Shown piece after piece: positions 1-64,000 of a stretch of 64,000 nucleotides of DNA. A model generated the notes under the pieces. It had not been told where the DNA came from, searched no databases, and was given only the letters and a program-made list of their open reading frames with translations. Position numbers and translations under genes: made by a program. The stretch lies in contig JAHEGI010000001.1 of NCBI GenBank assembly GCA_024639785.1, positions 1 through 64,000 on the forward strand, in the 5' to 3' direction. This stretch comes from Cryomorphaceae bacterium. GTDB taxonomy: Bacteria > Bacteroidota > Bacteroidia > Flavobacteriales > Schleiferiaceae. Numbering within the stretch: the first letter of the stretch is position 1; the number at the start of each line of letters is the position of its first letter.

Positions 1-172
1 TATCCAGGTAAGCATCATCGGACTTCAGGGTCAGTTGTTGGTGAACACCGAATGGACTGCAGGCCAGAGCGAACTCAACATCGACTTGAGTGACCTCGCT
101 GCCGGCGTCTACATGGTACGCCTCAGCGCTGAAGAAGGAACACGCACCTTGCGTGTCGCCGTTCAGCGATAA
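1..172 (+). CDS. T9SS cargo protein, C-terminal end only
   Basis: This is the last 56 codons of a gene that begins before the window; the reading frame enters at base 2. The visible part is a type IX secretion C-terminal sorting domain: hydrophobic beta strands, then LAAGVYMVRL and a basic end (VAVQR). It matches the 3' end of the next gene at 169 of 172 bases; the only differences, at 122, 124 and 126, change one Thr to Ser. In the family this domain carries the protein across the outer membrane and is removed when the protein is anchored. The rest of the protein cannot be seen. Confidence 0.9.
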   Translation, partial: IQVSIIGLQGQLLVNTEWTAGQSELNIDLSDLAAGVYMVRLSAEEGTRTLRVAVQR

Positions 173-183
173 GAGAAAATCAC

Positions 184-212
184 AGCAAGGGCCCTCGGGT
201 CCTTGCTTTCTT
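184..212 (+). terminator. Rho-independent terminator, first of two
   Basis: A 10-bp stem (one G:U pair; arms 184-193 and 198-207) has a 4-nt loop and is followed by TTCTTTT. It lies 12 nt after the stop codon of the partial T9SS gene. The same hairpin-then-hairpin arrangement follows the next T9SS gene. Confidence 0.75.
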
Positions 213-262
213 TTCTAAAGTGTTGGCATTTATGTGATTATGAGTTTTTACAGTGTCAACCA

Positions 263-290
263 GCCGCCTCAGAAATGAGGCGGCTTTTTT
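263..290 (+). terminator. Strong Rho-independent terminator, second of two
   Basis: A perfect 9-bp GC-rich stem (arms 263-271 and 276-284) with a GAAA tetraloop is followed by six T and a further T-rich run. It lies inside the inverted-repeat-bounded segment and would insulate the two T9SS genes in the orientation seen here. Confidence 0.9.
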
Positions 291-331
291 ATTTTTTGGG
301 GTTATTAACACCAACATGTGGAAATATTGGC

Positions 332-339
332 TACATTTC
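332..339 (+). promoter_or_regulatory. Candidate -7 box for the large T9SS gene
   Basis: TACATTTC resembles the Bacteroidota -7 consensus TAnnTTTG with one change. It would give a leader of about 30 nt that begins near the right arm of the inverted repeat. No convincing -33 TTG is seen at the usual distance. The box lies inside the segment bounded by the inverted repeats. Confidence 0.4.
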
Positions 340-372
340 GCCCCAAACTCATAATCACATAAATGCTAACTC

Positions 373-3300
373 ATGAAAAATCGTACACTGCGATGGATCG
401 GAGCGGTAGCCCTTCTCGTGCTTTCCGCCCCGATGTTTGCCCAGTTGTCAGGGTCCTATACAATTGACCCAAATGGCTCTGGTACAAACAATTACACATC
501 GTTTACGTCCGCGATTTCGGCTCTGTCGACTTCCGGTGTAAGCGGTGCAGTTACGTTCAATGTCAAGCAAGGCACCTACACTGAGCAGGTGACCATTCCG
601 TCAGTGACGGGAGCTTCGGCAACGAACAAAATCACTTTCCAAGCGGATCCTACCAACACGGCGGCCGCAACGGTAACCTACAGCCCAACTGGCACGGCCG
701 ACAACTGGACGATCCGTTTGAATGGTTGTAGCAACATCACCATCAAAGGTTTAACCATCACCTCAGGTGGTACAACCTATGGTCGTCTCGTTGACTACAC
801 GGGCTCGGTGGGCAACATTTCTATCCTTGATAACACCTTTAACGGTGTAGCGGGTACGAGCACAAGCTCCTACTTCGCAGGCTTGTACTACACATCTCCT
901 GCTGAAGCTCAAGGGAACTGGAATGTTTCGGGCAACACTATGAACGCAGTTTCTTATGCGATCTACGTGTATGGTTCTTCGTACACCACGTCTATGGATT
1001 CGATTTTCATCGAAAACAACGTGATCAACACGACGTACTATGGTTTGTACCCACGCTATGCGAAGTACCAAAAAGTACATGGCAACACCATCAATGCAAC
1101 GGGCACGTATGCTTACAACTACTTGTACTATCCGCTTTATGGGGTTGATGTTCAGAACAACACCATCAATGCGGGCACCGGTTATGGTTTCTACATCTAT
1201 ACCTCAGCACCTAGCGGTTACGCGCCTTACTTGACGATTGAAAACAATACCATCAATGCAGGCACGTATGGTATCTATGCGTCATGTTCGGGTACGTCAA
1301 CGGCTTCTCAGTGGGCTGCTGCTAGCATCAAAAAGAACAACATCGTTCTCTCGGGTACGACCAACTATGGTATTTACTTGAGCTATGCCAACTTCCCTTC
1401 TACTGCTCCCGGCATCATTGAGAACAACATGATTGCTTCAAACGGTACGGGTTCTATCTATGCAATTTACCCCTACCACTGTGCGAATGCGATGATTCAG
1501 CACAACTCGGTGAACGTAAGCGCTGGATCTACAACTGCCGGTCGCGCCGTTTACTTGAACGCGTCAACCTCTACCAGCTACTTCACGCCAGGGGGCAACG
1601 TAATCAAGAATAACGTCATTGTTAATGCAGGCGGAGGTTACGCTCTGGAGGCGTCTTCTTCTGCAGCGGCTGGCACGTACTTCACCTCGGATTACAACAA
1701 CTACTACGCCTCAAGTTCTACCCCATTTGGTTCAGGTAGCTCTACGCTTTCTGCATGGCAGACGGCGAGTTCTCAGGATGCTAACTCTGTTTGGGGTGAT
1801 CCACTATTTACTTCTGCGACCGATTTGCACGTTCAAGGTTCTGCTCCCAACAATGCAGGTGCTGCTTTGGGCGTAGCTACCGATATCGACGGCGACACGC
1901 GTTCTACGACTACGCCTGACATGGGTGCGGACGAATATGCTCCGTTGACCTGTTTTGGCGTTTCGGGCCTTTCAGCCGCAAACGTTTCTGATGTGAGCTT
2001 CGATGCCACATGGTCTTCCAACAACAGCACGACGATTGCATACCAAGTTCGCTACCGCGAAACGGGTTCTAGCGCAGCGTATATGGTTCAAACAGGCTCA
2101 GCATCTATCGCTGGTCTTATGGCTTCTACAAGCTATGATTTCTCTGTGCGTGAAGTTTGCTCTGCAGGAGATACTTGTTCTTGGAGTGCCGACGCTTCTG
2201 TAACGACCGCTGCATGTGCCTTGTCTAACCAGTGCCAATACACGGTATACCTCACGGACTCTTATGGGGACGGTTGGAACGGAAACGTGGTGACCTTTAC
2301 CCAAAGCGGTAACGTAAACGGGTCAGTCACCTTGGCCACTGGAAGCTTGGATACTGCATATGTGGGTCTTTGCTCTTGGGATTCTGTTTCCGTAGATCTT
2401 GGAACCTTGGGTTCTTGGACGCAAGAAGTTGGTTTTGTTGTAACGGACGCTGCGGGAGACACCGTGGTTGTGCATACCGCAGGATCAACGATGACGGCAG
2501 GTCAGAACTTTGGATCTTTCCTCCCTGTTTGTACGGCTTGTCCTCCAGCAGACATGTGTGCCTTCACGGTGAACATGACCGATGCGTATGGTGACGGCTG
2601 GAACGGTAACACGGTAAGCTTCATCCAAAACGGCTACACAGTTGGTACCGTGGGTGGCGGCTTTACTTCGGGATCGTCCTACACAGAGACCATTATGCTC
2701 TGTGACGGTGTTGCAGTAACCGCGCAAGTCGGAACCCTTGGTTCATGGACGGATGAAGTTGGCTTCACGGTGGTGGATCCTGATGGCAACACCAAGTTGA
2801 CGCGTGCCTCTGGTACGACGTTCACGGCTTCTACGGTATTCGGCACGTTCACGGCGGCCTGTTCTACTCCAAGCTGCCCTGTAACTGACACCTTGAGTAT
2901 TGCTTCGCAAACGTCTTGTGGACCTTCTTCGGTAACCTTCACGGCGAGCCCTGCGACGGCTACTAATACGGTAGTTTGGTTGAATAGTGACTCTGTTGCT
3001 GTAGGTAACGGAAATAGCTACACCACAGGAGCAATTACGGCCAATACAGATTACTACGCAACGGTATTCGCTGACGATAACCAAGCGAATGCGATTAGCT
3101 TCGGTCCTTCTTCAACGTTGACCGGTGGCTTCGGCAACTTCACCAACGGTATGTGGTTCTCTGTTCAGAAGCCTATGTCTTTGGATTCTATCTCGGTTGT
3201 TTCCAACGGATTGGTGAACTTCCAGGTTCGCATTTCTACCGCGGGTGGCGCGATTGCTACGGGTAATGTAGGTACGGAGTTGATTCGTTCTAATCCGATA

Positions 3301-5424
3301 TCTGTTACTGCGGCAGGCACACACCAAGTAGCTGTAGGCTTGACTTTGATGCCAGGAACCTACTTCATGAACATGGCTTTCTTGGCGGGTACGACGGGCG
3401 CACTTCACCGTGCAACGGCAGGTGGTTCATACCCCTACACCGCTGCAGGTGTGGCGAGCATTGACTCTGTTCAGTTTGGTTCTGCTACGAGCCAAGTACG
3501 CGTATACTACGCCTACGACTGGGTGGTTTCTGAAGGTTGTGTAGGCCCTGTGTCTACGGCCTCAGCGATCTACGCTCCGGTTCCTTCTACGGCTATTCCT
3601 TACAGCGTAGACTTCAACAGTGGCATTCCTTGTAACTGGATTGCTTCGTCCACAACTAGCCAAAACTGGGCAGGTGTTACATCCTACGGGGCTAGCAGCT
3701 TGGACGGAACGGCGTTTGTAATGATTGACGATGATGCTGCCGGTTCTTCAGCAGGTGCTGTGGACGCCGCCTTGACATCTCCAATCATGAATGCCATGGG
3801 CTATGATACGCTGACGGTTGAGTTCGACCACTACTGGAGAAGCTACACTGGAACGACGGGTTATGTTGAAGTATACGACGGCACCAACTGGGTAACGATC
3901 GATACAATGACGGCCACGCGCGGTTCTTGGACGGCTCCTGCCCATGAGATGTATAATGTGACGATGTACCAAAATGCGGACTTCCAGGCTCGCTTACGTT
4001 ACGTAGACGCGACTGGAACATGGGGCTGGTACTGGGCTGTAGACAACTTCCTTGTCGACGGTGCCTTGACACCTTGTACGAACGTTCGCGTTGAAGTCTT
4101 GACGGACATCTACGGTTCTGAGACCTCTTGGTACATCAAGGACATCAACACCGGCGTGGTGTGGGCGACGGGTGGACCTTATGCTGATGTGTCTCCTTAC
4201 AATGCTGCGGCTGCCTTACACGTTGACACGGTATGTATCCCTGACAATGGCACCTATGAGTTCCGTATTAATGACTCGTATGGCGATGGTTTAGATGATG
4301 GAACCAACGCAGGTTGGTACCAAGTAGACATCTTGTGCCCATGGGGTGACAACCGCGTTGCTACGATCGACACTACGTTGACCTCTGTGAATGGTGCTCC
4401 ATGGGGTGCATTCCACTACGGTTCTACGACGAACGCACCGATGTATGACTCAACGGTCTTCACGATTAGCTGTGTTCAGTACACGAACGTGACCTTCCAG
4501 GTAGACATGAACAAGGTTACTCAAGGCTTCACAACGCCTGAAGTAAACGGTACATGGAACAACTGGTGTGGTAGCTGTAACGCGATGAGTGATGCCAATG
4601 GTGACAACATCTGGGAGGTTACCCTTCCTTTGGAGCAAGGCACTACGGTAGAGTTTAAGTACTCTGCTGACGGCTGGAGCATCCAGGAGATGAATGACCC
4701 CACGGCATCTTGTACCAACGGTAACGCCACGTACACCAACCGTGTGTTGACGATTCCTGCCAGCGACACAATCATCCCAGTAGTTTGCTGGAGCTCTTGT
4801 GACGCGTGTTCAATCGAGGTAACCCTCAATGTGAACATGGCTTGGGAAGTTGCCAACGGTGCAGTAAGCACGGACGGTATCCACGTAGCTGGAAGCTTCC
4901 AAGGTTGGAGCCCCTCTACGACAGAAATGACGGATCCTGACGGTGACGGCATCTACTCTGTGACGCTTGAAATGCCTTTGAGCCAAGACTTGTTCTACAA
5001 GTTCATCAATGGTAATGACTGGGCAGTAGCTGAAGCAAGTGGCGACCTCGCAGCTTGTGGTGTAAGCGATGGCTTCGGTGGCTACAACCGTCATTCTGTG
5101 ACGGCGAATGCGGATACCAACTTCGCTGCAGTATGTTTCACGAAGTGTTACGACTGTGCGGTGAGCATTGATGAGGCCTTGGGCAACATCAGCTTGTATC
5201 CTAACCCGACGTCAGGTGCCTTCACCATGGAGCGCAGCGAACTCGCTGGGGATATCCAGGTAAGCATCATCGGACTTCAGGGTCAGTTGTTGGTGAACAC
5301 CGAATGGACTGCAGGCCAGAGCGAACTCAACATCGACTTGAGTGACCTCGCTGCCGGCGTCTACATGGTACGCTTGACCGCTGAAGAAGGAACACGCACC
5401 TTGCGTGTCGCCGTTCAGCGATAA
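373..5424 (+). CDS. Giant modular T9SS-secreted surface protein
   Basis: A 1683-residue secreted protein. In order: a signal peptide (about 1-24, ending MFAQ); a parallel beta-helix region rich in N-N-T-I-N-A turns (about 30-515) closing with the MGADEY motif common after such helices; a fibronectin-III-like domain (about 524-612); two related domains marked by YGDGWNGN (about 622-720 and 728-835), a likely calcium-binding loop; an Ig-like stretch (about 845-905) and another beta domain; a MAM-like/choice-of-anchor domain (about 1075-1232) opening IPYSVDFNSGIPCNWIA; a third DSYGDG-type domain (about 1235-1365); two starch-binding-fold-like domains (about 1372-1475 and 1481-1595); and a T9SS type A sorting domain (about 1605-1683; LYPNPTSG). 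The family role is cell-surface adhesion or glycan contact, but no catalytic site was recognised. It is probably a tandem paralogue of the partial gene before it. Confidence 0.9.
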   Translation: MKNRTLRWIGAVALLVLSAPMFAQLSGSYTIDPNGSGTNNYTSFTSAISALSTSGVSGAVTFNVKQGTYTEQVTIPSVTGASATNKITFQADPTNTAAATVTYSPTGTADNWTIRLNGCSNITIKGLTITSGGTTYGRLVDYTGSVGNISILDNTFNGVAGTSTSSYFAGLYYTSPAEAQGNWNVSGNTMNAVSYAIYVYGSSYTTSMDSIFIENNVINTTYYGLYPRYAKYQKVHGNTINATGTYAYNYLYYPLYGVDVQNNTINAGTGYGFYIYTSAPSGYAPYLTIENNTINAGTYGIYASCSGTSTASQWAAASIKKNNIVLSGTTNYGIYLSYANFPSTAPGIIENNMIASNGTGSIYAIYPYHCANAMIQHNSVNVSAGSTTAGRAVYLNASTSTSYFTPGGNVIKNNVIVNAGGGYALEASSSAAAGTYFTSDYNNYYASSSTPFGSGSSTLSAWQTASSQDANSVWGDPLFTSATDLHVQGSAPNNAGAALGVATDIDGDTRSTTTPDMGADEYAPLTCFGVSGLSAANVSDVSFDATWSSNNSTTIAYQVRYRETGSSAAYMVQTGSASIAGLMASTSYDFSVREVCSAGDTCSWSADASVTTAACALSNQCQYTVYLTDSYGDGWNGNVVTFTQSGNVNGSVTLATGSLDTAYVGLCSWDSVSVDLGTLGSWTQEVGFVVTDAAGDTVVVHTAGSTMTAGQNFGSFLPVCTACPPADMCAFTVNMTDAYGDGWNGNTVSFIQNGYTVGTVGGGFTSGSSYTETIMLCDGVAVTAQVGTLGSWTDEVGFTVVDPDGNTKLTRASGTTFTASTVFGTFTAACSTPSCPVTDTLSIASQTSCGPSSVTFTASPATATNTVVWLNSDSVAVGNGNSYTTGAITANTDYYATVFADDNQANAISFGPSSTLTGGFGNFTNGMWFSVQKPMSLDSISVVSNGLVNFQVRISTAGGAIATGNVGTELIRSNPISVTAAGTHQVAVGLTLMPGTYFMNMAFLAGTTGALHRATAGGSYPYTAAGVASIDSVQFGSATSQVRVYYAYDWVVSEGCVGPVSTASAIYAPVPSTAIPYSVDFNSGIPCNWIASSTTSQNWAGVTSYGASSLDGTAFVMIDDDAAGSSAGAVDAALTSPIMNAMGYDTLTVEFDHYWRSYTGTTGYVEVYDGTNWVTIDTMTATRGSWTAPAHEMYNVTMYQNADFQARLRYVDATGTWGWYWAVDNFLVDGALTPCTNVRVEVLTDIYGSETSWYIKDINTGVVWATGGPYADVSPYNAAAALHVDTVCIPDNGTYEFRINDSYGDGLDDGTNAGWYQVDILCPWGDNRVATIDTTLTSVNGAPWGAFHYGSTTNAPMYDSTVFTISCVQYTNVTFQVDMNKVTQGFTTPEVNGTWNNWCGSCNAMSDANGDNIWEVTLPLEQGTTVEFKYSADGWSIQEMNDPTASCTNGNATYTNRVLTIPASDTIIPVVCWSSCDACSIEVTLNVNMAWEVANGAVSTDGIHVAGSFQGWSPSTTEMTDPDGDGIYSVTLEMPLSQDLFYKFINGNDWAVAEASGDLAACGVSDGFGGYNRHSVTANADTNFAAVCFTKCYDCAVSIDEALGNISLYPNPTSGAFTMERSELAGDIQVSIIGLQGQLLVNTEWTAGQSELNIDLSDLAAGVYMVRLTAEEGTRTLRVAVQR
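5253..5424 (+). repeat. 172-bp near-identical copy of the window's first 172 bases
   Basis: This encodes the sorting domain of the large T9SS protein and differs from bases 1-172 at only three positions. Identity stops one base after the stop codon, so the shared tract is tied to coding sequence. It reflects recent duplication or gene conversion and is a substrate for homologous recombination. Confidence 0.95.
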
Positions 5425-5436
5425 GCAATCCTAAAT

Positions 5437-5465
5437 AGCTAGGGCTTTCGGGCCCTAGCTTTCTC
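5437..5465 (+). terminator. Terminator hairpin after the T9SS gene, first of two
   Basis: A 9-bp stem AGCTAGGGC/GCCCTAGCT (5437-5445 with 5452-5460) is followed by a pyrimidine-rich TTCTCTT tail. It begins 12 nt after the stop codon. Confidence 0.75.
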
Positions 5466-5467
5466 TT

Positions 5468-5500
5468 AGACCGCCCCAGAGATGGGGCGGTCTTTTTTTT
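5468..5500 (+). terminator. Terminator hairpin after the T9SS gene, second of two
   Basis: A perfect 11-bp stem (5468-5478 with 5483-5493) with a GAGA loop runs straight into eight T. With the preceding hairpin it forms a double terminator like the one after the first T9SS gene. Confidence 0.9.
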
Positions 5501-5514
5501 GGCCCGGGTCGAGG

Positions 5515-5522
5515 TATCTTTA
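5515..5522 (+). promoter_or_regulatory. -7 box of the peptidase-paaZ operon
   Basis: TATCTTTA matches the Bacteroidota -7 consensus TAnnTTTG except for the last base. It sits after the double terminator and 26 nt before the first start codon of a six-gene operon. Confidence 0.55.
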
Positions 5523-5548
5523 GGGCTTAAGGCTCAAACACCCTTTCT

Positions 5549-7660
5549 ATGGCACGTATTCTTTTGTTTTCGGCAGCAGTTGCTGGCCTATTAACCGCTT
5601 GCAACATGGGCACTAAACACTCTTCGGATATGACCGCTGCATATCCCGAAACGCGGTACGATCCCTACGGATGGCTGGAGAACGACCGAAGCGAGGAAAC
5701 AGCCGATTGGGTGACCCGCCAAAATGCCGTTACGCAAGACTACCTGAACCAGATTCCCTACCGCCAAGCTTTGCGTGAGCGCTTGACCACGCTTTGGAAC
5801 TACGAGAAAATTGGCGCTCCCTTTGTGGAAGGGGGGCACACCTACTTCTATTACAACGATGGCTTGCAGAGTCAGTACGTCTTGAAACGTGTTCAAATCA
5901 AAGCCTACGACTTTAGGGAGGCAGAGGTCTTCCTCGACCCCAACACCTTTAGTGAGGACGGCACCACGTCCTTGGGGGGCATTTCGTTCAGCCCGGATGG
6001 CAGTTTGGTGGCCTATCAGATCAGCGAAGGCGGTAGCGATTGGCGCAAAGTGATTGTCTTGGATGCCGCGAGCAAAGAGATTCTAGAGGACACCTTGGTG
6101 GACGTGAAGTTCAGCGGCCTCGCATGGCGCGGAAACGAGGGCTTCTACTACAGCAGCTACGAAAAGCCCAAGGAAGGATCCGCCTTATCGGCTATGACCG
6201 ACCAGCACAAGCTGTTTTTCCACACCTTGGGACGCCCCCAGGCGGAGGACGCCTTGATCTTTGGGGGAAGCAAGACACCTCGGCGCTACATCGGCGCGAG
6301 TATTACGGAGGACGGTCAGTACTTGGTGGTGACGGCGGCGGTTTCGACGACGGGCAACGAGCTCTACCTACAGGATTTGAAAAACGGCAGCGAGCTGCAG
6401 TTGGTGGCAGGCGGCTTTGAGAAAGAGTACGGTGTAGTGACTTCGGAGGAGGGGATGATTTACATCCAGACCAATGACGGCGCGCCGAATAACCGGATTA
6501 TGGCGGTTCAAGGGGTGCAGGATCGCAGCGCTTGGACGGAGTTAATTCCAGAGGGTGAGTTTCCTATGAATGTGGTGAGTGGCGGTGGCCGTTTCTATGC
6601 GAGCACGCTGGAGCACGCAGTCAGCCGAGTGGATGAATATGCCTACGACGGTACGCACTTACAGACGATGCAACTGCCAGGGGTGGGAACCGTGGGGGGA
6701 TTTTCGGGGAAGCGTTCGGACCGTTTGATGTATTTCACCTTCACCAATGCGATCACGCCGAGTGCGATTTATAGCTACACGCAGGATGATGGAGCGGGCC
6801 AAATCGAACTCTACCGCCAAAGTGCGATGGACTTTGACCCGAGCGAATTTGTGAGCGAGCAAGTGTTTTATACCTCGAAGGACGGCACCAAAATTCCGAT
6901 GACGCTCAGCTACAAAAAGGGCTTGAAGCGCAACGGCAAGAACCCGACCATTCTCTATGGATACGGGGGCTTTAACATTAGTTTGACGCCGTCGTTTAGC
7001 ACGTCCTACACCGTGTGGATGGAGCAGGGCGGCGTGCTGGCTATCCCAAACATTCGAGGCGGCGGTGAGTACGGCGAAGCTTGGCACGTGGCGGGCACGC
7101 AGCTTCTGAAGAAAAACGTGTTCGAAGACTTTGAGGCAGCAGCCGATTACCTGATTGCCGAAGGCTACACGTCTTCGTCGCATCTGGCCTTGAGTGGCGG
7201 CTCTAACGGCGGCTTGCTGGTGGGTGCGGTCATGACGCGTCGGCCGGATTTGGCGGCGGTGGCCTTCCCGGCGGTGGGCGTTTTGGACATGCTGCGCTAC
7301 CACACCTTTACCGCCGGTGCAGGCTGGGCTTACGACTACGGTACGGCGGAGGACAGTGAGGAAATGTTCCAGTACTTGCTGAGCTACAGCCCCGTGCACA
7401 ATGTAAAAGAGGGCATCTGCTACCCAGCGACCATGGTGACGACAGCGGACCATGACGACCGTGTGGTGCCTGCACACAGCTTCAAGTTTGCGGCGGAACT
7501 CCAGGCCAAGCAGGACTGCTCGACGCCGACGTTGATTCGGATTGAGGTCAATGCGGGCCATGGCGCCGGCAAACCCACGGCCATGGTGATCGAAGAAGCC
7601 ATAGATAAATTTGCGTTCGCCCTGTGGAACATGGGGTACGCGACATTGCCCAACCCATGA
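5549..7660 (+). CDS. Prolyl oligopeptidase family (S9A) lipoprotein
   Basis: A serine peptidase of the prolyl oligopeptidase family, expected to cut short peptides after proline in the periplasm. A lipobox (LLTAC, Cys18) predicts a lipid-anchored protein. Residues of about 33-430 form the seven-blade propeller that limits substrate size, and the C-terminal alpha/beta-hydrolase domain carries the triad: Ser552 in GGSNGG, the Asp in DHDDRV (about 634-639) and His671 in NAGHGAGK. The 703-residue length fits the family. It is the first gene of an overlapping operon, its stop sharing 4 bp with the paaZ start. It has no obvious metabolic link to the enzymes that follow. Confidence 0.93.
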   Translation: MARILLFSAAVAGLLTACNMGTKHSSDMTAAYPETRYDPYGWLENDRSEETADWVTRQNAVTQDYLNQIPYRQALRERLTTLWNYEKIGAPFVEGGHTYFYYNDGLQSQYVLKRVQIKAYDFREAEVFLDPNTFSEDGTTSLGGISFSPDGSLVAYQISEGGSDWRKVIVLDAASKEILEDTLVDVKFSGLAWRGNEGFYYSSYEKPKEGSALSAMTDQHKLFFHTLGRPQAEDALIFGGSKTPRRYIGASITEDGQYLVVTAAVSTTGNELYLQDLKNGSELQLVAGGFEKEYGVVTSEEGMIYIQTNDGAPNNRIMAVQGVQDRSAWTELIPEGEFPMNVVSGGGRFYASTLEHAVSRVDEYAYDGTHLQTMQLPGVGTVGGFSGKRSDRLMYFTFTNAITPSAIYSYTQDDGAGQIELYRQSAMDFDPSEFVSEQVFYTSKDGTKIPMTLSYKKGLKRNGKNPTILYGYGGFNISLTPSFSTSYTVWMEQGGVLAIPNIRGGGEYGEAWHVAGTQLLKKNVFEDFEAAADYLIAEGYTSSSHLALSGGSNGGLLVGAVMTRRPDLAAVAFPAVGVLDMLRYHTFTAGAGWAYDYGTAEDSEEMFQYLLSYSPVHNVKEGICYPATMVTTADHDDRVVPAHSFKFAAELQAKQDCSTPTLIRIEVNAGHGAGKPTAMVIEEAIDKFAFALWNMGYATLPNP

Positions 7661-9705
7661 ACATTCAGAACTACGTTTTAGGCCAGTGGGTCAACGGAGG
7701 CGCTTCCGAATACGAAGCGAAGCATGCCATCACGGGCGCTTCCTTGGGCCATGTGTCCAGCGAGGGCCTGAACTATGCCGACATCCTGTCCTATGGTCGC
7801 GAAAAGGGCGGAACATCGCTGCGCGCCATGACCTTTCCGCAGCGTGGCTTGATGCTCAAAGCGCTCGCACTCTATCTACAAGAACGCAAGGAGGCCTATT
7901 ATGCCGTTTCCGCAGCGACCGGGGCTACCCGGGTGGACAGCTGGATCGACATTGAGGGCGGCATCGGCAACCTTTTCACGAACGCCTCGCTGCGCCGGGA
8001 GTTTGCCGATCAATCCTTCCACATCGATGGAGCGCCGGTGAAGTTATCCCAAAACGGCACCTTCCTAGGGCAGCACATCATGGTGCCCAAGCGCGGCGTA
8101 GCCGTGCACATTAACGCCTTCAACTTCCCCGTTTGGGGCATGCTGGAGAAGATTGCGGTCAACCTTTTAGCAGGGGTGCCGGCGGTGGTCAAACCGTCCG
8201 AATTCACCTCCTTCCTGACGGAAGTGGTCGTCAAGGATATCGTGGCAAGCGGGATTTTGCCCGAAGGTGCCCTCCAGCTTGTAAGCGGCAAGGGCCACGG
8301 CATCTTGGATGCTGTTGAGCGGGGTGACACCGTCACCTTCACGGGTTCCGCAGCCACGGGCATGCGCCTCAAGGCCCAGCCGCATTTCTTGGAGCGCGGT
8401 GTTGCTTTTAACTTGGAAGCGGATTCACTGAACGCCATGGTGCTCGGCGAGGATGCGGGACCTGGCACGCCTGAATTTGACATCTTCATCAAAGAGGCCG
8501 CTAAAGAAATTACCATTAAGGCGGGCCAAAAATGTACCGCCGTGCGCCGAGTTGTGGTGCCGGCCGACCACTTGGACGCAGTCCAGGCAGCGTTGGCGGG
8601 GCGCCTAGCCACCACTACGTATGGGGACCCTTCCTTGGAGGGGGTTCGCATGGGTTCGCTGGCTACGCAATTGCAGGTCGAGCGCGTTCGCTCTTCGGTA
8701 GAAGCCCTAGCAGCAGAAAACGAAGTGGCCTTCGGCCGTCTCGATGGTCAGGGCGAAGCCAAAGCATCGGACCCCTTGGCGGGCGCCTTCTTTGCCCCGG
8801 TGCTCTTCCGAAACGAGGACCCCTTTGGCAAGCAAAGCGCCCACCAGATTGAGGCTTTTGGCCCCGTTTCCACGTTGATGCCCTACCGCTCATTGCAAGA
8901 AGCGGCAGACATTGTGGCCCTGGGCCGTGGCTCGCTGGTCACCAGCTTTGTGTCGGCAGACCGCGATGCGGCGCGTGCCTTCACTTTGGAGGCCGCCTAC
9001 AGCAATGGCCGAATCCATCTCTTGGACGCCTCTAGCGCGAAAGAATCTACGGGCCACGGATCACCCATGCCCTTGCTCACGCATGGCGGCCCCGGACGCG
9101 CCGGCGACGGCGAAGAAATGGGCGGCATGCGCGGCGTGATGCACTATTTGCAGCGCGTGGCACTCCAAGGCCATCCCAACACGCTTACCGCCGTCACTGG
9201 GCGCTTTACCCCTGGAGCTGACCGTCCGGAAGCAAAGCCCCACTTGTTCCGCCAGCATTTTGAAGACTTGCGCATTGGCGACACGGTGACGACCGCGAAG
9301 CATTTGGTCACTTTGCAGGATATAGAAGATTTTGCCGAATTGAGTGGCGACAAGTTCTACGCGCACATGGACGAAAACAGCCTAGAGGGCACCATCTTCA
9401 CCGGACGGGTGGCCCACGGCTACTTCATCCTGAGCCGTGCTGCAGGTCTCTTTGTAGACCCACCTAAAGGCCCTGTTTTGCTGAACTATGGCTTGGAATC
9501 CTGTCGCTTTACCAAACCCGTCTATCCGGGCACGGAAATTGGGGTTCAATTGACGGTTCAGGAGAAAATCGACCAGGAAAAACGAAGCCCTGAGGATATC
9601 GCGAAGGGGATTGTGAAGTACTACGTGGAGGTCACCGACGATACCCACGAAGTGGTTGCGGTGGCGACTATCCTGACCATGGTCAAAAAGCACAATCAGG
9701 CATGA
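7657..9705 (+). CDS. paaZ: PaaZ, oxepin-CoA hydrolase / semialdehyde dehydrogenase
   Basis: The bifunctional phenylacetate-pathway enzyme that opens the oxepin-CoA ring and oxidises the resulting aldehyde. The N-terminal part (about 1-530) is an aldehyde dehydrogenase with catalytic Cys293 in KAGQKCTA and the Glu of NLEADS. The C-terminal part (about 540-682) is a MaoC-like hydratase with Asp565 and His570 in the SGDKFYAHMD motif. These positions are close to the catalytic residues known in the E. coli enzyme. I placed the start at the ATG overlapping the upstream stop (ATGA), because 11 extra upstream codons in the same frame lie inside the peptidase gene. The length of 682 matches the family. 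The ring oxygenase genes (paaABCDE) are not in the window, so the complete pathway is inferred, not seen. Confidence 0.92.
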   Translation: MNIQNYVLGQWVNGGASEYEAKHAITGASLGHVSSEGLNYADILSYGREKGGTSLRAMTFPQRGLMLKALALYLQERKEAYYAVSAATGATRVDSWIDIEGGIGNLFTNASLRREFADQSFHIDGAPVKLSQNGTFLGQHIMVPKRGVAVHINAFNFPVWGMLEKIAVNLLAGVPAVVKPSEFTSFLTEVVVKDIVASGILPEGALQLVSGKGHGILDAVERGDTVTFTGSAATGMRLKAQPHFLERGVAFNLEADSLNAMVLGEDAGPGTPEFDIFIKEAAKEITIKAGQKCTAVRRVVVPADHLDAVQAALAGRLATTTYGDPSLEGVRMGSLATQLQVERVRSSVEALAAENEVAFGRLDGQGEAKASDPLAGAFFAPVLFRNEDPFGKQSAHQIEAFGPVSTLMPYRSLQEAADIVALGRGSLVTSFVSADRDAARAFTLEAAYSNGRIHLLDASSAKESTGHGSPMPLLTHGGPGRAGDGEEMGGMRGVMHYLQRVALQGHPNTLTAVTGRFTPGADRPEAKPHLFRQHFEDLRIGDTVTTAKHLVTLQDIEDFAELSGDKFYAHMDENSLEGTIFTGRVAHGYFILSRAAGLFVDPPKGPVLLNYGLESCRFTKPVYPGTEIGVQLTVQEKIDQEKRSPEDIAKGIVKYYVEVTDDTHEVVAVATILTMVKKHNQA

Positions 9706-10034
9706 GTTTCATCCAAGACGGTCTTCCTTTAACCCCCGGCAACTACGCCGTGCTGTTCTTGTCCGAGCGTCCTACCGATCCGGAAGGCTACGCAGACATG
9801 GACCAACGCACCATGGCGGCCGTGGAAGCGATGGAAGGCTACTTGGGATATGAGCTCGTGCGAAACGGCGAAGACGCCATCTTTATTTCCTACTGGAAGG
9901 ACAAGGCGGCGGTTGACGCGTGGCGGACGGACGCCTTACACCGTGAGGCCAAAATGCATGGCCGAAGCCATTGGTACCACGCCTACCGTAGCGTGGTCTG
10001 CCCGATTGAAGAAACGAGTCATTTTAGACGATGA
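9702..10034 (+). CDS. ABM-like ferredoxin-fold small protein
   Basis: A 110-residue protein resembling the antibiotic biosynthesis monooxygenase (ABM) dimeric alpha-beta fold. It has a YAVLFLSER strand, an M-x-GYLGYELVR segment, and the pattern FISYWKDKAAVDAWRTDALHR with a nearby HGRSHWY, typical of these small proteins. It overlaps paaZ and the following hydratase gene by 4 bp each, so it is translated with them and probably acts in the same pathway. No substrate can be assigned. ABM-like proteins in aromatic or acyl-CoA operons may act on quinones or be accessory, but that is inference. Confidence 0.75.
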   Translation: MSFIQDGLPLTPGNYAVLFLSERPTDPEGYADMDQRTMAAVEAMEGYLGYELVRNGEDAIFISYWKDKAAVDAWRTDALHREAKMHGRSHWYHAYRSVVCPIEETSHFRR

Positions 10035-10822
10035 GTACAGATTTTACCCTTGAAGGCGGCGTCCAGGTAACGCGCGCCCATGGCATTGCCCACATTGAGT
10101 TCCAGCACCCACAGAGCAACTCGCTGCCCAGTCGCGTCCTAGCCGCTTTGGCGCAGGCGATCACAGACGAGGGATCGCACCCGGACAGCCGCGTCATCGT
10201 GCTGCGCAGTGCAGGTGACCGCGTATTCTGTGGGGGCGCCAGTTTTGATGAGCTCGCAACGATTCGCACCGAAGAAGAGGGGCTTCACTTTTTTGGCGGT
10301 TTTGCCGGGGTCATCAATGCCCTGCGCACCTGTCCCAAGTTGACCATTGGCCGAATCCAAGGCAAGGCTGTGGGTGGAGGCGTGGGCTTGGCTAGCGCGG
10401 TAGATTATTGCCTTGCCACCGAACACGCTGCGGTGAAACTGAGCGAATTGGCGGTAGGTATTGGTCCCTTTGTCGTGGGGCCAGCCGTCGCACGGAAAAT
10501 AGGAATGAGCGCCATGAGCCAGTTGGCCATTGATGCATCGGAATTTCGTTCGGCAGCCTGGGCGCAGCAACAAGGGCTCTACGCAGAGGTGCATCCAGAT
10601 GTCATGGCTTTGGATGCGCGAATTGAGACGCTGGCGTCTTGGTTGAGTACCCAAAGCGCATCGGCGCAGGCCGAATTGAAAAAAGTCTTTTGGGAGGGCA
10701 CGGAAAACTGGGACCAGCTCCTGGCAGAACGCGCGGCCATTTCGGGCGCCCTCGTGCGCACCCCAGAAAGTCAAGCGGCGATCCAGCGAATCCATCAAGC
10801 ACTTTCGACCAAAAAAGGATGA
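10031..10822 (+). CDS. Enoyl-CoA hydratase/isomerase (crotonase) family protein
   Basis: A 263-residue crotonase-fold protein. The CoA-binding oxyanion-hole region is present (GGASFDEL, and GKAVGGGVGLASAVDYCLA at about 115-133), as is the second acidic region, KLSELAVGIGP. The first catalytic Glu of classical enoyl-CoA hydratases (in the GGGCELA motif) is replaced by GGGVGLA, while the second (SELAVGI) is kept, so isomerase or another crotonase chemistry is as likely as hydration. Directly after paaZ and the ABM-like gene, with 4-bp overlaps on both sides, a PaaG/PaaB-like role in phenylacetate catabolism is plausible but not proven. Confidence 0.85.
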   Translation: MSTDFTLEGGVQVTRAHGIAHIEFQHPQSNSLPSRVLAALAQAITDEGSHPDSRVIVLRSAGDRVFCGGASFDELATIRTEEEGLHFFGGFAGVINALRTCPKLTIGRIQGKAVGGGVGLASAVDYCLATEHAAVKLSELAVGIGPFVVGPAVARKIGMSAMSQLAIDASEFRSAAWAQQQGLYAEVHPDVMALDARIETLASWLSTQSASAQAELKKVFWEGTENWDQLLAERAAISGALVRTPESQAAIQRIHQALSTKKG

Positions 10823-11745
10823 GTAAAGCGCAGGCCCTTTGTGTGGCGATTCTGTTCAGCTTTTCGGCGCATGCACTGCGGCCAGAACCTTTGTTTCGCC
10901 TACCCTCGGAAGCCATTACGTTGGGCCCGTGGTCATTTTCGGGCCTATATGGGGCAACCTTCAATCAGACCTTGTTGAGGCAATGGAATGCGGGAGGACA
11001 GAATTCACTAAATACGGGATTTATCCTGCGTCAATCCGCGGAATATGCGAGTGAAAAGTGGGCGGCTACTCAACTTTTGGATGCGGCGTATGGATTGAAT
11101 TTCCAGGAGGGCATTGTTCGAAAAATTGACGATAAGTTGGAATACAACGTTCGTTTGGACCACATCCTTTCGGGACAACCCCTTTGGAAACTTTCGGGCT
11201 TTGGAAGTTTTAAAACCCAATGGTACCGGGGGTATGCAAAGCCGGAAGATCCAGATACGGCATATGTCTCGCGATTCATGGCACCAGCGTATGGCATTGC
11301 CGGGCTTGGCTTGACTCACAAGGATGAATTTATGGAGCTGTATTTTTCTCCACTCACAGCAAAGTACACGCTGGTTTTGGACCCAAGGTTACAGAACCAA
11401 GGGGCCTTTGGCCTCACTTCGGGTCAAGCGTTGCGCCAAGAGATGGGGGCCTACATGAACCTGCGTTTCAAGCGCAATTTCCCGAACAAATTGGCGGTTG
11501 ATGTTCGTACCAACCTATTTGGCAACTACCTCGCAGCTCCTTTTTCTGTAGACATTGATGCGGATATTTTGGTCGTGTACAAAGCGACCAACCATCTCAG
11601 TATCACGTTGCGAACGCAAGGGATCTATGACCGTGATATTGCCGTACGGGACAGCAATGGGGATGGCAAAGTGGACGCACCAGGGATTCAATTAAAACAA
11701 TTGTCCGGGGTGGGATTGACCTATAACTTCGGGACAATCAAATGA
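10819..11745 (+). CDS. DUF3078-type outer-membrane beta-barrel protein
   Basis: A 308-residue exported protein with an N-terminal signal peptide (about 1-20) followed by alternating amphipathic strands. The motif NQTLLRQWNAGGQNSL and the later LDAAYGLNFQEG...KIDDKLEY pattern are characteristic of DUF3078, a barrel family almost confined to Bacteroidota whose function is unknown. The ATG overlapping the preceding stop is the better start: an in-frame start 180 bp upstream would add 60 residues read from inside the hydratase gene and bury the signal peptide. Its position between a hydratase and an E1 dehydrogenase, all with 4-bp overlaps, suggests co-expression, not a defined partnership. Confidence 0.85.
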   Translation: MSKAQALCVAILFSFSAHALRPEPLFRLPSEAITLGPWSFSGLYGATFNQTLLRQWNAGGQNSLNTGFILRQSAEYASEKWAATQLLDAAYGLNFQEGIVRKIDDKLEYNVRLDHILSGQPLWKLSGFGSFKTQWYRGYAKPEDPDTAYVSRFMAPAYGIAGLGLTHKDEFMELYFSPLTAKYTLVLDPRLQNQGAFGLTSGQALRQEMGAYMNLRFKRNFPNKLAVDVRTNLFGNYLAAPFSVDIDADILVVYKATNHLSITLRTQGIYDRDIAVRDSNGDGKVDAPGIQLKQLSGVGLTYNFGTIK

Positions 11746-13793
11746 GCAAGAATATTCATCCCTCTCTGCTAAAGGCCTATCGCCTCATGGCTACGGCCAA
11801 GGCGATGACCGAGCTGTTTGAGGCGAAAAGAGAAATCACCCAGACGTACGTCCATGCAACCTCGCGAGGGCATGAGGCGATTCAACTCGCGTGCAGCTTA
11901 CAGCTCAAGGCGGTGGACTACCTATACCCCTACTACCGCGACGATGCGATGTTGTTGGGCATTGGCATGGAGCCCTATGATCTCATGCTCCAGCTCTTGG
12001 CTAAGCGGGATGATCCATTTTCTGGAGGAAGAACTTATTACAGTCACCCTTCTTTACGGGACGAGGACAAACCCAAGATTCCCCATCAATCGTCGGCAAC
12101 AGGGATGCAGGCCATCCCAGCTTCAGGGGCGGCTCTGGGCATCCAATATCGCGAAAAGCATGGGCTGACAGAAGCTTGGGGTGATGAAAAGCCCATCGTC
12201 GTCTGCTCTATCGGGGATGCGGCGATGACCGAAGGGGAAATTTCTGAAGCCCTCCATATGGCCGCCTTAAAGCAAACCCCACTCCTTATGCTGGTTCAGG
12301 ATAATGGATGGGACATTTCGGCAACATCGGCGGAAACTCGCTCGGGCAACGCAGCGGATTATGCCAAAGGATTCAAAGGCCTCAATGTGGTGCAAGTGGA
12401 TGGGAGCGACTTTAACGCGTGCTATCACGCCGTGCGCGAGGTGCTTAAAAACATGCGCCAATCACGGCAACCGTATTTGATTCATGCACGGGTTCCTCTA
12501 TTGAATCACCACACTTCGGGGGTTCGAATGGAGTGGTACCGCGATGACCTTGAAGAGCACACACTGAGAGATCCCTTTCCAAAACTTCGGAAATTCCTGA
12601 TGGAACAAGGAATCAAAGCTTCGGAGCTGGATGACATTGAAAGCGAGGCAGCAACGCATGTTGCGCAGGATTTTGAGCGCGCCCTGGCGGCAGAAGACCC
12701 GCGCCCCGAGGACTTACTCACTTTTCGCTACGCGGAAACACCCATTACCGAAGAGCGTGGCGAGCGCGCACCTGCAGATCGAGAAAAAACGGTCATGGTG
12801 GACAGCGCCCTTTTTGCCATTCGCGAAATTTTGGCGGAACACCCGGAAGCCCTTTTGTATGGCCAAGACGTGGGCCGCCGTTTGGGTGGTGTCTTCCGCG
12901 AAGCGGCCACGTTGGCTCAGCAGTTTGGCGACGACCGCGTTTTTAACACCCCCATCCAGGAGGCCTTCATCATTGGCAGTACCGTGGGGATGTCGGCGGT
13001 GGGCCTAAAGCCTTTTGTGGAAGTGCAGTTTGCAGACTACATCTGGCCCGGCCTAAATCAGCTATTTACAGAGCTTTCCAGGTCGTTTTACCTCACTAAT
13101 GGCAAATGGGCCGCGAGCGCAGTGATACGCGTTCCTATCGGCGCCTATGGCTCAGGAGGGCCGTACCATAGTTCGAGTGTGGAATCGATCTTGACCAATA
13201 TCCGGGGCATCAAAGTCGCTTACCCGTCTACGGGAGCAGATTTGAAAGGATTGATGAAGGCGGCCTATGCGGATCCCAATCCCGTTGTCATGCTCGAACA
13301 CAAAGGGCTGTATTGGTCCAAAATCCCGGGAACTGAAGGGGCTAAAACCATTGAGCCTGATGGGGACTATGTCCTTCCATTTGGTCAAGGGCGTATTGCT
13401 TTGGCGTCGGAAAGCACAGAGGAAAGCACTCTGTGTGTCATTACCTATGGCCGCGGGGTCTATTGGGCATTAGAAGCGGCAAAATTCTTCCCAGGGCGAA
13501 TTGAAATTGTCGATTTGAGAACGCTGCTTCCTTGGGATGAGGCCATGGTCATGGAGCGGGTGAATCTGCATCATCGCGCATTGGTTTTGACCGAAGAGCC
13601 CAGCGTGAACAGCTTTGCCCAATCGGTGGCAGGGAAAATTCAGTCCGAATGTTTCCGCGCTTTGGACGCTCCGGTCCGAGTGCTTGGCTCCGAAGACACA
13701 CCAGCCATCCCCCTGAATAAAACGCTCGAGGCCACCCTTCTGCCAAACGCCGACAAAGTCCGTGCAGCGATGGAAGAGGTACTTAATTATTAG
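11742..13793 (+). CDS. 2-oxoacid dehydrogenase E1, fused alpha and beta subunits
   Basis: A single 683-residue chain carrying both halves of a thiamine-diphosphate E1 component. The alpha half (about 1-330) holds the TPP motif GDAAMTEGE...LVQDN (about 158-190) and a YYRDDAMLLGIG segment; the beta half (from about 345) begins VMVDSALFAIREIL and includes GQDVGRRLGGVF and a C-terminal transketolase-like domain. In other phyla these are often separate genes; the fused form is common in Bacteroidota. Likely substrates are branched-chain 2-oxoacids, but pyruvate cannot be excluded by reading alone. No E2 or E3 gene is nearby. It closes the six-gene operon with a 4-bp overlap. Confidence 0.88.
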   Translation: MSKNIHPSLLKAYRLMATAKAMTELFEAKREITQTYVHATSRGHEAIQLACSLQLKAVDYLYPYYRDDAMLLGIGMEPYDLMLQLLAKRDDPFSGGRTYYSHPSLRDEDKPKIPHQSSATGMQAIPASGAALGIQYREKHGLTEAWGDEKPIVVCSIGDAAMTEGEISEALHMAALKQTPLLMLVQDNGWDISATSAETRSGNAADYAKGFKGLNVVQVDGSDFNACYHAVREVLKNMRQSRQPYLIHARVPLLNHHTSGVRMEWYRDDLEEHTLRDPFPKLRKFLMEQGIKASELDDIESEAATHVAQDFERALAAEDPRPEDLLTFRYAETPITEERGERAPADREKTVMVDSALFAIREILAEHPEALLYGQDVGRRLGGVFREAATLAQQFGDDRVFNTPIQEAFIIGSTVGMSAVGLKPFVEVQFADYIWPGLNQLFTELSRSFYLTNGKWAASAVIRVPIGAYGSGGPYHSSSVESILTNIRGIKVAYPSTGADLKGLMKAAYADPNPVVMLEHKGLYWSKIPGTEGAKTIEPDGDYVLPFGQGRIALASESTEESTLCVITYGRGVYWALEAAKFFPGRIEIVDLRTLLPWDEAMVMERVNLHHRALVLTEEPSVNSFAQSVAGKIQSECFRALDAPVRVLGSEDTPAIPLNKTLEATLLPNADKVRAAMEEVLNY

Positions 13794-13800
13794 ATAGGCA

Positions 13801-13999
13801 GCTCGGGCTTCGCCCTCGCTGCGTTTGCTGGCTCGTTGGTTGGTTGGTTCGTTGGATTATGCGAGGCGACTTGACTTAAACGCTTAATCTCTTTTGCCCT
13901 TAAACTCTTTAGTGGACTTTCGCCGCGCGCCGGGACGTTCACTATCCAGAACCAACCAACCAGCAAACCAACAAACAGCGCAAAGCGTCCGCAACCCTT
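13801..13999. repeat. Structured convergent-spacer element, copy A
   Basis: The spacer between two convergent genes (E1 dehydrogenase and CoA transferase). Two long arms, about 13818-13850 and 13949-13980, are imperfect reverse complements rich in GGTT/AACC units. They enclose a 31-bp core at 13875-13905 that is 30/31 identical to a core in the convergent spacer near 47.5 kb. A second shared block (TTCGCYGCGCGCCG) follows the core. No open reading frame stands out. It may act as a two-way terminator, a small RNA or a non-autonomous repeat. Confidence 0.75.
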
Positions 14000-14662
14000 T
14001 TATCCTAAAACCATCTCCGGAATCTCTCCCTCGACGACCAAACGGCCGGCGGTTTTGGCGATGATTTCTTCGACGGTGACGCCAGGGGCGCGCTCGAGGA
14101 GGACGAAACCACGCTCGGGGTCGACGTCAAGAACTGCGAGATCTGTAACGATTTTTTTGACGCAGCCCACACCGGTGAGGGGCAGGGTGCAGGCGGGAAG
14201 GACTTTGGATTCGCCGGCGCGGTTCGTGTGCTGCATGGCGACAATGATATTTTCGGCGCTGGCGACCAGATCCATGGCGCCGCCCATGCCTTTGACCATT
14301 TTACCGGGGATTTTCCAGTTAGCGATATCCCCTGTTTCGGATACTTCCATGGCCCCGAGGACGGTGAGCTGGACTTTTTTGGCCCGAATCATGCCAAACG
14401 ACGTGGCGCTATCAAAATAACTCGCACCATGCAATGCGGTAATGGTCTGCTTCCCTGCGTTGATGAGGTCGGCGTCTTCGTCCCCCTCCCAAGGAAAGGG
14501 CCCCATCCCAAGGATGCCGTTTTCGGACTGAAATTCAATATCAATTCCCTCCGGGATATAGTTTGCGACGAGGGTGGGAATGCCAATGCCCAAGTTGACG
14601 TACCAGCCGTCTCGGAGCTCCTGTGCAATTCGCTGTGCGATGCCGTTTTTGTCAAGTGCCAT
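14000..14662 (-). CDS. scoB: 3-oxoacid CoA-transferase, subunit B
   Basis: The beta subunit of a succinyl-CoA/acetoacetate-type CoA transferase, which moves CoA between short-chain acids. The protein has 220 residues, normal for the family. Motifs are NLGIGIPTLVANYIP (about 23-37) and SENGILGMGP, whose Glu47 is the expected covalent catalytic residue. It follows the subunit A gene with an 11-bp gap, and the two must form one heteromer. It is the last gene of the minus-strand RicT/GldH/PBP1A operon. Confidence 0.93.
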   Translation of the reverse strand: MALDKNGIAQRIAQELRDGWYVNLGIGIPTLVANYIPEGIDIEFQSENGILGMGPFPWEGDEDADLINAGKQTITALHGASYFDSATSFGMIRAKKVQLTVLGAMEVSETGDIANWKIPGKMVKGMGGAMDLVASAENIIVAMQHTNRAGESKVLPACTLPLTGVGCVKKIVTDLAVLDVDPERGFVLLERAPGVTVEEIIAKTAGRLVVEGEIPEMVLG

Positions 14663-14673
14663 GGCGGTAGGGT

Positions 14674-15375
14674 TTAGACGCGCGGACGGACCGTGCGTTG
14701 TTCGATACGTTTTTCAAAATGCGCCCCTTGGTAGATGCGATGCACAAAAATGCCCGGTACGTGGATGTGGTTTGGATCGAGCGAGCCGGCAGGAACGAGC
14801 TCTTCCACTTCCGCGACTGTGATGCGGCCGGCCATCGCCATCATGGGGTTAAAGTTGCGTGCGGTGCCTTTGAATACGAGGTTACCGGCTTCGTCACCCT
14901 TCCACGCCTTGACAAAGGCAAACTGGGCATCGAACGCATGTTCGAGGATATGGGGCTTGCCATGGAAGTGGCGCACCTCTTTGCCTTCAGCGACCTCTGT
15001 GCCAAATCCGGCGGGGGTATAGAAGGCAGGGATGCCAGCCCCGGCAGCGCGGCAGCGCTCGGCCAAAGTGCCTTGAGGAATGAGCTCCACTTCAAGCTCC
15101 CCGGAAAGCATTTGGCGCTCGAACTCGTCGTTTTCGCCCACGTAGGAGCTAATCATTTTTTTGATTTGGCGTGTTTCCAATAGGAGGCCCAAACCAAAGC
15201 CATCCACACCAGCGTTATTCGAAATGCAGGTCAAGTCTTTGACCCCTTTGGCACGCACCGCGGCAATGGAGTTTTCAGGAATCCCACAGAGACCAAAGCC
15301 CCCAAACATAAGGGTCATTCCATCTTGGATGTCCTCGACGGCAGCTTGAGCGTTGGGAACTACTTTTCGAATCAT
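14674..15375 (-). CDS. scoA: 3-oxoacid CoA-transferase, subunit A
   Basis: The alpha subunit (233 residues) of the same CoA transferase. The glycine-rich CoA-binding motif [10 protein letters not shown] (about 25-34) and [15 protein letters not shown] are diagnostic. The gene starts 11 bp after the PBP1A stop and no promoter was seen in that gap, so it is likely read from the upstream cell-envelope operon. Substrate choice (succinyl-CoA with acetoacetate, or another pair) cannot be settled from sequence alone. With PaaZ and the crotonase across the spacer it would fit acyl-CoA catabolism. Confidence 0.92.
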
Positions 15376-15386
15376 TCGGGGGGTGC

Positions 15387-17675
15387 TTAGTTGTATTCAG
15401 AGGCCTCTTCGCGAAGTTCAGCGCTCTCGGAAAGATACGTAGCACAGTCCAAAGGAATGGTGATAGGCCCATCAGGACGATCAAAGGCATCCCGCCGCAC
15501 GCCTAGTTCGGGGCGCCCATAGACGGATTTCATGTAGAGCGCCCAAATCGGGAGGGCGGTGGTCGCCCCTTGTCCATAGGTAGTGGATCCAAAATGCGCT
15601 GAGCGATCCTGACACCCTGTCCAAACGGCAGTAACCAGGTTGGGGACCATGCCGACAAACCAACCATCGGAATTGTTTTGGGTAGTACCCGTTTTACCGG
15701 CGATCGGATTGTCAAAGCCATAGGGATATCCGGTAACATAACTTCCATATCCCGCACCGGTATGCCGAAGGCGCACGCCTGTGCCACTTTGGGTGACCCC
15801 TTGAAGGAGGTTGACCATCGTGTAGGCAACTTCGGGGGAGAAGACTTCTCGGGTGTCTGGAGCAAATTCATCCAGGACGACGCCGTTCTTATCCTCAATG
15901 CGGAGCATGACGATAGGCTCCGTGTAGAGCCCCTGGTTGCCGAAGGCGGTGTAGGCGCCAACTAATTCATAAATAGACAAATCGACGGTCCCCAAGGCGA
16001 TGGATGGCACTTCAGGGATGTCGGATGTTACGCCGAGGGCCTTGGCCATTTGAATGACGGGTCGGGGGCCAATTTGCTTCATCAAATAGGTCGTGACCGT
16101 GTTCACTGAGCCCGCAATGGCCTGCTTGAGGGTGAGCACCCCACCATAGGAATCATCGGAATTGGAGGGGCACCAGGGCTCTATGAGTCCAAATTGGCCC
16201 GCCTCGATGCAGGTTTGAATATTGGGGACCTGCATGCAGGGAGAGTACTTTTTATCTGCAATGGCCGCGGCGTACACGAAGGGCTTAAAGGTGGAGCCCA
16301 CTTGACGACGCCCCTGTTTGACCGCGTCATATTTAAAGTGACGGAAGTCAATGCCGCCCACCCAGGCCTTGACGAATCCGGATTGGGGTTCTACACTTAG
16401 CAAACCTGCTTGGTAGATACTCTTGTAATATTGAATGGAATCCCATGAACTCAAGAGGGTATCTCGGTCACCGCCCCATGAAAAAATCTTCATATCCCGG
16501 GGGGTCTTGAATTCTTTGAGTATGCGCTCGTCACTCCATCCTGAGTCGCGGTAATGGCGGTAGCGCGGAGTTTGACGCATGGCGCGGGCAATGATCTTTT
16601 GGCCTTCAGCGTAGGAGTCTCCGCCTTGGAAGTAGAAAGGACCCGCTTTACGCTTCTCAATTTGCTTGAAGAAGATGCTCTGGAGATTGGTCAAGTGACG
16701 CTCCATGGCTTCTTCGGCCATGCGCTGCATGCGCGAATCGATGGTCGTATAAATCTTCAGTCCGTCAGTGTACAGATTGTACGTGCCGCCATCCGCCTTG
16801 GGGTGCTCGGCAATCCACTCCTTCATGTACCCCCGGATGTATTCACGCAAATAGGGAGCGAGCCCCTGATCGTGACCCTGGCGTTGAAAATCGAGGACCA
16901 ATGGCAGGGCAATCAAACTGTCTGCCTCTTCCTCGCTGAGGTAGTCATTTCGTTGCATCTGCCGCAATACGGTGTTGCGACGATTGAGGGCGATTTCCGT
17001 TCGGTCAGCTTTAGAGGGGTTATAGGCATAGGGGTTCTTGAACATGCCTACGAGCATGGCCGCCTCTTCGATGTGCAATTCGGAAGGAAGCTTTCCGAAA
17101 TAGACATTGGAAGCGTTGTGAATTCCTACCCCTTGGTAGAGAAAATCAAATTGATTGAAATACATCGCTAGGATTTCCTCTTTGGAATAGCGGCGTTCTA
17201 GTTGTAAAGAAATTACCCACTCTTTGAGTTTCTGTACGACGCGGGCTACGATGTTGCTAGAACCTTCCCCGTGGAACATCTGCTTGGCGAGCTGCTGGGT
17301 GATGGTCGATCCACCGCCGCCGCCGCCCAGGGTGACTACGGCACGGGCTAGGCCGCGAAAATCAATGCCTGCATGGTCATGGTAGCGCTCGTCTTCGGTT
17401 GCGATGAGGGCGTTGACGAGGTGTGGAGGCAAGTCGTTATAATCGGCATGGACCCGGTTTTCCATGAAAAAAGTGCCAATCTGCTTTCCATCCGCAGAGA
17501 GAATTTCGGTAGCTAAAAAGCTCTTGGGGTTGGCAATTTCTTCGGTCGATGGAAGGGCACCGAATAATCCTGCCCAGGTCAAAAGCAAGGCCAATATCAA
17601 TGCGAATGGAGCGCCAAAGACAAGTAACCAGAAGTACTTGACATAGCTGCGAAAATCGGTGTCTTTTTTAGCCAT
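15387..17675 (-). CDS. Penicillin-binding protein 1A, bifunctional
   Basis: A class A penicillin-binding protein (762 residues from the chosen start) that polymerises and cross-links peptidoglycan. It has a short cytoplasmic tail and one membrane helix (about 15-38), a glycosyltransferase domain with the catalytic [10 protein letters not shown] motif (about 92-101) and [12 protein letters not shown], and a transpeptidase domain with the STFK nucleophile motif and AGKTGTT near the C-terminus. I prefer the ATG 1 nt after the gldH stop: a GGAG sits 7 nt upstream, whereas an in-frame ATG 10 codons earlier would overlap gldH by 29 bp. It is flanked by gldH upstream and scoA downstream in one operon. 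Confidence 0.92.
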
Positions 17676-17676
17676 C

Positions 17677-18162
17677 TTACTCCGTCGAAAGATCTTCTTT
17701 TTCAATAGTCAACGCAAAATCGCGAATGCCATGCAGGGGTTGATCGCGCATTCCATGTTGGAAACGAAAACGGTACATGCCGGTTTTTGGAAAGCGCAAG
17801 CCCGCCTGTTTGTAAGGCAACACAAGCGTTTTCAAGGCGCCAATGCCCGTTCCATACCAATTCCCTTGCGCATCGGATAAACGAATCTCTACCGTGTCTT
17901 GGTATTCTGTTTGTGATTCAGATCGGATTTCTCGAAACAAATACAGATTGCTGTAAGGGTACTCCGCGTGATGTCGAACTTGAAATTCAACGCGATAAAC
18001 CGCTAGGCTATCGGTGACATTTACATCGACAACAATGGCGCTATCCGCATACCAATCGTCGTGATGGAATGAATAGACGGACTGAACGAGTGGAGCCTCC
18101 TGGCAGCTTGCAAAGGCCCAAATCCAGAGGAGTAAACTCCACTTACTTAGTCTTCGAGCCAT
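17677..18162 (-). CDS. gldH: GldH, gliding motility / T9SS lipoprotein
   Basis: A 161-residue lipoprotein with a membrane-targeting segment and lipobox AFASC (Cys20), followed by the GldH pattern with SVYSFHHDDWY early in the mature part and the end segment GMRDQPLHGIRDFAL. GldH is needed for gliding and for T9SS function in flavobacteria, and probably acts with GldK/N/M/L at the outer membrane. I chose the ATG that gives a proper signal sequence; it overlaps the end of ricT by 20 bp. An in-frame start 40 codons earlier adds a basic stretch translated from the ricT 3' end and hides the signal peptide. Confidence 0.9.
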   Translation of the reverse strand: MARRLSKWSLLLWIWAFASCQEAPLVQSVYSFHHDDWYADSAIVVDVNVTDSLAVYRVEFQVRHHAEYPYSNLYLFREIRSESQTEYQDTVEIRLSDAQGNWYGTGIGALKTLVLPYKQAGLRFPKTGMYRFRFQHGMRDQPLHGIRDFALTIEKEDLSTE

Positions 18163-19360
18163 TTTCTGAGCGTGAGGCGTTTTGGGGTTTGCCTGAGCGA
18201 TTTCCTTGGGCAGAACGCGAACGGTTTTTACCACCGCGCTTGCGATTTCTGCGATTGCCGCCTTCGCCCTTGGGTCGATCAAATCGCGTGAGGCTATCCT
18301 CTTCGGGTTGAATCATCTCGGGCTCGGACGACACAGGCGCTATGACCAGCTCTTTTTCTTCGAGGGAGGCCGGCTCTTCGCCTTTTTGGTTCATGGCCAC
18401 CATGTCCGAAAAATCTTCTGCGCGCATGGCTACCCATCTGCCGGGTTCATCTTTGTAGGCAAGCCAGACCATTCCGGTCAAGATGTCCATTTTTTGGACT
18501 TCGGCTTTGCCTTTTTTGGTTTTGACCCGTTGGGACTTTGGGAAGGCTTTGAGGGCTTCTGCATATTGGTCCAATTCGTAGTTGAGGCAGCATTTGAGCT
18601 TACCACAGTTGCCGGCCAATTTGGTGGGGTTCAAACTGAGCTGTTGGTATCGCGCAGCGGAAGTGGAGACAGAGCGGTAATCTTTGAGCCAAGTGCTGCA
18701 GCAGAGCTCTCGTCCACAGCTTCCAATCCCTCCCAGGCGTCCTGCTTCTTGACGTGCACCGACTTGACGCATTTCTACCCGCAGTCCAAAGGAACCCGAC
18801 ATCTCGCGAATGAGGGCGCGGAAATCCACGCGGGCGTCGGCCGTATAGTAAAACGTCGCGCGTGCGCCATCGCCCTGGCATTCGACATCCGAAATTTTCA
18901 TTTCTAGATGGTTGGCCGTGGCCATTTGACGTGCACGCAGCATTAAATCATTTTCGCGATCTCTCGCTTCTTTCCAGCGGTCGAGATCTCTCTGAGAAGA
19001 TTTTCGGTAAATGACCAGCGGGTTTTCTTGTTGGGGATCTGCTTGGGCTTTGCGCATTTGAATGCGGACGAGTTCTCCTGTGACAGAAATGGTCCCGACA
19101 TCATGCCCGCCATGCGCGGTACTCACGGTCACCGCTTCTCCGGCGTGGAGGGAGAGCGGCTCGGTCAGTTTATAAAAATCTTTTCGTCCGTTTTTGAAGC
19201 GCACTTCTACCCACGGAAAGGCTTCTTCGCCCGCGGGCAAGGCCATGTTTGACAACCAATCAAAGACATTGTAGCTGTTGCAGCCCCCTGTTCCACAAGA
19301 GCCATTGCTTTTGCATCCATTGGGGACACCACTATCGCTCGAACATGTACTGCAGGCCAT
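18143..19360 (-). CDS. ricT: RicT/YaaT (PSP1) iron-sulfur regulatory protein
   Basis: A PSP1-domain protein of about 405 residues, with a cysteine-rich N-terminus (MACSTCSS, then further Cys in GCKSNGSCGTGGC), the central CGRELCCSTWL and a later CGKLKCCLNYE. In Bacillus the homologue forms an iron-sulfur complex with RicA and RicF that promotes RNA processing. The C-terminal tail is long, basic and low-complexity (RNRKRGGKNRSR), suggesting nucleic-acid contact. The start is set by a TATCTTCG box ending 4 nt upstream of this ATG; another ATG 6 codons earlier would lie upstream of the predicted transcription start. It is the first gene of the gldH/PBP1A/scoAB operon. Confidence 0.88.
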   Translation of the reverse strand: MACSTCSSDSGVPNGCKSNGSCGTGGCNSYNVFDWLSNMALPAGEEAFPWVEVRFKNGRKDFYKLTEPLSLHAGEAVTVSTAHGGHDVGTISVTGELVRIQMRKAQADPQQENPLVIYRKSSQRDLDRWKEARDRENDLMLRARQMATANHLEMKISDVECQGDGARATFYYTADARVDFRALIREMSGSFGLRVEMRQVGARQEAGRLGGIGSCGRELCCSTWLKDYRSVSTSAARYQQLSLNPTKLAGNCGKLKCCLNYELDQYAEALKAFPKSQRVKTKKGKAEVQKMDILTGMVWLAYKDEPGRWVAMRAEDFSDMVAMNQKGEEPASLEEKELVIAPVSSEPEMIQPEEDSLTRFDRPKGEGGNRRNRKRGGKNRSRSAQGNRSGKPQNASRSENGSKTK

Positions 19361-19364
19361 AGAG

Positions 19365-19372
19365 CGAAGATA
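19365..19372 (-). promoter_or_regulatory. -7 box of ricT, 4 nt from its ATG
   Basis: Read on the minus strand this is TATCTTCG, close to TAnnTTTG. Only four bases (CTCT) separate it from the ricT ATG, which predicts a leaderless transcript. It lies back-to-back with the porZ box, three bases away. Confidence 0.6.
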
Positions 19373-19375
19373 ATG

Positions 19376-19383
19376 CATCTTTG
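19376..19383 (+). promoter_or_regulatory. -7 box of porZ, 4 nt from a GTG start
   Basis: CATCTTTG differs from TAnnTTTG by one base. Four bases (TCCC) separate it from GTG at 19388. It supports GTG as the porZ start, because the upstream in-frame ATG at 19373 would lie before the transcription start. Confidence 0.5.
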
Positions 19384-19387
19384 TCCC

Positions 19388-21682
19388 GTGAAGCGGAAAC
19401 TCATTTGGCTCTTTGCCATGATATCATGCGCCTCAAGTCTGGCGGCTCAGGGCATTCCTGTAGGCACTTGGCGGGCACATTTCCCTCTAAAATCTAGCCA
19501 TTCTGTGGCACTTCTAGAGGACTATGTCTTGGTTGGAAGTTCGTATGGCTTGTTCATGTATGATCCGAAGGACAAAGTCAGCTCATCGGCGACGGTTGTA
19601 GAAGGGTTAAGCGACGTGGGAATGACCTGCCTTGAAGGAGATCCAACCGGCCAAAAAGCGCTTTTAGGATATTCCGATGGGGGGCTCGATGTGTGGACGC
19701 CAAATGATGTCCGCCGCATTGGAGATATTCCTCAAAGCGGGGCCTACCCTGGTCAGTCCGACATTCGCTCGCTCGCTTTTGCCAGTCCAGTACGCGCATT
19801 TGCCGCCACAGGGTTTGGCATTGTGGAAATCAATTTGACGTATGGTGTGATTCAAGGGACCTACCTCTTGCGTTCAGACGGGGGCACCACCCCAACCTAC
19901 GACTTGAGTATTGACGGAGACTCCCTCTTTGCCGCCACAGAAACTGGACTCTGGTCCGCCTCGCTTCAAGACCCCTTGTATTTGCCCCAATCCTGGGTGC
20001 AATCCCCCTTTTGGAAGGACCAGTCCTTGGCCCATCTGGCCGTTTCGAATCACCAATTTTTGGTACACCCCTCGGAAAATGCCAAAGCATGGCATGGAGC
20101 GCAGGGGCTATGGACGGAGGTTCCCTTGGACACGGCCAACAGTCCGGCAATTCGGAGAATTCGACGCGGTCCACAAGGCTTTTTACTCGTGCGAAGCTAT
20201 GGGGTGACTTCGGTCGCTTTGGATGGAAGCGTTGGCGCAACAGTAAGTTCCGGCTTGGGCAATAATGCCGGATTCTCCCCGTATGATGCGGCCATTGACG
20301 CCTCAGGGGTCCTTTACACCGCCAATTACGGCCGCGGGTTGACCTTTGTCGACAATCCTGACTATGCGCAACATCGATCCGTTCAAGATCCAGTATCCGC
20401 GCAGTCCTATGCCATTGAAGGAAGTCCTAATGGCATTGACGTTTTGACCGGCGCAGTGGACGCCACGTGGACGGCCACCTACACGAATGAAGGTATCATG
20501 CGTTTTGATGGCATTCAATGGACCGCCAAGCAAGCGGCTGCGCTGGGTGGGGCGAAGGACATTTTAGATGTCCAATATGACCCGAACGATCCGAGTCATT
20601 GGTTTGCTGCGAGTTGGGGCAAAGGGGTGTTAGAATTTCGCAATGATGAACTTATTCAAACCTGGAATCAAACGAATTCAAGCCTGAAAACGGCCTCAGG
20701 CTCTGGGCCAAACGACGTGCGAACGGGGGGACTCTGCTGGGGACAGGATGGGGCACTCTGGGTCAGCAACGCCCTTTCAACCCTCCCCTTGCATCGATTT
20801 GACCCACAAACAGACCAATGGACGGGGTTTCCCGCGGGAAGCTTTAATGGGGAATCGGTCAAAAATCTGCTTCAAGACGAAGAGGGAATTTTTTGGATGC
20901 AGTCCCGAACTGAAGGGTGGATGGCCATCGAAGTGCAAGGGAGCAATACTGCCACGCGTCGACTTACACGGGGGCCTGGGAGTGGGAATCTTCCAACGGC
21001 CACGGTGCCTGCAGCGCTTTTCGACCTAGATGGTGAGTTATGGTTAGGCACGGCGGACGGCTTGATGGTCTGCTTTTCACCGTACAATGCCTTCAACGGA
21101 AAGAGTATTGATGCGCAATATTTACTTGTGGCAGAAAACGGCATCAACCAGCGGGTACTGAATGGACAGAATATTTTGTCCATGGCGCTCGATGGTGCGA
21201 ATCGAAAGTGGATTGGAACCGCCGATGCGGGCGCGTTCCTGCTCTCTCCTGACGGCCTGGAGACGATTTATCACTTCACGGCAGAAAACAGCCCACTATT
21301 GAGTAACCGAGTGCAGTCATTGTACGTGGACCCTTCCTCTGGGGAGGTTTTTATTGGGAGCAATCGAGGGTTGCTCTCGTTTCGCGCCACAGCCACTCAA
21401 ACGGCACCCAACTTGAATGGAATCGAAGTGTTCCCAAACCCAGTCAAACCGGACTATGCGGGCCCCATCTCCGTCCGTGGATTGGTCCCTGAATCCTACG
21501 TCAAAGTCACAGACCAAAATGGTCGGTTGCTTTATGAAGGCTATGCCACTGGAGGACAATTCACCTGGGACGGCTATAGCTTGGAAGGGATATTGGCTCC
21601 ATCAGGGATCTACCTCTTTTGGATTACAGACCCCTTGGGCGCGCAAACCGCGGTAGTTCAAGGCGTGATCATTCGCCCATGA
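19388..21682 (+). CDS. porZ: PorZ, T9SS surface attachment-complex protein
   Basis: PorZ belongs to the surface complex that finishes T9SS cargo maturation and anchoring. The 764-residue protein has a signal peptide (GTG start giving MKRKLIWLF..., ending SLAAQ), two beta-propeller blocks of repeated short blades (for example SSYGLFMYDPKDK, GYSDGGLDVW, ATETGLWSASL) and a C-terminal sorting-domain-like end (about 675-764) with EVFPNPVKPDYAGP and SGIYLFWI. The GTG start is preferred over an ATG five codons earlier because it yields a cleaner signal peptide and fits the promoter spacing. It overlaps recO by 4 bp. Divergence from ricT leaves only 27 bp between start codons. Confidence 0.88.
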   Translation: MKRKLIWLFAMISCASSLAAQGIPVGTWRAHFPLKSSHSVALLEDYVLVGSSYGLFMYDPKDKVSSSATVVEGLSDVGMTCLEGDPTGQKALLGYSDGGLDVWTPNDVRRIGDIPQSGAYPGQSDIRSLAFASPVRAFAATGFGIVEINLTYGVIQGTYLLRSDGGTTPTYDLSIDGDSLFAATETGLWSASLQDPLYLPQSWVQSPFWKDQSLAHLAVSNHQFLVHPSENAKAWHGAQGLWTEVPLDTANSPAIRRIRRGPQGFLLVRSYGVTSVALDGSVGATVSSGLGNNAGFSPYDAAIDASGVLYTANYGRGLTFVDNPDYAQHRSVQDPVSAQSYAIEGSPNGIDVLTGAVDATWTATYTNEGIMRFDGIQWTAKQAAALGGAKDILDVQYDPNDPSHWFAASWGKGVLEFRNDELIQTWNQTNSSLKTASGSGPNDVRTGGLCWGQDGALWVSNALSTLPLHRFDPQTDQWTGFPAGSFNGESVKNLLQDEEGIFWMQSRTEGWMAIEVQGSNTATRRLTRGPGSGNLPTATVPAALFDLDGELWLGTADGLMVCFSPYNAFNGKSIDAQYLLVAENGINQRVLNGQNILSMALDGANRKWIGTADAGAFLLSPDGLETIYHFTAENSPLLSNRVQSLYVDPSSGEVFIGSNRGLLSFRATATQTAPNLNGIEVFPNPVKPDYAGPISVRGLVPESYVKVTDQNGRLLYEGYATGGQFTWDGYSLEGILAPSGIYLFWITDPLGAQTAVVQGVIIRP

Positions 21683-22392
21683 GCGCCCATGCCGTGGACG
21701 CCCTTATGTTGGGAAAAATCGCCTATGGCGACAAAGCCTACATCCTAAAACTTTGGACCCGTCCCTTTGGTATCCAGTCCTATATGGTGCATAGTATTCG
21801 CAGTGCTCGCACGGGGTTGCGGCCGGCTCTTTTGCTGCCCATGACCAGCTTAGAGGCAATGGTAAGTCACCGCGACAAAGGGCAATTAGAGAAAATAGCG
21901 GAAGTCCGCGCCGCACCCGTATGGAACCGAATTCAATCCGACCCGGTGGGCCAGACCTTGTGTCTTTTTGCGGCTGAAGTCTTGCTCAAAACCCTGAAAA
22001 CAGGAGACAGCACCCAAGATTTTTATGATGATGTTCTGGACATGCTGACGCGTTGGGATCAAGCCGAAGCTTCTTGGGCCATGGCTGCGGTGGAATTGCT
22101 TGCGCTCGTAGCACACCACTTGGGCTTTGCCCTAGACCCCGAAAACTATGTGCAAGGCTGGGCATTTGATCTGCGCGAAGGGCAGTGCGCTCCGTCGCCC
22201 ATACTTCATTCGGAAGCCCTTTCCCCAGAGGCCACAGGGGCTTTGATGGATTGGTTTGCCAACTCAGAAAAGATTCCGACCAAAGTCTTGCGTCAAGAAT
22301 TGATGGATGGCTTGTTGCAGGGGCTGCGTTGGCATCACGCCGGGATGGGGGAAATTCACAGCCTAGACATCTTGCGAGGGCTGGGACGCTAA
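21679..22392 (+). CDS. recO: RecO, recombination mediator
   Basis: RecO loads RecA on single-stranded DNA in the RecF pathway. The protein has 237 residues from the ATG overlapping the porZ stop, with an N-terminal OB-fold region (IAYGDKAYILKLWTRPFG, about 12-29) and the helical C-terminal domain. No C4 zinc site was seen. In-frame sequence 20 codons upstream lies within porZ and looks non-native (arginine-rich). It converges on the DUF4837 gene with a 9-bp gap. Confidence 0.88.
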   Translation: MSAHAVDALMLGKIAYGDKAYILKLWTRPFGIQSYMVHSIRSARTGLRPALLLPMTSLEAMVSHRDKGQLEKIAEVRAAPVWNRIQSDPVGQTLCLFAAEVLLKTLKTGDSTQDFYDDVLDMLTRWDQAEASWAMAAVELLALVAHHLGFALDPENYVQGWAFDLREGQCAPSPILHSEALSPEATGALMDWFANSEKIPTKVLRQELMDGLLQGLRWHHAGMGEIHSLDILRGLGR

Positions 22393-22401
22393 GGGACGTA
22401 C

Positions 22402-23403
22402 TTAACGCAAACGAAGCGAGCGGAGCGAGCTTTCCAGCTCCATCATCACCTTCCTCTTTTTCATACTTGGCGCATAGACCAAATAACACATATTGACAAT
22501 CCGGTCGTGGGGTTCATCGATGTAGGAATAAGTGACAAAGGGACCGCCCCCAAAGCCCCCTTCCGTGCGAAATTGACCCCGAGAGAGGTACACAAAACCG
22601 CCCCCGATTTCTTCATAGGATTGTACCACGGGAATACGGGGTTCGATGGCGAGATGGCTCCCGTCTTGGCTGCCTTCGAAGTAGCGTACGAGCAAATCGT
22701 TTTGGGCTTCCAAAATGGACTGACTGGGGTCTGATTCGCCATCCCAGGCCTGCTCCCAAGCCAAGAGATATTGAATGCTTTTTCTCGTGTCCTCCCGAAG
22801 AATGGCGAGGCCAGGCTTGGATAGCGTGGTTTTAAACCCTTTTGAAAAAACAAATTTTTGGATGCCCAGATTGGCCAAAGAGGCAGGAATCGTGGCACTT
22901 TGACTGGATTGGATTCGCCGGGCGAGCACCTGGGCGTCATGGGCGTCAAAACGCTGGATGACTTCGGGGAGACTCGCTTGCACGCGACGCTTGAGTGCCT
23001 CTCGGTTGGGGGCAATGATAGCAACTACAAGTTGTGGTTCCGCCCAGAGATTTTCCAAAACCAAAGTGGCACTCGAATCTGGGATGATGGCTAAGGTGAG
23101 AATACTTTTTGAGCGCTTCGTCAGCCGGGAAACGGCATTTTGGTCAATTCGCGAAAGGTCGAAGTGGGCTTCCGCCATAGGCAAACCATCCATAGGTTTG
23201 GCCAACTGGTCCAAGAGGAGAATTCCCAAGTCGTCTTCCCACAACGCGCGGTCACAAAAAATGGTCAACTCATTATGTGTGCCGTTGCTGCTGGGAAGGC
23301 TGTGTTTTCGCGCGGCGCTACGGGCTTCGGCCGATGCGGGGTCCTCCTGGCAAGAAGCATATCCGAGGGCCATAAGAGCGGCCAAAACCAGGCCGAATCT
23401 CAT
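22402..23403 (-). CDS. DUF4837 family lipoprotein
   Basis: A 333-residue lipoprotein with lipobox GYASC (Cys18) and a domain pattern typical of DUF4837, a Bacteroidota family of unknown function: a start such as NELTIFCDRALWEDDLG, a mid segment PNREALKRRVQ, and an end VYAPSMKKRKVMMELESSLRSL. The stop is close to that of recO on the other strand. Its start overlaps the MltD-like gene by 4 bp, so it is the last gene of a tatA/gatA/mltD operon. Envelope localisation is predicted, but its role is unknown. Confidence 0.85.
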   Translation of the reverse strand: MRFGLVLAALMALGYASCQEDPASAEARSAARKHSLPSSNGTHNELTIFCDRALWEDDLGILLLDQLAKPMDGLPMAEAHFDLSRIDQNAVSRLTKRSKSILTLAIIPDSSATLVLENLWAEPQLVVAIIAPNREALKRRVQASLPEVIQRFDAHDAQVLARRIQSSQSATIPASLANLGIQKFVFSKGFKTTLSKPGLAILREDTRKSIQYLLAWEQAWDGESDPSQSILEAQNDLLVRYFEGSQDGSHLAIEPRIPVVQSYEEIGGGFVYLSRGQFRTEGGFGGGPFVTYSYIDEPHDRIVNMCYLVYAPSMKKRKVMMELESSLRSLRLR

Positions 23404-24647
23404 CCGCGCACTTTTAGTTTTTGCCCAATCCGAATGGTAGTGCCCCGAAGGCCGTTCCAGCGTTGCAGATCAGAAACGCGCACCCCGTACTTTTTAGCAA
23501 TGGCCCCGAGGGTATCTCCGGACCGGACCGTATGAATACGAGCGCTAGAGCCAGATCCAGAGGCCACTTGAGTTGGTGGAGGAAGCGGGGCTTTTTTCAG
23601 GCGGAATGCGGTAGTGGCATAGAGCGTGTCCGAAAAGGCGATATACGCCGGGATGGCATTTTTAGGAATGACAAAACTGTATGTTTTTCCTTCCTTGGGC
23701 CCGGGGACATGCTGCAGTTTATACTGAGGATTGAGTAGCGTGATCAAGGTGCTGTCGATGGAGAGCACTTGAGCAACATCATACAAACCGACCGCGGCGG
23801 TCGCATGGATGGTATCCACATCAAAAAAGGTCGTCGGGGGCATTTCGGCCTTGACGCCATGGAGGCCTGCGTAGTTCATCGCATACACGGCACCAATAAA
23901 GGCAGGCACATAATTTCGGGTTTCTCTTGGCAGGTAGGGGCGAATTTCCCAGTACGTCGTCTTTCCGCCAGAATAACGGATCGCCTTGGAAACATTGCCA
24001 GGCCCTGCATTGTAGGCGGCTAAGGCAAGCTCCCACGAGCCGAACATATCGTACATCTTTTTCAGGTAGCGGCAGGCCGCATCGGTGGACTTGTATGGAT
24101 CCATGCGCTCATCGACATAGGAGCTGATTTCTAAGCCTTGCAGTTTCCCCGTGGCATACATGAATTGCCAAAGCCCCTTGGCCCCTACAGGGCTGGTCGC
24201 AGAAGGGTTCATGGCGCTTTCGATGATGGGCAAGTACTTGAGCTCCATGGGCATGTTGTAGCGGTCCAAGGCGGATTCAAAAATCGGGAAGTAATAGGTA
24301 GACCGCCCGATCACTCGACTCAAAAATTCCTTGCGCCGTCCCAAATAGAATTGAATCGAATTCTTCACATCAGGCGTGAAACGAAGGTCCATGGGTGACC
24401 GCTGATCCAGGGTCGCCAGTCGCTGAGCCACAACGGCATCGCTTACGCCCAAAATGTCCGAAGCCGCACTGTCATTCCCTTTGATGGCATGATGAACAAA
24501 TGTTTGCTCTGCCCGGCTATTGAGCCAGCGCGCATACAGCGAATCCGCTTTGTTTGCCAAGGGGAATTTGGGGACCAAACTATCCCCACTATGCCCAAAA
24601 AGGGACAGGGTGAAGGTCAGGGCCAAAAAAAGGAAGAAACGTGGCAT
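23400..24647 (-). CDS. MltD-like lytic transglycosylase with LysM
   Basis: A murein lytic transglycosylase of 415 residues: signal peptide, an SLT (lysozyme-like) domain around residues 130-260 with the catalytic Glu in PIIESAMNPSA and the motif GAKGLWQFM, then AYNAGPGNV, and a single LysM peptidoglycan-binding domain at the C-terminus (VRSGDTLGAIAKKYGV). It cleaves glycan strands during wall turnover. It starts on the last base of the gatA stop (TAATG) and overlaps the next gene by 4 bp, so translation is probably coupled. Confidence 0.92.
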   Translation of the reverse strand: MPRFFLFLALTFTLSLFGHSGDSLVPKFPLANKADSLYARWLNSRAEQTFVHHAIKGNDSAASDILGVSDAVVAQRLATLDQRSPMDLRFTPDVKNSIQFYLGRRKEFLSRVIGRSTYYFPIFESALDRYNMPMELKYLPIIESAMNPSATSPVGAKGLWQFMYATGKLQGLEISSYVDERMDPYKSTDAACRYLKKMYDMFGSWELALAAYNAGPGNVSKAIRYSGGKTTYWEIRPYLPRETRNYVPAFIGAVYAMNYAGLHGVKAEMPPTTFFDVDTIHATAAVGLYDVAQVLSIDSTLITLLNPQYKLQHVPGPKEGKTYSFVIPKNAIPAYIAFSDTLYATTAFRLKKAPLPPPTQVASGSGSSARIHTVRSGDTLGAIAKKYGVRVSDLQRWNGLRGTTIRIGQKLKVRG

Positions 24648-26062
24648 TACAGGCGGTCTAAAATATGAGCGGCCTGAAACAATTTGGGTTCGTCAAATGG
24701 CCCGGCCATAATTTGTATACCAAAAGGCAGGCCATTTGAATGTGGTCCAGCAGGGATACTGACCGCAGGGATGCCTGCAATCGGTGCTTGGACGGTAAAA
24801 ATGTCTTCTAAATAGAGAACCGTCGGATCCGTGTATTCTTGACCCAATGGGAAGGCCGTGTGCGGGGTAGTCGGTCCAATCAAGGCATCTACTTGTTGCA
24901 AAGCCTCAAGGGTCGCGTCGCGCACTACGCGGCGGGCTTTTTGGGCTTTGCCATAGAAGGCATCAAAATAACCGGCACTGAGAACAAATGTCCCTAGCAA
25001 GATGCGCCGCTGAACCTCTTCTCCAAATCCTTCGGAGCGCGACTTCTTGTACAAAGATTCCAGGTCGCTAGCGTTTTCGCTGCGATGGCCAACATGCACA
25101 CCATCATAGCGGGCGAGGTTAGAACTCGCCTCAGCGGTGGTCAAGATGTAGTAAATCGGAACGAGGGCGTCCAAATAAGGGAAGTCCATGGCTTCGACTC
25201 GATGGCCGGCCGCTTCTAATTTTTGAACTTGAGCAAAGAAGTAATCGCGAATTTCTGGGTCCAGGGCAGGGTTGTCCAAAACCTCCTTGTAATAGGCAAA
25301 AGAGAAAGGGCGGTCTGCCTGAGCAAGTGCCATCGAAGGAACCGCGCGGTCAGAGCACGTGGTGTCGTATGCATCGGCCCCTGAAATAACTTCTGTGATT
25401 TTGGCTAAATCATCTAAACATTTGGCAAATGGCCCGACCTGATCAAATGACGAGGCATAGGCAATCACGCCATGACGAGAAACGCGGCCGTAGGTGGGCT
25501 TTACGCCATAAGTACCCGTAAATGCTGCAGGTTGACGGATAGAACCTCCGGTATCCGAGCCTAAAGCAGCATGGCAAATGCCTGCAGCGACGGCTGATGC
25601 AGAGCCTCCCGAAGAGCCTCCCGGGGTCAATGACGGGTCTAATGGGTTTTTGACTGGGCCATAGGCCGAAGTCTCATTGGACGACCCCATGGCAAATTCA
25701 TCGCATCCCGTCCGGCCTAGAATGATGGCATCGGCGTCGATTAATTTCTGAACTACCGTCGCGGTAAACTGAGATTCAAAGTCACGAAGCATGTTCGAGC
25801 TGGCACTGACCCCATGGCCTTTGAAGCACAGATTGTCCTTGAGTGCCACGATGACCCCAGCGAGGGGACCAGCTGTTTGACTTTGTATTTTTTGATCCAC
25901 AGCAAGCGCTTGCGCACGCGCTGTTTCTGGGAAAAGTTCAATAAAAATATTGAGATCCGATTTTTCTTCGGCGCGCACTAAAGAGGCCTCTACCAATTTG
26001 GCACAGGTGGTCTCCCCGGCATAAAGAGCCGAGTGCAGGGATTCAATGGAAGGGTAGGTCAC
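24647..26062 (-). CDS. gatA: GatA, Asp/Glu-tRNA amidotransferase subunit A
   Basis: The amidase subunit that supplies ammonia to make Asn- or Gln-tRNA. It has 471 residues with the amidase-signature catalytic set: Lys in VALKDNLC, and the two serines in [12 protein letters not shown] and [11 protein letters not shown]. The start codon is GTG, overlapping the tatA stop (GTGA). GatB and GatC are not in the window. An ordinary housekeeping gene. Confidence 0.95.
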
Positions 26063-26244
26063 TCTTTGTCCTTAGACTCTTGGTCTTCGTCTTCCTTCAT
26101 GGCCTTCTTAAACTCCTTGACGCCACCGCCCAAGCCCTTCATGAGCTCAGGAATTTTGCGGCCTCCAAAAAGCAAGAGAACCAATGCCACGATCAAAACG
26201 ATCTGCCAAGGGCCAACCATGCCCAAAAAAATGCTTAATGCCAT
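26059..26244 (-). CDS. tatA: TatA/E twin-arginine translocase subunit
   Basis: A 61-residue TatA-type protein: one short N-terminal membrane helix ([18 protein letters not shown], about 10-27) followed by an amphipathic helix ([16 protein letters not shown]) and an acidic-basic tail. It forms the pore of the Tat pathway, which exports folded proteins. The start is the first ATG that leaves the helix close to the N-terminus; longer in-frame starts read the gpsA 3' end. TatC is not in the window. Confidence 0.9.
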
Positions 26245-26264
26245 GTTCTTGCGATTAGTGGGAG

Positions 26265-26272
26265 TAAAAGTA
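26265..26272 (-). promoter_or_regulatory. -7 box for tatA-gatA-mltD-DUF4837
   Basis: The minus strand reads TACTTTTA, a one-base departure from TAnnTTTG, 20 nt before the tatA ATG and inside the 43-bp gap after gpsA. Confidence 0.5.
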
Positions 26273-26287
26273 CAAAGCCCCGACTCG

Positions 26288-27283
26288 CTATTTGAGTTTT
26301 TCGGCCAACTCGCGCACCACTTTTTTCGCCGACTTGCCTTCGTACAAGATTTTATAGACCGCAGAAGCAATGGGCATGCGGACTTCTTTGGTTTTCTTCA
26401 CGTCGCGAATCAACTTGGCCGCATAGTAGCCCTCAGCGACCATGCTCATTTCCAACATCGCGCTTCGCACGGTGTATCCTTTTCCGATGAGATTTCCGAG
26501 GGTGCGATTTCGGGAAAAAGGAGAATACATGGTGACGAAAAGGTCTCCGGAGTAGGCCGTTTTCGAAATATCCCGCTTCATCGGCTCGACCGCCTTGATA
26601 AAGCGCTTCATCTCCACCAGGGCATTGCTTACCAAGACCGCCTGAAAATTATCTCCATAGCCTAAACCATGGCAGATGCCGGCGGCGATGGCATATATGT
26701 TTTTGAGTACCGAAGCGTACTCCGTGCCGTAGATGTCATCGGTACAGTTCGTTTGGATGGCAGGACCGCTTACTTTTTTAGCCATGACGCGAGCTAACTG
26801 CTCATTTTGCGAGGCAATCGTCAAATAGGAAAGGCGCTCGAGAGCTACTTCTTCCGCATGACATGGTCCTAAGATGGCGCCAAACTGATCATAGGTCAGG
26901 CCAAATTGGTCGTGTAAAAATTCTCCTACAATCTGATGGGTTTGAGGGACAATGCCTTTGACGGCAGAGAAGACATTTTTACTTGGAAGGATATCCCGGA
27001 TGGGCTCAATGGCTTCTGCTAAAAAGGCTGATGGGATAGCTATAACCAGGATGTCAGCTTCTTGAGCGACTGCGCGGATGTCGCTATCCATGTCTAGCTT
27101 TTCCACATCCAATTCTACCTCGGAAAGGTATTTGGGATTGTGGTGATGAATTTGCACATGTAAGATCGCTTCGTCATTGCGAACCCACCAGCCTACGCGG
27201 TCATTATTTTGGGATAAAATCTTGACTAAGGCCGTAGCCCAAGAGCCAGATCCCAGTACCGCAATCGAAGGATTTTTCCCCAT
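26288..27283 (-). CDS. gpsA: GpsA, glycerol-3-phosphate dehydrogenase
   Basis: The NAD(P)-dependent enzyme making sn-glycerol-3-phosphate for phospholipid synthesis. It has 331 residues; the N-terminal dinucleotide motif [11 protein letters not shown] (about 9-19) and the family motifs AVKGI and [18 protein letters not shown] are present. The start ATG shares a base with the stop of the peptidase gene before it (TAATG). Confidence 0.95.
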
Positions 27284-28707
27284 TATTGGACGCGTTCGCT
27301 TCGTTTCGCTATGTCAACAAAGGACATGCGTGGATATTTTTCTGCGCGGTGAATAATCTCGAGGGCCGCCTCGGTCACCTTCACGAGTCCATCCATATCA
27401 ATTTTGTCTAAGTCGTCCGTTGGTCCGTGATAGTCCTCATGCAAACCGGTATGAAGCATGATGGCAGGGACACCGGCACGGACAAAACTTGCGTGGTCTG
27501 AACGCGGAAAAAGGGCGGGGATGTTTTCAATTCCAAATTGATCACAAGGCATATCGCGAAGAATGCTGGCCCACTCGTCTGCGGAGCTCGTGGCGTAAAT
27601 CATGAGACTGTCTGCGCGATTCAAACGGCCCACCATATCAATGTTGAGCATGTAAGCAAAGTCATGAACAGGCACAGGGCTGTTCTCTACGAAGAACTTG
27701 GATCCTAAAAGGCCATCCTCTTCCGCTGAAAAAGCGATGAACAAAATATTGCGCCCTTGCACCTCGGGGTGTTGAGAGGCCTGGCGAGCGAGTTCAAGCA
27801 AAACCGCCGTTCCACTGGCATTGTCATCGGCACCATTGTGCACTTGACCCGCGGCGTCTGGATCGCGAGACCCCCATTTTCCGAGCCCAACATGGTCATA
27901 ATGGGCCCCAATAACCATGGTTGTAGGTTGGCCGAAATCCATAAAGCCTGCCACATTGTAGGCTTCGGCACCGCGCTCCTGAATGGTGATTTTGAACCCT
28001 ACGTCCGGCCGATTTCGACGCAACTTGCGCACCCACTTTTTGCCACTCACCAATGCGATGGGAAGCCCAAGGTCGCGCTGACGTCGAATCATCATTTGTG
28101 TGATGCCTTTCTTGTTTTTGCGGTCGAGCAGGATGATGCCTTTGGCGCCTGCTTCTTTGGCATGTTGAATGCGGGTGGCCAAATCGGTTTTTTCGCCGGC
28201 ATACTTCTTTTTATCCCGAGGGCTGAGTTCCCAGTCCATGGTCACAATGTGCCCCAAGAGCTCCTGATTCGTGTAGTTTTTTGAGCGAATGCCGGCTTTG
28301 ATATAGACGGAACTCCCCTCGAGTGCATTGGTTTGGCTGTAGGGGAGGACCACAAAGGCGGGGGCTGCGTCTTGGCCTGTGTTTACGAAGAGGCTGTCCT
28401 TTCCAATCCGAATCCAGTTGCCCCATCGGGGGAGTTCCGCGGGGCGCGGAGCATTGAACTGTTGGGTATACCCCCCGGGGAAGAACGGACGGAGTCCAGA
28501 TTCTTGAAAATTGCGAATGATATATGCCACGGCTTCCGAAGCCCCTTGAGTTCCTGGGAGACGGCCTTCGAGATCATCGGAGGCGAGGTATTCCATATCT
28601 CTTTTTAGGTGCTCGCGCGTTTCGGCAGAAAGGGTTCCACATTTAAACGTTTGGCCCGCGAGTTGGACCGAAAAGAGTAGAGTAAAGGCGAGAATTAAGC
28701 GTTTCAT
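27283..28707 (-). CDS. M28 family zinc aminopeptidase, secreted
   Basis: A zinc exopeptidase of family M28 (474 residues). It has a signal peptide ending QLAGQ, an N-terminal region with a protease-associated insert (about 90-240), and a catalytic part with GAHYDHVG, GADDNASGTAV, FSAEEDGLLGS, NIDMVGRL and PRSDHASF, which hold the expected zinc ligands and general base. It probably trims peptides in the periplasm or outside the cell. It lies between lspA (17-bp gap) and gpsA. Confidence 0.92.
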   Translation of the reverse strand: MKRLILAFTLLFSVQLAGQTFKCGTLSAETREHLKRDMEYLASDDLEGRLPGTQGASEAVAYIIRNFQESGLRPFFPGGYTQQFNAPRPAELPRWGNWIRIGKDSLFVNTGQDAAPAFVVLPYSQTNALEGSSVYIKAGIRSKNYTNQELLGHIVTMDWELSPRDKKKYAGEKTDLATRIQHAKEAGAKGIILLDRKNKKGITQMMIRRQRDLGLPIALVSGKKWVRKLRRNRPDVGFKITIQERGAEAYNVAGFMDFGQPTTMVIGAHYDHVGLGKWGSRDPDAAGQVHNGADDNASGTAVLLELARQASQHPEVQGRNILFIAFSAEEDGLLGSKFFVENSPVPVHDFAYMLNIDMVGRLNRADSLMIYATSSADEWASILRDMPCDQFGIENIPALFPRSDHASFVRAGVPAIMLHTGLHEDYHGPTDDLDKIDMDGLVKVTEAALEIIHRAEKYPRMSFVDIAKRSERVQ

Positions 28708-28724
28708 ACGCGGGTAGAAGTTGG

Positions 28725-29366
28725 TTAGCGGTGGCTTCCCCAGTTAAGTGGCTGTCGAGAACTCCAATAGAGGAGCACAACGCCGACGGAGACGCATGCG
28801 TCGGCCAAGTTAAAGATGGGCCGGAAAAAGATAAAGTATTCTCCCCCCCAGAATGGAATCCACTCAGGCAATATGCCTTCGAATAGGGGGAAGTAGAACA
28901 TGTCTACCACATTGCCCAAGAGCATGGGCGCATAGCCGCTGCCCCATTGAGCCACCCCGGTGTACATCATCCAATCGCCATATTCGGCCTGAAAAACTAA
29001 GCCGCGGTCAAACAGGAGCCCATAAAAAAGGCTGTCCAGTACATTGCCAAATGCTCCAGCGAGCACCACGCCAAAAGAAATTAATACGAAGGTTTTCGCC
29101 CCTCCTTTGGCCAGCCGATGCATGTACCATAGAATCCCTCCGATTGCCAAAATTCGGAAGCTAGAAAGGGCATATTTGCCCGCTTTCCCCCCCCATTCCA
29201 TGCCAAATGCCATCCCTGGATTTTCGACAAAATGGAGCTGAAACCAAGAAGTGATTGACACGCTTTCCCCGAGGGCAAAAGAAGTCTTTACCCACAGCTT
29301 CAACCACTGGTCTAAAAGGACTAAAATGGCGGCAATAACAAAAGGCCAGGTAAGGGAGGATTTCAC
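28725..29366 (-). CDS. lspA: LspA, lipoprotein signal peptidase
   Basis: Signal peptidase II (213 residues), which removes signal peptides from lipoproteins such as GldH and the DUF4837 protein here. Four membrane helices are evident, with the catalytic aspartates in GNVVDMF and FNLADACVSVG. An insert of about 30 residues after the NVLDSLFYGLLFDRG segment makes it longer than the E. coli form, as is common in this phylum. It overlaps the DksA-like gene by 4 bp. Confidence 0.92.
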   Translation of the reverse strand: MKSSLTWPFVIAAILVLLDQWLKLWVKTSFALGESVSITSWFQLHFVENPGMAFGMEWGGKAGKYALSSFRILAIGGILWYMHRLAKGGAKTFVLISFGVVLAGAFGNVLDSLFYGLLFDRGLVFQAEYGDWMMYTGVAQWGSGYAPMLLGNVVDMFYFPLFEGILPEWIPFWGGEYFIFFRPIFNLADACVSVGVVLLYWSSRQPLNWGSHR

Positions 29367-29743
29367 CGCTGCTTCAACTTGGCTTCCATGCTCATCGTGG
29401 CGTGTGGAACCAATTTGAGGCGCTCTTTTTCAATGCGATTACCGGTGACGCGGCACATGCCGTAGGTTTTGTTTTCGATGCGAACAATGGCCGCACGCAA
29501 GTCGCGCAGGAACTTCTCCTGACGGGCTGCCAATTGGGCATTTGCTTCTTTGCTCATGGTCTCTGAACCTTCTTCAAAACTTTTGAAAATAGGGGATGTG
29601 TCTTCCGTGCCGTTATCCATGTTATTGGTAAACTGCTCACGGAGGATACGGAGATCCTCTTCGGCTTTTTCAATTTTGCCTTGAATCAAAATGCGGAACT
29701 CCTCGAGCTCGGCATCGCTGTAGCGTTCGGTCTTGTTTTCCAT
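29363..29743 (-). CDS. DksA/TraR family regulator, degenerate zinc finger
   Basis: A 126-residue coiled-coil protein of the DksA/TraR family, which binds the RNA-polymerase secondary channel. The zinc finger is degenerate: only one cysteine remains in YGMCRVTGNRIEKERL, and the second pair is gone (VPHATMSMEAK). This form is typical of Bacteroidota. It heads the lspA-M28-gpsA operon and is next to ileS. Its regulatory targets cannot be inferred. Confidence 0.88.
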   Translation of the reverse strand: MENKTERYSDAELEEFRILIQGKIEKAEEDLRILREQFTNNMDNGTEDTSPIFKSFEEGSETMSKEANAQLAARQEKFLRDLRAAIVRIENKTYGMCRVTGNRIEKERLKLVPHATMSMEAKLKQR

Positions 29744-29765
29744 GATTCTTACGAGTAAAGAGGGC

Positions 29766-29773
29766 CGAATATA
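29766..29773 (-). promoter_or_regulatory. -7 box for the DksA-like/lspA operon
   Basis: The minus strand reads TATATTCG, one base from TAnnTTTG, 22 nt before the DksA-like ATG in the 71-bp gap after ileS. Confidence 0.5.
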
Positions 29774-29814
29774 CGCATTAGGAATATTAACAGCCGGTTA
29801 TCAACCGTTAAATA

Positions 29815-32800
29815 TCAGGTCTTTTGAAGCCAAAATTCCACCGGATGGCCTTCCAAGTCGCTTTCCATGCGGTGTGCACCCGCTGGAGCAGGGCTAAAGT
29901 TCACAGTATCAGCGAGAACTTCAGAACAAACATAGGCCTCATGGGCGGCAATGGCCGCGACGGCTTCGGAACTGCCACCAGCCCAAAGTTGGATGCGATC
30001 CGTGATGTCTAAACCACTCTCCTTGCGCAAGCCTTGGATGCGATTAACGGCTTCACGCGCTAAGCCTTCTTGAATCAGTTCAGGGCTCAGGCTGAGATCC
30101 ACCGCGAGCGTAGTGCCACGTTCAGAGGCAACGGCCATTCCTGGAATGTCGTCGGTCTGCACTTCAACATCCTCTAGGGTGATGATAAAATCACCACTTG
30201 CCAAAGAGAGGGTCCAGGCGCCTTGACTTTCCAATGAACCCAAGGCCTCGGGCTGAAGCGCAGCGATGGCAGCAGCTACCTCCTTCATTTGGGGTCCCGC
30301 TTTTGGACCGAGGGATTTGAAATTTGCTTTAGCGCGCTTGACAAAGACCCCGGAGGCTTCATCTACCAGCTCAATATGCTTGGCATTTACTTCGGCGAGG
30401 ACGAGGCCTTCGATGGCGCGAACGTCTTCAGCTTGAGCGCCGTGAAGGATGGGGACTAAGACTCGGGCGATGGGCTGACGAACACGGATTTTTTCTTTTT
30501 TCCTAACACTGAGCACGAGGGAGCTGAGGCGCTGGGCCAAGGCCATCCGACGTTCTAAATCTGGATCAATCGCACTTGGATTCGACGTCGGGAAGTCCGA
30601 GGTATGCACGGAGAAGGCCGAGGGATGAAGATCGCGGTAGAGCTGTTCCGCATAAAAAGGAGCGACGGGCGCCATGAGCCGTGCGATCGTATCCAAGCAT
30701 TCGTGTAACGTTTGATAGGCCGCCAGCTTGTCATCGCCCATTTCGCCTTTCCAGAATCTGCGGCGACACAGGCGCACGTACCAATTGGAAAGTTCGTCTT
30801 GGACAAAGTCACTTATTGGACGGAATGCGCGCGTGGGTTCAAAATCATCCAACGACGTTGTGACTTCCGCGATCAGGCTGTGGAGCTTAGATAAAATCCA
30901 ACGATCAATTTCGGGTCGTTCAGACAAGGGAATGCGCACTTCTTTGGCATCAAAGCCATCTACGTTCGCATACAGGGAGAAGAAGCCGTAGGTGTTGTGC
31001 AAGGTTCCAAAGAACTTCCGTTGAACTTCCTGTACCCCGGCAAAGTCAAATTTCAAATTGTCCCATGGCTGTGCGTTCGTCAACATGTACCACCGCAAGG
31101 CATCTGAACCATACTCCTCCATGGCTTTGAATGGATCCACGGCATTGCCCAATCGCTTGGACATTTTTTGGCCATTCTTGTCGAGAACCAAGCCATTGGA
31201 GATGACCGCTTTGTACGCAACATTATCAAAAACCAACCCAGCAATTGCATGCAGCGTGAAGAACCAACCCCGCGTTTGATCTACTCCTTCCGCGATAAAA
31301 TCCGCGGGAAAGGCCTTGTTTTGGTCAATCGCCTCTTTGTTTTCAAAAGGATAATGGACCTGAGCATATGGCATGGCTCCAGAATCGAACCAAACATCAA
31401 TTAGATCCAACTCGCGGTGCATGGCGACCCCTTTGGAGGAGCTTAGCACCCATGCGTCTACATGAGGACGGTGCAAATCTACCTGGGCATAGTTGGCTTC
31501 AGAAAAATCACCGGGCACAAAGTGGGCCAAGGGGTTGGAGGCCATGTGGCCATCAGCAACGGAACGGTCTAATTCTTTTTTCAGCGTTTCAATGGAATCA
31601 ATGATGATCTCTTCACTGCCATCTTCTGTGCGCCAAATAGGAAGGGGGATTCCCCAATAGCGACTGCGGCTCAGATTCCAATCGTTTAAATTTTCTAGCC
31701 AATTTCCAAATCGACCGGTGCCTGTACTAGCCGGCTTCCACTGGATTTCGTGGTTGAGGGCCTGAAGACGCTCTTTAACCGCGGTTGTTCGGATAAACCA
31801 GCTATCCATGGGATAGTACAGTACAGGTTTGTCTGTACGCCAGCAATGCGGGTAACTGTGCGAATATTTCTGGACCTTGAAGGCCTTGCCCTGTTGCTTA
31901 AGCTGAATGCCGATTTGCTCATCAACACTGAGTTCTGGGCGCTCCTCTTCGGGGTAATATTCAATTTTAACATATTGGCCGGCCAAGTCTCCCATCTGGG
32001 ATACAAATCGACCCTGAAGGTCAACCAAGGGCACGGGAGTTCCATGTTCATCCAAAACCAAAAGGGGTGGAACTCCGGCAGCGGCGGCTACTCGAGCATC
32101 ATCTGCGCCAAAGGTGGGGGCGGTATGTACGATGCCCGTTCCATCCTCCGTGGTCACGAAGTCTCCTGGAATGACTCGGAATGCTTGATCTGGATGTTCA
32201 AACGGCTGCGCGTAGGGCAAGAGTTGTGCATAGCGCAATCCAACAAGTTCGGTGCCCAAGAAGGTTTTTTGCAGCGACCAAGGCAGCACCTTGCCTTCAG
32301 GAGGGCCGTCAACACCGGCATCTTCCTCACGGAAGTACTTCGATATCAAGGCCTCCGCCAAGATGACCAACTGCTTTTCCTTGGTGTAGGGATTGAATGT
32401 GTCGACGAGAGCGTACGAAATTTTCGGGCCTACCGTCAAGGCCGTATTGGAAGGCAAAGTCCATGGGGTAGTCGTCCAAGCCATGATATGGACGGGCGCT
32501 GGGCCAAAAAGAGCTTCGGACTGCGCACTTGCTTGGACAGCAAATAAAGCGGTCGCCGAAACATCCATCACATCGCGATAGCACCCAGGTTGATTGAGCT
32601 CATGGGAGCTGAGACCGGTGCCCGCTTTTGGAGAGTAAGGCTGAATGGTATAGCCCTTATAAAGCAACCCTTTCTGATGAATCTGAGCCAAGAGCCACCA
32701 GACCGTTTCCATGTATTTGGAGGTATAGGTAACATAGGGTTGGTCCATATCCACCCAATAGCCCATTTGCTTGGTGAGATTGTTCCAAATGTCCGTGTAG

Positions 32801-33177
32801 CGCATGACCGCCTCTCGACAGGCGGCATTGTACTCCTCGACGGTGATACTCTTTCCGATATCCTCTTTGGTAATCCCTAATTCCTTTTCGACTCCTAGTT
32901 CTACGGGAAGTCCATGGGTATCCCAGCCGGCACGACGGTCTACTTTGAATCCCTGTTGTGTTTTGTATCGGCAAAAAAGATCCTTCAATGCCCGGGCCAT
33001 GACGTGGTGAATCCCTGGCAAGCCATTCGCGGATGGGGGGCCTTCATAGAAAACGAATTCAGGACCATCTTGTCGGATAGACTTCGCAAAGACGTCCTGA
33101 GCCTCCCAATAGGAAAGCACTTCTTTTTGAATTTGTGGGAGATGGAGCGAACCGCGCTCCGGGTAAGTCTGGCTCAT
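29815..33177 (-). CDS. ileS: IleS, isoleucyl-tRNA synthetase
   Basis: A class I aminoacyl-tRNA synthetase of 1120 residues. The HIGH-type motif appears as GLPGIHHVMAR, and the KMSKS motif as GQKMSKRLGN; a long editing domain lies between. The start is placed at the ATG overlapping the RidA stop (ATGA), five codons inside the longest frame. The C-terminal extension is in the style of the eukaryote-like IleS type found in this phylum, often associated with mupirocin tolerance; that last point is family knowledge only. Confidence 0.95.
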   Translation of the reverse strand: MSQTYPERGSLHLPQIQKEVLSYWEAQDVFAKSIRQDGPEFVFYEGPPSANGLPGIHHVMARALKDLFCRYKTQQGFKVDRRAGWDTHGLPVELGVEKELGITKEDIGKSITVEEYNAACREAVMRYTDIWNNLTKQMGYWVDMDQPYVTYTSKYMETVWWLLAQIHQKGLLYKGYTIQPYSPKAGTGLSSHELNQPGCYRDVMDVSATALFAVQASAQSEALFGPAPVHIMAWTTTPWTLPSNTALTVGPKISYALVDTFNPYTKEKQLVILAEALISKYFREEDAGVDGPPEGKVLPWSLQKTFLGTELVGLRYAQLLPYAQPFEHPDQAFRVIPGDFVTTEDGTGIVHTAPTFGADDARVAAAAGVPPLLVLDEHGTPVPLVDLQGRFVSQMGDLAGQYVKIEYYPEEERPELSVDEQIGIQLKQQGKAFKVQKYSHSYPHCWRTDKPVLYYPMDSWFIRTTAVKERLQALNHEIQWKPASTGTGRFGNWLENLNDWNLSRSRYWGIPLPIWRTEDGSEEIIIDSIETLKKELDRSVADGHMASNPLAHFVPGDFSEANYAQVDLHRPHVDAWVLSSSKGVAMHRELDLIDVWFDSGAMPYAQVHYPFENKEAIDQNKAFPADFIAEGVDQTRGWFFTLHAIAGLVFDNVAYKAVISNGLVLDKNGQKMSKRLGNAVDPFKAMEEYGSDALRWYMLTNAQPWDNLKFDFAGVQEVQRKFFGTLHNTYGFFSLYANVDGFDAKEVRIPLSERPEIDRWILSKLHSLIAEVTTSLDDFEPTRAFRPISDFVQDELSNWYVRLCRRRFWKGEMGDDKLAAYQTLHECLDTIARLMAPVAPFYAEQLYRDLHPSAFSVHTSDFPTSNPSAIDPDLERRMALAQRLSSLVLSVRKKEKIRVRQPIARVLVPILHGAQAEDVRAIEGLVLAEVNAKHIELVDEASGVFVKRAKANFKSLGPKAGPQMKEVAAAIAALQPEALGSLESQGAWTLSLASGDFIITLEDVEVQTDDIPGMAVASERGTTLAVDLSLSPELIQEGLAREAVNRIQGLRKESGLDITDRIQLWAGGSSEAVAAIAAHEAYVCSEVLADTVNFSPAPAGAHRMESDLEGHPVEFWLQKT

Positions 33178-33611
33178 AGGGCCGCAATACACTTCAGTTC
33201 AACAGCAATCGGTGTGGGAAGGGAAAGGACTTCCACCGTGGTTCGGCAAGGCTTTGGGTCCACGCCTTCAAAATAGTCAGCATACAATCGATTGAATAGC
33301 GCAAAATCGCGTTTCATATCGGTTAAGTATACCGTGATATCTACCAGTTGATCCCAACGAGCACCTGCTTCATTTAGGATGGTTTTTACATTGGCCATGA
33401 CCGAATGCACCTGCATCTCGAAGTCGTAATCGATGACCGCGCCGGAAGCGTCAAGGATCAATCCAGGAACCGAAGCACTACTTGTATCGCTTTTTGGTTT
33501 GCGAGGGCCAACGCCAGAGAGGAATAAGAGGTTCCCCACCTTACGCGTCATGGGATAGGCGCCAACGGGCTGCGGGGCGTTCGAAGAGAGGGCAGATGAA
33601 GAGTCGCTCAT
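33174..33611 (-). CDS. RidA family protein, 2-aminomuconate-deaminase-like
   Basis: A 145-residue RidA/YjgF protein. Key family residues are present: the Arg in PCRTTVEV and the Glu in AVELKCIA. The inserted segment before DASGAVIDYDFEMQVHSVM is closer in pattern to 2-aminomuconate deaminases than to housekeeping RidA. Together with the HAAO and ACMSD genes 16-18 kb away, this suggests a step of kynurenine catabolism; ordinary enamine/imine deaminase activity is the alternative. The start is fixed by a TACTTTTG box 7 nt upstream. It is co-transcribed with ileS through a 4-bp overlap. Confidence 0.82.
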   Translation of the reverse strand: MSDSSSALSSNAPQPVGAYPMTRKVGNLLFLSGVGPRKPKSDTSSASVPGLILDASGAVIDYDFEMQVHSVMANVKTILNEAGARWDQLVDITVYLTDMKRDFALFNRLYADYFEGVDPKPCRTTVEVLSLPTPIAVELKCIAAL

Positions 33612-33618
33612 AGCGGGA

Positions 33619-33626
33619 CAAAAGTA
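33619..33626 (-). promoter_or_regulatory. -7 box for ridA-ileS
   Basis: The minus strand reads TACTTTTG, a full match to TAnnTTTG, 7 nt before the RidA ATG. A longer in-frame start would lie upstream of this promoter. Confidence 0.6.
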
Positions 33627-33730
33627 CCCTATTTGGCCTACATAGCCTGCTTTTGAGCAGGAATTCGCCGTAGAACGCGATAGCAAAAGAAGAGGAGCAA
33701 AGGGAGAAATCGGAACGAAACCTTTAGAAA

Positions 33731-33797
33731 TAGAAAACGCCGCATTTTCAGCGGCGTCTCACAACCCTTGATGAATCCGTTCGTTTTCGAAAGATTC
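33731..33797 (-). ncRNA. Candidate small RNA, two hairpins
   Basis: On the minus strand a TATGTTTG box (33802-33809) precedes a hairpin at 33771-33799 (7-bp outer stem ATGAATC/GATTCAT, 4-bp inner stem TTCG/CGAA, 4-nt loop), a short linker, and a terminator hairpin at 33737-33757 ending in TTTT. The layout is that of a 60-70 nt stand-alone transcript. No known RNA family was recognised. It could instead be only the late terminator of the dehydratase gene 250 bp upstream. Confidence 0.35.
33737..33757 (-). terminator. Rho-independent terminator, minus strand
   Basis: A perfect 7-bp stem ACGCCGC/GCGGCGT with a 7-nt loop is followed on the minus strand by TTTCTATTT. It ends the candidate small RNA or read-through from the PLP-dehydratase gene and separates it from ridA-ileS. 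Confidence 0.75.
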
Positions 33798-34052
33798 ATT
33801 GCAAACATAGCAATAATTTCGACTTAGTGTACACTTTACAATAAGATTTTTTTGCACCTTTGTATTCAGCAAATGGCAAGGTGCTTCCTCCAATCTGGAG
33901 GCGAGAATCAGATTTCTGAGCCTTTTCTAGATTCTCGATGGGCACCCTTGCTTGCAGGCCCTGAGCCTCATTCCAAATCACACTTACCCGGAAAATTCCG
34001 GTTTTTTGCCGAGGAAGGCCAAATACGTTTTTGGTACGGGGTAGCGGGGCTG

Positions 34053-35045
34053 TCAAGCGCCCCAATGATGCGCTTGGAGGTCCAAATTCCCCCCAGATAA
34101 TACCACACCAATCCGTTGGTTATGGAACACCTCTGGATGCTTGAGGACTGCGGCAAAAGGAGGAGAACAATTCGTCTCTACAATGATTTTAAGCCGTTCG
34201 GCCAAAAGGAGTTGGCCGTGGAGTATTTCAGGATCCGTTACGGTGTGGATGGCGGTCACGTGCGCTTTGATCACCGGGAAATTGATGGCCCCCAGCTCCG
34301 TGCGCATACCGTCGGCGACAGTTTGGGGATTTTCGTTGTGCTCAATCTGGCCCGAAGCCAAACTGCGGAATGCATCATCAGCCCCGGTCGGCTCCCCCGC
34401 AAAGACGCGCACAGCCGATCCGTGTAAACGATTCCAAACGTGTACAGCGAAGGCGGTACCCGCCAGTAATCCGCCACCGCCGACGGGGACCCCCACCCAA
34501 TCCAAGGAATGGCCTTGCTTGGCACAATCCTCGAGTAGCTCCCAGGCGGCCGAGCCTTGGCCCACAATCACGGGCGCTTGATTCGATGGGTGGATTTCGA
34601 TCGCACCCGTTTCGCGTTGAATGGCTTGCACCGCCTCAATACGTGCGGCCAGAGTCGGGGTACATTCTACGATGCGCGCACCGGTCAAAGCCACCGCGCG
34701 CTTCTTAAACTCCGGCGCATTGGACGGCATGACTACCGTGCAAGGGATCTCCTTTTCGGCGCAGGCCCAGCCGAGGGCTTGGCCGTGATTCCCGCTGGAA
34801 TGGGTAACAACCCCTGCATCGGGGTAGCCCCCTTGTCCTAGTTCCAGCAGGGCATTTTGGACCCCGCGCATTTTGAAGGCTCCAGATCGCTGAAAATTCT
34901 CGCATTTAAAGAAGAGCGAAGCTCCTGCAAGCTGGTCCAAGCTGGAGGAAGTTAGCACGGGAGTCCGGTGCAATTTCGTAGCAAGAAGTTGATAGCGCTC
35001 GATGAGCACCGAAGGAGTCAAGAAGGGAGAGAAATAGGGATCCAC
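34053..35045 (-). CDS. PLP serine/threonine dehydratase or serine racemase
   Basis: A fold-type II pyridoxal-phosphate enzyme of 330 residues. Lys58 in SGAFKMRG binds PLP, SSGNHGQA holds the substrate loop, and the phosphate loop is VGGGGL. The family includes serine racemase, serine/threonine ammonia-lyase and hydroxyaspartate dehydratase, and sequence alone does not separate them. I moved the start to GTG (giving MDPYFSPF): a perfect TACCTTTG box ends 4 nt upstream of it, while the in-frame ATG 8 codons earlier lies upstream of that box. The C-terminal regulatory ACT domain of biosynthetic IlvA is absent. Confidence 0.85.
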   Translation of the reverse strand: MDPYFSPFLTPSVLIERYQLLATKLHRTPVLTSSSLDQLAGASLFFKCENFQRSGAFKMRGVQNALLELGQGGYPDAGVVTHSSGNHGQALGWACAEKEIPCTVVMPSNAPEFKKRAVALTGARIVECTPTLAARIEAVQAIQRETGAIEIHPSNQAPVIVGQGSAAWELLEDCAKQGHSLDWVGVPVGGGGLLAGTAFAVHVWNRLHGSAVRVFAGEPTGADDAFRSLASGQIEHNENPQTVADGMRTELGAINFPVIKAHVTAIHTVTDPEILHGQLLLAERLKIIVETNCSPPFAAVLKHPEVFHNQRIGVVLSGGNLDLQAHHWGA

Positions 35046-35049
35046 GAGG

Positions 35050-35057
35050 CAAAGGTA
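35050..35057 (-). promoter_or_regulatory. -7 box of the PLP dehydratase, 4 nt from GTG
   Basis: The minus strand reads TACCTTTG, a perfect match, with four bases (CCTC) before the GTG start. It predicts a leaderless mRNA. Confidence 0.65.
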
Positions 35058-35100
35058 GAGCGACAGCATCTGTCCTGTGAAGAGTCCTAGATTCTGCCCG

Positions 35101-35108
35101 TACCTTTA
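35101..35108 (+). promoter_or_regulatory. -7 box of the flippase-dut operon, 4 nt from ATG
   Basis: TACCTTTA matches the consensus except for the last base; four bases (CGCT) separate it from ATG at 35113. It is divergent from the dehydratase box 44 bp away. Confidence 0.6.
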
Positions 35109-35112
35109 CGCT

Positions 35113-36546
35113 ATGTCGGGCATGAAATCGCTCATGGGGGATACCGCCCTCTACGGTCTTAGCAGCATTCTTGCGCGGGTGCTGAATTTTGCTTTGACGC
35201 CGCTATTGACCGTGGTTTTGAGCAAGTCAGAATATGGGGTCAACTCCTTGCTTTATGTGAGCATTGCCTTCCTGATGGTCATTTTAACTTATGGTTTTGA
35301 AACGGCCTACTTCCGTGTCAGCCAAAAGAAAGGAGCAGATGAATCGACGGTGTACTCAACTGCCATGTGGAGTTTGCTGACCAGTTCGGTCCTTTTCTTG
35401 GCCGCGATGGCCTTTTTATACGTGCCGGCAGCAGATCTCCTGCGCATGGAAGACAGGCCTCAACTCGTTCTGATGATGGCTTGGATTGTGGCGATGGATG
35501 TAGTGGCCGCGGTGCCCTTTGCACGACTGAGAGCACAGCGTCGAGCCAAACGCTTTGTGGCGATTAAAATCACTCAAATTGCAGTGAATTTCTTGCTTTG
35601 CTATGCCTTTTTTCTCTTCATCCCAAAAGCAGGAATTTGGCTTCCTGACCTTCAAGTAGGCTGGGTTTTGATTGCGAATTTGGCCGCTAGTGCCGCCATG
35701 ATTCTCATGTTGTTGCCTGAGTTTTTTGCGATTCAACGCAGGTTTGATCTTCAAATCTGGAAGACCATGGTGGCGTTTGGCTTTCCCCTTCTTCTCGCTG
35801 GACTCCCTGGGGTGGCAAACGAAATGGCGGATCGCTTTTTCATTGAGTACCTCATGCCGTCCATGGAAGCCAAAGAAGCGGTGGGCACGTATTCAGCCAT
35901 TTATAAGTTGTCCATTTTTATCATCTTATTTAACCAGGCATTTCGATTTGCAGCAGAGCCGTTTTTCTTCAAGGAGTCTGCACAAACGCGTGAGCAACTG
36001 GCGCAAGTTCTCCGACTATTTACAGGAATCTTGGCCATAGGCATGGTCTGGGTTTTGGCGGGGTTGGGAGGCATCAAGTACTTTATCGATGCCAAGTATT
36101 GGGATAGCTTACCGCTTCTGTATTTTTTACTATTGGCCAACGTATTTCTGTCTATGAATACGCAGATATCAATGTGGTACAAATTATCCGACCAAACCCG
36201 CATGGGATTGTACATCACTTTGACGGGCTTTGTGATTACCGTGATCGGCAATCTGTATTGGATACCTCGGGTGGGAATTTTGGGTGCGGCATGGACTACG
36301 CTATCAAGTTATGTGGCCATGGCCTTATTGAGCATTTTCCTTGGACAATACCACTTCCCCGTGCCCTATAATTTTGGGCGCTTAGCCCTCTATGTGCTCA
36401 GCGCTGCCCTGTTGGGCTGGGTGGCTGCCTTCTTCAGTATGACGACCGTTTGGCCATCCATCCTATGCGCGGCACTGATGTTGGGGATCGTATGTTTTGC
36501 GGAACGCGCGCTCCTTTTTAAACGATTCAAACGCCTAGAGCCATGA
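35113..36546 (+). CDS. Polysaccharide/lipid flippase (MATE-like, MOP family)
   Basis: A membrane protein of 477 residues with about 12-14 hydrophobic segments, starting with [18 protein letters not shown], the usual beginning of Wzx-type oligosaccharide flippases in Bacteroidota. It is expected to flip lipid-linked sugar units across the inner membrane. The start ATG follows a -7 box by 4 nt; an in-frame start 12 codons earlier lies upstream of this box. A further ATG three codons later is also possible. It overlaps dut by 4 bp. Confidence 0.88.
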
Positions 36547-36977
36547 AGATTTCGGTGATCAATCGATCCAACAATCCCTTGCCCGAATTTGCCACGACCG
36601 ACAGTGCAGGAATGGATTTGAGGGCGCATTTAGAGACGGGAATCACGCTAGCACCAGGCGAGCGGCGACTCATCCCAACCGGACTACACCTGGCTTTGCC
36701 TCCGGGACTAGAAGCGCAGGTGCGCCCACGTTCCGGCCTAGCCTACAAACATGGGGTGACGGTGCTGAACAGCCCGGGGACCATTGATGCGGACTATCGC
36801 GGGGATGTTGGCGTCATCCTCATCAATCATGGCCATGAGCCATTTGATGTAGCGCCCGGGGATCGTATCGCCCAATTGGTTGTCGCACGATATGAGCGTT
36901 TTGACTGGCAGACCGTGGAACATCTTGACGACACGCAGCGAGGCGATGGGGGCTTTGGTCACAGCGGTAAAAAGTGA
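36543..36977 (+). CDS. dut: dUTPase
   Basis: Deoxyuridine triphosphatase (144 residues), which keeps uracil out of DNA and makes dUMP. The five family motifs are present: [44 protein letters not shown] and the C-terminal [10 protein letters not shown], in which the usual Ser-Thr is His-Ser. It overlaps the flippase gene by 4 bp. Confidence 0.95.
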
Positions 36978-37033
36978 GCAAAAGCCTTGTGGCTTTGCCC
37001 AAAAAGTGGTTCTGAACGCCTTCCTGCCCTTTG

Positions 37034-37041
37034 TACCTTTG
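37034..37041 (+). promoter_or_regulatory. Promoter of the nucleotidyltransferase-TPR-DUF4292-envC operon
   Basis: A perfect TACCTTTG -7 box with a TTCTG 19 bp upstream as a plausible -33 element. The leader would be about 25 nt to the ATG at 37070. Confidence 0.65.
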
Positions 37042-37069
37042 GAGCACCAACCCATAGTTCTCTGAGCAC

Positions 37070-38077
37070 ATGAACATTATCATTCCCATGGCGGGCCGCG
37101 GCTCGCGCCTTCGTCCCCACACCTTGACCACGGCCAAGCCTCTTTTGCCGGTTGCGGGCAAACCCATTGTGCAGCGCTTGGTGGAAGACATCGCCAAGAT
37201 TGTAGGAAGCGACCTCAACCGCATTGCCTACGTAGTGGGCGACTTTGGAAGTGAGGTGGAAACCATGCTCGTCGATGTAGCCAGCGGCTTGGGCGCAAAA
37301 GGCAGCATACACTACCAAGAAAAGCCCTTGGGTACGGCGCACGCTGTGTTGTGTGCGGAAGACGCCCTCGATGGCCCTTGCGTGGTCGCCTTTGCGGATA
37401 CCCTGTTTCGCGCCAAATTCCAATTGGACGCTTCCGCTGACGCGGTGATTTGGGTCAACCAAGTGGAGGACCCCCGCCCCTTTGGCGTAGTGAAATTGAG
37501 CGAAGACGGCGGCATCACCGATTTTGTGGAGAAGCCCCAAGAATTCATCAGCGATTTGGCCATTATCGGCATTTACTACTTCAAGGACGGCGCGCGCCTG
37601 AAAAAGGAGCTTCAGTACCTCATCGACAACGACATCAAAGGCGGAGGCGAGTACCAACTCACGCACGCCCTGGAGAACATGAAAAACGACGGTCTGCGCA
37701 TGGTGCCCGGCCAGGTGGATGCCTGGATGGACTGTGGCAACAAGGACGTGACGGTAGAGACGAATGGCCGCATTTTGGACTTCGTAAAAAACGAAGAAAC
37801 GCTCGTAGCTCCGGATGCCGTTTTGGAGAACGCCACCATCCATGAGCCCTGCTTTATTGGCTCTGGCGCGAAAATTGTCAATGCTACCATAGGCCCCTAT
37901 GTGAGCGTCGGCGCAAATTCCACCGTGGAGAACAGCACCTTGCGCGATTGTATCATTGGCGCCAACACTTCGATTATGAACATCACCCTTCACAACTCTA
38001 TGATTGGCCAGCATGCCCACATTGACGGCAGCTTCCAGTCTTTGAGCTTGGGCGACTACAGCCGACTGGAGGGATAA
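37070..38077 (+). CDS. Sugar-1-phosphate nucleotidyltransferase with LbH domain
   Basis: A nucleotidyltransferase of 335 residues that joins a sugar-1-phosphate to a nucleoside triphosphate. The N-terminal catalytic domain opens with IIIPMAGRGSRLRPHT and has the second motif KPLLPVAGKP; the metal-binding ADT is AFADTLF. The C-terminal third (about 245-335) is a left-handed parallel beta-helix (hexapeptide repeats such as IGSGAKIVNATIG). It resembles glucose-1-phosphate thymidylyl- or uridylyltransferases; the exact sugar is not decidable. It probably supplies activated sugars for surface glycans, in keeping with the flippase upstream. Confidence 0.9.
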   Translation: MNIIIPMAGRGSRLRPHTLTTAKPLLPVAGKPIVQRLVEDIAKIVGSDLNRIAYVVGDFGSEVETMLVDVASGLGAKGSIHYQEKPLGTAHAVLCAEDALDGPCVVAFADTLFRAKFQLDASADAVIWVNQVEDPRPFGVVKLSEDGGITDFVEKPQEFISDLAIIGIYYFKDGARLKKELQYLIDNDIKGGGEYQLTHALENMKNDGLRMVPGQVDAWMDCGNKDVTVETNGRILDFVKNEETLVAPDAVLENATIHEPCFIGSGAKIVNATIGPYVSVGANSTVENSTLRDCIIGANTSIMNITLHNSMIGQHAHIDGSFQSLSLGDYSRLEG

Positions 38078-38078
38078 G

Positions 38079-39773
38079 ATGGGGCGGAGGTGGATTTTTG
38101 GGCTGTTGCTGGCCCTATGCTTCAGCACCTCTGTTCAGGCGCAAGGGGTCCCATCGGGGGCTGAGGCACGTTTCGTTTCACAAGATTTGAAGGCCCTCAG
38201 CCTCTACTTTGAGGGCATGGCCATCTTGGAAGAGGGCCAAAAAGGCAAGCCCTTCAAGCTTTTTGAGAAGGCCAAGACGCGCATTGAGAAGCGGTTGAAT
38301 TCAGGCCAACTCAACAGCGGCGACGTGGCGGTTTTGTTCAACATAGCACGCGTGATGGGCAACAGCGAGGAAATGCTTCGATTGGGCCGGTTCCGTCTCT
38401 TTATTGGGGGCGAATTTGTGGACGAAGAGCTCATTTCCGTCTGTGCCCAAACGGCCTACAGCCAAGGGGATTTAGAAAGTGCCATCGTTTTCTTGAAGGC
38501 CGGCGACCGCTTCCTACCGCCCAGCATGGAGCGATCTGTGGCGGTGTCCAACCTCTACGCCAACATGGGCGAGGCGGATTCTGCCTTAGCCAACATGGCG
38601 CGCCTGTTTAAGTACCCGGAGTATGAAATTGACGCGGGGATTCGCTATAGCATGTTGCTGAACGACTTTGGCCTCGATAACGAGGCATATATTGCTTTGG
38701 AACTTTTGATGGAGCGCTTCCCCGACGCGTTGGGCCTGCAGTTGGCACGCGCCAAATTTCTGCAGGGTCGCGAACGACAAGAGGAAGCCAATGCAGCCTT
38801 TGAAGCGATCTACCGCAATCCAGACTTCTCTGAGGAGGCCATCGCCCAAGACTTTGGGACCATTCTGGATGAGCTACAGGGGGCAGAATTGCCCTTGGAC
38901 CACAGCGCGTGGCAGGCCCTCCTCCGCCTTTCCGCACTTGCCTGCGAGGTCCGCCCAGAGTCGGCGCTGTTGGCCCGGGTTCGGGGGGATGTGTTGGTCT
39001 TTCACGGAGATAAGCGTGAAGCGATCGCGGTCTATGAACACAGCCTCACCCTAGAGAACGGTCCGCTTTGGGAGGTGTATGAAAACATCTCGGTCACCCG
39101 CCATGAGCTGGGAGACTTGGAGGGCTATTTGGCCACGGCATTAGCAGCTAACGAGGCCTTCCCTGATCATGAACGTGCACCCCTGCTCTTCGGCACCGCC
39201 TTAGACATGAACGGCCAGCCCGACCAGGCCATCATCATTTTTCAAATAGGCCTCAAGCGCAGCCAGTCCCAGCACCAAGGCAACAGCCCCCTGGCGCCGG
39301 AGTACTACTTCCGCTTGGGCACCGCCTTTTTCCATGCGGGAGACTTGGAGAATATGTCTGCCTCCCTGGACCGCCTCCTGCTTTTCTTCCCTGACCACAC
39401 CCAGGCCAAAAACAACTATGCCTACTATCTTGCCAATTTTGGGGTGCGCTTGGACGAGGCCTTGACCATGGTGGATGCAGCCTTGAAGGATCAACCTGAA
39501 AACGCCAACTACTGGGACACCAAAGCAGTGGTGCTCATGAACCAAGGCAAGTGGGGCAAGGCCTCCGGAGCCATGGCGGAATGCCTCCAATTCGGGGGCG
39601 CCCGGAACGCGGCTTCCTGCCTGCATGCGGCGGAAATATTTTACCATTTGGATCGAAAAGAAGACATGGAAACCTACCTCACCAAGGCCATTGAAAACGG
39701 AGCTTCAGAAGAAGAAGTTGCCATCATTCGCAGGCAGCTGCTCCAGTCTGACCTCCAAGAATCTGCACGATGA
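38079..39773 (+). CDS. Secreted TPR-repeat protein
   Basis: A protein of 564 residues with a signal peptide (FSTSVQAQG) and repeated helical pairs of tetratricopeptide type through most of its length (for example YYFRLGTAFFHAGDLENMSASL and AKNNYAYYLANFGVRLDEAL). It starts 1 bp after the preceding stop and overlaps the DUF4292 gene by 4 bp. In many Bacteroidota a TPR protein, a DUF4292 lipoprotein and an EnvC-like protein follow a nucleotidyltransferase, which points to a conserved envelope module. A periplasmic scaffold or adaptor role is inferred. Confidence 0.88.
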   Translation: MGRRWIFGLLLALCFSTSVQAQGVPSGAEARFVSQDLKALSLYFEGMAILEEGQKGKPFKLFEKAKTRIEKRLNSGQLNSGDVAVLFNIARVMGNSEEMLRLGRFRLFIGGEFVDEELISVCAQTAYSQGDLESAIVFLKAGDRFLPPSMERSVAVSNLYANMGEADSALANMARLFKYPEYEIDAGIRYSMLLNDFGLDNEAYIALELLMERFPDALGLQLARAKFLQGRERQEEANAAFEAIYRNPDFSEEAIAQDFGTILDELQGAELPLDHSAWQALLRLSALACEVRPESALLARVRGDVLVFHGDKREAIAVYEHSLTLENGPLWEVYENISVTRHELGDLEGYLATALAANEAFPDHERAPLLFGTALDMNGQPDQAIIIFQIGLKRSQSQHQGNSPLAPEYYFRLGTAFFHAGDLENMSASLDRLLLFFPDHTQAKNNYAYYLANFGVRLDEALTMVDAALKDQPENANYWDTKAVVLMNQGKWGKASGAMAECLQFGGARNAASCLHAAEIFYHLDRKEDMETYLTKAIENGASEEEVAIIRRQLLQSDLQESAR

Positions 39774-40582
39774 ACCGTCCTTCCCTGCTCATCCTCCTTT
39801 CCGCCAGCACCCTGTTGGCCAGTTGTGGTGCATGGCGAAAGACCCCAACGGAAACTGCTTTGCAAACACCTCCTCCCCGCTCCAACGAATCCATCGTCCT
39901 CGAAGCCCTCAAGGCGCAGTACGAAGCCCCAGCGATAGACTCGCTCTACTACCGCGCCAAAGGGTCCGCTCAAGTGGACTACCCTGGCGCTAGCCAGAAG
40001 GCCCGACTGGAGGTGCGCATCAGTGCCGAACCTAGCCTGCCCCTGGTGTGGTTGGATATAGCAGACCCCTTCGTGGGCTTGAAGTTGGCCCGAGTTCAGG
40101 TCACAGCCGACAGTGCGCAAGGCTATGCCCACATCGTGAATAAGGTGCTGAATGAGCCCATTTCGCGCCTTGCCGATGCCGGACTGCCTGTGAGCACCTG
40201 GGACCTCATTCATTTGCTCACCGGGCAGCCGATTTCCTTGCCAACCTCCGTGGTGGGGATGTCCTTGACGGCCTCTTCGGATGGTCAGCAGGCCTTGTGG
40301 ACAGTGCGTTATCCCATCCAGCGGGGCGAACATCAGGGCGAACTGACCCTTGTTCTCACTCAGCAGGCCCCACACCGCTTGATTTCTCAAGAGCTCAAAG
40401 TAGATGCGATCCAAGCCCAGGCGCGCGTGGACTATGGCGTTTCAGGAAGTTGGACCGCCCAGTTTAAGGGCGCAGGTTCCGAGGGGCGCTTGCAGTTTGA
40501 GCCGAGTCAAGCGGGTTGGCAAGACGCTTCGTTGAGTTTCCCCTTTACCCTACCTTCGGGCTATGCGCGTGTGGAACTTTAA
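39770..40582 (+). CDS. DUF4292 lipoprotein, LolB-like
   Basis: A lipoprotein of 270 residues with lipobox LLASC (Cys19) and an open beta-barrel-type domain of DUF4292, related in fold to LolA/LolB. Conserved features include DSLYYRAKGSAQVDYPG and WLDIADPFVGLKLARV. Classical LolB is missing in Bacteroidota, so a role in placing lipoproteins in the outer membrane is attractive but unproven. It overlaps the EnvC-like gene by 20 bp. Confidence 0.88.
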   Translation: MNRPSLLILLSASTLLASCGAWRKTPTETALQTPPPRSNESIVLEALKAQYEAPAIDSLYYRAKGSAQVDYPGASQKARLEVRISAEPSLPLVWLDIADPFVGLKLARVQVTADSAQGYAHIVNKVLNEPISRLADAGLPVSTWDLIHLLTGQPISLPTSVVGMSLTASSDGQQALWTVRYPIQRGEHQGELTLVLTQQAPHRLISQELKVDAIQAQARVDYGVSGSWTAQFKGAGSEGRLQFEPSQAGWQDASLSFPFTLPSGYARVEL

Positions 40583-41828
40583 ATCAGCTTTTTGGACCGT
40601 TTCCTTGGTGGTCACTAGTCTGACCATGCAGGCACAGCAACCAAGCCAAAAGGAAAAGTTGGAGGAACGCAAAGTCCAATTACAGGACGAAATCGAAGTC
40701 GCCAATAGTATCTTAAAAAAGACTCAAAAGGACAAGGCGCTCACCCTAAGTCAAGTGCGGGCACTGGACAAAAAAGTTCGAGCCCGCCAGGAGTTGATTC
40801 GGACAGTTCAAACTCAAATTCAAAACTCTGACCGTGAAATCCGCCGTCTAAAAAATGATATGGCGCGCCTAGATGGGGAGATCAAAACCCTGAAAGAAAA
40901 GTATGCCGGCATGCTTCGAGAGGCCCAAAAACGCGGCACACCGAGCTCGGCCTTGAGCTTCGTTTTTGCATCTGAAGATCTCCAGCAAGCGCTGAAACGG
41001 TTGTATTTCTTGCGCCAATATTCGGGGTTCCGTCAAACCCAAGTAGAAGAAATCAAGTCTCTTCAAGCCGAGAAAGCCAAAGCCATTCTTGCCCTGGAGG
41101 CAGAACAAGGGCGGAAGCGTCAATTACTTGGTCAAGAACTGGCTCAGAAGCAAGAGCTTGTTTCAGAAAAGAGTCAGCAAGAAGCGGCGGTGGCCAAACT
41201 CAAACTGAAAGAGAGCCAAATCACCACGGAGATTAAGAAGAAGCGATCTGAACTTCAAAAGCTCGAAAAGCAAATTCAGAAAATCATCCAAGATGAGTTA
41301 AAGCGTCAAAGGGAAGCTGCGCGGAAACAGGCGGAGGCGCAAAATCCTGGGAGCACGACGAACAGTTCAAGTTCATCGACCTCTTTTGCCCTGACGCCCG
41401 AAGGTGCCGCCTTGGCAAAGGATTTCGCCGCGAACAAAGGCAAGCTTCCCTGGCCCGTAGAACGAGGCATCATCACGCAAAACTTTGGTGAAAATCCAGT
41501 GCCTGGGACTTCCGGTGTCACCATTAAAAATCCAGGAGTGGATATTGGTACCCCAAGCAAATCATCTGTTCGCACCGTGTTCAATGGCGAAGTCTCAACC
41601 GTCGTGCGCATCCCAGGAGCGAATCGAGTGGTATTGATCCGTCATGGTAATTATTTCACCGTGTATTCGAACCTCGACGAGGTTTTTGTCAAAACGGGGG
41701 ATAAAGTCAACACCAAGGACGTCATTGGGCGGGTGGCCGCTGATCCTGAAACGGGAGAATCTACCCTGCACTTTGAGCTGTGGATGGATACGAATAATCA
41801 AGATCCAAAGCCCTGGCTGGGGCGCTAA
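40563..41828 (+). CDS. EnvC-like protein with degenerate M23 domain
   Basis: A 421-residue exported protein: signal peptide (about 1-21), a long coiled coil (about 24-265), a Ser-rich linker, and a C-terminal LytM/M23 domain (about 300-421). The zinc site is degenerate: the first HxxxD is NPGVDIG, and the last HxH is LHFEL. Such EnvC proteins do not cleave but activate amidases during septum splitting. It is the last gene of the operon; a convergent gap of about 100 bp to secA shows only a weak hairpin. Confidence 0.9.
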   Translation: MRVWNFKSAFWTVSLVVTSLTMQAQQPSQKEKLEERKVQLQDEIEVANSILKKTQKDKALTLSQVRALDKKVRARQELIRTVQTQIQNSDREIRRLKNDMARLDGEIKTLKEKYAGMLREAQKRGTPSSALSFVFASEDLQQALKRLYFLRQYSGFRQTQVEEIKSLQAEKAKAILALEAEQGRKRQLLGQELAQKQELVSEKSQQEAAVAKLKLKESQITTEIKKKRSELQKLEKQIQKIIQDELKRQREAARKQAEAQNPGSTTNSSSSSTSFALTPEGAALAKDFAANKGKLPWPVERGIITQNFGENPVPGTSGVTIKNPGVDIGTPSKSSVRTVFNGEVSTVVRIPGANRVVLIRHGNYFTVYSNLDEVFVKTGDKVNTKDVIGRVAADPETGESTLHFELWMDTNNQDPKPWLGR

Positions 41829-41930
41829 AATGCAGCCCAGCCCACTGGGGTTAATAAAGGGTCAAGCAAGCTGTTAGATCTACCGCCAACGGCAATGGAG
41901 GCATTGCTTTAGACGCTCGGATGTCCGGAA

Positions 41931-44900
41931 TCAGTCCTCCAAAATGGTCCACCCTTGGTTGAGCAAAGGTTCGGCCACTTTGTATTTCACCTGCTTCTTT
42001 TCTCCCGTCACAATATTGGCCACAGTGACGAGATCATTGCGACCAAATTTCTTTTGATTGACTACAGGCGTCGTGTTCCGAGCGGGGGCGGGACTGCCGG
42101 GCATGGGCGCTCGGCCAACGCCACGGCTTGGAGCGGGCGTCGCCTCGGCTCCGGGGCCACTCGTTTGAAGTTGCTCTTTTCTCGGGCTTGCAGCCGGCGC
42201 ACGTCGAACAGACTGAGCCTGAGTGGCGGGGTCGGCCACAGGAAGGCCAGCACGGAATAAGAATGAAATAACACTTTGGTTCATCTCCCCAAGCATTTCA
42301 CGGAAGAGATTGAAGCTCTCGTGCTTGTAGATCAACAAAGGATCTTTCTGCTCATAGACGGCACCTTGAACGTTTTGACGGAGGTCATCCATATTGCGGA
42401 GGTGCTCCTTCCAATTTTCGTCAATCATCGCAAGGACAATGCCCTTTTCCACGTCGCGCATGAGGCTCTCGCCCTGGCTGTCAACGGATTTTTGAAGATG
42501 GGTGGAAACTTGAAGGGCACGCGCTCCATCCGTGAAGGGCACGAGAATGCGTTCTACGTTGGCTCCTTGCTCATTCAATACGTTTTGGAGTACCGGGAGG
42601 GCTTGCTGGGCCACGCGCTGCGCTTTGAGAACATAGTTCTCCATGGCAGCGCTGTAAGTCTTTTGCGTGAGCTCAGGGGCTTTCAATCGCTCAAATTCCT
42701 CTTGACTTACTGGGGGCGTAATGCCAAAGGTTTCGAATATGTCTAATTCAAAAGCTTGGTAAGCATTGCTTGGCTTGGTGTTTTGGACCAACGAAGCGGC
42801 CAAATCGTACGCACTATTGGCAATATCCACTTGGAGGCGCTCTCCCGAAAGTGCGTTGCGACGTCGACGGTAAATGCCCTCACGTTGTGAGTTCATGACA
42901 TCATCATATTCAAGCAAACGCTTACGCATGCCAAAATTGTTCTCTTCAACCTTTTTCTGGGCGCGTTCTATGGACTTGGAAACCATGGAATGCTGAATCA
43001 CCTCGCCGTCTTCATGGCCCATACGGTCCATCAAGCTGGCAATGCGTTCCGAGCCAAATAGGCGCATCAAATTGTCCTCTAGACTGACAAAGAACTGAGA
43101 GGATCCGGGATCCCCTTGTCGTCCTGCTCGACCGCGCAACTGGCGGTCCACGCGACGAGAATCATGGCGCTCTGTTCCAACAATAGCCAAGCCGCCAGCG
43201 GCCTTTGCTTCATCTGAAAGTTTGATATCTGTTCCGCGGCCTGCCATGTTCGTAGCAATGGTCACGGTGCCTGGGCGTCCGGCCTCCGCGACGATGTCGG
43301 CCTCTTTCTGGTGCAGCTTAGCGTTCAAAACCTGGTGTGGGATTTTACGCATATTGAGTGCCTTGCTCAGCAATTCGGAGATTTCGACGGAGGTTGTTCC
43401 GACCAAAACAGGTCGGCCGGCATCACGCAAGGTGACAATCTCATCAATGACGGCATTGTACTTCTCCCGCTTGGTCTTGTAAACCAAGTCGTCGCGGTCA
43501 TCACGGGCGATGGGTCGGTTGGTTGGGATGACGGTAACGTCCAATTTGTAGATTTCCCAGAATTCGCCCGCTTCGGTTTCGGCTGTTCCAGTCATCCCGG
43601 AGAGCTTATTGTACATGCGGAAGTAATTCTGAAGCGTGACCGTAGCATAGGTTTGCGTGGCTGCCTCGATGGTGACGTTTTCCTTGGCTTCAATCGCTTG
43701 GTGGAGGCCGTCGGAATAGCGTCGACCATCCATGATTCGACCAGTTTGCTCGTCCACGATTTTCACCTTGCTATCCATGAGAACGTACTCCACGTCTTTT
43801 TCGAACATAGTGTAGGCCTTGAGAAGCTGGTTCATCGTGTGGATGCGCTCACTTTTCTGGCGGTAATCACGCAGAAGGCTGTCTTTTTCTTGGGCTTTGG
43901 CTGCGGTATCTAAATCGGACTTTTCAATGCGATCTAACTCGGTCGACATATCGGGCAGGACGAAAAAGTCCTCGCTCGTTTTATTGCTCAAAAGTTCAAT
44001 ACCTAAGTCGGTCAGGTTGACTTGGTTTTGCTTTTCCTCGATAGAGAAGTACAAGGCTTCATCCACGATTTTCATTTCCTTACCCTGGTTCTGCAGGTAA
44101 ACCCCTTCGGTTTTTTGCAACAGGGCCTTGTTTCCTTCTTCACTCAAGAACTTGATCAGGGCCTTATTCTTGGGAAGGGCGCGGTGAGCGCGGAGCATTT
44201 GGAAGCCGGCATCCTTGCTATTGCCTTCGGAGAGTAAGCGCTTGGCTTGCATCAAGGCATCTTGGGCAACGGATTTCTGCTGATTATAAAGCTCTACGAC
44301 AAAAGGCTTGAGCTCATTGAATTCGTGGCGATCGCCGTTGGGTGTTGGGCCCGAAATGATCAGAGGGGTTCGTGCATCGTCAATCAAAACGGAATCTACC
44401 TCATCCACAATGGCAAAGTGATGTCCACGCTGAACGAGTTCAGACATATCCCTCGCCATGTTATCACGGAGGTAGTCAAAGCCAAATTCATTATTGGTAC
44501 CAAAGGTGATGTCGGCCAAATAGGCTTGGCGTCGGCCTTCACTGTTGGGTCGGTGTTTGTCGATACAATCCACCGTCAAGCCATGGAATTGGTACAATGG
44601 CCCCATCCATTCAGCATCTCGTTTCGAGAGGTAATCATTGACGGTGACCACGTGCACGCCGCGTCCGGATAAAGCGTTCAAGTATACCGGCAAGGTGGCC
44701 ACGAGGGTTTTTCCCTCTCCGGTCGCCATTTCAGCGATTCGGCCTTTGTGCAGCACGGTCCCACCAAATAACTGGACATCGTAATGAACCATGTTCCACG
44801 AAACGGGGCTTCCTGCGGCATCCCAATGGTTGTTCCACGTAGCTTGTTCGCCATGAATATCCACGGCACCCATTTTGCCGACGAGAGCGCGATCAATTTC

Positions 44901-45293
44901 CGTCGCGGTAACGTTCAAGGGGCCTTGCGCCCATTGACGCGCCGTTTCGCGAATAAGGGCAAATGCTTCTGGGAGGATCTCATCCAGCACCGACTCCTCT
45001 GCCACAATGGCTGATTTTGTCAGTTCATCGATGCGGAGATAGTGCTGTTCTTTTGCTTCAAAGTCCAATTCGGACTCAGCTAAAGCCTTGAGTTCGGCAA
45101 TTTCCTGCGCCTGAGAGGCGGAGGCTGCTTGGATTTTTACTTTGAATTCTGCGGTCTTAGCGCGCAGCTGATCGGGGTTCATGCCACTGAGCGCCTGCTC
45201 TGCCGCGTGAATCTTGTCGATATAGGGTTGAATTTCCTTGAGGTCGTTTTGCGACTTATCGCCAAGGATTTTCTGAAGAAGCTTCTGAATCAT
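41931..45293 (-). CDS. secA: SecA, preprotein translocase ATPase
   Basis: The motor of Sec export, 1120 residues. Walker A is [13 protein letters not shown] and the helicase motifs GRGTDIKLS and [14 protein letters not shown] are intact. It is longer than the E. coli protein (about 900), through an insert in the first nucleotide-binding region (about residues 345-470) that is usual in Bacteroidota. The C-terminal zinc-binding CxC motif is absent; instead a short [11 protein letters not shown] tail closes the protein. A -7 box stands 8 nt upstream of the ATG. Confidence 0.96.
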
Positions 45294-45301
45294 GGTAGCG
45301 G

Positions 45302-45309
45302 CAAAAGTA
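45302..45309 (-). promoter_or_regulatory. -7 box of secA
   Basis: The minus strand reads TACTTTTG, a perfect match, 8 nt before the ATG in the 58-bp gap after the DUF2795 gene. Confidence 0.6.
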
Positions 45310-45351
45310 CAATCCTTGTGCCACCTATGCGTTTAGAAACGGTTGGCAGAA

Positions 45352-45576
45352 TCAGTACTCTTCTTCGTTCCAAAGAAAGTCATCATCCGAAGGGTAGTCA
45401 GGCCAAATTTCTTCGATGGATTCGTAGATCTCGGCCTCTTCTTCCTCAACGGCTTGAAGGTTCTCCACAACTTCCAAAGGAGCGCCTGTACGGATTGCGT
45501 AATCGATCAATTCGTCTTTGGTAGCGGGCCAAGGAGCGTCGCTTAAGTAGGAGGCTAATTCAAGTGTCCAATACAT
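45352..45576 (-). CDS. DUF2795 family small acidic protein
   Basis: A 74-residue acidic protein starting MYWTLELASYLSDAPWPATKD, a beginning shared widely by Bacteroidota homologues, with a short helix pair and an acidic tail (YPSDDDFLW). The start is four codons inside the longest frame. Function unknown. It lies between the cobalamin adenosyltransferase and SecA genes with its own promoter. Confidence 0.85.
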   Translation of the reverse strand: MYWTLELASYLSDAPWPATKDELIDYAIRTGAPLEVVENLQAVEEEEAEIYESIEEIWPDYPSDDDFLWNEEEY

Positions 45577-45601
45577 AGGAGAAGGCAATAGTAATTTTGC
45601 G

Positions 45602-45609
45602 CAAATATA
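45602..45609 (-). promoter_or_regulatory. -7 box of the DUF2795 gene
   Basis: The minus strand reads TATATTTG, a perfect match, 25 nt before the ATG. Confidence 0.5.
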
Positions 45610-45638
45610 TTCGTTTTAGAACGCTACGCAAGTACTAT

Positions 45639-46199
45639 TTAATACTCTGGTTTCCAAGGCGTTTCTTTAACGCCTAATTCTACGCACAACCAGCGTGAAA
45701 GGGCAAAGAAGTAATCGCTCAATCGATTGAGCAATGGAAGCACGTGTTCCGGGACAGGCACGGCAGAACCCTCCAAGGCTTTTTGAAGTTCGGTACATTG
45801 CCTTTCTGCCCGACGGCAAACCGTCCGGGCGATATGCGCTTGGCTCACCGCCGGATGGCCTCCCGGCAAGACAAAATTTCGCAAAGGCGGTAGGGAAGCG
45901 TCCATGCGGTCAATGGCTCCTTCAAGACGCTGAACCCATTCGGCGCGCACAGGAGGGAGCTTACTAAGCATTTCCACGGAGTCATTGGCAAGATGTGACC
46001 CAGCAGAGAATAACCACGACTGAATCGATTTAAGCTCTTCATAAAGGCTCTCCGGCCCTAGGTCTACCAGCATTCCCACATGGGCATTCAGCTCATCCAA
46101 TGAGCCATAGGCGTGTAAGCGCAAATCAGCTTTGGATACGCGCTGACCGCTGAATAATCCTGTGGTTCCGGCATCACCGGTTTTCGTATAAATCTTCAC
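45639..46199 (-). CDS. PduO-type cob(I)alamin adenosyltransferase
   Basis: The enzyme that makes adenosylcobalamin from cob(I)alamin and ATP, 186 residues. The ATP-binding start IYTKTGDAGTTGLFSG (about 3-18) and the helical motif RTVCRRAERQ are diagnostic. The start codon is GTG, and a TACCTTTA box ends 5 nt upstream of it. No cobalamin-dependent enzyme is in the window. Confidence 0.93.
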   Translation of the reverse strand: MKIYTKTGDAGTTGLFSGQRVSKADLRLHAYGSLDELNAHVGMLVDLGPESLYEELKSIQSWLFSAGSHLANDSVEMLSKLPPVRAEWVQRLEGAIDRMDASLPPLRNFVLPGGHPAVSQAHIARTVCRRAERQCTELQKALEGSAVPVPEHVLPLLNRLSDYFFALSRWLCVELGVKETPWKPEY

Positions 46200-46204
46200 T
46201 TCGA

Positions 46205-46212
46205 TAAAGGTA
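46205..46212 (-). promoter_or_regulatory. -7 box of the adenosyltransferase, 5 nt from GTG
   Basis: The minus strand reads TACCTTTA, one base from consensus, with five bases before the GTG start. Confidence 0.55.
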
Positions 46213-46272
46213 ACGGAATGTCGACCTTTCTGTTCGCATTAAACCTCTTCGCCATAGCGCCGTCCAATAGCC

Positions 46273-47421
46273 ATGATCCGACAACTTTCACTTCTATTGC
46301 CCGCTGCGCTCATTTGGACGAGCTGCCAGCCTGAATTCCCCGTTGACCCTGTCGCCGAGTACCTAAACCTTCCTGAGACGCCATACGACTATACGCCTAG
46401 CGAGCTCCCGGCCCACTTTGCCCAACCCAATGTGTTGGCGTCGGATAACACGCCCATGACCAACCCCGTCACGGACGACGGAGCGACACTGGGGCGCGTC
46501 CTTTTCTACGATAAAAACCTTTCCGCCAACCGCAGCATTTCCTGCGCTAATTGCCACCAACAGACGATGGGCTTTGGGGACAACAAGACCTTCAGCGAAG
46601 GCTTCGAGGGCGGCCTCACCGGGCGCCACTCCATGGGCTTGAGCAATGCCCGATTCTACCCCAACGGCGCCTTCTTTTGGGACGAGCGTGCAAGTACACT
46701 AGAAGACCAAGTGCTGATGCCCATTCAGGACCCTGTGGAAATGGGCATGCGTATCGATACACTTTTGGCCCGTGTCGAGAACTTGGCCTACTACGCACCA
46801 CTTTTCGAAAAGGCGTTCGGAACAGAAGACATATCTGAACTACGCGTTCGTCAAGCGCTGGCGCAGTTTGTCCGAAGTATCATGAGCTACCAGGCTCCCT
46901 ATGACCAAGGTCGCGTCCAAGTGAATGCTCCAACGGATCCTTTTCCCAATTTCACCGCGCAAGAAAACCAAGGCAAGGCCCTCTTCTTTGGCCTGCCCCC
47001 GGGTCCTGGTGGCCCTCCCGTTCCTGGAGCATGTAGTACCTGCCACGGTACGGAAGCCTTTACGGCACCCGGTTCGCGCAACAACGGGCTTGACCTCGTC
47101 ACCACCGATGCTGGCGTAGGGGGTGTAAACAATAATCCTGCCCAGGTGGGACTTTTCAAGGTGCCATCACTGCGAAATTTAACCGGCCGAGGCCCTTACA
47201 TGCACGATGGCCGGTTCGCCACGTTGGCCCAAGTAATCGATCACTACAGCACAGGGGTTCAGGACCATCCCAATTTGAGTCCGCAACTTCGCGGACCGAA
47301 CGGCGACCCGGTGAGTCCCAATTTCAACCCTGCGCAAAAGGCCGCGTTGGTTGCTTTCCTCCAAACATTGGACGACCCGAGCCTGGCGAATGATGTGAAA
47401 TTTGGGAATCCTTTTAAATAG
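46273..47421 (+). CDS. Di-haem cytochrome c peroxidase, lipoprotein
   Basis: A bacterial di-haem peroxidase (MauG/CcpA family) of 382 residues. Lipobox IWTSC (about residues 14-18) suggests a lipid anchor. Haem sites are CANCH (Cys91, Cys94, His95) and CSTCH (Cys254, Cys257, His258). The GRGPYMHDGRFATL motif near the C-terminus is typical. It reduces hydrogen peroxide with electrons from cytochrome c, in the periplasm. The promoter is not clear; the divergent adenosyltransferase shares a 73-bp spacer. It converges with purF across a structured repeat. Confidence 0.92.
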   Translation: MIRQLSLLLPAALIWTSCQPEFPVDPVAEYLNLPETPYDYTPSELPAHFAQPNVLASDNTPMTNPVTDDGATLGRVLFYDKNLSANRSISCANCHQQTMGFGDNKTFSEGFEGGLTGRHSMGLSNARFYPNGAFFWDERASTLEDQVLMPIQDPVEMGMRIDTLLARVENLAYYAPLFEKAFGTEDISELRVRQALAQFVRSIMSYQAPYDQGRVQVNAPTDPFPNFTAQENQGKALFFGLPPGPGGPPVPGACSTCHGTEAFTAPGSRNNGLDLVTTDAGVGGVNNNPAQVGLFKVPSLRNLTGRGPYMHDGRFATLAQVIDHYSTGVQDHPNLSPQLRGPNGDPVSPNFNPAQKAALVAFLQTLDDPSLANDVKFGNPFK

Positions 47422-47633
47422 CGAGGGAGCGAGCGCGAAGCGCTCGTTCCGTTTGTTGGTTCGTTGGCTAGTTGGTTTGTCTGGGAATACGATGCACAGT
47501 CCCTTAAACGCTTAATCTCTTTTACCCTTAAACGGTGGTGAGGACCTTCGCTGCGCGCCGAGACTTTTAGGAAGTGGGCTCCCAATCGATCAAACCAGCA
47601 AACGGCGTGAAGCGCCCTTTCGCCCGTTAACCC
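47422..47633. repeat. Structured convergent-spacer element, copy B
   Basis: The spacer between the peroxidase and purF genes, which converge. The core at 47503-47533 differs from copy A (13875-13905) at a single base. The block TTCGCTGCGCGCCG follows as in copy A. Outer arms 47449-47465 and 47591-47605 pair imperfectly, and a separate perfect hairpin (GAGCGC GAA GCGCTC) sits at 47431-47445. No gene is visible. Confidence 0.75.
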
Positions 47634-49535
47634 TTAGTACGCCCGATCACTGCTTCCCTCCATGTAGTTCACGAAGGCGCGGTTGGCGACGCGTATTCCA
47701 CCAGGGGTAGGATAGTTGCCGGTGAAGTACCAGTCGCCAAGGTTTTCGGGGCAAGAAGCATGTAGGTCTTCGATGGTCTGGTAGATGACCTTCACCTCGG
47801 CTTTGACGCCGGCAGGGGTAAGCATTTGGGCAATTCGGTCCGAAATTTCCTCCGCCGTAAAGGGCGCATAGACGGCCTTCGCGGCATTAATCTGCTCCTC
47901 CATGGGTTTCTCGAGTTCAGCTTTTGCGGCAGCCAAAGCATCTGTTAAAACATGCCACAAGCCTCGCTCTTCTAGGAGCGAAACAGCGGCTCGGAAAGCG
48001 GCAAAGTCGCCCATCTTCGCCATGTCGATGCCATAGCAATCGGGGTAGCGAATCTGAGGGGCGGATGAAACGATGATGATGCGCTTCGGCCCCAGGCGGT
48101 CGAGCATCTTTAGAATACTTTGCTTGAGCGTGGTTCCGCGGACGATGCTGTCGTCTACGGCAACGACCGTGTCTTTGGGTTCGACCACGTGGTAGGTGCT
48201 GTCATAGACGTGGGATACCATGTCTTCTCGACCGGCATCTTCCGTGATGAAGGTGCGGAGCTTAACGTCCTTCCAGGCAATCTTTTCTAGGCGAGGGCGG
48301 CGCGTGAGGATGTGTTTCAAGTCCTCTGCTTTGTAGTCGCTTCCCAGCGCAGCTACTTGCTGAATTTTTTGCTCGTTCAGGGCATCTTCAACCCCTTTAA
48401 GCAAACCATAAAATGAAATTTCTGCGGTATTTGGGATGAAGCTGAAAACGGTATCGTCAAAATTTCTATCCGCGGCATCAAGCACGCGATTGGCCAATCG
48501 GCGTCCTAGTTCTAGGCGCTCATGGTAGATGGCTCCGTCATTTCCGCGTGAGAAATAGATACGCTCAAAGGAGCAGGCCAAGCGCTCTTTGGGCTCAAGA
48601 ACTTTCTCAATGGAGACATCTCCATTGCGGCGAATCCAAATCATATGCCCAGGCGGGACTTCATGTACATCTTCATAGGCCACGCCGAAAGCCGTCTGAA
48701 TGACCGGACGTTCAGAAGCTACGACCGCCACCTCGTCATCCACATAATAGTAGGCTGGGCGAATGCCGTTGGGATCGCGAAGCAAGAAGGCATCTCCTTG
48801 TCCCACCATGCCGCCCATGGCATATCCGCCATCCCATGGGGCTGCCGCCTTGCGAAGGACACGAGGCAGCTGGAGGTTATTCATTTGGTATACGCTGCGC
48901 TCTGGCTTGCTATGGCCATAGACTTCTTTGGCTTCTTTATGCAGGCGCTCGTTTTCTTTGTCCAAGAAATGCCCAATTTTTTCCATCACGGTGACGGTGT
49001 CGGCCCGCTCTTTGGGATGCTGGCCCAAAGAAACCAGCTCATCCACCAGCTCCTTTACATTGGTCATGTTAAAATTCCCAGCAACGATCAAATTGCGACT
49101 CATCCAGTTGCTCTGGCGCAGAAAAGGGTGGCAAGCTTCAATCGAGTTTCCGCCATAGGTGCCGTATCGGAGGTGACCTAAGTACACCTCACAAGCAAAG
49201 GCCAAATTTTCCTTAACCCATTGGACATCCTTCAGGCGCTCAGGCTTTCCATCCACCATCGTATTGATGCGCGTCTGGATGCGATGAAAAATGTCCTGCA
49301 TGGGCTTGGATTCGACAGAACGATAGCGGCTGATGTAGCGCTGACCGGGAGCCATGTCTAGTTTGACACCAGCCAAACCTGCGCCATCTTGGCCGCGGTT
49401 GTGCTGTTTTTCCATCATGAGAACCATTTTGTTCAGGCCATACAAGGCCGTCCCGTGCTTTTCCAGGTAGTGTCCTAGGGGTTTGCGGAGCCTTAGTAAG
49501 GCAATTCCGCACTCGTGGTGGATGGCGTCGCTCAT
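47634..49535 (-). CDS. purF: PurF-type amidophosphoribosyltransferase, long form
   Basis: A glutamine amidotransferase of 633 residues that makes phosphoribosylamine from PRPP in purine synthesis. The N-terminal part is an Ntn-type glutaminase: Cys9 in HECGIALLRL would be the nucleophile after removal of eight residues. Further on, RGQDGAG, HLRYGTYGG and the PRPP loop VVAVDDSIVRGTT are present. It is about 130 residues longer than classical PurF, mostly in a C-terminal extension. Many Bacteroidota carry this long form, sometimes beside a shorter PurF, so a paralogue with altered role is possible. I chose the ATG giving the short propeptide and lying after a perfect -7 box. Confidence 0.85.
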   Translation of the reverse strand: MSDAIHHECGIALLRLRKPLGHYLEKHGTALYGLNKMVLMMEKQHNRGQDGAGLAGVKLDMAPGQRYISRYRSVESKPMQDIFHRIQTRINTMVDGKPERLKDVQWVKENLAFACEVYLGHLRYGTYGGNSIEACHPFLRQSNWMSRNLIVAGNFNMTNVKELVDELVSLGQHPKERADTVTVMEKIGHFLDKENERLHKEAKEVYGHSKPERSVYQMNNLQLPRVLRKAAAPWDGGYAMGGMVGQGDAFLLRDPNGIRPAYYYVDDEVAVVASERPVIQTAFGVAYEDVHEVPPGHMIWIRRNGDVSIEKVLEPKERLACSFERIYFSRGNDGAIYHERLELGRRLANRVLDAADRNFDDTVFSFIPNTAEISFYGLLKGVEDALNEQKIQQVAALGSDYKAEDLKHILTRRPRLEKIAWKDVKLRTFITEDAGREDMVSHVYDSTYHVVEPKDTVVAVDDSIVRGTTLKQSILKMLDRLGPKRIIIVSSAPQIRYPDCYGIDMAKMGDFAAFRAAVSLLEERGLWHVLTDALAAAKAELEKPMEEQINAAKAVYAPFTAEEISDRIAQMLTPAGVKAEVKVIYQTIEDLHASCPENLGDWYFTGNYPTPGGIRVANRAFVNYMEGSSDRAY

Positions 49536-49553
49536 CAGTGGGATTTCAAAGGA

Positions 49554-49561
49554 CAAAGGTA
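49554..49561 (-). promoter_or_regulatory. -7 box of purF
   Basis: The minus strand reads TACCTTTG, a perfect match, 18 nt upstream of the purF ATG, divergent from the ACMSD promoter 9 bp away. Confidence 0.6.
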
Positions 49562-49570
49562 GCGCTTCCC

Positions 49571-49578
49571 TATCTTCG
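49571..49578 (+). promoter_or_regulatory. -7 box of the ACMSD gene
   Basis: TATCTTCG is one base from TAnnTTTG and lies 25 nt before the ATG at 49604. Confidence 0.5.
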
Positions 49579-49603
49579 CTCAAGACCCTCGAATCACCGC
49601 CTC

Positions 49604-50611
49604 ATGCATCTACAGCCACTCGTCGTCGATATCCATACGCACATCCTTCCCGAGCATATTCCTCCCTTTGCTCAGCGCTTTGGATATGGGGGGTTTATCC
49701 ATTTGGACCATCACTGCCCTGGGTGTGCCCGCATGATGAAAGATGATCAGTTTTTTCGTGAGATTCAATCAAATTGTTGGGATCCAGAAGTGCGCATGGG
49801 GGAATGCGCCATCCATGGGGTGCACATGCAAGTGCTCTCGACCGTCCCTGTCATGTTTAGCTATTGGGCCCCTGCCAAAGATGGACTCGAGGTGGCCCGG
49901 TTCTTAAATGACCACATTGCCGAAGTGGTGGAACGATACCCCGGGCGTTTTGAAGGCTTAGGAACTTTGCCATTGCAGTCTCCTGAGCTTTCCATTATGG
50001 AACTTGAACGATGTAAGTCGATTGGTCTGAAAGGAGTTCAAATCGGGAGCCACATCAACGATTGGAATCTTGATGCCCCGGAGTTATTTCCCGTTTTTGA
50101 AGCTTGTGAACGTTTAGGGATGGCGGTTTTTGTCCACCCATGGGATATGATGGGGACCCCCACCATGCCAAAATATTGGCTTCCATGGTTAGTGGGTATG
50201 CCAGCTGAATCTTCTCGGGCTTTGTGCTCCTTGATTTTTGGAGGCGTTTTGGAACGGTTGCCTGCGCTTCGAGTGGCTATCGCTCATGGAGGCGGAAGTT
50301 TTCCGGCGACCTTGGGAAGAATTCAGCATGGATTTGATGTGCGGCCAGACCTCTGTGCGGTGGATAATCCCATTGCTCCGAGTGCATATGTTGGCAAATT
50401 TTGGCTCGATAGCCTGGTGCATGACCCAATGGCCTTGAATTTCATCACGGACATGATGGGGGAGGACAAAATCGCCCTGGGCACCGACTATCCTTTCCCG
50501 CTAGGGGAGTTAGCGCCAGGGAAGCTCATTCAATCGATGGATTGGCCGGAGGCCAAAAAAGCTAAAGTCTTGGGGACTAATGCACTGGATTGGCTGAACG
50601 GGCCTAAATAG
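49604..50611 (+). CDS. ACMSD (aminocarboxymuconate semialdehyde decarboxylase)
   Basis: An amidohydrolase-family enzyme of 335 residues. Zinc ligands are His11 and His13 in DIHTHILP, a later His in FVHPWDMMG, and the Asp of GTDYPFPLGE; an AHGGG motif is also present. The overall pattern is that of ACMSD, which decarboxylates the product of 3-hydroxyanthranilate dioxygenase and steers kynurenine carbon away from NAD. The dioxygenase gene lies 0.7 kb downstream on the other strand, supporting the call. It converges with the DtxR-family gene with an 8-bp gap. Confidence 0.9.
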   Translation: MHLQPLVVDIHTHILPEHIPPFAQRFGYGGFIHLDHHCPGCARMMKDDQFFREIQSNCWDPEVRMGECAIHGVHMQVLSTVPVMFSYWAPAKDGLEVARFLNDHIAEVVERYPGRFEGLGTLPLQSPELSIMELERCKSIGLKGVQIGSHINDWNLDAPELFPVFEACERLGMAVFVHPWDMMGTPTMPKYWLPWLVGMPAESSRALCSLIFGGVLERLPALRVAIAHGGGSFPATLGRIQHGFDVRPDLCAVDNPIAPSAYVGKFWLDSLVHDPMALNFITDMMGEDKIALGTDYPFPLGELAPGKLIQSMDWPEAKKAKVLGTNALDWLNGPK

Positions 50612-50619
50612 CCCGAAGC

Positions 50620-51273
50620 TTAAAGTACGTACAGACGTTTGGCTAAGTCCTCGCGGATGAGGCTTACCTTCCCATTGTGGCGAATCACCACGGAACCTTC
50701 GGGGGCACCGGGGCCAAGAATCGTCAATTCCGAGTCCAAAGCCAATTCAATGGCATCCAATTGCCCAATGATTTCGGGGGAGTCGTCTGTGACAGAAACC
50801 AAACGACATAGCTGACCTGTTCTAGACTGCGAAAGAGGAAATCCTTCATAATCGGCCATGAGCAAGTCGACGGAAGGGATGGGATCCCCATGGGGGTCTA
50901 CCTTGGGGAAGCCTAGAAATTCGTCCAGTTTATCTACCAGCTTTTCACTGCGCACGTGCTCGAGTTGTTCGGCAATCTCATGAACCTCATTCCAGCTAAA
51001 TCCCAAGGATTTATATAGAAACACCTCCCAAATTCGGTGCTTTCGCAACAGGGAAATCGCAATGCGTTCGCCTAGGTTCGTCAAGCTAATGTGCCCGTAT
51101 TTTTTGTAGTTCACGAGGCCCTTTGACTTGAGCTTTTTTAGCATGGAAGTCACGCTGGGGGGCGCAACATGCAACTTGGCGGCAAGGTGATTCGTGCCTA
51201 CTTCGTCTCCGGTCATTTTTAGACGTAGGAGCATTTTGAGGTAATCCTCTTCGTTTCTAGTGGCGCGGTTCAT
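50620..51273 (-). CDS. DtxR/MntR family metal-dependent repressor
   Basis: A regulator of 217 residues: N-terminal winged helix (about 6-65; APPSVTSMLKKLKSKGLV), a metal-binding dimerisation helix region (HEIAEQLEHVRSEKLVDKLDEFL), and a C-terminal FeoA/SH3-like domain (about 145-217). Members sense Fe(II) or Mn(II) and repress uptake genes. It overlaps the 3-hydroxyanthranilate dioxygenase gene by 4 bp and must be made from the same transcript, which is unusual for this family. Which metal it senses is not decidable here. Confidence 0.9.
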   Translation of the reverse strand: MNRATRNEEDYLKMLLRLKMTGDEVGTNHLAAKLHVAPPSVTSMLKKLKSKGLVNYKKYGHISLTNLGERIAISLLRKHRIWEVFLYKSLGFSWNEVHEIAEQLEHVRSEKLVDKLDEFLGFPKVDPHGDPIPSVDLLMADYEGFPLSQSRTGQLCRLVSVTDDSPEIIGQLDAIELALDSELTILGPGAPEGSVVIRHNGKVSLIREDLAKRLYVL

Positions 51274-51797
51274 TTTGAAAATCGGGGATCACTGTCCATA
51301 ATGGATTGGCAGCTAGAACAAGTTCGTAAATCCACATCTCCATAGAATTGGTGGAAGTGTGGCAGAAAATCCGTTTCGATGTTATTCAGTTCGAAATAGG
51401 CCGAATGTAAAGGGGTGTTACACGCATCGCAAAACCAAAGTAAGCCATCCGTAAAACCTTTTCCCGCTCGTTTGCGCTCAATGACTAAACCAACACTTCC
51501 GGCCTCACGAATAGGTGAATGAGGCGTTTTAGCCGGACATAAAAACATGTCTCCAGCCTCGAGCACATAGTCCACGATTTGACCGTCTTGTTGGGTGCGT
51601 ACGGTGATATGGCCTTCAAGCTGATAAAAGAACTCCTCGGTTTCATTGTAATGGTAGTCTTTTCGGGCATTTGGGCCCGCCACGACCATCACTATATAAT
51701 CGTCCGATTCGGGAGTAAGATTCTTGTTTCCCACGGGGGGGACAAGCTCGTGTCGGTGGTCTTCCAACCAGCGTTGGAAATTGAAGGGTATGGGCAT
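51270..51797 (-). CDS. 3-hydroxyanthranilate 3,4-dioxygenase
   Basis: A cupin-type iron dioxygenase of 175 residues that opens 3-hydroxyanthranilate. The catalytic iron ligands fall at His49, Glu55 and His93, and a second rubredoxin-like iron site is at Cys123, Cys126, Cys160 and Cys163, the layout of the bacterial type. The start is fixed by a TAACTTTG box 5 nt upstream; an in-frame ATG eight codons earlier is upstream of that box. The next gene is the DtxR-family regulator, with a 4-bp overlap. Confidence 0.94.
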   Translation of the reverse strand: MPIPFNFQRWLEDHRHELVPPVGNKNLTPESDDYIVMVVAGPNARKDYHYNETEEFFYQLEGHITVRTQQDGQIVDYVLEAGDMFLCPAKTPHSPIREAGSVGLVIERKRAGKGFTDGLLWFCDACNTPLHSAYFELNNIETDFLPHFHQFYGDVDLRTCSSCQSIMDSDPRFSK

Positions 51798-51802
51798 AGA
51801 AA

Positions 51803-51810
51803 CAAAGTTA
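51803..51810 (-). promoter_or_regulatory. -7 box of the dioxygenase, 5 nt from ATG
   Basis: The minus strand reads TAACTTTG, a perfect match, with five bases (TTTCT) before the ATG. Confidence 0.6.
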
Positions 51811-51881
51811 GGATGAGCCAACTCTCTTTAATCTCGTTGCGTAGAAACTTTTAGCCATCGCCATGAAAGCATGAGTAATCG

Positions 51882-51902
51882 GTACTATGTGTTGCATAGT
51901 AC
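51882..51902. promoter_or_regulatory. Palindromic operator upstream of padR
   Basis: Half-sites GTACTATG and CATAGTAC are perfect reverse complements around a 5-bp centre TGTTG. The TTG of the centre is 21 bp upstream of the padR -7 box, where the -33 element is expected, so a protein bound here would block the promoter. Autorepression by PadR is the natural inference. Confidence 0.65.
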
Positions 51903-51915
51903 TAAATATAAACTA

Positions 51916-51923
51916 TATCTTTG
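51916..51923 (+). promoter_or_regulatory. -7 box of padR-pspC-M61, 5 nt from ATG
   Basis: TATCTTTG is a perfect match, preceded by TTG at 51892-51894. Five bases lie between box and ATG. Confidence 0.65.
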
Positions 51924-51928
51924 CAGTC

Positions 51929-52249
51929 ATGAATACTGAAAATGCACGCGCTCAAATGCGCAAAGGAGTCCTAGAACTCTGTGTGCTTCGGGTCGTTCGG
52001 CGGGGCGAGGCCTACACCTCCGATTTGTCCGAAGCCCTGAAGCAAGCAGACCTGCTCGTTGTCGAGGGGACCCTTTATCCACTTCTTACGCGCCTTAAAA
52101 ATGCGGGCTGGTTGGAATACAGATGGGAAGAATCCAAGTCAGGGCCGCCCAGGAAGTACTACAAGCTCACTGAAAATGGCGAGCGCCTCTTGGAAGCGCT
52201 GGACCAAGAGTGGAATCAATTTGTCAACGCCGTTAACTCCCTTACCTAG
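51929..52249 (+). CDS. PadR family transcriptional regulator
   Basis: A small PadR-type winged-helix repressor (106 residues), with the usual start MRKGVLELCVLRVV, the recognition helix region and the wing GTLYPLLTRLKNAGWLEYRW. The start is set by the -7 box 5 nt upstream; an in-frame start 14 codons earlier lies across the promoter. A palindrome overlapping the -33 site suggests autoregulation. The next gene, 3 bp on, is a PspC-domain protein, a pairing often seen in Bacteroidota. Confidence 0.92.
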   Translation: MNTENARAQMRKGVLELCVLRVVRRGEAYTSDLSEALKQADLLVVEGTLYPLLTRLKNAGWLEYRWEESKSGPPRKYYKLTENGERLLEALDQEWNQFVNAVNSLT

Positions 52250-52252
52250 ATC

Positions 52253-53830
52253 ATGAAAAAAACGATAGATATCAATTTGGCTGGAATGTTATTCCACCTG
52301 GATGAAGAAGCCTACCAACGAATATTGGCTTATTTGGAGGCGCTGAAGAAGCAATTCAATTCCATCCAAGGCTGTGAAGAGATCATTGGCGATATAGAGG
52401 CACGCTTGGCGGAACTATTCCACGAAAGACTTCATGGTGGAAAGCAGGTCATTGGACTTGCAGAGGTAGAGGAAGCCATTCGGACCTTGGGACAGCCGGA
52501 GGACTTTGGAGATGGCGAGCCCCAACCACCAACCAATGAGGCTACACCCTCTGGGGAATTTACCGAAAAGCGTGTGCGCCGACTCTACCGCGATGTGGAA
52601 AATGGTTTTATGGGGGGCGTTTGTGGAGGCTTGGCCGCCTACTTCCGCGTGGACCCTGTCATCTTCCGGGTACTCTTCTTGATCCTGCTCGTGAGTGGTA
52701 TGGGTTTTATTGCCTACATCATCCTTTGGGCGGCTATTCCTGGAGCGCGCACCACAGCGGAAAAACTCGCTATGCGTGGCGAGGACATTACCCTGGACAA
52801 CATCAAAAAATCCGTAGAAGAGGAGGCGCAGCGTATGAAGGCGCGATTTCAAGCCGGGGCAGAGGAAATAACTCCAGCGGTTAAACGCGCGGCTTCCGGT
52901 GTTGGAGGGACCACGCGGAATCTCATTGAAGCCATCGGAGGCTTGGTGGCCATTGTTTTCCGCGTCATCGGCTTTTTTCTGCTCCTTGGCATTGCGGCTG
53001 CGGGGATTGCGCTCATCGTGGTGGCCACCAACGGCTTCAGCTTTGAGTCCGACTGGACCCAGGGCACGCCCCTTTTCGCGATGGCGATGACGGTGCTGCC
53101 GAGCAGCATGAACATGAGTGTTCTTTGGTTAGCGACGATTGCTGCGATATTGGGAATCATTGTCGAAATCACTGCGTTAGTCTTGCGCTACACCTTTAGA
53201 GTGGACATCCCACGTGCTTCCTGGCGATGGATTCACGGAACGGCTATTTTGAGCTCTTTGGTAGGGGTCATCATTTGGGTGGTCATGGGCATACAAATGG
53301 GTCTGGAATTTCGCGAAGAAGCCCGCCATATTGAAGCCATACCCCTAGCGGAGGGTCGGACTGAATGGGTCTTGACGGTTGCCTCCAACGAATTAGATAT
53401 CCCCAATAATCACCTTTCCTTGGGCGAGTTTATGGACGGGCTTGAGCTCTATTACGATGGCATCGCCCTCGATGTGAAGCAAAGTATGCGCCAGACTCCC
53501 AGCCTCGAATGTGTGGTGGAGTCCCATGGCGCCAACCGCCGCGAAGCGCGAATGAAGGCCGACCGGGTGCATTACGACGTGATTCTTCAAGGGGACAGCA
53601 TTGTGCTAGGCGACCTCATTTCCTTCCCGCTGGACGATCGCTTCCGAGGCCAAAATGCGCGGTTCACGCTCTATTTGCCGGTGGGCCATACCGTGTATTT
53701 GGATGAAAGCTGTTCAGACTATTTGGACCGGGTCGACAACATAGATAACATGTATGACCCTCAAATGGCAGGAAAATTGTGGATGATGACGGAAGAAGGT
53801 CTTTCCTTATACGCCGAATCTAGACTCTAA
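52253..53830 (+). CDS. PspC-domain envelope stress membrane protein
   Basis: A membrane protein of 525 residues. N-terminal about 90 residues resemble a small cytoplasmic domain (LEALKKQFNSIQGCEEIIGDIEARL); a PspC domain follows at about 103-165 (RRLYRDVENGFMGGVCGGLAAYFRVDPV with a helix after it), then several further helices (about 220-350), and a soluble C-terminal domain with beta-rich DUF2807-like pattern. Envelope stress sensing or adaptation is inferred. It is paired with PadR upstream and followed 3 bp later by a peptidase gene. Confidence 0.88.
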   Translation: MKKTIDINLAGMLFHLDEEAYQRILAYLEALKKQFNSIQGCEEIIGDIEARLAELFHERLHGGKQVIGLAEVEEAIRTLGQPEDFGDGEPQPPTNEATPSGEFTEKRVRRLYRDVENGFMGGVCGGLAAYFRVDPVIFRVLFLILLVSGMGFIAYIILWAAIPGARTTAEKLAMRGEDITLDNIKKSVEEEAQRMKARFQAGAEEITPAVKRAASGVGGTTRNLIEAIGGLVAIVFRVIGFFLLLGIAAAGIALIVVATNGFSFESDWTQGTPLFAMAMTVLPSSMNMSVLWLATIAAILGIIVEITALVLRYTFRVDIPRASWRWIHGTAILSSLVGVIIWVVMGIQMGLEFREEARHIEAIPLAEGRTEWVLTVASNELDIPNNHLSLGEFMDGLELYYDGIALDVKQSMRQTPSLECVVESHGANRREARMKADRVHYDVILQGDSIVLGDLISFPLDDRFRGQNARFTLYLPVGHTVYLDESCSDYLDRVDNIDNMYDPQMAGKLWMMTEEGLSLYAESRL

Positions 53831-53833
53831 ACC

Positions 53834-55753
53834 ATGCGCACCCTCCTTTGGACGGCTCTGACTTTCAGCAGTTTTACCGCCTGGGCCCAGGCCCCCTTTA
53901 TCACGTACCATGCGGATCTGATGCGTGTACTTGGCAGTGACCAAGTACAAGTCTCGGCGGAAGTGCACTGGGAGGCTTTGCCCGGGGACATAGAGGATGC
54001 GCCCATCGTTTGGCAGTTTCCCAAAACCATTCCAGGGACCTACGCCACCGAGGATTACGGCAAGTACATCAAGGGCTTGGAAGCTTACAAATCGGACGGG
54101 ACCCCGATTAAAGTGCGCAAAAAGGGGGAGAACAGCTTCAAGCTGAGTGCGCTACCGGACCGCATCACGTACCGTGTAAATGACACCTACGATGCGCGCG
54201 TTCGGAAGAACCACATTTTTGAGCCCGCGGGCACCAACATCGCCGAACGCGAGAACTTTCTGCTGAATAATGCCGGCTTTTTTGGCTACTTCCCCGGCTA
54301 CGAGCGGGAGCCCGTGGATGTGCAGCTGCATTATCCCGGAAACATGGTGGGCGTGAGTGCTCTTCCCAGCCAGGTGGAGCAAGGTCCTGCGATGTACTTG
54401 GGCGACAACCGCATTCAATCCTTTCAAGCTCGGGACTACCACCATTTGATGGACTGTCCCATTATGGTTACGGTGCCCGACACCACCAGTTTCCACGTGG
54501 CCAACTGCAAGGTGACCCTCAGCGTGTACAGCGAAAGCGGTCGCCCCTTGAGTGCTGCCATTTACGACGAGGTCAAGGTCTCCATGGAGGCCATTGCGAC
54601 CTTTTTAGGCGGGGAACTTCCTGTGGACAATTACGCCTTCCTCTTCTACATTAAGGATTACACAGAGTTTCAGAGCTTAATGGAAGGGGAAATCAAAATT
54701 GGCAAGGCCTTCAAACTCCTGCGCCAAATTATCGGCCAAGGTTTTGGCGCCTTGGAGCACGGCAACTCTTCCACGTATTTCTTGCCCGACTTTGGCAACG
54801 ATTTAGTGTTGGACCAAATCAAAGACGTCTGCATCCACGAATTCCTGCACATCCTCACCCCGCTAGGCTTGCATTCGGAGTGCATTGGCCACTTCAACTA
54901 TGCGGATCCTGTGATGTCTCAGCACCTCTGGCTCTATGAGGGCGTGACCGAATACTTCGCCGGACTCTCCCAGGTCCAGGGCGGCGTGATGACCCAAGAG
55001 GCTTACCTCAAATCGGTATTGGAGGGGAAAATTCGGTCGGCCAGCCGCTACCCAACTGAGAAAATGGCCTTCACCGAAATGAGCACCAACGTCCTGGAAA
55101 AACCCTGGAAAAAGCAGTATGGCCAGGTCTACCAACGTGGGGCGGTGATGGCGGCCCTTTTGGACCTGGAAATCATGCGTTTGACCGATGGCGAAAAGAC
55201 CTTGCTCGATGTGGTTCGTGCTTTGAATGCCCGCTATGGCGCCACGCAGTCATTTGACGAAGCCACCTTTTTTGAGGTCTTCGTGGCGGAGGTGCATCCC
55301 GACTTGATGGGCTTTTTTGACCGCTACGTTCGGGGCCGGGAAGCGCTGCCCTTGAAGCAAAACCTGGCCTATGCCGGTTTTGACTACGTGAACGGCGAGG
55401 CGCGTTCCATACCGCAGAGCCCGATCCAGCATGAAAACCTCAAACTCTCCTTCCTGCCTTTGGGCGCGGTGAAAACCGTGAAAAAGGTGAAGGGACCGCT
55501 TCCTTTCGTCGTGGAAAAAGGCGACTTCGTTCGCTTCGACGCGGAGCAATTGGGCGGCCTCGAAGGCCCGCTTCCGGAGGGGGAAAAGGTGGAAGTTCAG
55601 GTCGAACACCAAGGCGATTTGACCTCTACCTGGGTGCTCCCAGAACGCGCAGAGGTGAAGCTGTCCCACAAGATCTTTGCTTTGCCGGAACCTACGGAAA
55701 GCCAGCAAGCGCTCCGTTCCCGCTGGCTCGAAGGAAGCGCTGCGAATTTCTGA
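53834..55753 (+). CDS. M61 family metallopeptidase
   Basis: A secreted zinc peptidase of 639 residues (family M61, glycyl-aminopeptidase type) with a signal peptide ending AWAQA. The zinc motif is HEFLH (about residue 336-340) with the third ligand Glu in LYEGVTEYF. A PDZ-like region is expected near the C-terminus but was not clear. It lies 3 bp after the PspC gene, so it is likely in the PadR regulon. The substrate is unknown. Confidence 0.9.
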   Translation: MRTLLWTALTFSSFTAWAQAPFITYHADLMRVLGSDQVQVSAEVHWEALPGDIEDAPIVWQFPKTIPGTYATEDYGKYIKGLEAYKSDGTPIKVRKKGENSFKLSALPDRITYRVNDTYDARVRKNHIFEPAGTNIAERENFLLNNAGFFGYFPGYEREPVDVQLHYPGNMVGVSALPSQVEQGPAMYLGDNRIQSFQARDYHHLMDCPIMVTVPDTTSFHVANCKVTLSVYSESGRPLSAAIYDEVKVSMEAIATFLGGELPVDNYAFLFYIKDYTEFQSLMEGEIKIGKAFKLLRQIIGQGFGALEHGNSSTYFLPDFGNDLVLDQIKDVCIHEFLHILTPLGLHSECIGHFNYADPVMSQHLWLYEGVTEYFAGLSQVQGGVMTQEAYLKSVLEGKIRSASRYPTEKMAFTEMSTNVLEKPWKKQYGQVYQRGAVMAALLDLEIMRLTDGEKTLLDVVRALNARYGATQSFDEATFFEVFVAEVHPDLMGFFDRYVRGREALPLKQNLAYAGFDYVNGEARSIPQSPIQHENLKLSFLPLGAVKTVKKVKGPLPFVVEKGDFVRFDAEQLGGLEGPLPEGEKVEVQVEHQGDLTSTWVLPERAEVKLSHKIFALPEPTESQQALRSRWLEGSAANF

Positions 55754-55774
55754 GCAACACCCGCTTCTCCTTCC

Positions 55775-55782
55775 TACCTTTA
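55775..55782 (+). promoter_or_regulatory. Promoter of trpS, -7 box 4 nt from ATG
   Basis: TACCTTTA is one base from consensus, with a TTCTG 21 bp upstream as -33 element. Four bases (CGGC) separate it from ATG. Confidence 0.6.
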
Positions 55783-55786
55783 CGGC

Positions 55787-56758
55787 ATGGCACGCATTCT
55801 CACCGGCATTCAGAGTTCAGGGCGACAGCATTTAGGCAATGTACTCGGCGCGATAAAGCCCGCCATTGCCCTGGCAAACGACCCACGTAATGACGCATTT
55901 TTATTTATTGCGGATTTGCACTCCTTAACATCCGTGAAGGACCCCGTTGCGCGTAAAGAGAATCTTCTCGCTACCGCGGCTGCCTGGTTAGCCTGTGGCC
56001 TGGACCCCAATAAAGTGGTCTTCTACGCGCAGAGCCACCTGCCCGAATGCACCGAGCTCACCTGGTATCTGAATTGCTTCACGCCGTTTCCGATGCTGGC
56101 CAATGCGCATAGCTTCAAGGATAAATCGGACCGCCTTTCGGATGTAAATGCCGGGCTATTCGATTATCCGGTCTTGATGGCCTCCGACATCCTCCTTTAC
56201 GACGCCAATTTGGTTCCCGTAGGGAAGGATCAACGTCAGCACTTGGAGATGACTCGGGATATAGCGGAAACGTTTAATCGCCAAACCAGCACCGAGTCGT
56301 TTGTCATCCCAGAGGCACGCATCGACGAGGCAGTTATGACCATTCCGGGTACGGACGGACAAAAAATGTCCAAATCCTATGGCAATGTGATTGATATCTT
56401 CTTGCCTGAAAAGGCCCTCAAAAAGCAGATTATGTCCATTGTGACGGACTCGACCCCCCTAGAGGAAGCCAAAGACCCTAGTTCCTGCAATGTCGTCCAA
56501 CTCTATCGCCTCGTGGCGAACCCAGCTCAAGTGGCTGAAATGGAGTCGAATTATCGAGCTGGTGGCTATGGCTACGGCCATGCCAAAACGGCGCTTTTGA
56601 ACGTTTTGCTCGAGGTCTTTGCGGAGGAACGCGCCCGCTTTGATGCGTACATGGAGAATCCACAAGCGGTATACGATGCACTTGAAGTAGGCGCCGCAAA
56701 AGCCCGCCCCGTGGCACAAGCTACGATTTCACGCGTACGAGCGGCCCTAGGATTCTAA
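55787..56758 (+). CDS. trpS: TrpS, tryptophanyl-tRNA synthetase
   Basis: A class I synthetase of 323 residues that charges tRNA-Trp. The HIGH-type motif appears as GRQHLGNVLG (about 12-21), and KMSKS is intact as GQKMSKSYGN (about 194-203). Length and order are normal for the family. It converges with dxs across a 22-bp gap with no clear terminator. Confidence 0.95.
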   Translation: MARILTGIQSSGRQHLGNVLGAIKPAIALANDPRNDAFLFIADLHSLTSVKDPVARKENLLATAAAWLACGLDPNKVVFYAQSHLPECTELTWYLNCFTPFPMLANAHSFKDKSDRLSDVNAGLFDYPVLMASDILLYDANLVPVGKDQRQHLEMTRDIAETFNRQTSTESFVIPEARIDEAVMTIPGTDGQKMSKSYGNVIDIFLPEKALKKQIMSIVTDSTPLEEAKDPSSCNVVQLYRLVANPAQVAEMESNYRAGGYGYGHAKTALLNVLLEVFAEERARFDAYMENPQAVYDALEVGAAKARPVAQATISRVRAALGF

Positions 56759-56780
56759 ACCTACCGCCTTCAAACAAAGA

Positions 56781-58391
56781 TTATTTTGGATTTCGACGGA
56801 AACGCGTCGCTAAATCCTCACTCCGACCGTGCCCAATGAACTGGTCGGGGTAGCTCCTGCGTAGGCATTGCACTCCGGGAATGGCATTTTCGGCCAGCCA
56901 GGTGCTCAGAGCGGCGCCCACCCCGCCGAGCGCTTGACCGTCCTCCCAGACCATCCAGCGGTAGTGATTTTTAGCAAAGTAGGCGAGCATATCAGGGTTG
57001 ATGGGCTTGGCCATGCGCAGGTCCACGACACTTTCCGTAGGCCTGGCTTCTATTAAGGCATTCGCCACCACAGGCCCGAGGCAAAAATGAACCGTGCCTG
57101 TACCCCATTGGAGAATGTCCATACGGCCGCGGCGTTCAATCGCTTCGGGCAGGTCCGGTTCGGTGCCTTTGGGGTAGCGAATGATGGCAGGCCCTCCATA
57201 GGCGAGTGCTTCCGTCAAGGCCTCTTTAAGCGCAGCCCCATTACGCGGGGCCCAAATAGCGGTGTTTGGGACAGACCGAAACAAGGCCAAATCAAATACC
57301 CCATGATGAGTGCTCCCGTCTTCCCCAACCAATCCTGCGCGGTCCAAGCATAGGATAACAGGCAAGTTTTGCAAGGCCACATCGTGAATCCATTGATCCA
57401 CTGCACGCTGAGAAAAGGTGCTGTAGAAGTTCACCACCGGTCGCATACCTGCCGCGGCCATGCCGGCGGCTTGGGTAAGCACGTGCCCTTCGGCGATGCC
57501 CCCATCAAAAAATCGCTCAGGGAATTCCTCTCGAAAAAGGTCTAGACTGCAACCCGGAGCCATGGCTGCGGTCAATGCCACGATGCGCTGGTCCTCTTTG
57601 GCCAGAGAAATCAAGGAATGAGCAAATTGATATTGGAAATGGCTACGCCCAATGGGTGACTCCTTCAGACCTAAGGCCTCGAGGCTAGGTCGCTTGGTTC
57701 GGACGTGCAGGACGCGCGGACCCCGGTGTTCGAGTGCATGTCGTAAGGCCGAATGAAGCTCCGGCACATCATGCCCATCGACGGGGCCACCCATCCAGGA
57801 CCATCCCAGGGTGTGGGCCATGGTTTCATACCGGCCATTTCGATGCAAGGCGCCTACGTTCTCTTCAATCGCTTGGCCATTGTCATTGAGAATGAGCAAA
57901 ACATCATCGCCGTGGCTCCCAGCATCATTCATCGCCTCGAAAACCATCCCTCCGGTAAAAGCCCCATCGCCAACCACGGCAACGCGTTTGCGTTGAATTC
58001 CTTGAATGGCATCAGCGCGCGCAAAGCCGAGTAGTGCCGAAAGTGCCGTACTGGAATGGCCGACCCCGAAGGCGTCAAAGGGCGATTCGTCCCGCTTCGG
58101 GAATCCACTCGGACCGTCCGCCTGACGATTTTTATGAAACACTTCGCCCCGATCCGTCAACACTTTGTGGGCATAAGCCTGGTGTCCGACATCCCAAATC
58201 AGGAGATCTTCAGGGGTGTTGAGCATGGCGTGCAGGACGACCGTCAATTCCGCTACCCCCAGACTCGAAGCGAGATGCCCGGCCTTATCCTGTGTCGCTG
58301 TGACGATGAAAGAACGGAGCGTCTCTGCCACGGTGGCTAAGGCTTCCGGGCGCATGGTTCGCAGTTCCTCTAATCGGGGCAACGTAGGCAT
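56781..58391 (-). CDS. dxs: Compact 1-deoxyxylulose-5-phosphate synthase
   Basis: A thiamine-diphosphate enzyme of 536 residues, clearly of the DXS type, which begins the non-mevalonate isoprenoid pathway. The motifs are IWDVGHQAYAHK (about 65-76), GVGHSST (about 109-115), the TPP motif GDGAFTGGM...NDN (141-171), Glu301 in GIAEGH, and YSTFSQRAVDQ. It is some 80-100 residues shorter than usual: the region after PVDGHD lacks the KGKGY motif and the linker to the second domain, so Glu301 corresponds to about 370 in E. coli. A paralogue or a divergent activity is possible. The -7 box ends 4 nt before the ATG. Confidence 0.85.
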   Translation of the reverse strand: MPTLPRLEELRTMRPEALATVAETLRSFIVTATQDKAGHLASSLGVAELTVVLHAMLNTPEDLLIWDVGHQAYAHKVLTDRGEVFHKNRQADGPSGFPKRDESPFDAFGVGHSSTALSALLGFARADAIQGIQRKRVAVVGDGAFTGGMVFEAMNDAGSHGDDVLLILNDNGQAIEENVGALHRNGRYETMAHTLGWSWMGGPVDGHDVPELHSALRHALEHRGPRVLHVRTKRPSLEALGLKESPIGRSHFQYQFAHSLISLAKEDQRIVALTAAMAPGCSLDLFREEFPERFFDGGIAEGHVLTQAAGMAAAGMRPVVNFYSTFSQRAVDQWIHDVALQNLPVILCLDRAGLVGEDGSTHHGVFDLALFRSVPNTAIWAPRNGAALKEALTEALAYGGPAIIRYPKGTEPDLPEAIERRGRMDILQWGTGTVHFCLGPVVANALIEARPTESVVDLRMAKPINPDMLAYFAKNHYRWMVWEDGQALGGVGAALSTWLAENAIPGVQCLRRSYPDQFIGHGRSEDLATRFRRNPK

Positions 58392-58395
58392 GGGC

Positions 58396-58403
58396 CAAAA
58401 GTA
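58396..58403 (-). promoter_or_regulatory. -7 box of dxs, 4 nt from ATG
   Basis: The minus strand reads TACTTTTG, a perfect match, with four bases (GCCC) before the ATG. It predicts a leaderless mRNA. Confidence 0.65.
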
Positions 58404-58442
58404 CGCCGACCCGCTTCAAGAGAAGCTGCCCGCTCGGAACTA

Positions 58443-58471
58443 AAAACGCCGCCCGGGAAGGGCGGCGTTTT
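58443..58471 (-). terminator. Terminator of the RND efflux operon
   Basis: A perfect 12-bp stem (58443-58454 with 58460-58471), 5-nt loop, ending in TTTTT on the minus strand. It follows the efflux operon and precedes the dxs promoter. Between it and the efflux stop codon (58472-58540) only a small hairpin (CGGCG TAT CGCCG) is seen. Confidence 0.88.
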
Positions 58472-58540
58472 GACGGCGTATCGCCGGGAGGTACAGGAAG
58501 AATTTAGGGTTGAATGTCAGGATAATTACCCGTTAACCCA

Positions 58541-61500
58541 TTAGCCCTTATAACCCCCAAGCTTTTCCCAATAGCGACGTGAGCGCACCACCTCGGTGAG
58601 GTAGAGCATCACAGGCATGATCACGAGGGTCAAGAAGGTGGCGAAAGTCAGGCCAAAGATGACGGTCCAACTGATAGGCCCCCAGAAAGCCACATTGTCT
58701 CCACCGAAGTAAATCTGCGGGTCATTCTGAGAAATCAAGGTGAAGAAATCAATATTCATCCCTGTAGCTAAGGGAATCAAGCCCAAAACAGTTGTAATCG
58801 CGGTCAACAAAACGGGACGCAAACGGGTGCGACCAGCTTCAGCCAAGGTTTCCGCCAATTCGGTTACCGGTAAGCGGGCGTCTGAATCCAACCCAAGTTC
58901 GGCTTTGCGTCGCTCGATCAACTGACTCGCATAGTCGGCCAATACAATCGCGTTATTCACGACGACGCCGGCAAGCGAAATGATACCAATCATTGTCATG
59001 ACAATGATGAAGTCCATTCGGAAGAACGTCAAACCAAGCAGTACCCCGATCAAAGACAAGACCACCGTAGTCAAGATCAAGAAGGGAATTCGTGCAGAGT
59101 TGAACTGGCCAACAATAATCAAGAAGATCATGAAAACCGCACCGAGGAGCGCCTTGGATAAGAACCCAAATTCTTTGGCCTGCTCTTCCTGTTGTCCAGT
59201 GAAGGACAAGGTCATGCCGCGTGGAACCTCATAATTCGCAAGAAGTTCCTTGATCTGTCCGACAATTTGCGTGGGGTTAGCCCCTTCGTTTACCCCTGAA
59301 TAAAGGGTAATCACGCGATCCAATTCTTTCCGCTTCACGGCAGAGAAAGTGGAGGATTTGCTCGCTGAAGCCACCGCAGAAATAGGCACCTGCTTGATGC
59401 GGCCCGAACCTTGATCACGGAAGGTGATTTTTTGGTTCATGAGGCTTTCTAAATTGTAGCGGTAAGCATCATCAAATCGAAGGTTGATGGGGTATTCATC
59501 CTCATCATCCTTGAATCGGCTAATTTCTTTTCCAAAGAGGGCGGTGCGCAATGCATCGCCAATTTGGCCCGTAGAAACGCCGAGCGAACGAGCTTTCGCA
59601 CGGTCAACCGTAATTGGTAACTCTGGCTTTCCGCTTTCGACGTCGAGTTTGAGTTCATCATAGCCTTGAATAGGGGAGCTTTCGATCTCGGCTTTAATTT
59701 CTTGCGCAAAGGCGAGGACCTCTTCGTAGTTGCTACCGGACATTTCAATGTTGATCGGGGCGCCTTGGGGAGGACCATTTTGGTCTTTTTCTACGGCGAT
59801 GACGGCTCCAGGAACATCCGAAATATTGTCACGCAAAAGATTTAAGACCGCGGAGCTGCTCACCGGTTGGCCATCTTGATCCAAACGGTATTTCGTTTCG
59901 CGGAAGGCGACGACGATTTTGGCTTTGTGCGGCGTGGGGACATTGGAAGGCCCTTGGCGCGGATCGCTTGTGCCCTTACCTACTTGAGCAATGATGGATT
60001 CCACCATGTAATTGTAGGGCTGCCCATCCACCTCATAGGTAAAGCGTTCAATGAGTTGGTTGATCTCCTTTTCCAAGTCTAACGTAACGACGTTGGTCTC
60101 TTCGATATCGGTTCCAACGGGTAGCTCGATGTATATATTCGCAAGGTTGGGTTCGTTATTGGGAAAGAAAAGGACCTTTGGAGGGAAAGCGGCCAATAAG
60201 AAGATGGAGAAGAACAGCAAGCCCACAGTGCCTAAGAAGAACTTCCGGGCATTTTTGCCGCGCAAGGAAAACTCCACCAATTGGCTGTATTTGTTTTCAA
60301 GTTTAGGAAGCAAATTCCCTTGGAAATATCGGGTTCCTGGTTCAAAAACATAGAGATAGGCCAAAATCAACGCGCCAGCATAGCCCAAGAGATTGAGTAA
60401 AGTGGCAATAAAGAGGGCCTGGCTTGAAGGTTCGGCCACCGCGAGTAGGATGGCCGTATGGGTGCCGAGTCCAATAATGGCCAACGCAAGGCCAATACGT
60501 GTCCAGCGTGGGCGATTGACTTGGTCTTCCTCCACTTTCATGTACCGTGCTGCGAGCGCGGGGTTAATAACCAAGGCCACGAACAAGGAAGAAGAAAGCA
60601 CGACAATCAACGTGTAAGGCAAGTACTTCATGAATTCGCCAATGAGTCCAGGCCAAAGGGCCAAAGGAACAAAGGCGGCCAAGGTCGTTGCCGTAGACGA
60701 AATGATGGGCATAGCAACTTCTGCCGCACCGAGCTTAGCTGCTTGCACGGCGGAATATCCGGAGCTCATGAATCGATAGACGTTTTCGACAATGACAATC
60801 CCATTATCTACGAGCATTCCCAGCGCCAAGACCAGCGCGAAGAGGACCATGAAGTTCAATGTAACCCCCATAGAATTGAGGATAAAGAAACTCAAGAGCA
60901 TGCTTAGCGGAATGGCAATACCAACGAAAAGGGCGTTGCGCAAACCCAAAAAGAAGGTCAAAACCAAGACCACGAGAATAACGCCAAAAATGATGGAGTT
61001 TTCCAGTTCATTTACTTGGTTCTTTGTTCGGGTAGATTGATCGTTGGTGATGGAAATCAAGAGGTTACTTGGGAAGTAATCCGCTTTGGCAGCGGTGACT
61101 AAAGTGTTGATGTCCGCCGAGGCTTGAATTAAGTTCTCCCCAGAACGCTTTTTGATGTCCAACGTGACCACCGGGTCACTGTATTGACGCGCATAGGATT
61201 CGCGATCCACTTCATCAAAAGCCACGGTGGCGACATCGCGCAAGTACACGATATCCTCTTTTTCCTGCTTGACAATGATGTTCTCGATATCGCTCAAACT
61301 TTCGAACTCCCCGATGACGCGAACATTTCGGCGGTAGCCATCAACCAGCAAGTCGCCGCCAGAAATCGACATGTTTTCGTTCTGAATTGCCCCAGAAATA
61401 TCGCGGAAAGAGATATTCATGGACTCGATTTTCTGCACATCAACCATGATGCGTACCTCCTTGTCATCGATGCCTCGAATATCTACGGAGGTGATTGCAG

Positions 61501-62044
61501 CGAGATCTTCAATGGCTTCCTTCAGGTATTCGGCATAATTCTTCAACTGCTCACTGGTATATTCTCCAGACAAGTTGATGTTCATTATGGGAACGAGTTC
61601 ACCAATGTTTAGGTCAAAAATATTGGGATCTGCGGGCAAATCGTTAGGGAAGTCAGGGCTGGAGCGCGCGGCATCCACTTTGTCCTTTACTTTCCGAAGC
61701 GCCTCAGACACTTCCACATCAAAATTGAACTTGACTTCAATCGAAGAATAGCCTTGGATCGAAGTAGAAGAGATTTTGTCTACCCCTGAAATGCTATTGA
61801 TTTGCTTTTCGAGAGGACGCGTGACGAGTCGCTCAATATCTACGGGTGAATTTCCAGGATACACGGTACCCACATAGATGGTGGGCTGGGCAATTTCTGG
61901 AAAGCTTTCAGCAGGCATTGCGCGATATGCCATTAAGCCCGCGATGAGAATGATGATGGTCAATACACCTACTGTCACGCGGTTGTTTACCGCCCAATCC
62001 GTAATGCCGAATCGGCGCATCATCGAAGTATTTTGATCTGACAT
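58541..62044 (-). CDS. RND efflux permease, AcrB family
   Basis: The inner-membrane proton-driven pump of a tripartite efflux system, 1167 residues, with the usual two six-helix halves and two large periplasmic loops. The TM4 region reads LGMLVDNGIVIVENVYR, where the second Asp of the classical LLVDDAI pattern is Asn. An extra pair of hydrophobic helices, about residues 515-570, lies in the middle and explains the length above 1050. It starts 3 bp after the adaptor gene. Drugs or endogenous compounds could be substrates. Confidence 0.92.
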   Translation of the reverse strand: MSDQNTSMMRRFGITDWAVNNRVTVGVLTIIILIAGLMAYRAMPAESFPEIAQPTIYVGTVYPGNSPVDIERLVTRPLEKQINSISGVDKISSTSIQGYSSIEVKFNFDVEVSEALRKVKDKVDAARSSPDFPNDLPADPNIFDLNIGELVPIMNINLSGEYTSEQLKNYAEYLKEAIEDLAAITSVDIRGIDDKEVRIMVDVQKIESMNISFRDISGAIQNENMSISGGDLLVDGYRRNVRVIGEFESLSDIENIIVKQEKEDIVYLRDVATVAFDEVDRESYARQYSDPVVTLDIKKRSGENLIQASADINTLVTAAKADYFPSNLLISITNDQSTRTKNQVNELENSIIFGVILVVLVLTFFLGLRNALFVGIAIPLSMLLSFFILNSMGVTLNFMVLFALVLALGMLVDNGIVIVENVYRFMSSGYSAVQAAKLGAAEVAMPIISSTATTLAAFVPLALWPGLIGEFMKYLPYTLIVVLSSSLFVALVINPALAARYMKVEEDQVNRPRWTRIGLALAIIGLGTHTAILLAVAEPSSQALFIATLLNLLGYAGALILAYLYVFEPGTRYFQGNLLPKLENKYSQLVEFSLRGKNARKFFLGTVGLLFFSIFLLAAFPPKVLFFPNNEPNLANIYIELPVGTDIEETNVVTLDLEKEINQLIERFTYEVDGQPYNYMVESIIAQVGKGTSDPRQGPSNVPTPHKAKIVVAFRETKYRLDQDGQPVSSSAVLNLLRDNISDVPGAVIAVEKDQNGPPQGAPINIEMSGSNYEEVLAFAQEIKAEIESSPIQGYDELKLDVESGKPELPITVDRAKARSLGVSTGQIGDALRTALFGKEISRFKDDEDEYPINLRFDDAYRYNLESLMNQKITFRDQGSGRIKQVPISAVASASKSSTFSAVKRKELDRVITLYSGVNEGANPTQIVGQIKELLANYEVPRGMTLSFTGQQEEQAKEFGFLSKALLGAVFMIFLIIVGQFNSARIPFLILTTVVLSLIGVLLGLTFFRMDFIIVMTMIGIISLAGVVVNNAIVLADYASQLIERRKAELGLDSDARLPVTELAETLAEAGRTRLRPVLLTAITTVLGLIPLATGMNIDFFTLISQNDPQIYFGGDNVAFWGPISWTVIFGLTFATFLTLVIMPVMLYLTEVVRSRRYWEKLGGYKG

Positions 62045-62047
62045 GGC

Positions 62048-63190
62048 TTAGTACAATTTCACGATTTGTGCAGGCTGCACGGAGCGGATGCCGCGGTCTA
62101 CCACGAGTTCACCGGGGGCAACACCTGAAATAACCTCAGTTACTTCGTCGTTTGCCATGCCCAGGGCGAGGTCGCGGCGAGCAATGCTGCCTATGTTGCC
62201 GTTTTGCACATACACATAGGTATAGTTTGTGCCCTTGGTGTCTTGAAGAATCAAGCGATTTGGAATGGTAATCGCGCTGTCGGCACTATAATCGCGCAAC
62301 TGGACCGAGGCCATCATGTTGGCTTTGATATTGGAATTGTTGGACAAGTCCACAGAGACAGCGAACGTGCGGCTTCCAGCGTTGATGTAGTTACCCACTT
62401 GGCTCACTTTGCCTTGGATGTCAAGCTTGATCGCCGAAAAATTCATGTCTACCAAATCCCCTTTTTCAATGCGCTGGATATAGTTCTCAGGCACTAGCAT
62501 GTCTAGGCGAAGACCGCCGTTGCCAACGAGGCGAACCATCGGCATGCCGGGAGCGCCATATTCGCCCATTTTCGCAAATACTTGGTCAATCACGCCGTCA
62601 AATGGGGCCGTAATCGTGGTCATTGCAATTTGCTTCTGTACGGTTGCAAGGCGCTTTTGAAGGGATTCAAATTGCGTCTTCGCTTGCAAATACTGCACTT
62701 CGCTACCAATTTTTTGGTTCCAAAGGCGTTCCTGCTTTTCAAAAACAGACTGTGCCAAGCCGAGTTGTGTTTTGACTTCCGCCAAGCTAGCCTGGGCTAC
62801 CGAGGCGTCAAGTGCGACCAAAAGCTGACCTGCTTTGACTCGTTGACCACCTTCGACAAGCACCTTAGAAATACTCCCGGCCATTTCAGGATAGAGGGTA
62901 ACAGACTTGTCTGAAACCACGGTACCATAGACTTGGAAGGAATGATTGAATGCGCCTTTGTTCACTGTGTGTGTTGTGATGCTGGCAAAACTGCGCGTAC
63001 TGTCTTCGGCAGCAATTTTTTGGTCAATTTCACTGAGTTCTGCGCGGAGCGATTCAATCGCAGTGGCAATAGAATCGCGGCGGATGGTCAATTCTGCGAC
63101 CGTGCCAGTGACTTCGTCTGAGCCGCAAGAGGATACGATGGCGGCCCCAATGGCGACCAAGGCAAGAACAGGAATGGTTACTTTTTTCAT
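62048..63190 (-). CDS. RND efflux periplasmic adaptor lipoprotein
   Basis: The membrane-fusion subunit (380 residues) linking pump and outer-membrane channel. A lipobox VSSC (Cys22) anchors it. Then come a short coiled coil (about 30-65), a split biotinyl/lipoyl-like domain with VEGGQRVKAGQLLVALD and ITAPFDGVIDQVFAKMGEY on each side of the alpha-hairpin, and a beta-barrel C-terminal part. It sits between the TolC-type gene (7-bp gap) and the pump gene. Confidence 0.93.
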   Translation of the reverse strand: MKKVTIPVLALVAIGAAIVSSCGSDEVTGTVAELTIRRDSIATAIESLRAELSEIDQKIAAEDSTRSFASITTHTVNKGAFNHSFQVYGTVVSDKSVTLYPEMAGSISKVLVEGGQRVKAGQLLVALDASVAQASLAEVKTQLGLAQSVFEKQERLWNQKIGSEVQYLQAKTQFESLQKRLATVQKQIAMTTITAPFDGVIDQVFAKMGEYGAPGMPMVRLVGNGGLRLDMLVPENYIQRIEKGDLVDMNFSAIKLDIQGKVSQVGNYINAGSRTFAVSVDLSNNSNIKANMMASVQLRDYSADSAITIPNRLILQDTKGTNYTYVYVQNGNIGSIARRDLALGMANDEVTEVISGVAPGELVVDRGIRSVQPAQIVKLY

Positions 63191-63197
63191 GGGTGGG

Positions 63198-64000
63198 TTA
63201 TTCGAGCGTTGAAAGGTTGTAATAGCCCAATGACTTCTCTAAGGCTACTCGTTTGTTAAGGGCGTTGTTGGCCGCCTGCAACTTTGCTGCGACACTTTGT
63301 TGGTATTGCGAGGACGCTTGCGCATACTCCATAGTGGAAGCCATGCCTTCGTTCAGGCGGGCTTCGGTATTTTTCATCACGCGTTGCGTGAGGAGGACAT
63401 TTTGCTCTTGGATGCGGTATACTTTCAAAGCATTCTCATATTCTGAGCGAGCTTGATTGTGCTGTAATGCAAGCGCATTGGCGGTGTTCTCCAACAAGAT
63501 ATCCACTTCTTGGAGTTTGATTTTCTGTTCCTGAACACGTGCTAAACGGCGGCCGGAACTGAAAATGGGCAGTTGGGCCGAGAGATTCCAAGATTGGAAA
63601 TCGGTACTATTTGCCGACACACCATCTGGATTGTAGACATTGGCATCTTCACTTACGAACTGCCGGTTGTAGGCATAGCCCGCATAAAATTTCGGCAAGA
63701 ACTGCATCTTTTCATTTTGCAAATTGAGGTATTGCCCCTGACGATTGGTGGTCAGCTGGCGGTAATCAATATGCTTTTGAACCTCAAAAGGGGCACTCAA
63801 AAGCGTGGCGGCACCGTCTACTTTCACTAATAGCGCCTCCATGGAAGTGCTGAGGGTGAGCACAGTTTCAGAGGAAAATCCGCATTGAAGCTTGAGGAGT
63901 TGTTCCGCCAAGACCATCTGATTTTCCAAGTTTGCCAAGTTTGCTTCGAGATTGTGGTAGACAATCGACAATTGATCCACATCCTCTTCTGCCATGAATC
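63198..64000 (-). CDS. TolC family outer-membrane efflux channel, partial
   Basis: The C-terminal about 267 residues of a TolC-type channel; the gene begins beyond the window's right edge, so no true start is visible. Long amphipathic helices with heptad pattern (for example EQKIKLQEVDILLENTANALALQHNQARSEY cut at several turns) and a central region FYAGYAYNRQF are typical. It is the first visible gene of the efflux operon. Confidence 0.88.
   Translation of the reverse strand, partial: FMAEEDVDQLSIVYHNLEANLANLENQMVLAEQLLKLQCGFSSETVLTLSTSMEALLVKVDGAATLLSAPFEVQKHIDYRQLTTNRQGQYLNLQNEKMQFLPKFYAGYAYNRQFVSEDANVYNPDGVSANSTDFQSWNLSAQLPIFSSGRRLARVQEQKIKLQEVDILLENTANALALQHNQARSEYENALKVYRIQEQNVLLTQRVMKNTEARLNEGMASTMEYAQASSQYQQSVAAKLQAANNALNKRVALEKSLGYYNLSTLE

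Follow-up and report, generated by a model that had tools for sequence, protein, structure and literature searches.

DNA inversion is a frequent explanation for the phase variation of surface structures in Bacteroidota, and the locus described here would come up as an inversion candidate in a screen for promoters flanked by inverted repeats. In the invertible promoters described for Bacteroides fragilis (PMC3090145) and in the invertons (PMC11892184), a promoter likewise lies between inverted repeats upstream of a surface determinant. Systems that act through RNA come close as well. In the icaR mRNA of Staphylococcus aureus, the 3′-UTR is reported to pair with the translation start region, in cis or in trans, whereby ribosomes are blocked and a substrate of RNase III is made (PMC3868564). 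Asr9, an antisense RNA, is described as complementary to the 5′-UTR of the transposase of ISPpu9 and as tuning translation (PMC8450116). Our search of the literature found no description of the arrangement reported below, which is no proof of its absence.

The locus lies at the very beginning of the window, that is, the whole stretch of 64,000 nucleotides that was analysed, which comes from a marine Bacteroidota genome. Two arms, 222–247 and 345–370, are complementary at 25 of 26 positions with 97 bp between them, and the right arm stops 2 bp short of the ATG (373–375) of gene B; weaker similarity around the arms reaches 212–247/345–380 (36 nt, 86%). All of these dimensions that had been given in the initial annotation (arm length, matches, distance and position before the ATG) were re-measured identically. 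The features of the locus, all on the forward strand, are as follows:

1–172, forward strand: end of the surface-protein paralogue A, its last 56 codons and the stop codon, with the contig starting here; 98% identical to 5253–5425 and matched by tblastn to residues 1628–1683 of the window protein.
184–207, forward strand: hairpin 1, terminator-like, 3′ of gene A; altered in sequence but retained as a hairpin in the relatives G016 and G001.
220–261, forward strand: predicted local hairpin between the left arm and the sequence that follows, −10.8 kcal/mol (z −1.67, matched by 10 of 200 shuffles; z +1.46 for the reverse strand), weak by itself.
222–247, forward strand: left arm, which repeats the gene B leader in antisense; it forms an additional block separating hairpins 1 and 2 that is absent after gene B.
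262–291, forward strand: hairpin 2 with a T tail, terminator-like by pattern scan and fold; the hairpin itself is 262–285.
302–339, forward strand: predicted promoter of gene B, with TTATTAAC at 302–309 and the −7-type box TACATTTC at 332–339; predicted start at about 344.
345–370, forward strand: right arm, which makes up 26 nt of the predicted 5′-UTR of gene B (29 nt in all); its core is common to the A leader and to relatives.
373–5424, forward strand: gene B, a surface protein of 1683 residues with a T9SS sorting domain (PF18962 at 1608–1676).

The inverted repeat is confirmed as real. The 22-base core of the arm has 2 matches within the 64-kb window, against a mean of 0.00 in 100 shuffles, and the 18-base core, with up to 2 mismatches allowed, occurs only at the two arm sites in the whole 1.82-Mb assembly, which is the outcome of the search for further arm copies that had been proposed with the initial annotation. 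When arm pairs were scanned with an exact seed of 10, a score of at least 17 and arms at most 1000 bp apart, 222–247/345–370 was the only pair of such quality in 576,582 of 1,816,599 bases (32% of the genome, window included). No further copy of the arm was found in the scan of viral_contigs, the scan of genome_contigs gave 2 matches, both of them relatives already known, and 4 of the 88 family genomes hold an arm match at up to 1 mismatch; the fourth of these, in G034 of another genus (1 mismatch), looks like chance, its flank being dissimilar by eye. Rfam over 1–6000 gave 8 matches, with E-values up to 5 and all under the gathering scores, and those over 212–380 are miRNA families that reflect the long hairpin. 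A MITE, which had been offered as one possible origin, is rejected: the element is a single copy in the genome, and the lack of a target-site duplication seen before is borne out by eye, with AAAGT before 222 and TCATG after 370. Elsewhere in the window there is a second, weaker repeat, 13823–13850/13949–13976, which is GTTG-rich (28 nt, 86%, 98 bp apart) and has convergent genes on either side.

Contig C16 begins at window base 1, so that no more than the last 56 codons of paralogue A fall within the window; the upstream paralogue named in the initial annotation is thus present, but only to this extent. Its 5′ part probably lies on contig C11, as judged from gene order. There it begins 3′ of a gene that we take to be paaY, from its hexapeptide-type sequence, and then runs off the contig, with 79% identity to B over 754 residues. 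Eleven genomes of the genus have a paaY-like match above 60% identity, and in nine of them the start of a large, secreted-looking ORF comes next (two protein families); as for the other two, G016 stops 50 bases past the match, and all that G001 retains of A is a remnant. We therefore deduce the order paaY–A–B–peptidase from this survey of genus genomes; it is not assembled. Since a different family of secreted-looking proteins stands 3′ of the paaY-like gene in three species (G005, G008 and G010), the site seems to exchange surface genes. Downstream of gene B follow an S9 peptidase and then genes with Pfam domains that, in our reading, would suit a catabolic route, for example the degradation of phenylacetate.

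Over 173 bp at their ends (1–173, 5253–5425), A and B share 98% identity, the remainder being about 74–79% identical, and the 3′ sides of the two genes are alike through hairpin 1 (1–214 versus 5253–5467, 92%); a further near-identical patch lies around 1770–1880. These patches and the common 3′ end look like signs of gene conversion or exchange, and contigs break in or near the surface genes A/B in the own genome (G000), in G001 and in G016. Such signs of exchange are what an explanation without function would draw upon, in which the left arm would be an inverted copy of the B leader that arose by template switching or rearrangement in a variable surface-gene locus and was then carried along with the 3′ end of A. 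We regard this explanation as somewhat unlikely.

As far as its sequence tells, the right arm is an ordinary leader of the protein family, with its core found also in the paralogue and in relatives that have no repeat, as the explanation without function would have it. Ten upstream regions were aligned, seven of the gene B protein family and three of the other family after paaY. TTATTAAC is present in 9 of the 10, and in all 9 a −7-type box (defined as TANNTTTG with one mismatch, or TAnTTTG) begins 29–30 bases further on; ATCAC[A/T]TAA stands directly before the predicted start in 6 of the 7 members of the protein family. Because one-mismatch boxes also occur at 290 (+) and 351 (−), the −7-type box alone is weak evidence, and its spacing to TTATTAAC is the stronger. 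Such a box is reported at −12 to −5 relative to the start (PMC9723704). It is this conserved promoter that sets the predicted start near 344, and with that start the 5′-UTR is predicted to be 29 nt long, of which the right arm accounts for 26. The promoter-like box that had been placed inside the repeat earlier is found again as TACATTTC at 332–339, a predicted element facing gene B. The outer part of the right arm, AAACTCAT, is absent from the A leader, and the similarity of A and B starts at 353. Both leaders hold an AUG 9 nt before the start (B: 364–366 versus 373–375; A: L023 near 2287–2296), which in A shares the reading frame (MLTMKN...), whereas one extra base in B shifts it out of frame; upstream AUGs are described as under-represented in Flavobacterium johnsoniae (PMC6847099).

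A repeat common to the whole protein family was considered and rejected. When 9 leaders were compared with their upstream DNA, each with 100 shuffles, gene B alone stood out, with 0 of 100 shuffles pairing as well; the count was 10 of 100 for A and 19 to 94 of 100 for the other seven.

The left arm is the part peculiar to A. A second terminator-like hairpin follows both A and B (in B by eye), and the left-arm block lies between the hairpins only in A. The predicted fold of 170–292 is strong (z −7.5), and the A 3′-UTR folded alone gives three hairpins, the middle one from the left arm. The terminator that had been noted inside the repeat corresponds to the predicted hairpin 262–285 with its T tail; the terminator scan alone is no proof of it, because it gave 2 sites in 1–1000 against 1.0 expected in shuffles. 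The left-arm block occurs in 3 of 22 genus genomes including the own one (2 of the 21 others searched), and the arm is exact over 23 bp in G016:C18 and G001:C7, in both cases 3′ of a related gene end.

Between the own genome and G016, 8 of 133 aligned bases differ, none of them within a 73-base run that covers the arm (p 0.012); in G001 hairpin 1 is rewritten while the left arm is unchanged, and the identical run at the arm is 24 bases, only somewhat longer than one of 19 bases that G001 and the own genome share in the 3′ region of gene B. Judged by these alignments, the conservation of the left arm is modest, which would fit a copy without function, as would the different genes that the 3′ block adjoins in G000 and G016 and the A remnant beside it in G001; the 23 bases kept exactly in G001 despite the rewritten hairpin 1 next to them, and the clean run in G016, speak against it. 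In G016 an unrelated convergent gene comes after hairpin 2. The G001 contig breaks off 11 bases past the left arm, and at G001:C7:63240–63403 gene A is cut down to its last codons and joined just after a leader-like stretch, with the hairpin and the left arm kept. The right arm was not found in the assemblies of G001 and G016 at up to 3 mismatches, and no B leader is assembled in either.

The same 23 bp, conserved in three species and standing on both sides of the promoter, could instead serve as opposed sites for a regulatory protein by which the promoter of gene B is looped or shielded. This is very improbable, since the assembly has no other site at up to 2 mismatches, G001 and G016 as assembled have single copies only, and the core of the right arm is accounted for as a leader. 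Least probable is an assembly artefact at the contig end. Such a suspicion arises because the contig opens in repeated sequence and its first 370 bases include the whole repeat; but the left arm and its flanks recur in two other assemblies, the A leader, which lies on another contig, matches the core of the right arm, and only the join from about 292 to 352 rests on this one assembly.

The best reading, which we put forward tentatively, is that an RNA antisense masks the start region of gene B. The complementarity itself runs over 26 nt and ends 2 nt short of the AUG, and every pair in RNA of the + strand is standard or G·U: the sole DNA mismatch, 225/367, becomes a G225–U367 wobble. On the other strand it would be A·C, and the G·U outcome has by itself a chance of one in two. 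That is to say, the left arm, 3′ of A and between two terminator-like hairpins, would be antisense to nearly the whole 5′-UTR of B. RNA over the left arm would come from A transcripts that pass hairpin 1, or from read-through into B, and it would pair with the B leader to 2 nt before the AUG and keep ribosomes off. Gene B would be well translated only from its own start near 344 and when there is little antisense RNA; in this way, transcription of A would dampen or exclude B. The pairing of the two mRNAs had been the second suggestion of the initial annotation, and it fits best, given that 26 nt of the predicted 29-nt 5′-UTR belong to the right arm and that the mismatch becomes G·U. The complementarity, its rarity and the return of the left arm in two further species are observed, and the hairpins, promoter, start site and folds are predictions from sequence; that such an RNA is made, pairs inside the cell and acts as a repressor is the part that we infer.

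The predicted folds agree with this antisense reading. The B leader folded alone is open: the mean probability of being unpaired over 345–370 is 0.82 in RNA from 344 against 0.01 in read-through RNA, the AUG itself hardly shifting (from 0.60 to 0.56 in read-through RNA), and read-through RNA 160–420 folds at −102 kcal/mol (z −8.7). Structure in the start region is reported to lower translation in Flavobacterium johnsoniae (PMC6847099). The left-arm stretch 208–262 was ranked in duplex with 361 leaders, 355 from ATG ORFs of the surveyed stretches of the own genome and 6 added from paralogue and relatives; B came first at −40.2 kcal/mol, the next at −32.9 and the mean at −18.1, with the A leader at −26.2 and five relatives' leaders at −12.7 to −18.7 kcal/mol. 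In the co-fold of the A 3′-UTR with a leader, the gain is 27.9 kcal/mol for B and 10.3 for A. These folding and duplex numbers are not independent evidence, because they are largely due to the repeat itself and to the two terminator hairpins. Counting against the antisense reading, transcription that stopped at hairpin 1 would leave the left arm out of the A mRNA; likewise, as far as the assemblies go, G001 keeps the arm with only a remnant of A, and G016 has another gene next to it and no right arm. The small change at the AUG, the weakness of the left arm's local hairpin, the modest conservation of the arm and an adjacency of A to C16 that is deduced from gene order weigh on the same side.

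The first suggestion of the initial annotation had been a promoter switch, in which a recombinase acting on the arms would flip 248–344 and turn around the B promoter and hairpin 2. The arrangement is that of an inverton in so far as a predicted promoter and a hairpin lie inside the arms, a surface gene comes next, and the arm length falls within the range of about 10–40 nt given for inverted repeats around a promoter in invertons (PMC11892184). Contigs also break near the left arm in all three genomes that have it (221 bases before it in G000, 66 before it in G016 and 11 after it in G001), for which mixed orientations or the repeated 3′ end could be the cause. However, the inner flank of the left arm is in one orientation in all three assemblies having it, the promoter inside matches that of relatives without the repeat and faces gene B, the arm is unique in the assembly, and no second such repeat occurs in the 32% of the genome that was scanned. 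The switch is thus unsupported, and we consider it distinctly unlikely.

The recombinases of the genome were also surveyed. The search for a nearby one, which had been named as a check on the switch, gave no match to PF00589 or PF00239 on C16 (182 kb) or C11 (62 kb), and Pfam on 18 of the window proteins gave no recombinase of the invertase kind. For serine recombinases (PF00239) there are 0 matches in the genome, of which 1.7% is rated missing, and the same search was positive in 10 of 14 control genomes. Tyrosine recombinases (PF00589) give 3 matches, and none of these reaches a curated cut-off that would type it as an invertase: one is XerD, above the cut-off; the second is closest to XerC, below the cut-off (283 versus 335 bits); and the third has no NCBIfam name and lies next to a damaged copy of a tRNA-Leu gene that also exists intact, so that it looks like the integrase of a tRNA-Leu element. 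This third protein was rejected as an inverter, the best arm match nearby being 17/26 and its gene adjoining the damaged tRNA-Leu copy. Some inverton groups are reported without a link to a nearby invertase (PMC11892184).

A 359-residue tyrosine recombinase at G000:C10:60000-72876 (L130 2506–8433) has next to it a damaged duplicate of a tRNA-Leu(taa) gene that is itself intact, and lies among T9SS-type surface genes. Its 3′ end, with the likely catalytic tyrosine, recurs as fragments in one further place in L130 and in at least five in G019:C27, and fragments are found also in G001:C17, G002:C6 and G021:C76; by its layout, the region looks like a tRNA-integrated element with a cassette-like array.

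If the repeat acts via RNA, lists of promoters between inverted repeats would also contain a second kind of control, which tests of read orientation would discard, and small marine genomes with few recombinases would gain another way of choosing among surface paralogues. The rule is easily searched: a 3′-UTR complementary to its neighbour from the transcription start to the ATG. A dedicated RNA circuit of Bacteroidota lacking SD, in which the 3′-UTR of a T9SS gene would silence the tandem paralogue through an antisense to nearly its whole 5′-UTR and give one-at-a-time display without DNA inversion, is on present evidence unlikely; the element may perhaps also be a standalone small RNA gene, as the arrangement in G001 suggests.

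The invertible promoters of B. fragilis (PMC3090145) and the invertons (PMC11892184) have, as described there, a named recombinase (Tsr19, FinA) and, for several loci, both orientations in the sequence data, neither of which is found here. Asr9 is alike in being an RNA complementary to a 5′-UTR; in contrast, it is described as a transcript from the opposite strand of the same DNA that raises translation (PMC8450116), whereas here a separate antisense copy on the same strand is predicted to lower it, and because Asr9 raises translation the sign of the effect here is not certain. The likeness to icaR lies in a 3′-UTR set against a translation start region, by putative pairing in the present case. 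In icaR, a 7-nt anti-SD motif acts on its own mRNA, as shown by experiment (PMC3868564), whereas at this locus, known from sequence alone, 26 nt would be aimed at the neighbouring paralogue, in a phylum without SD.
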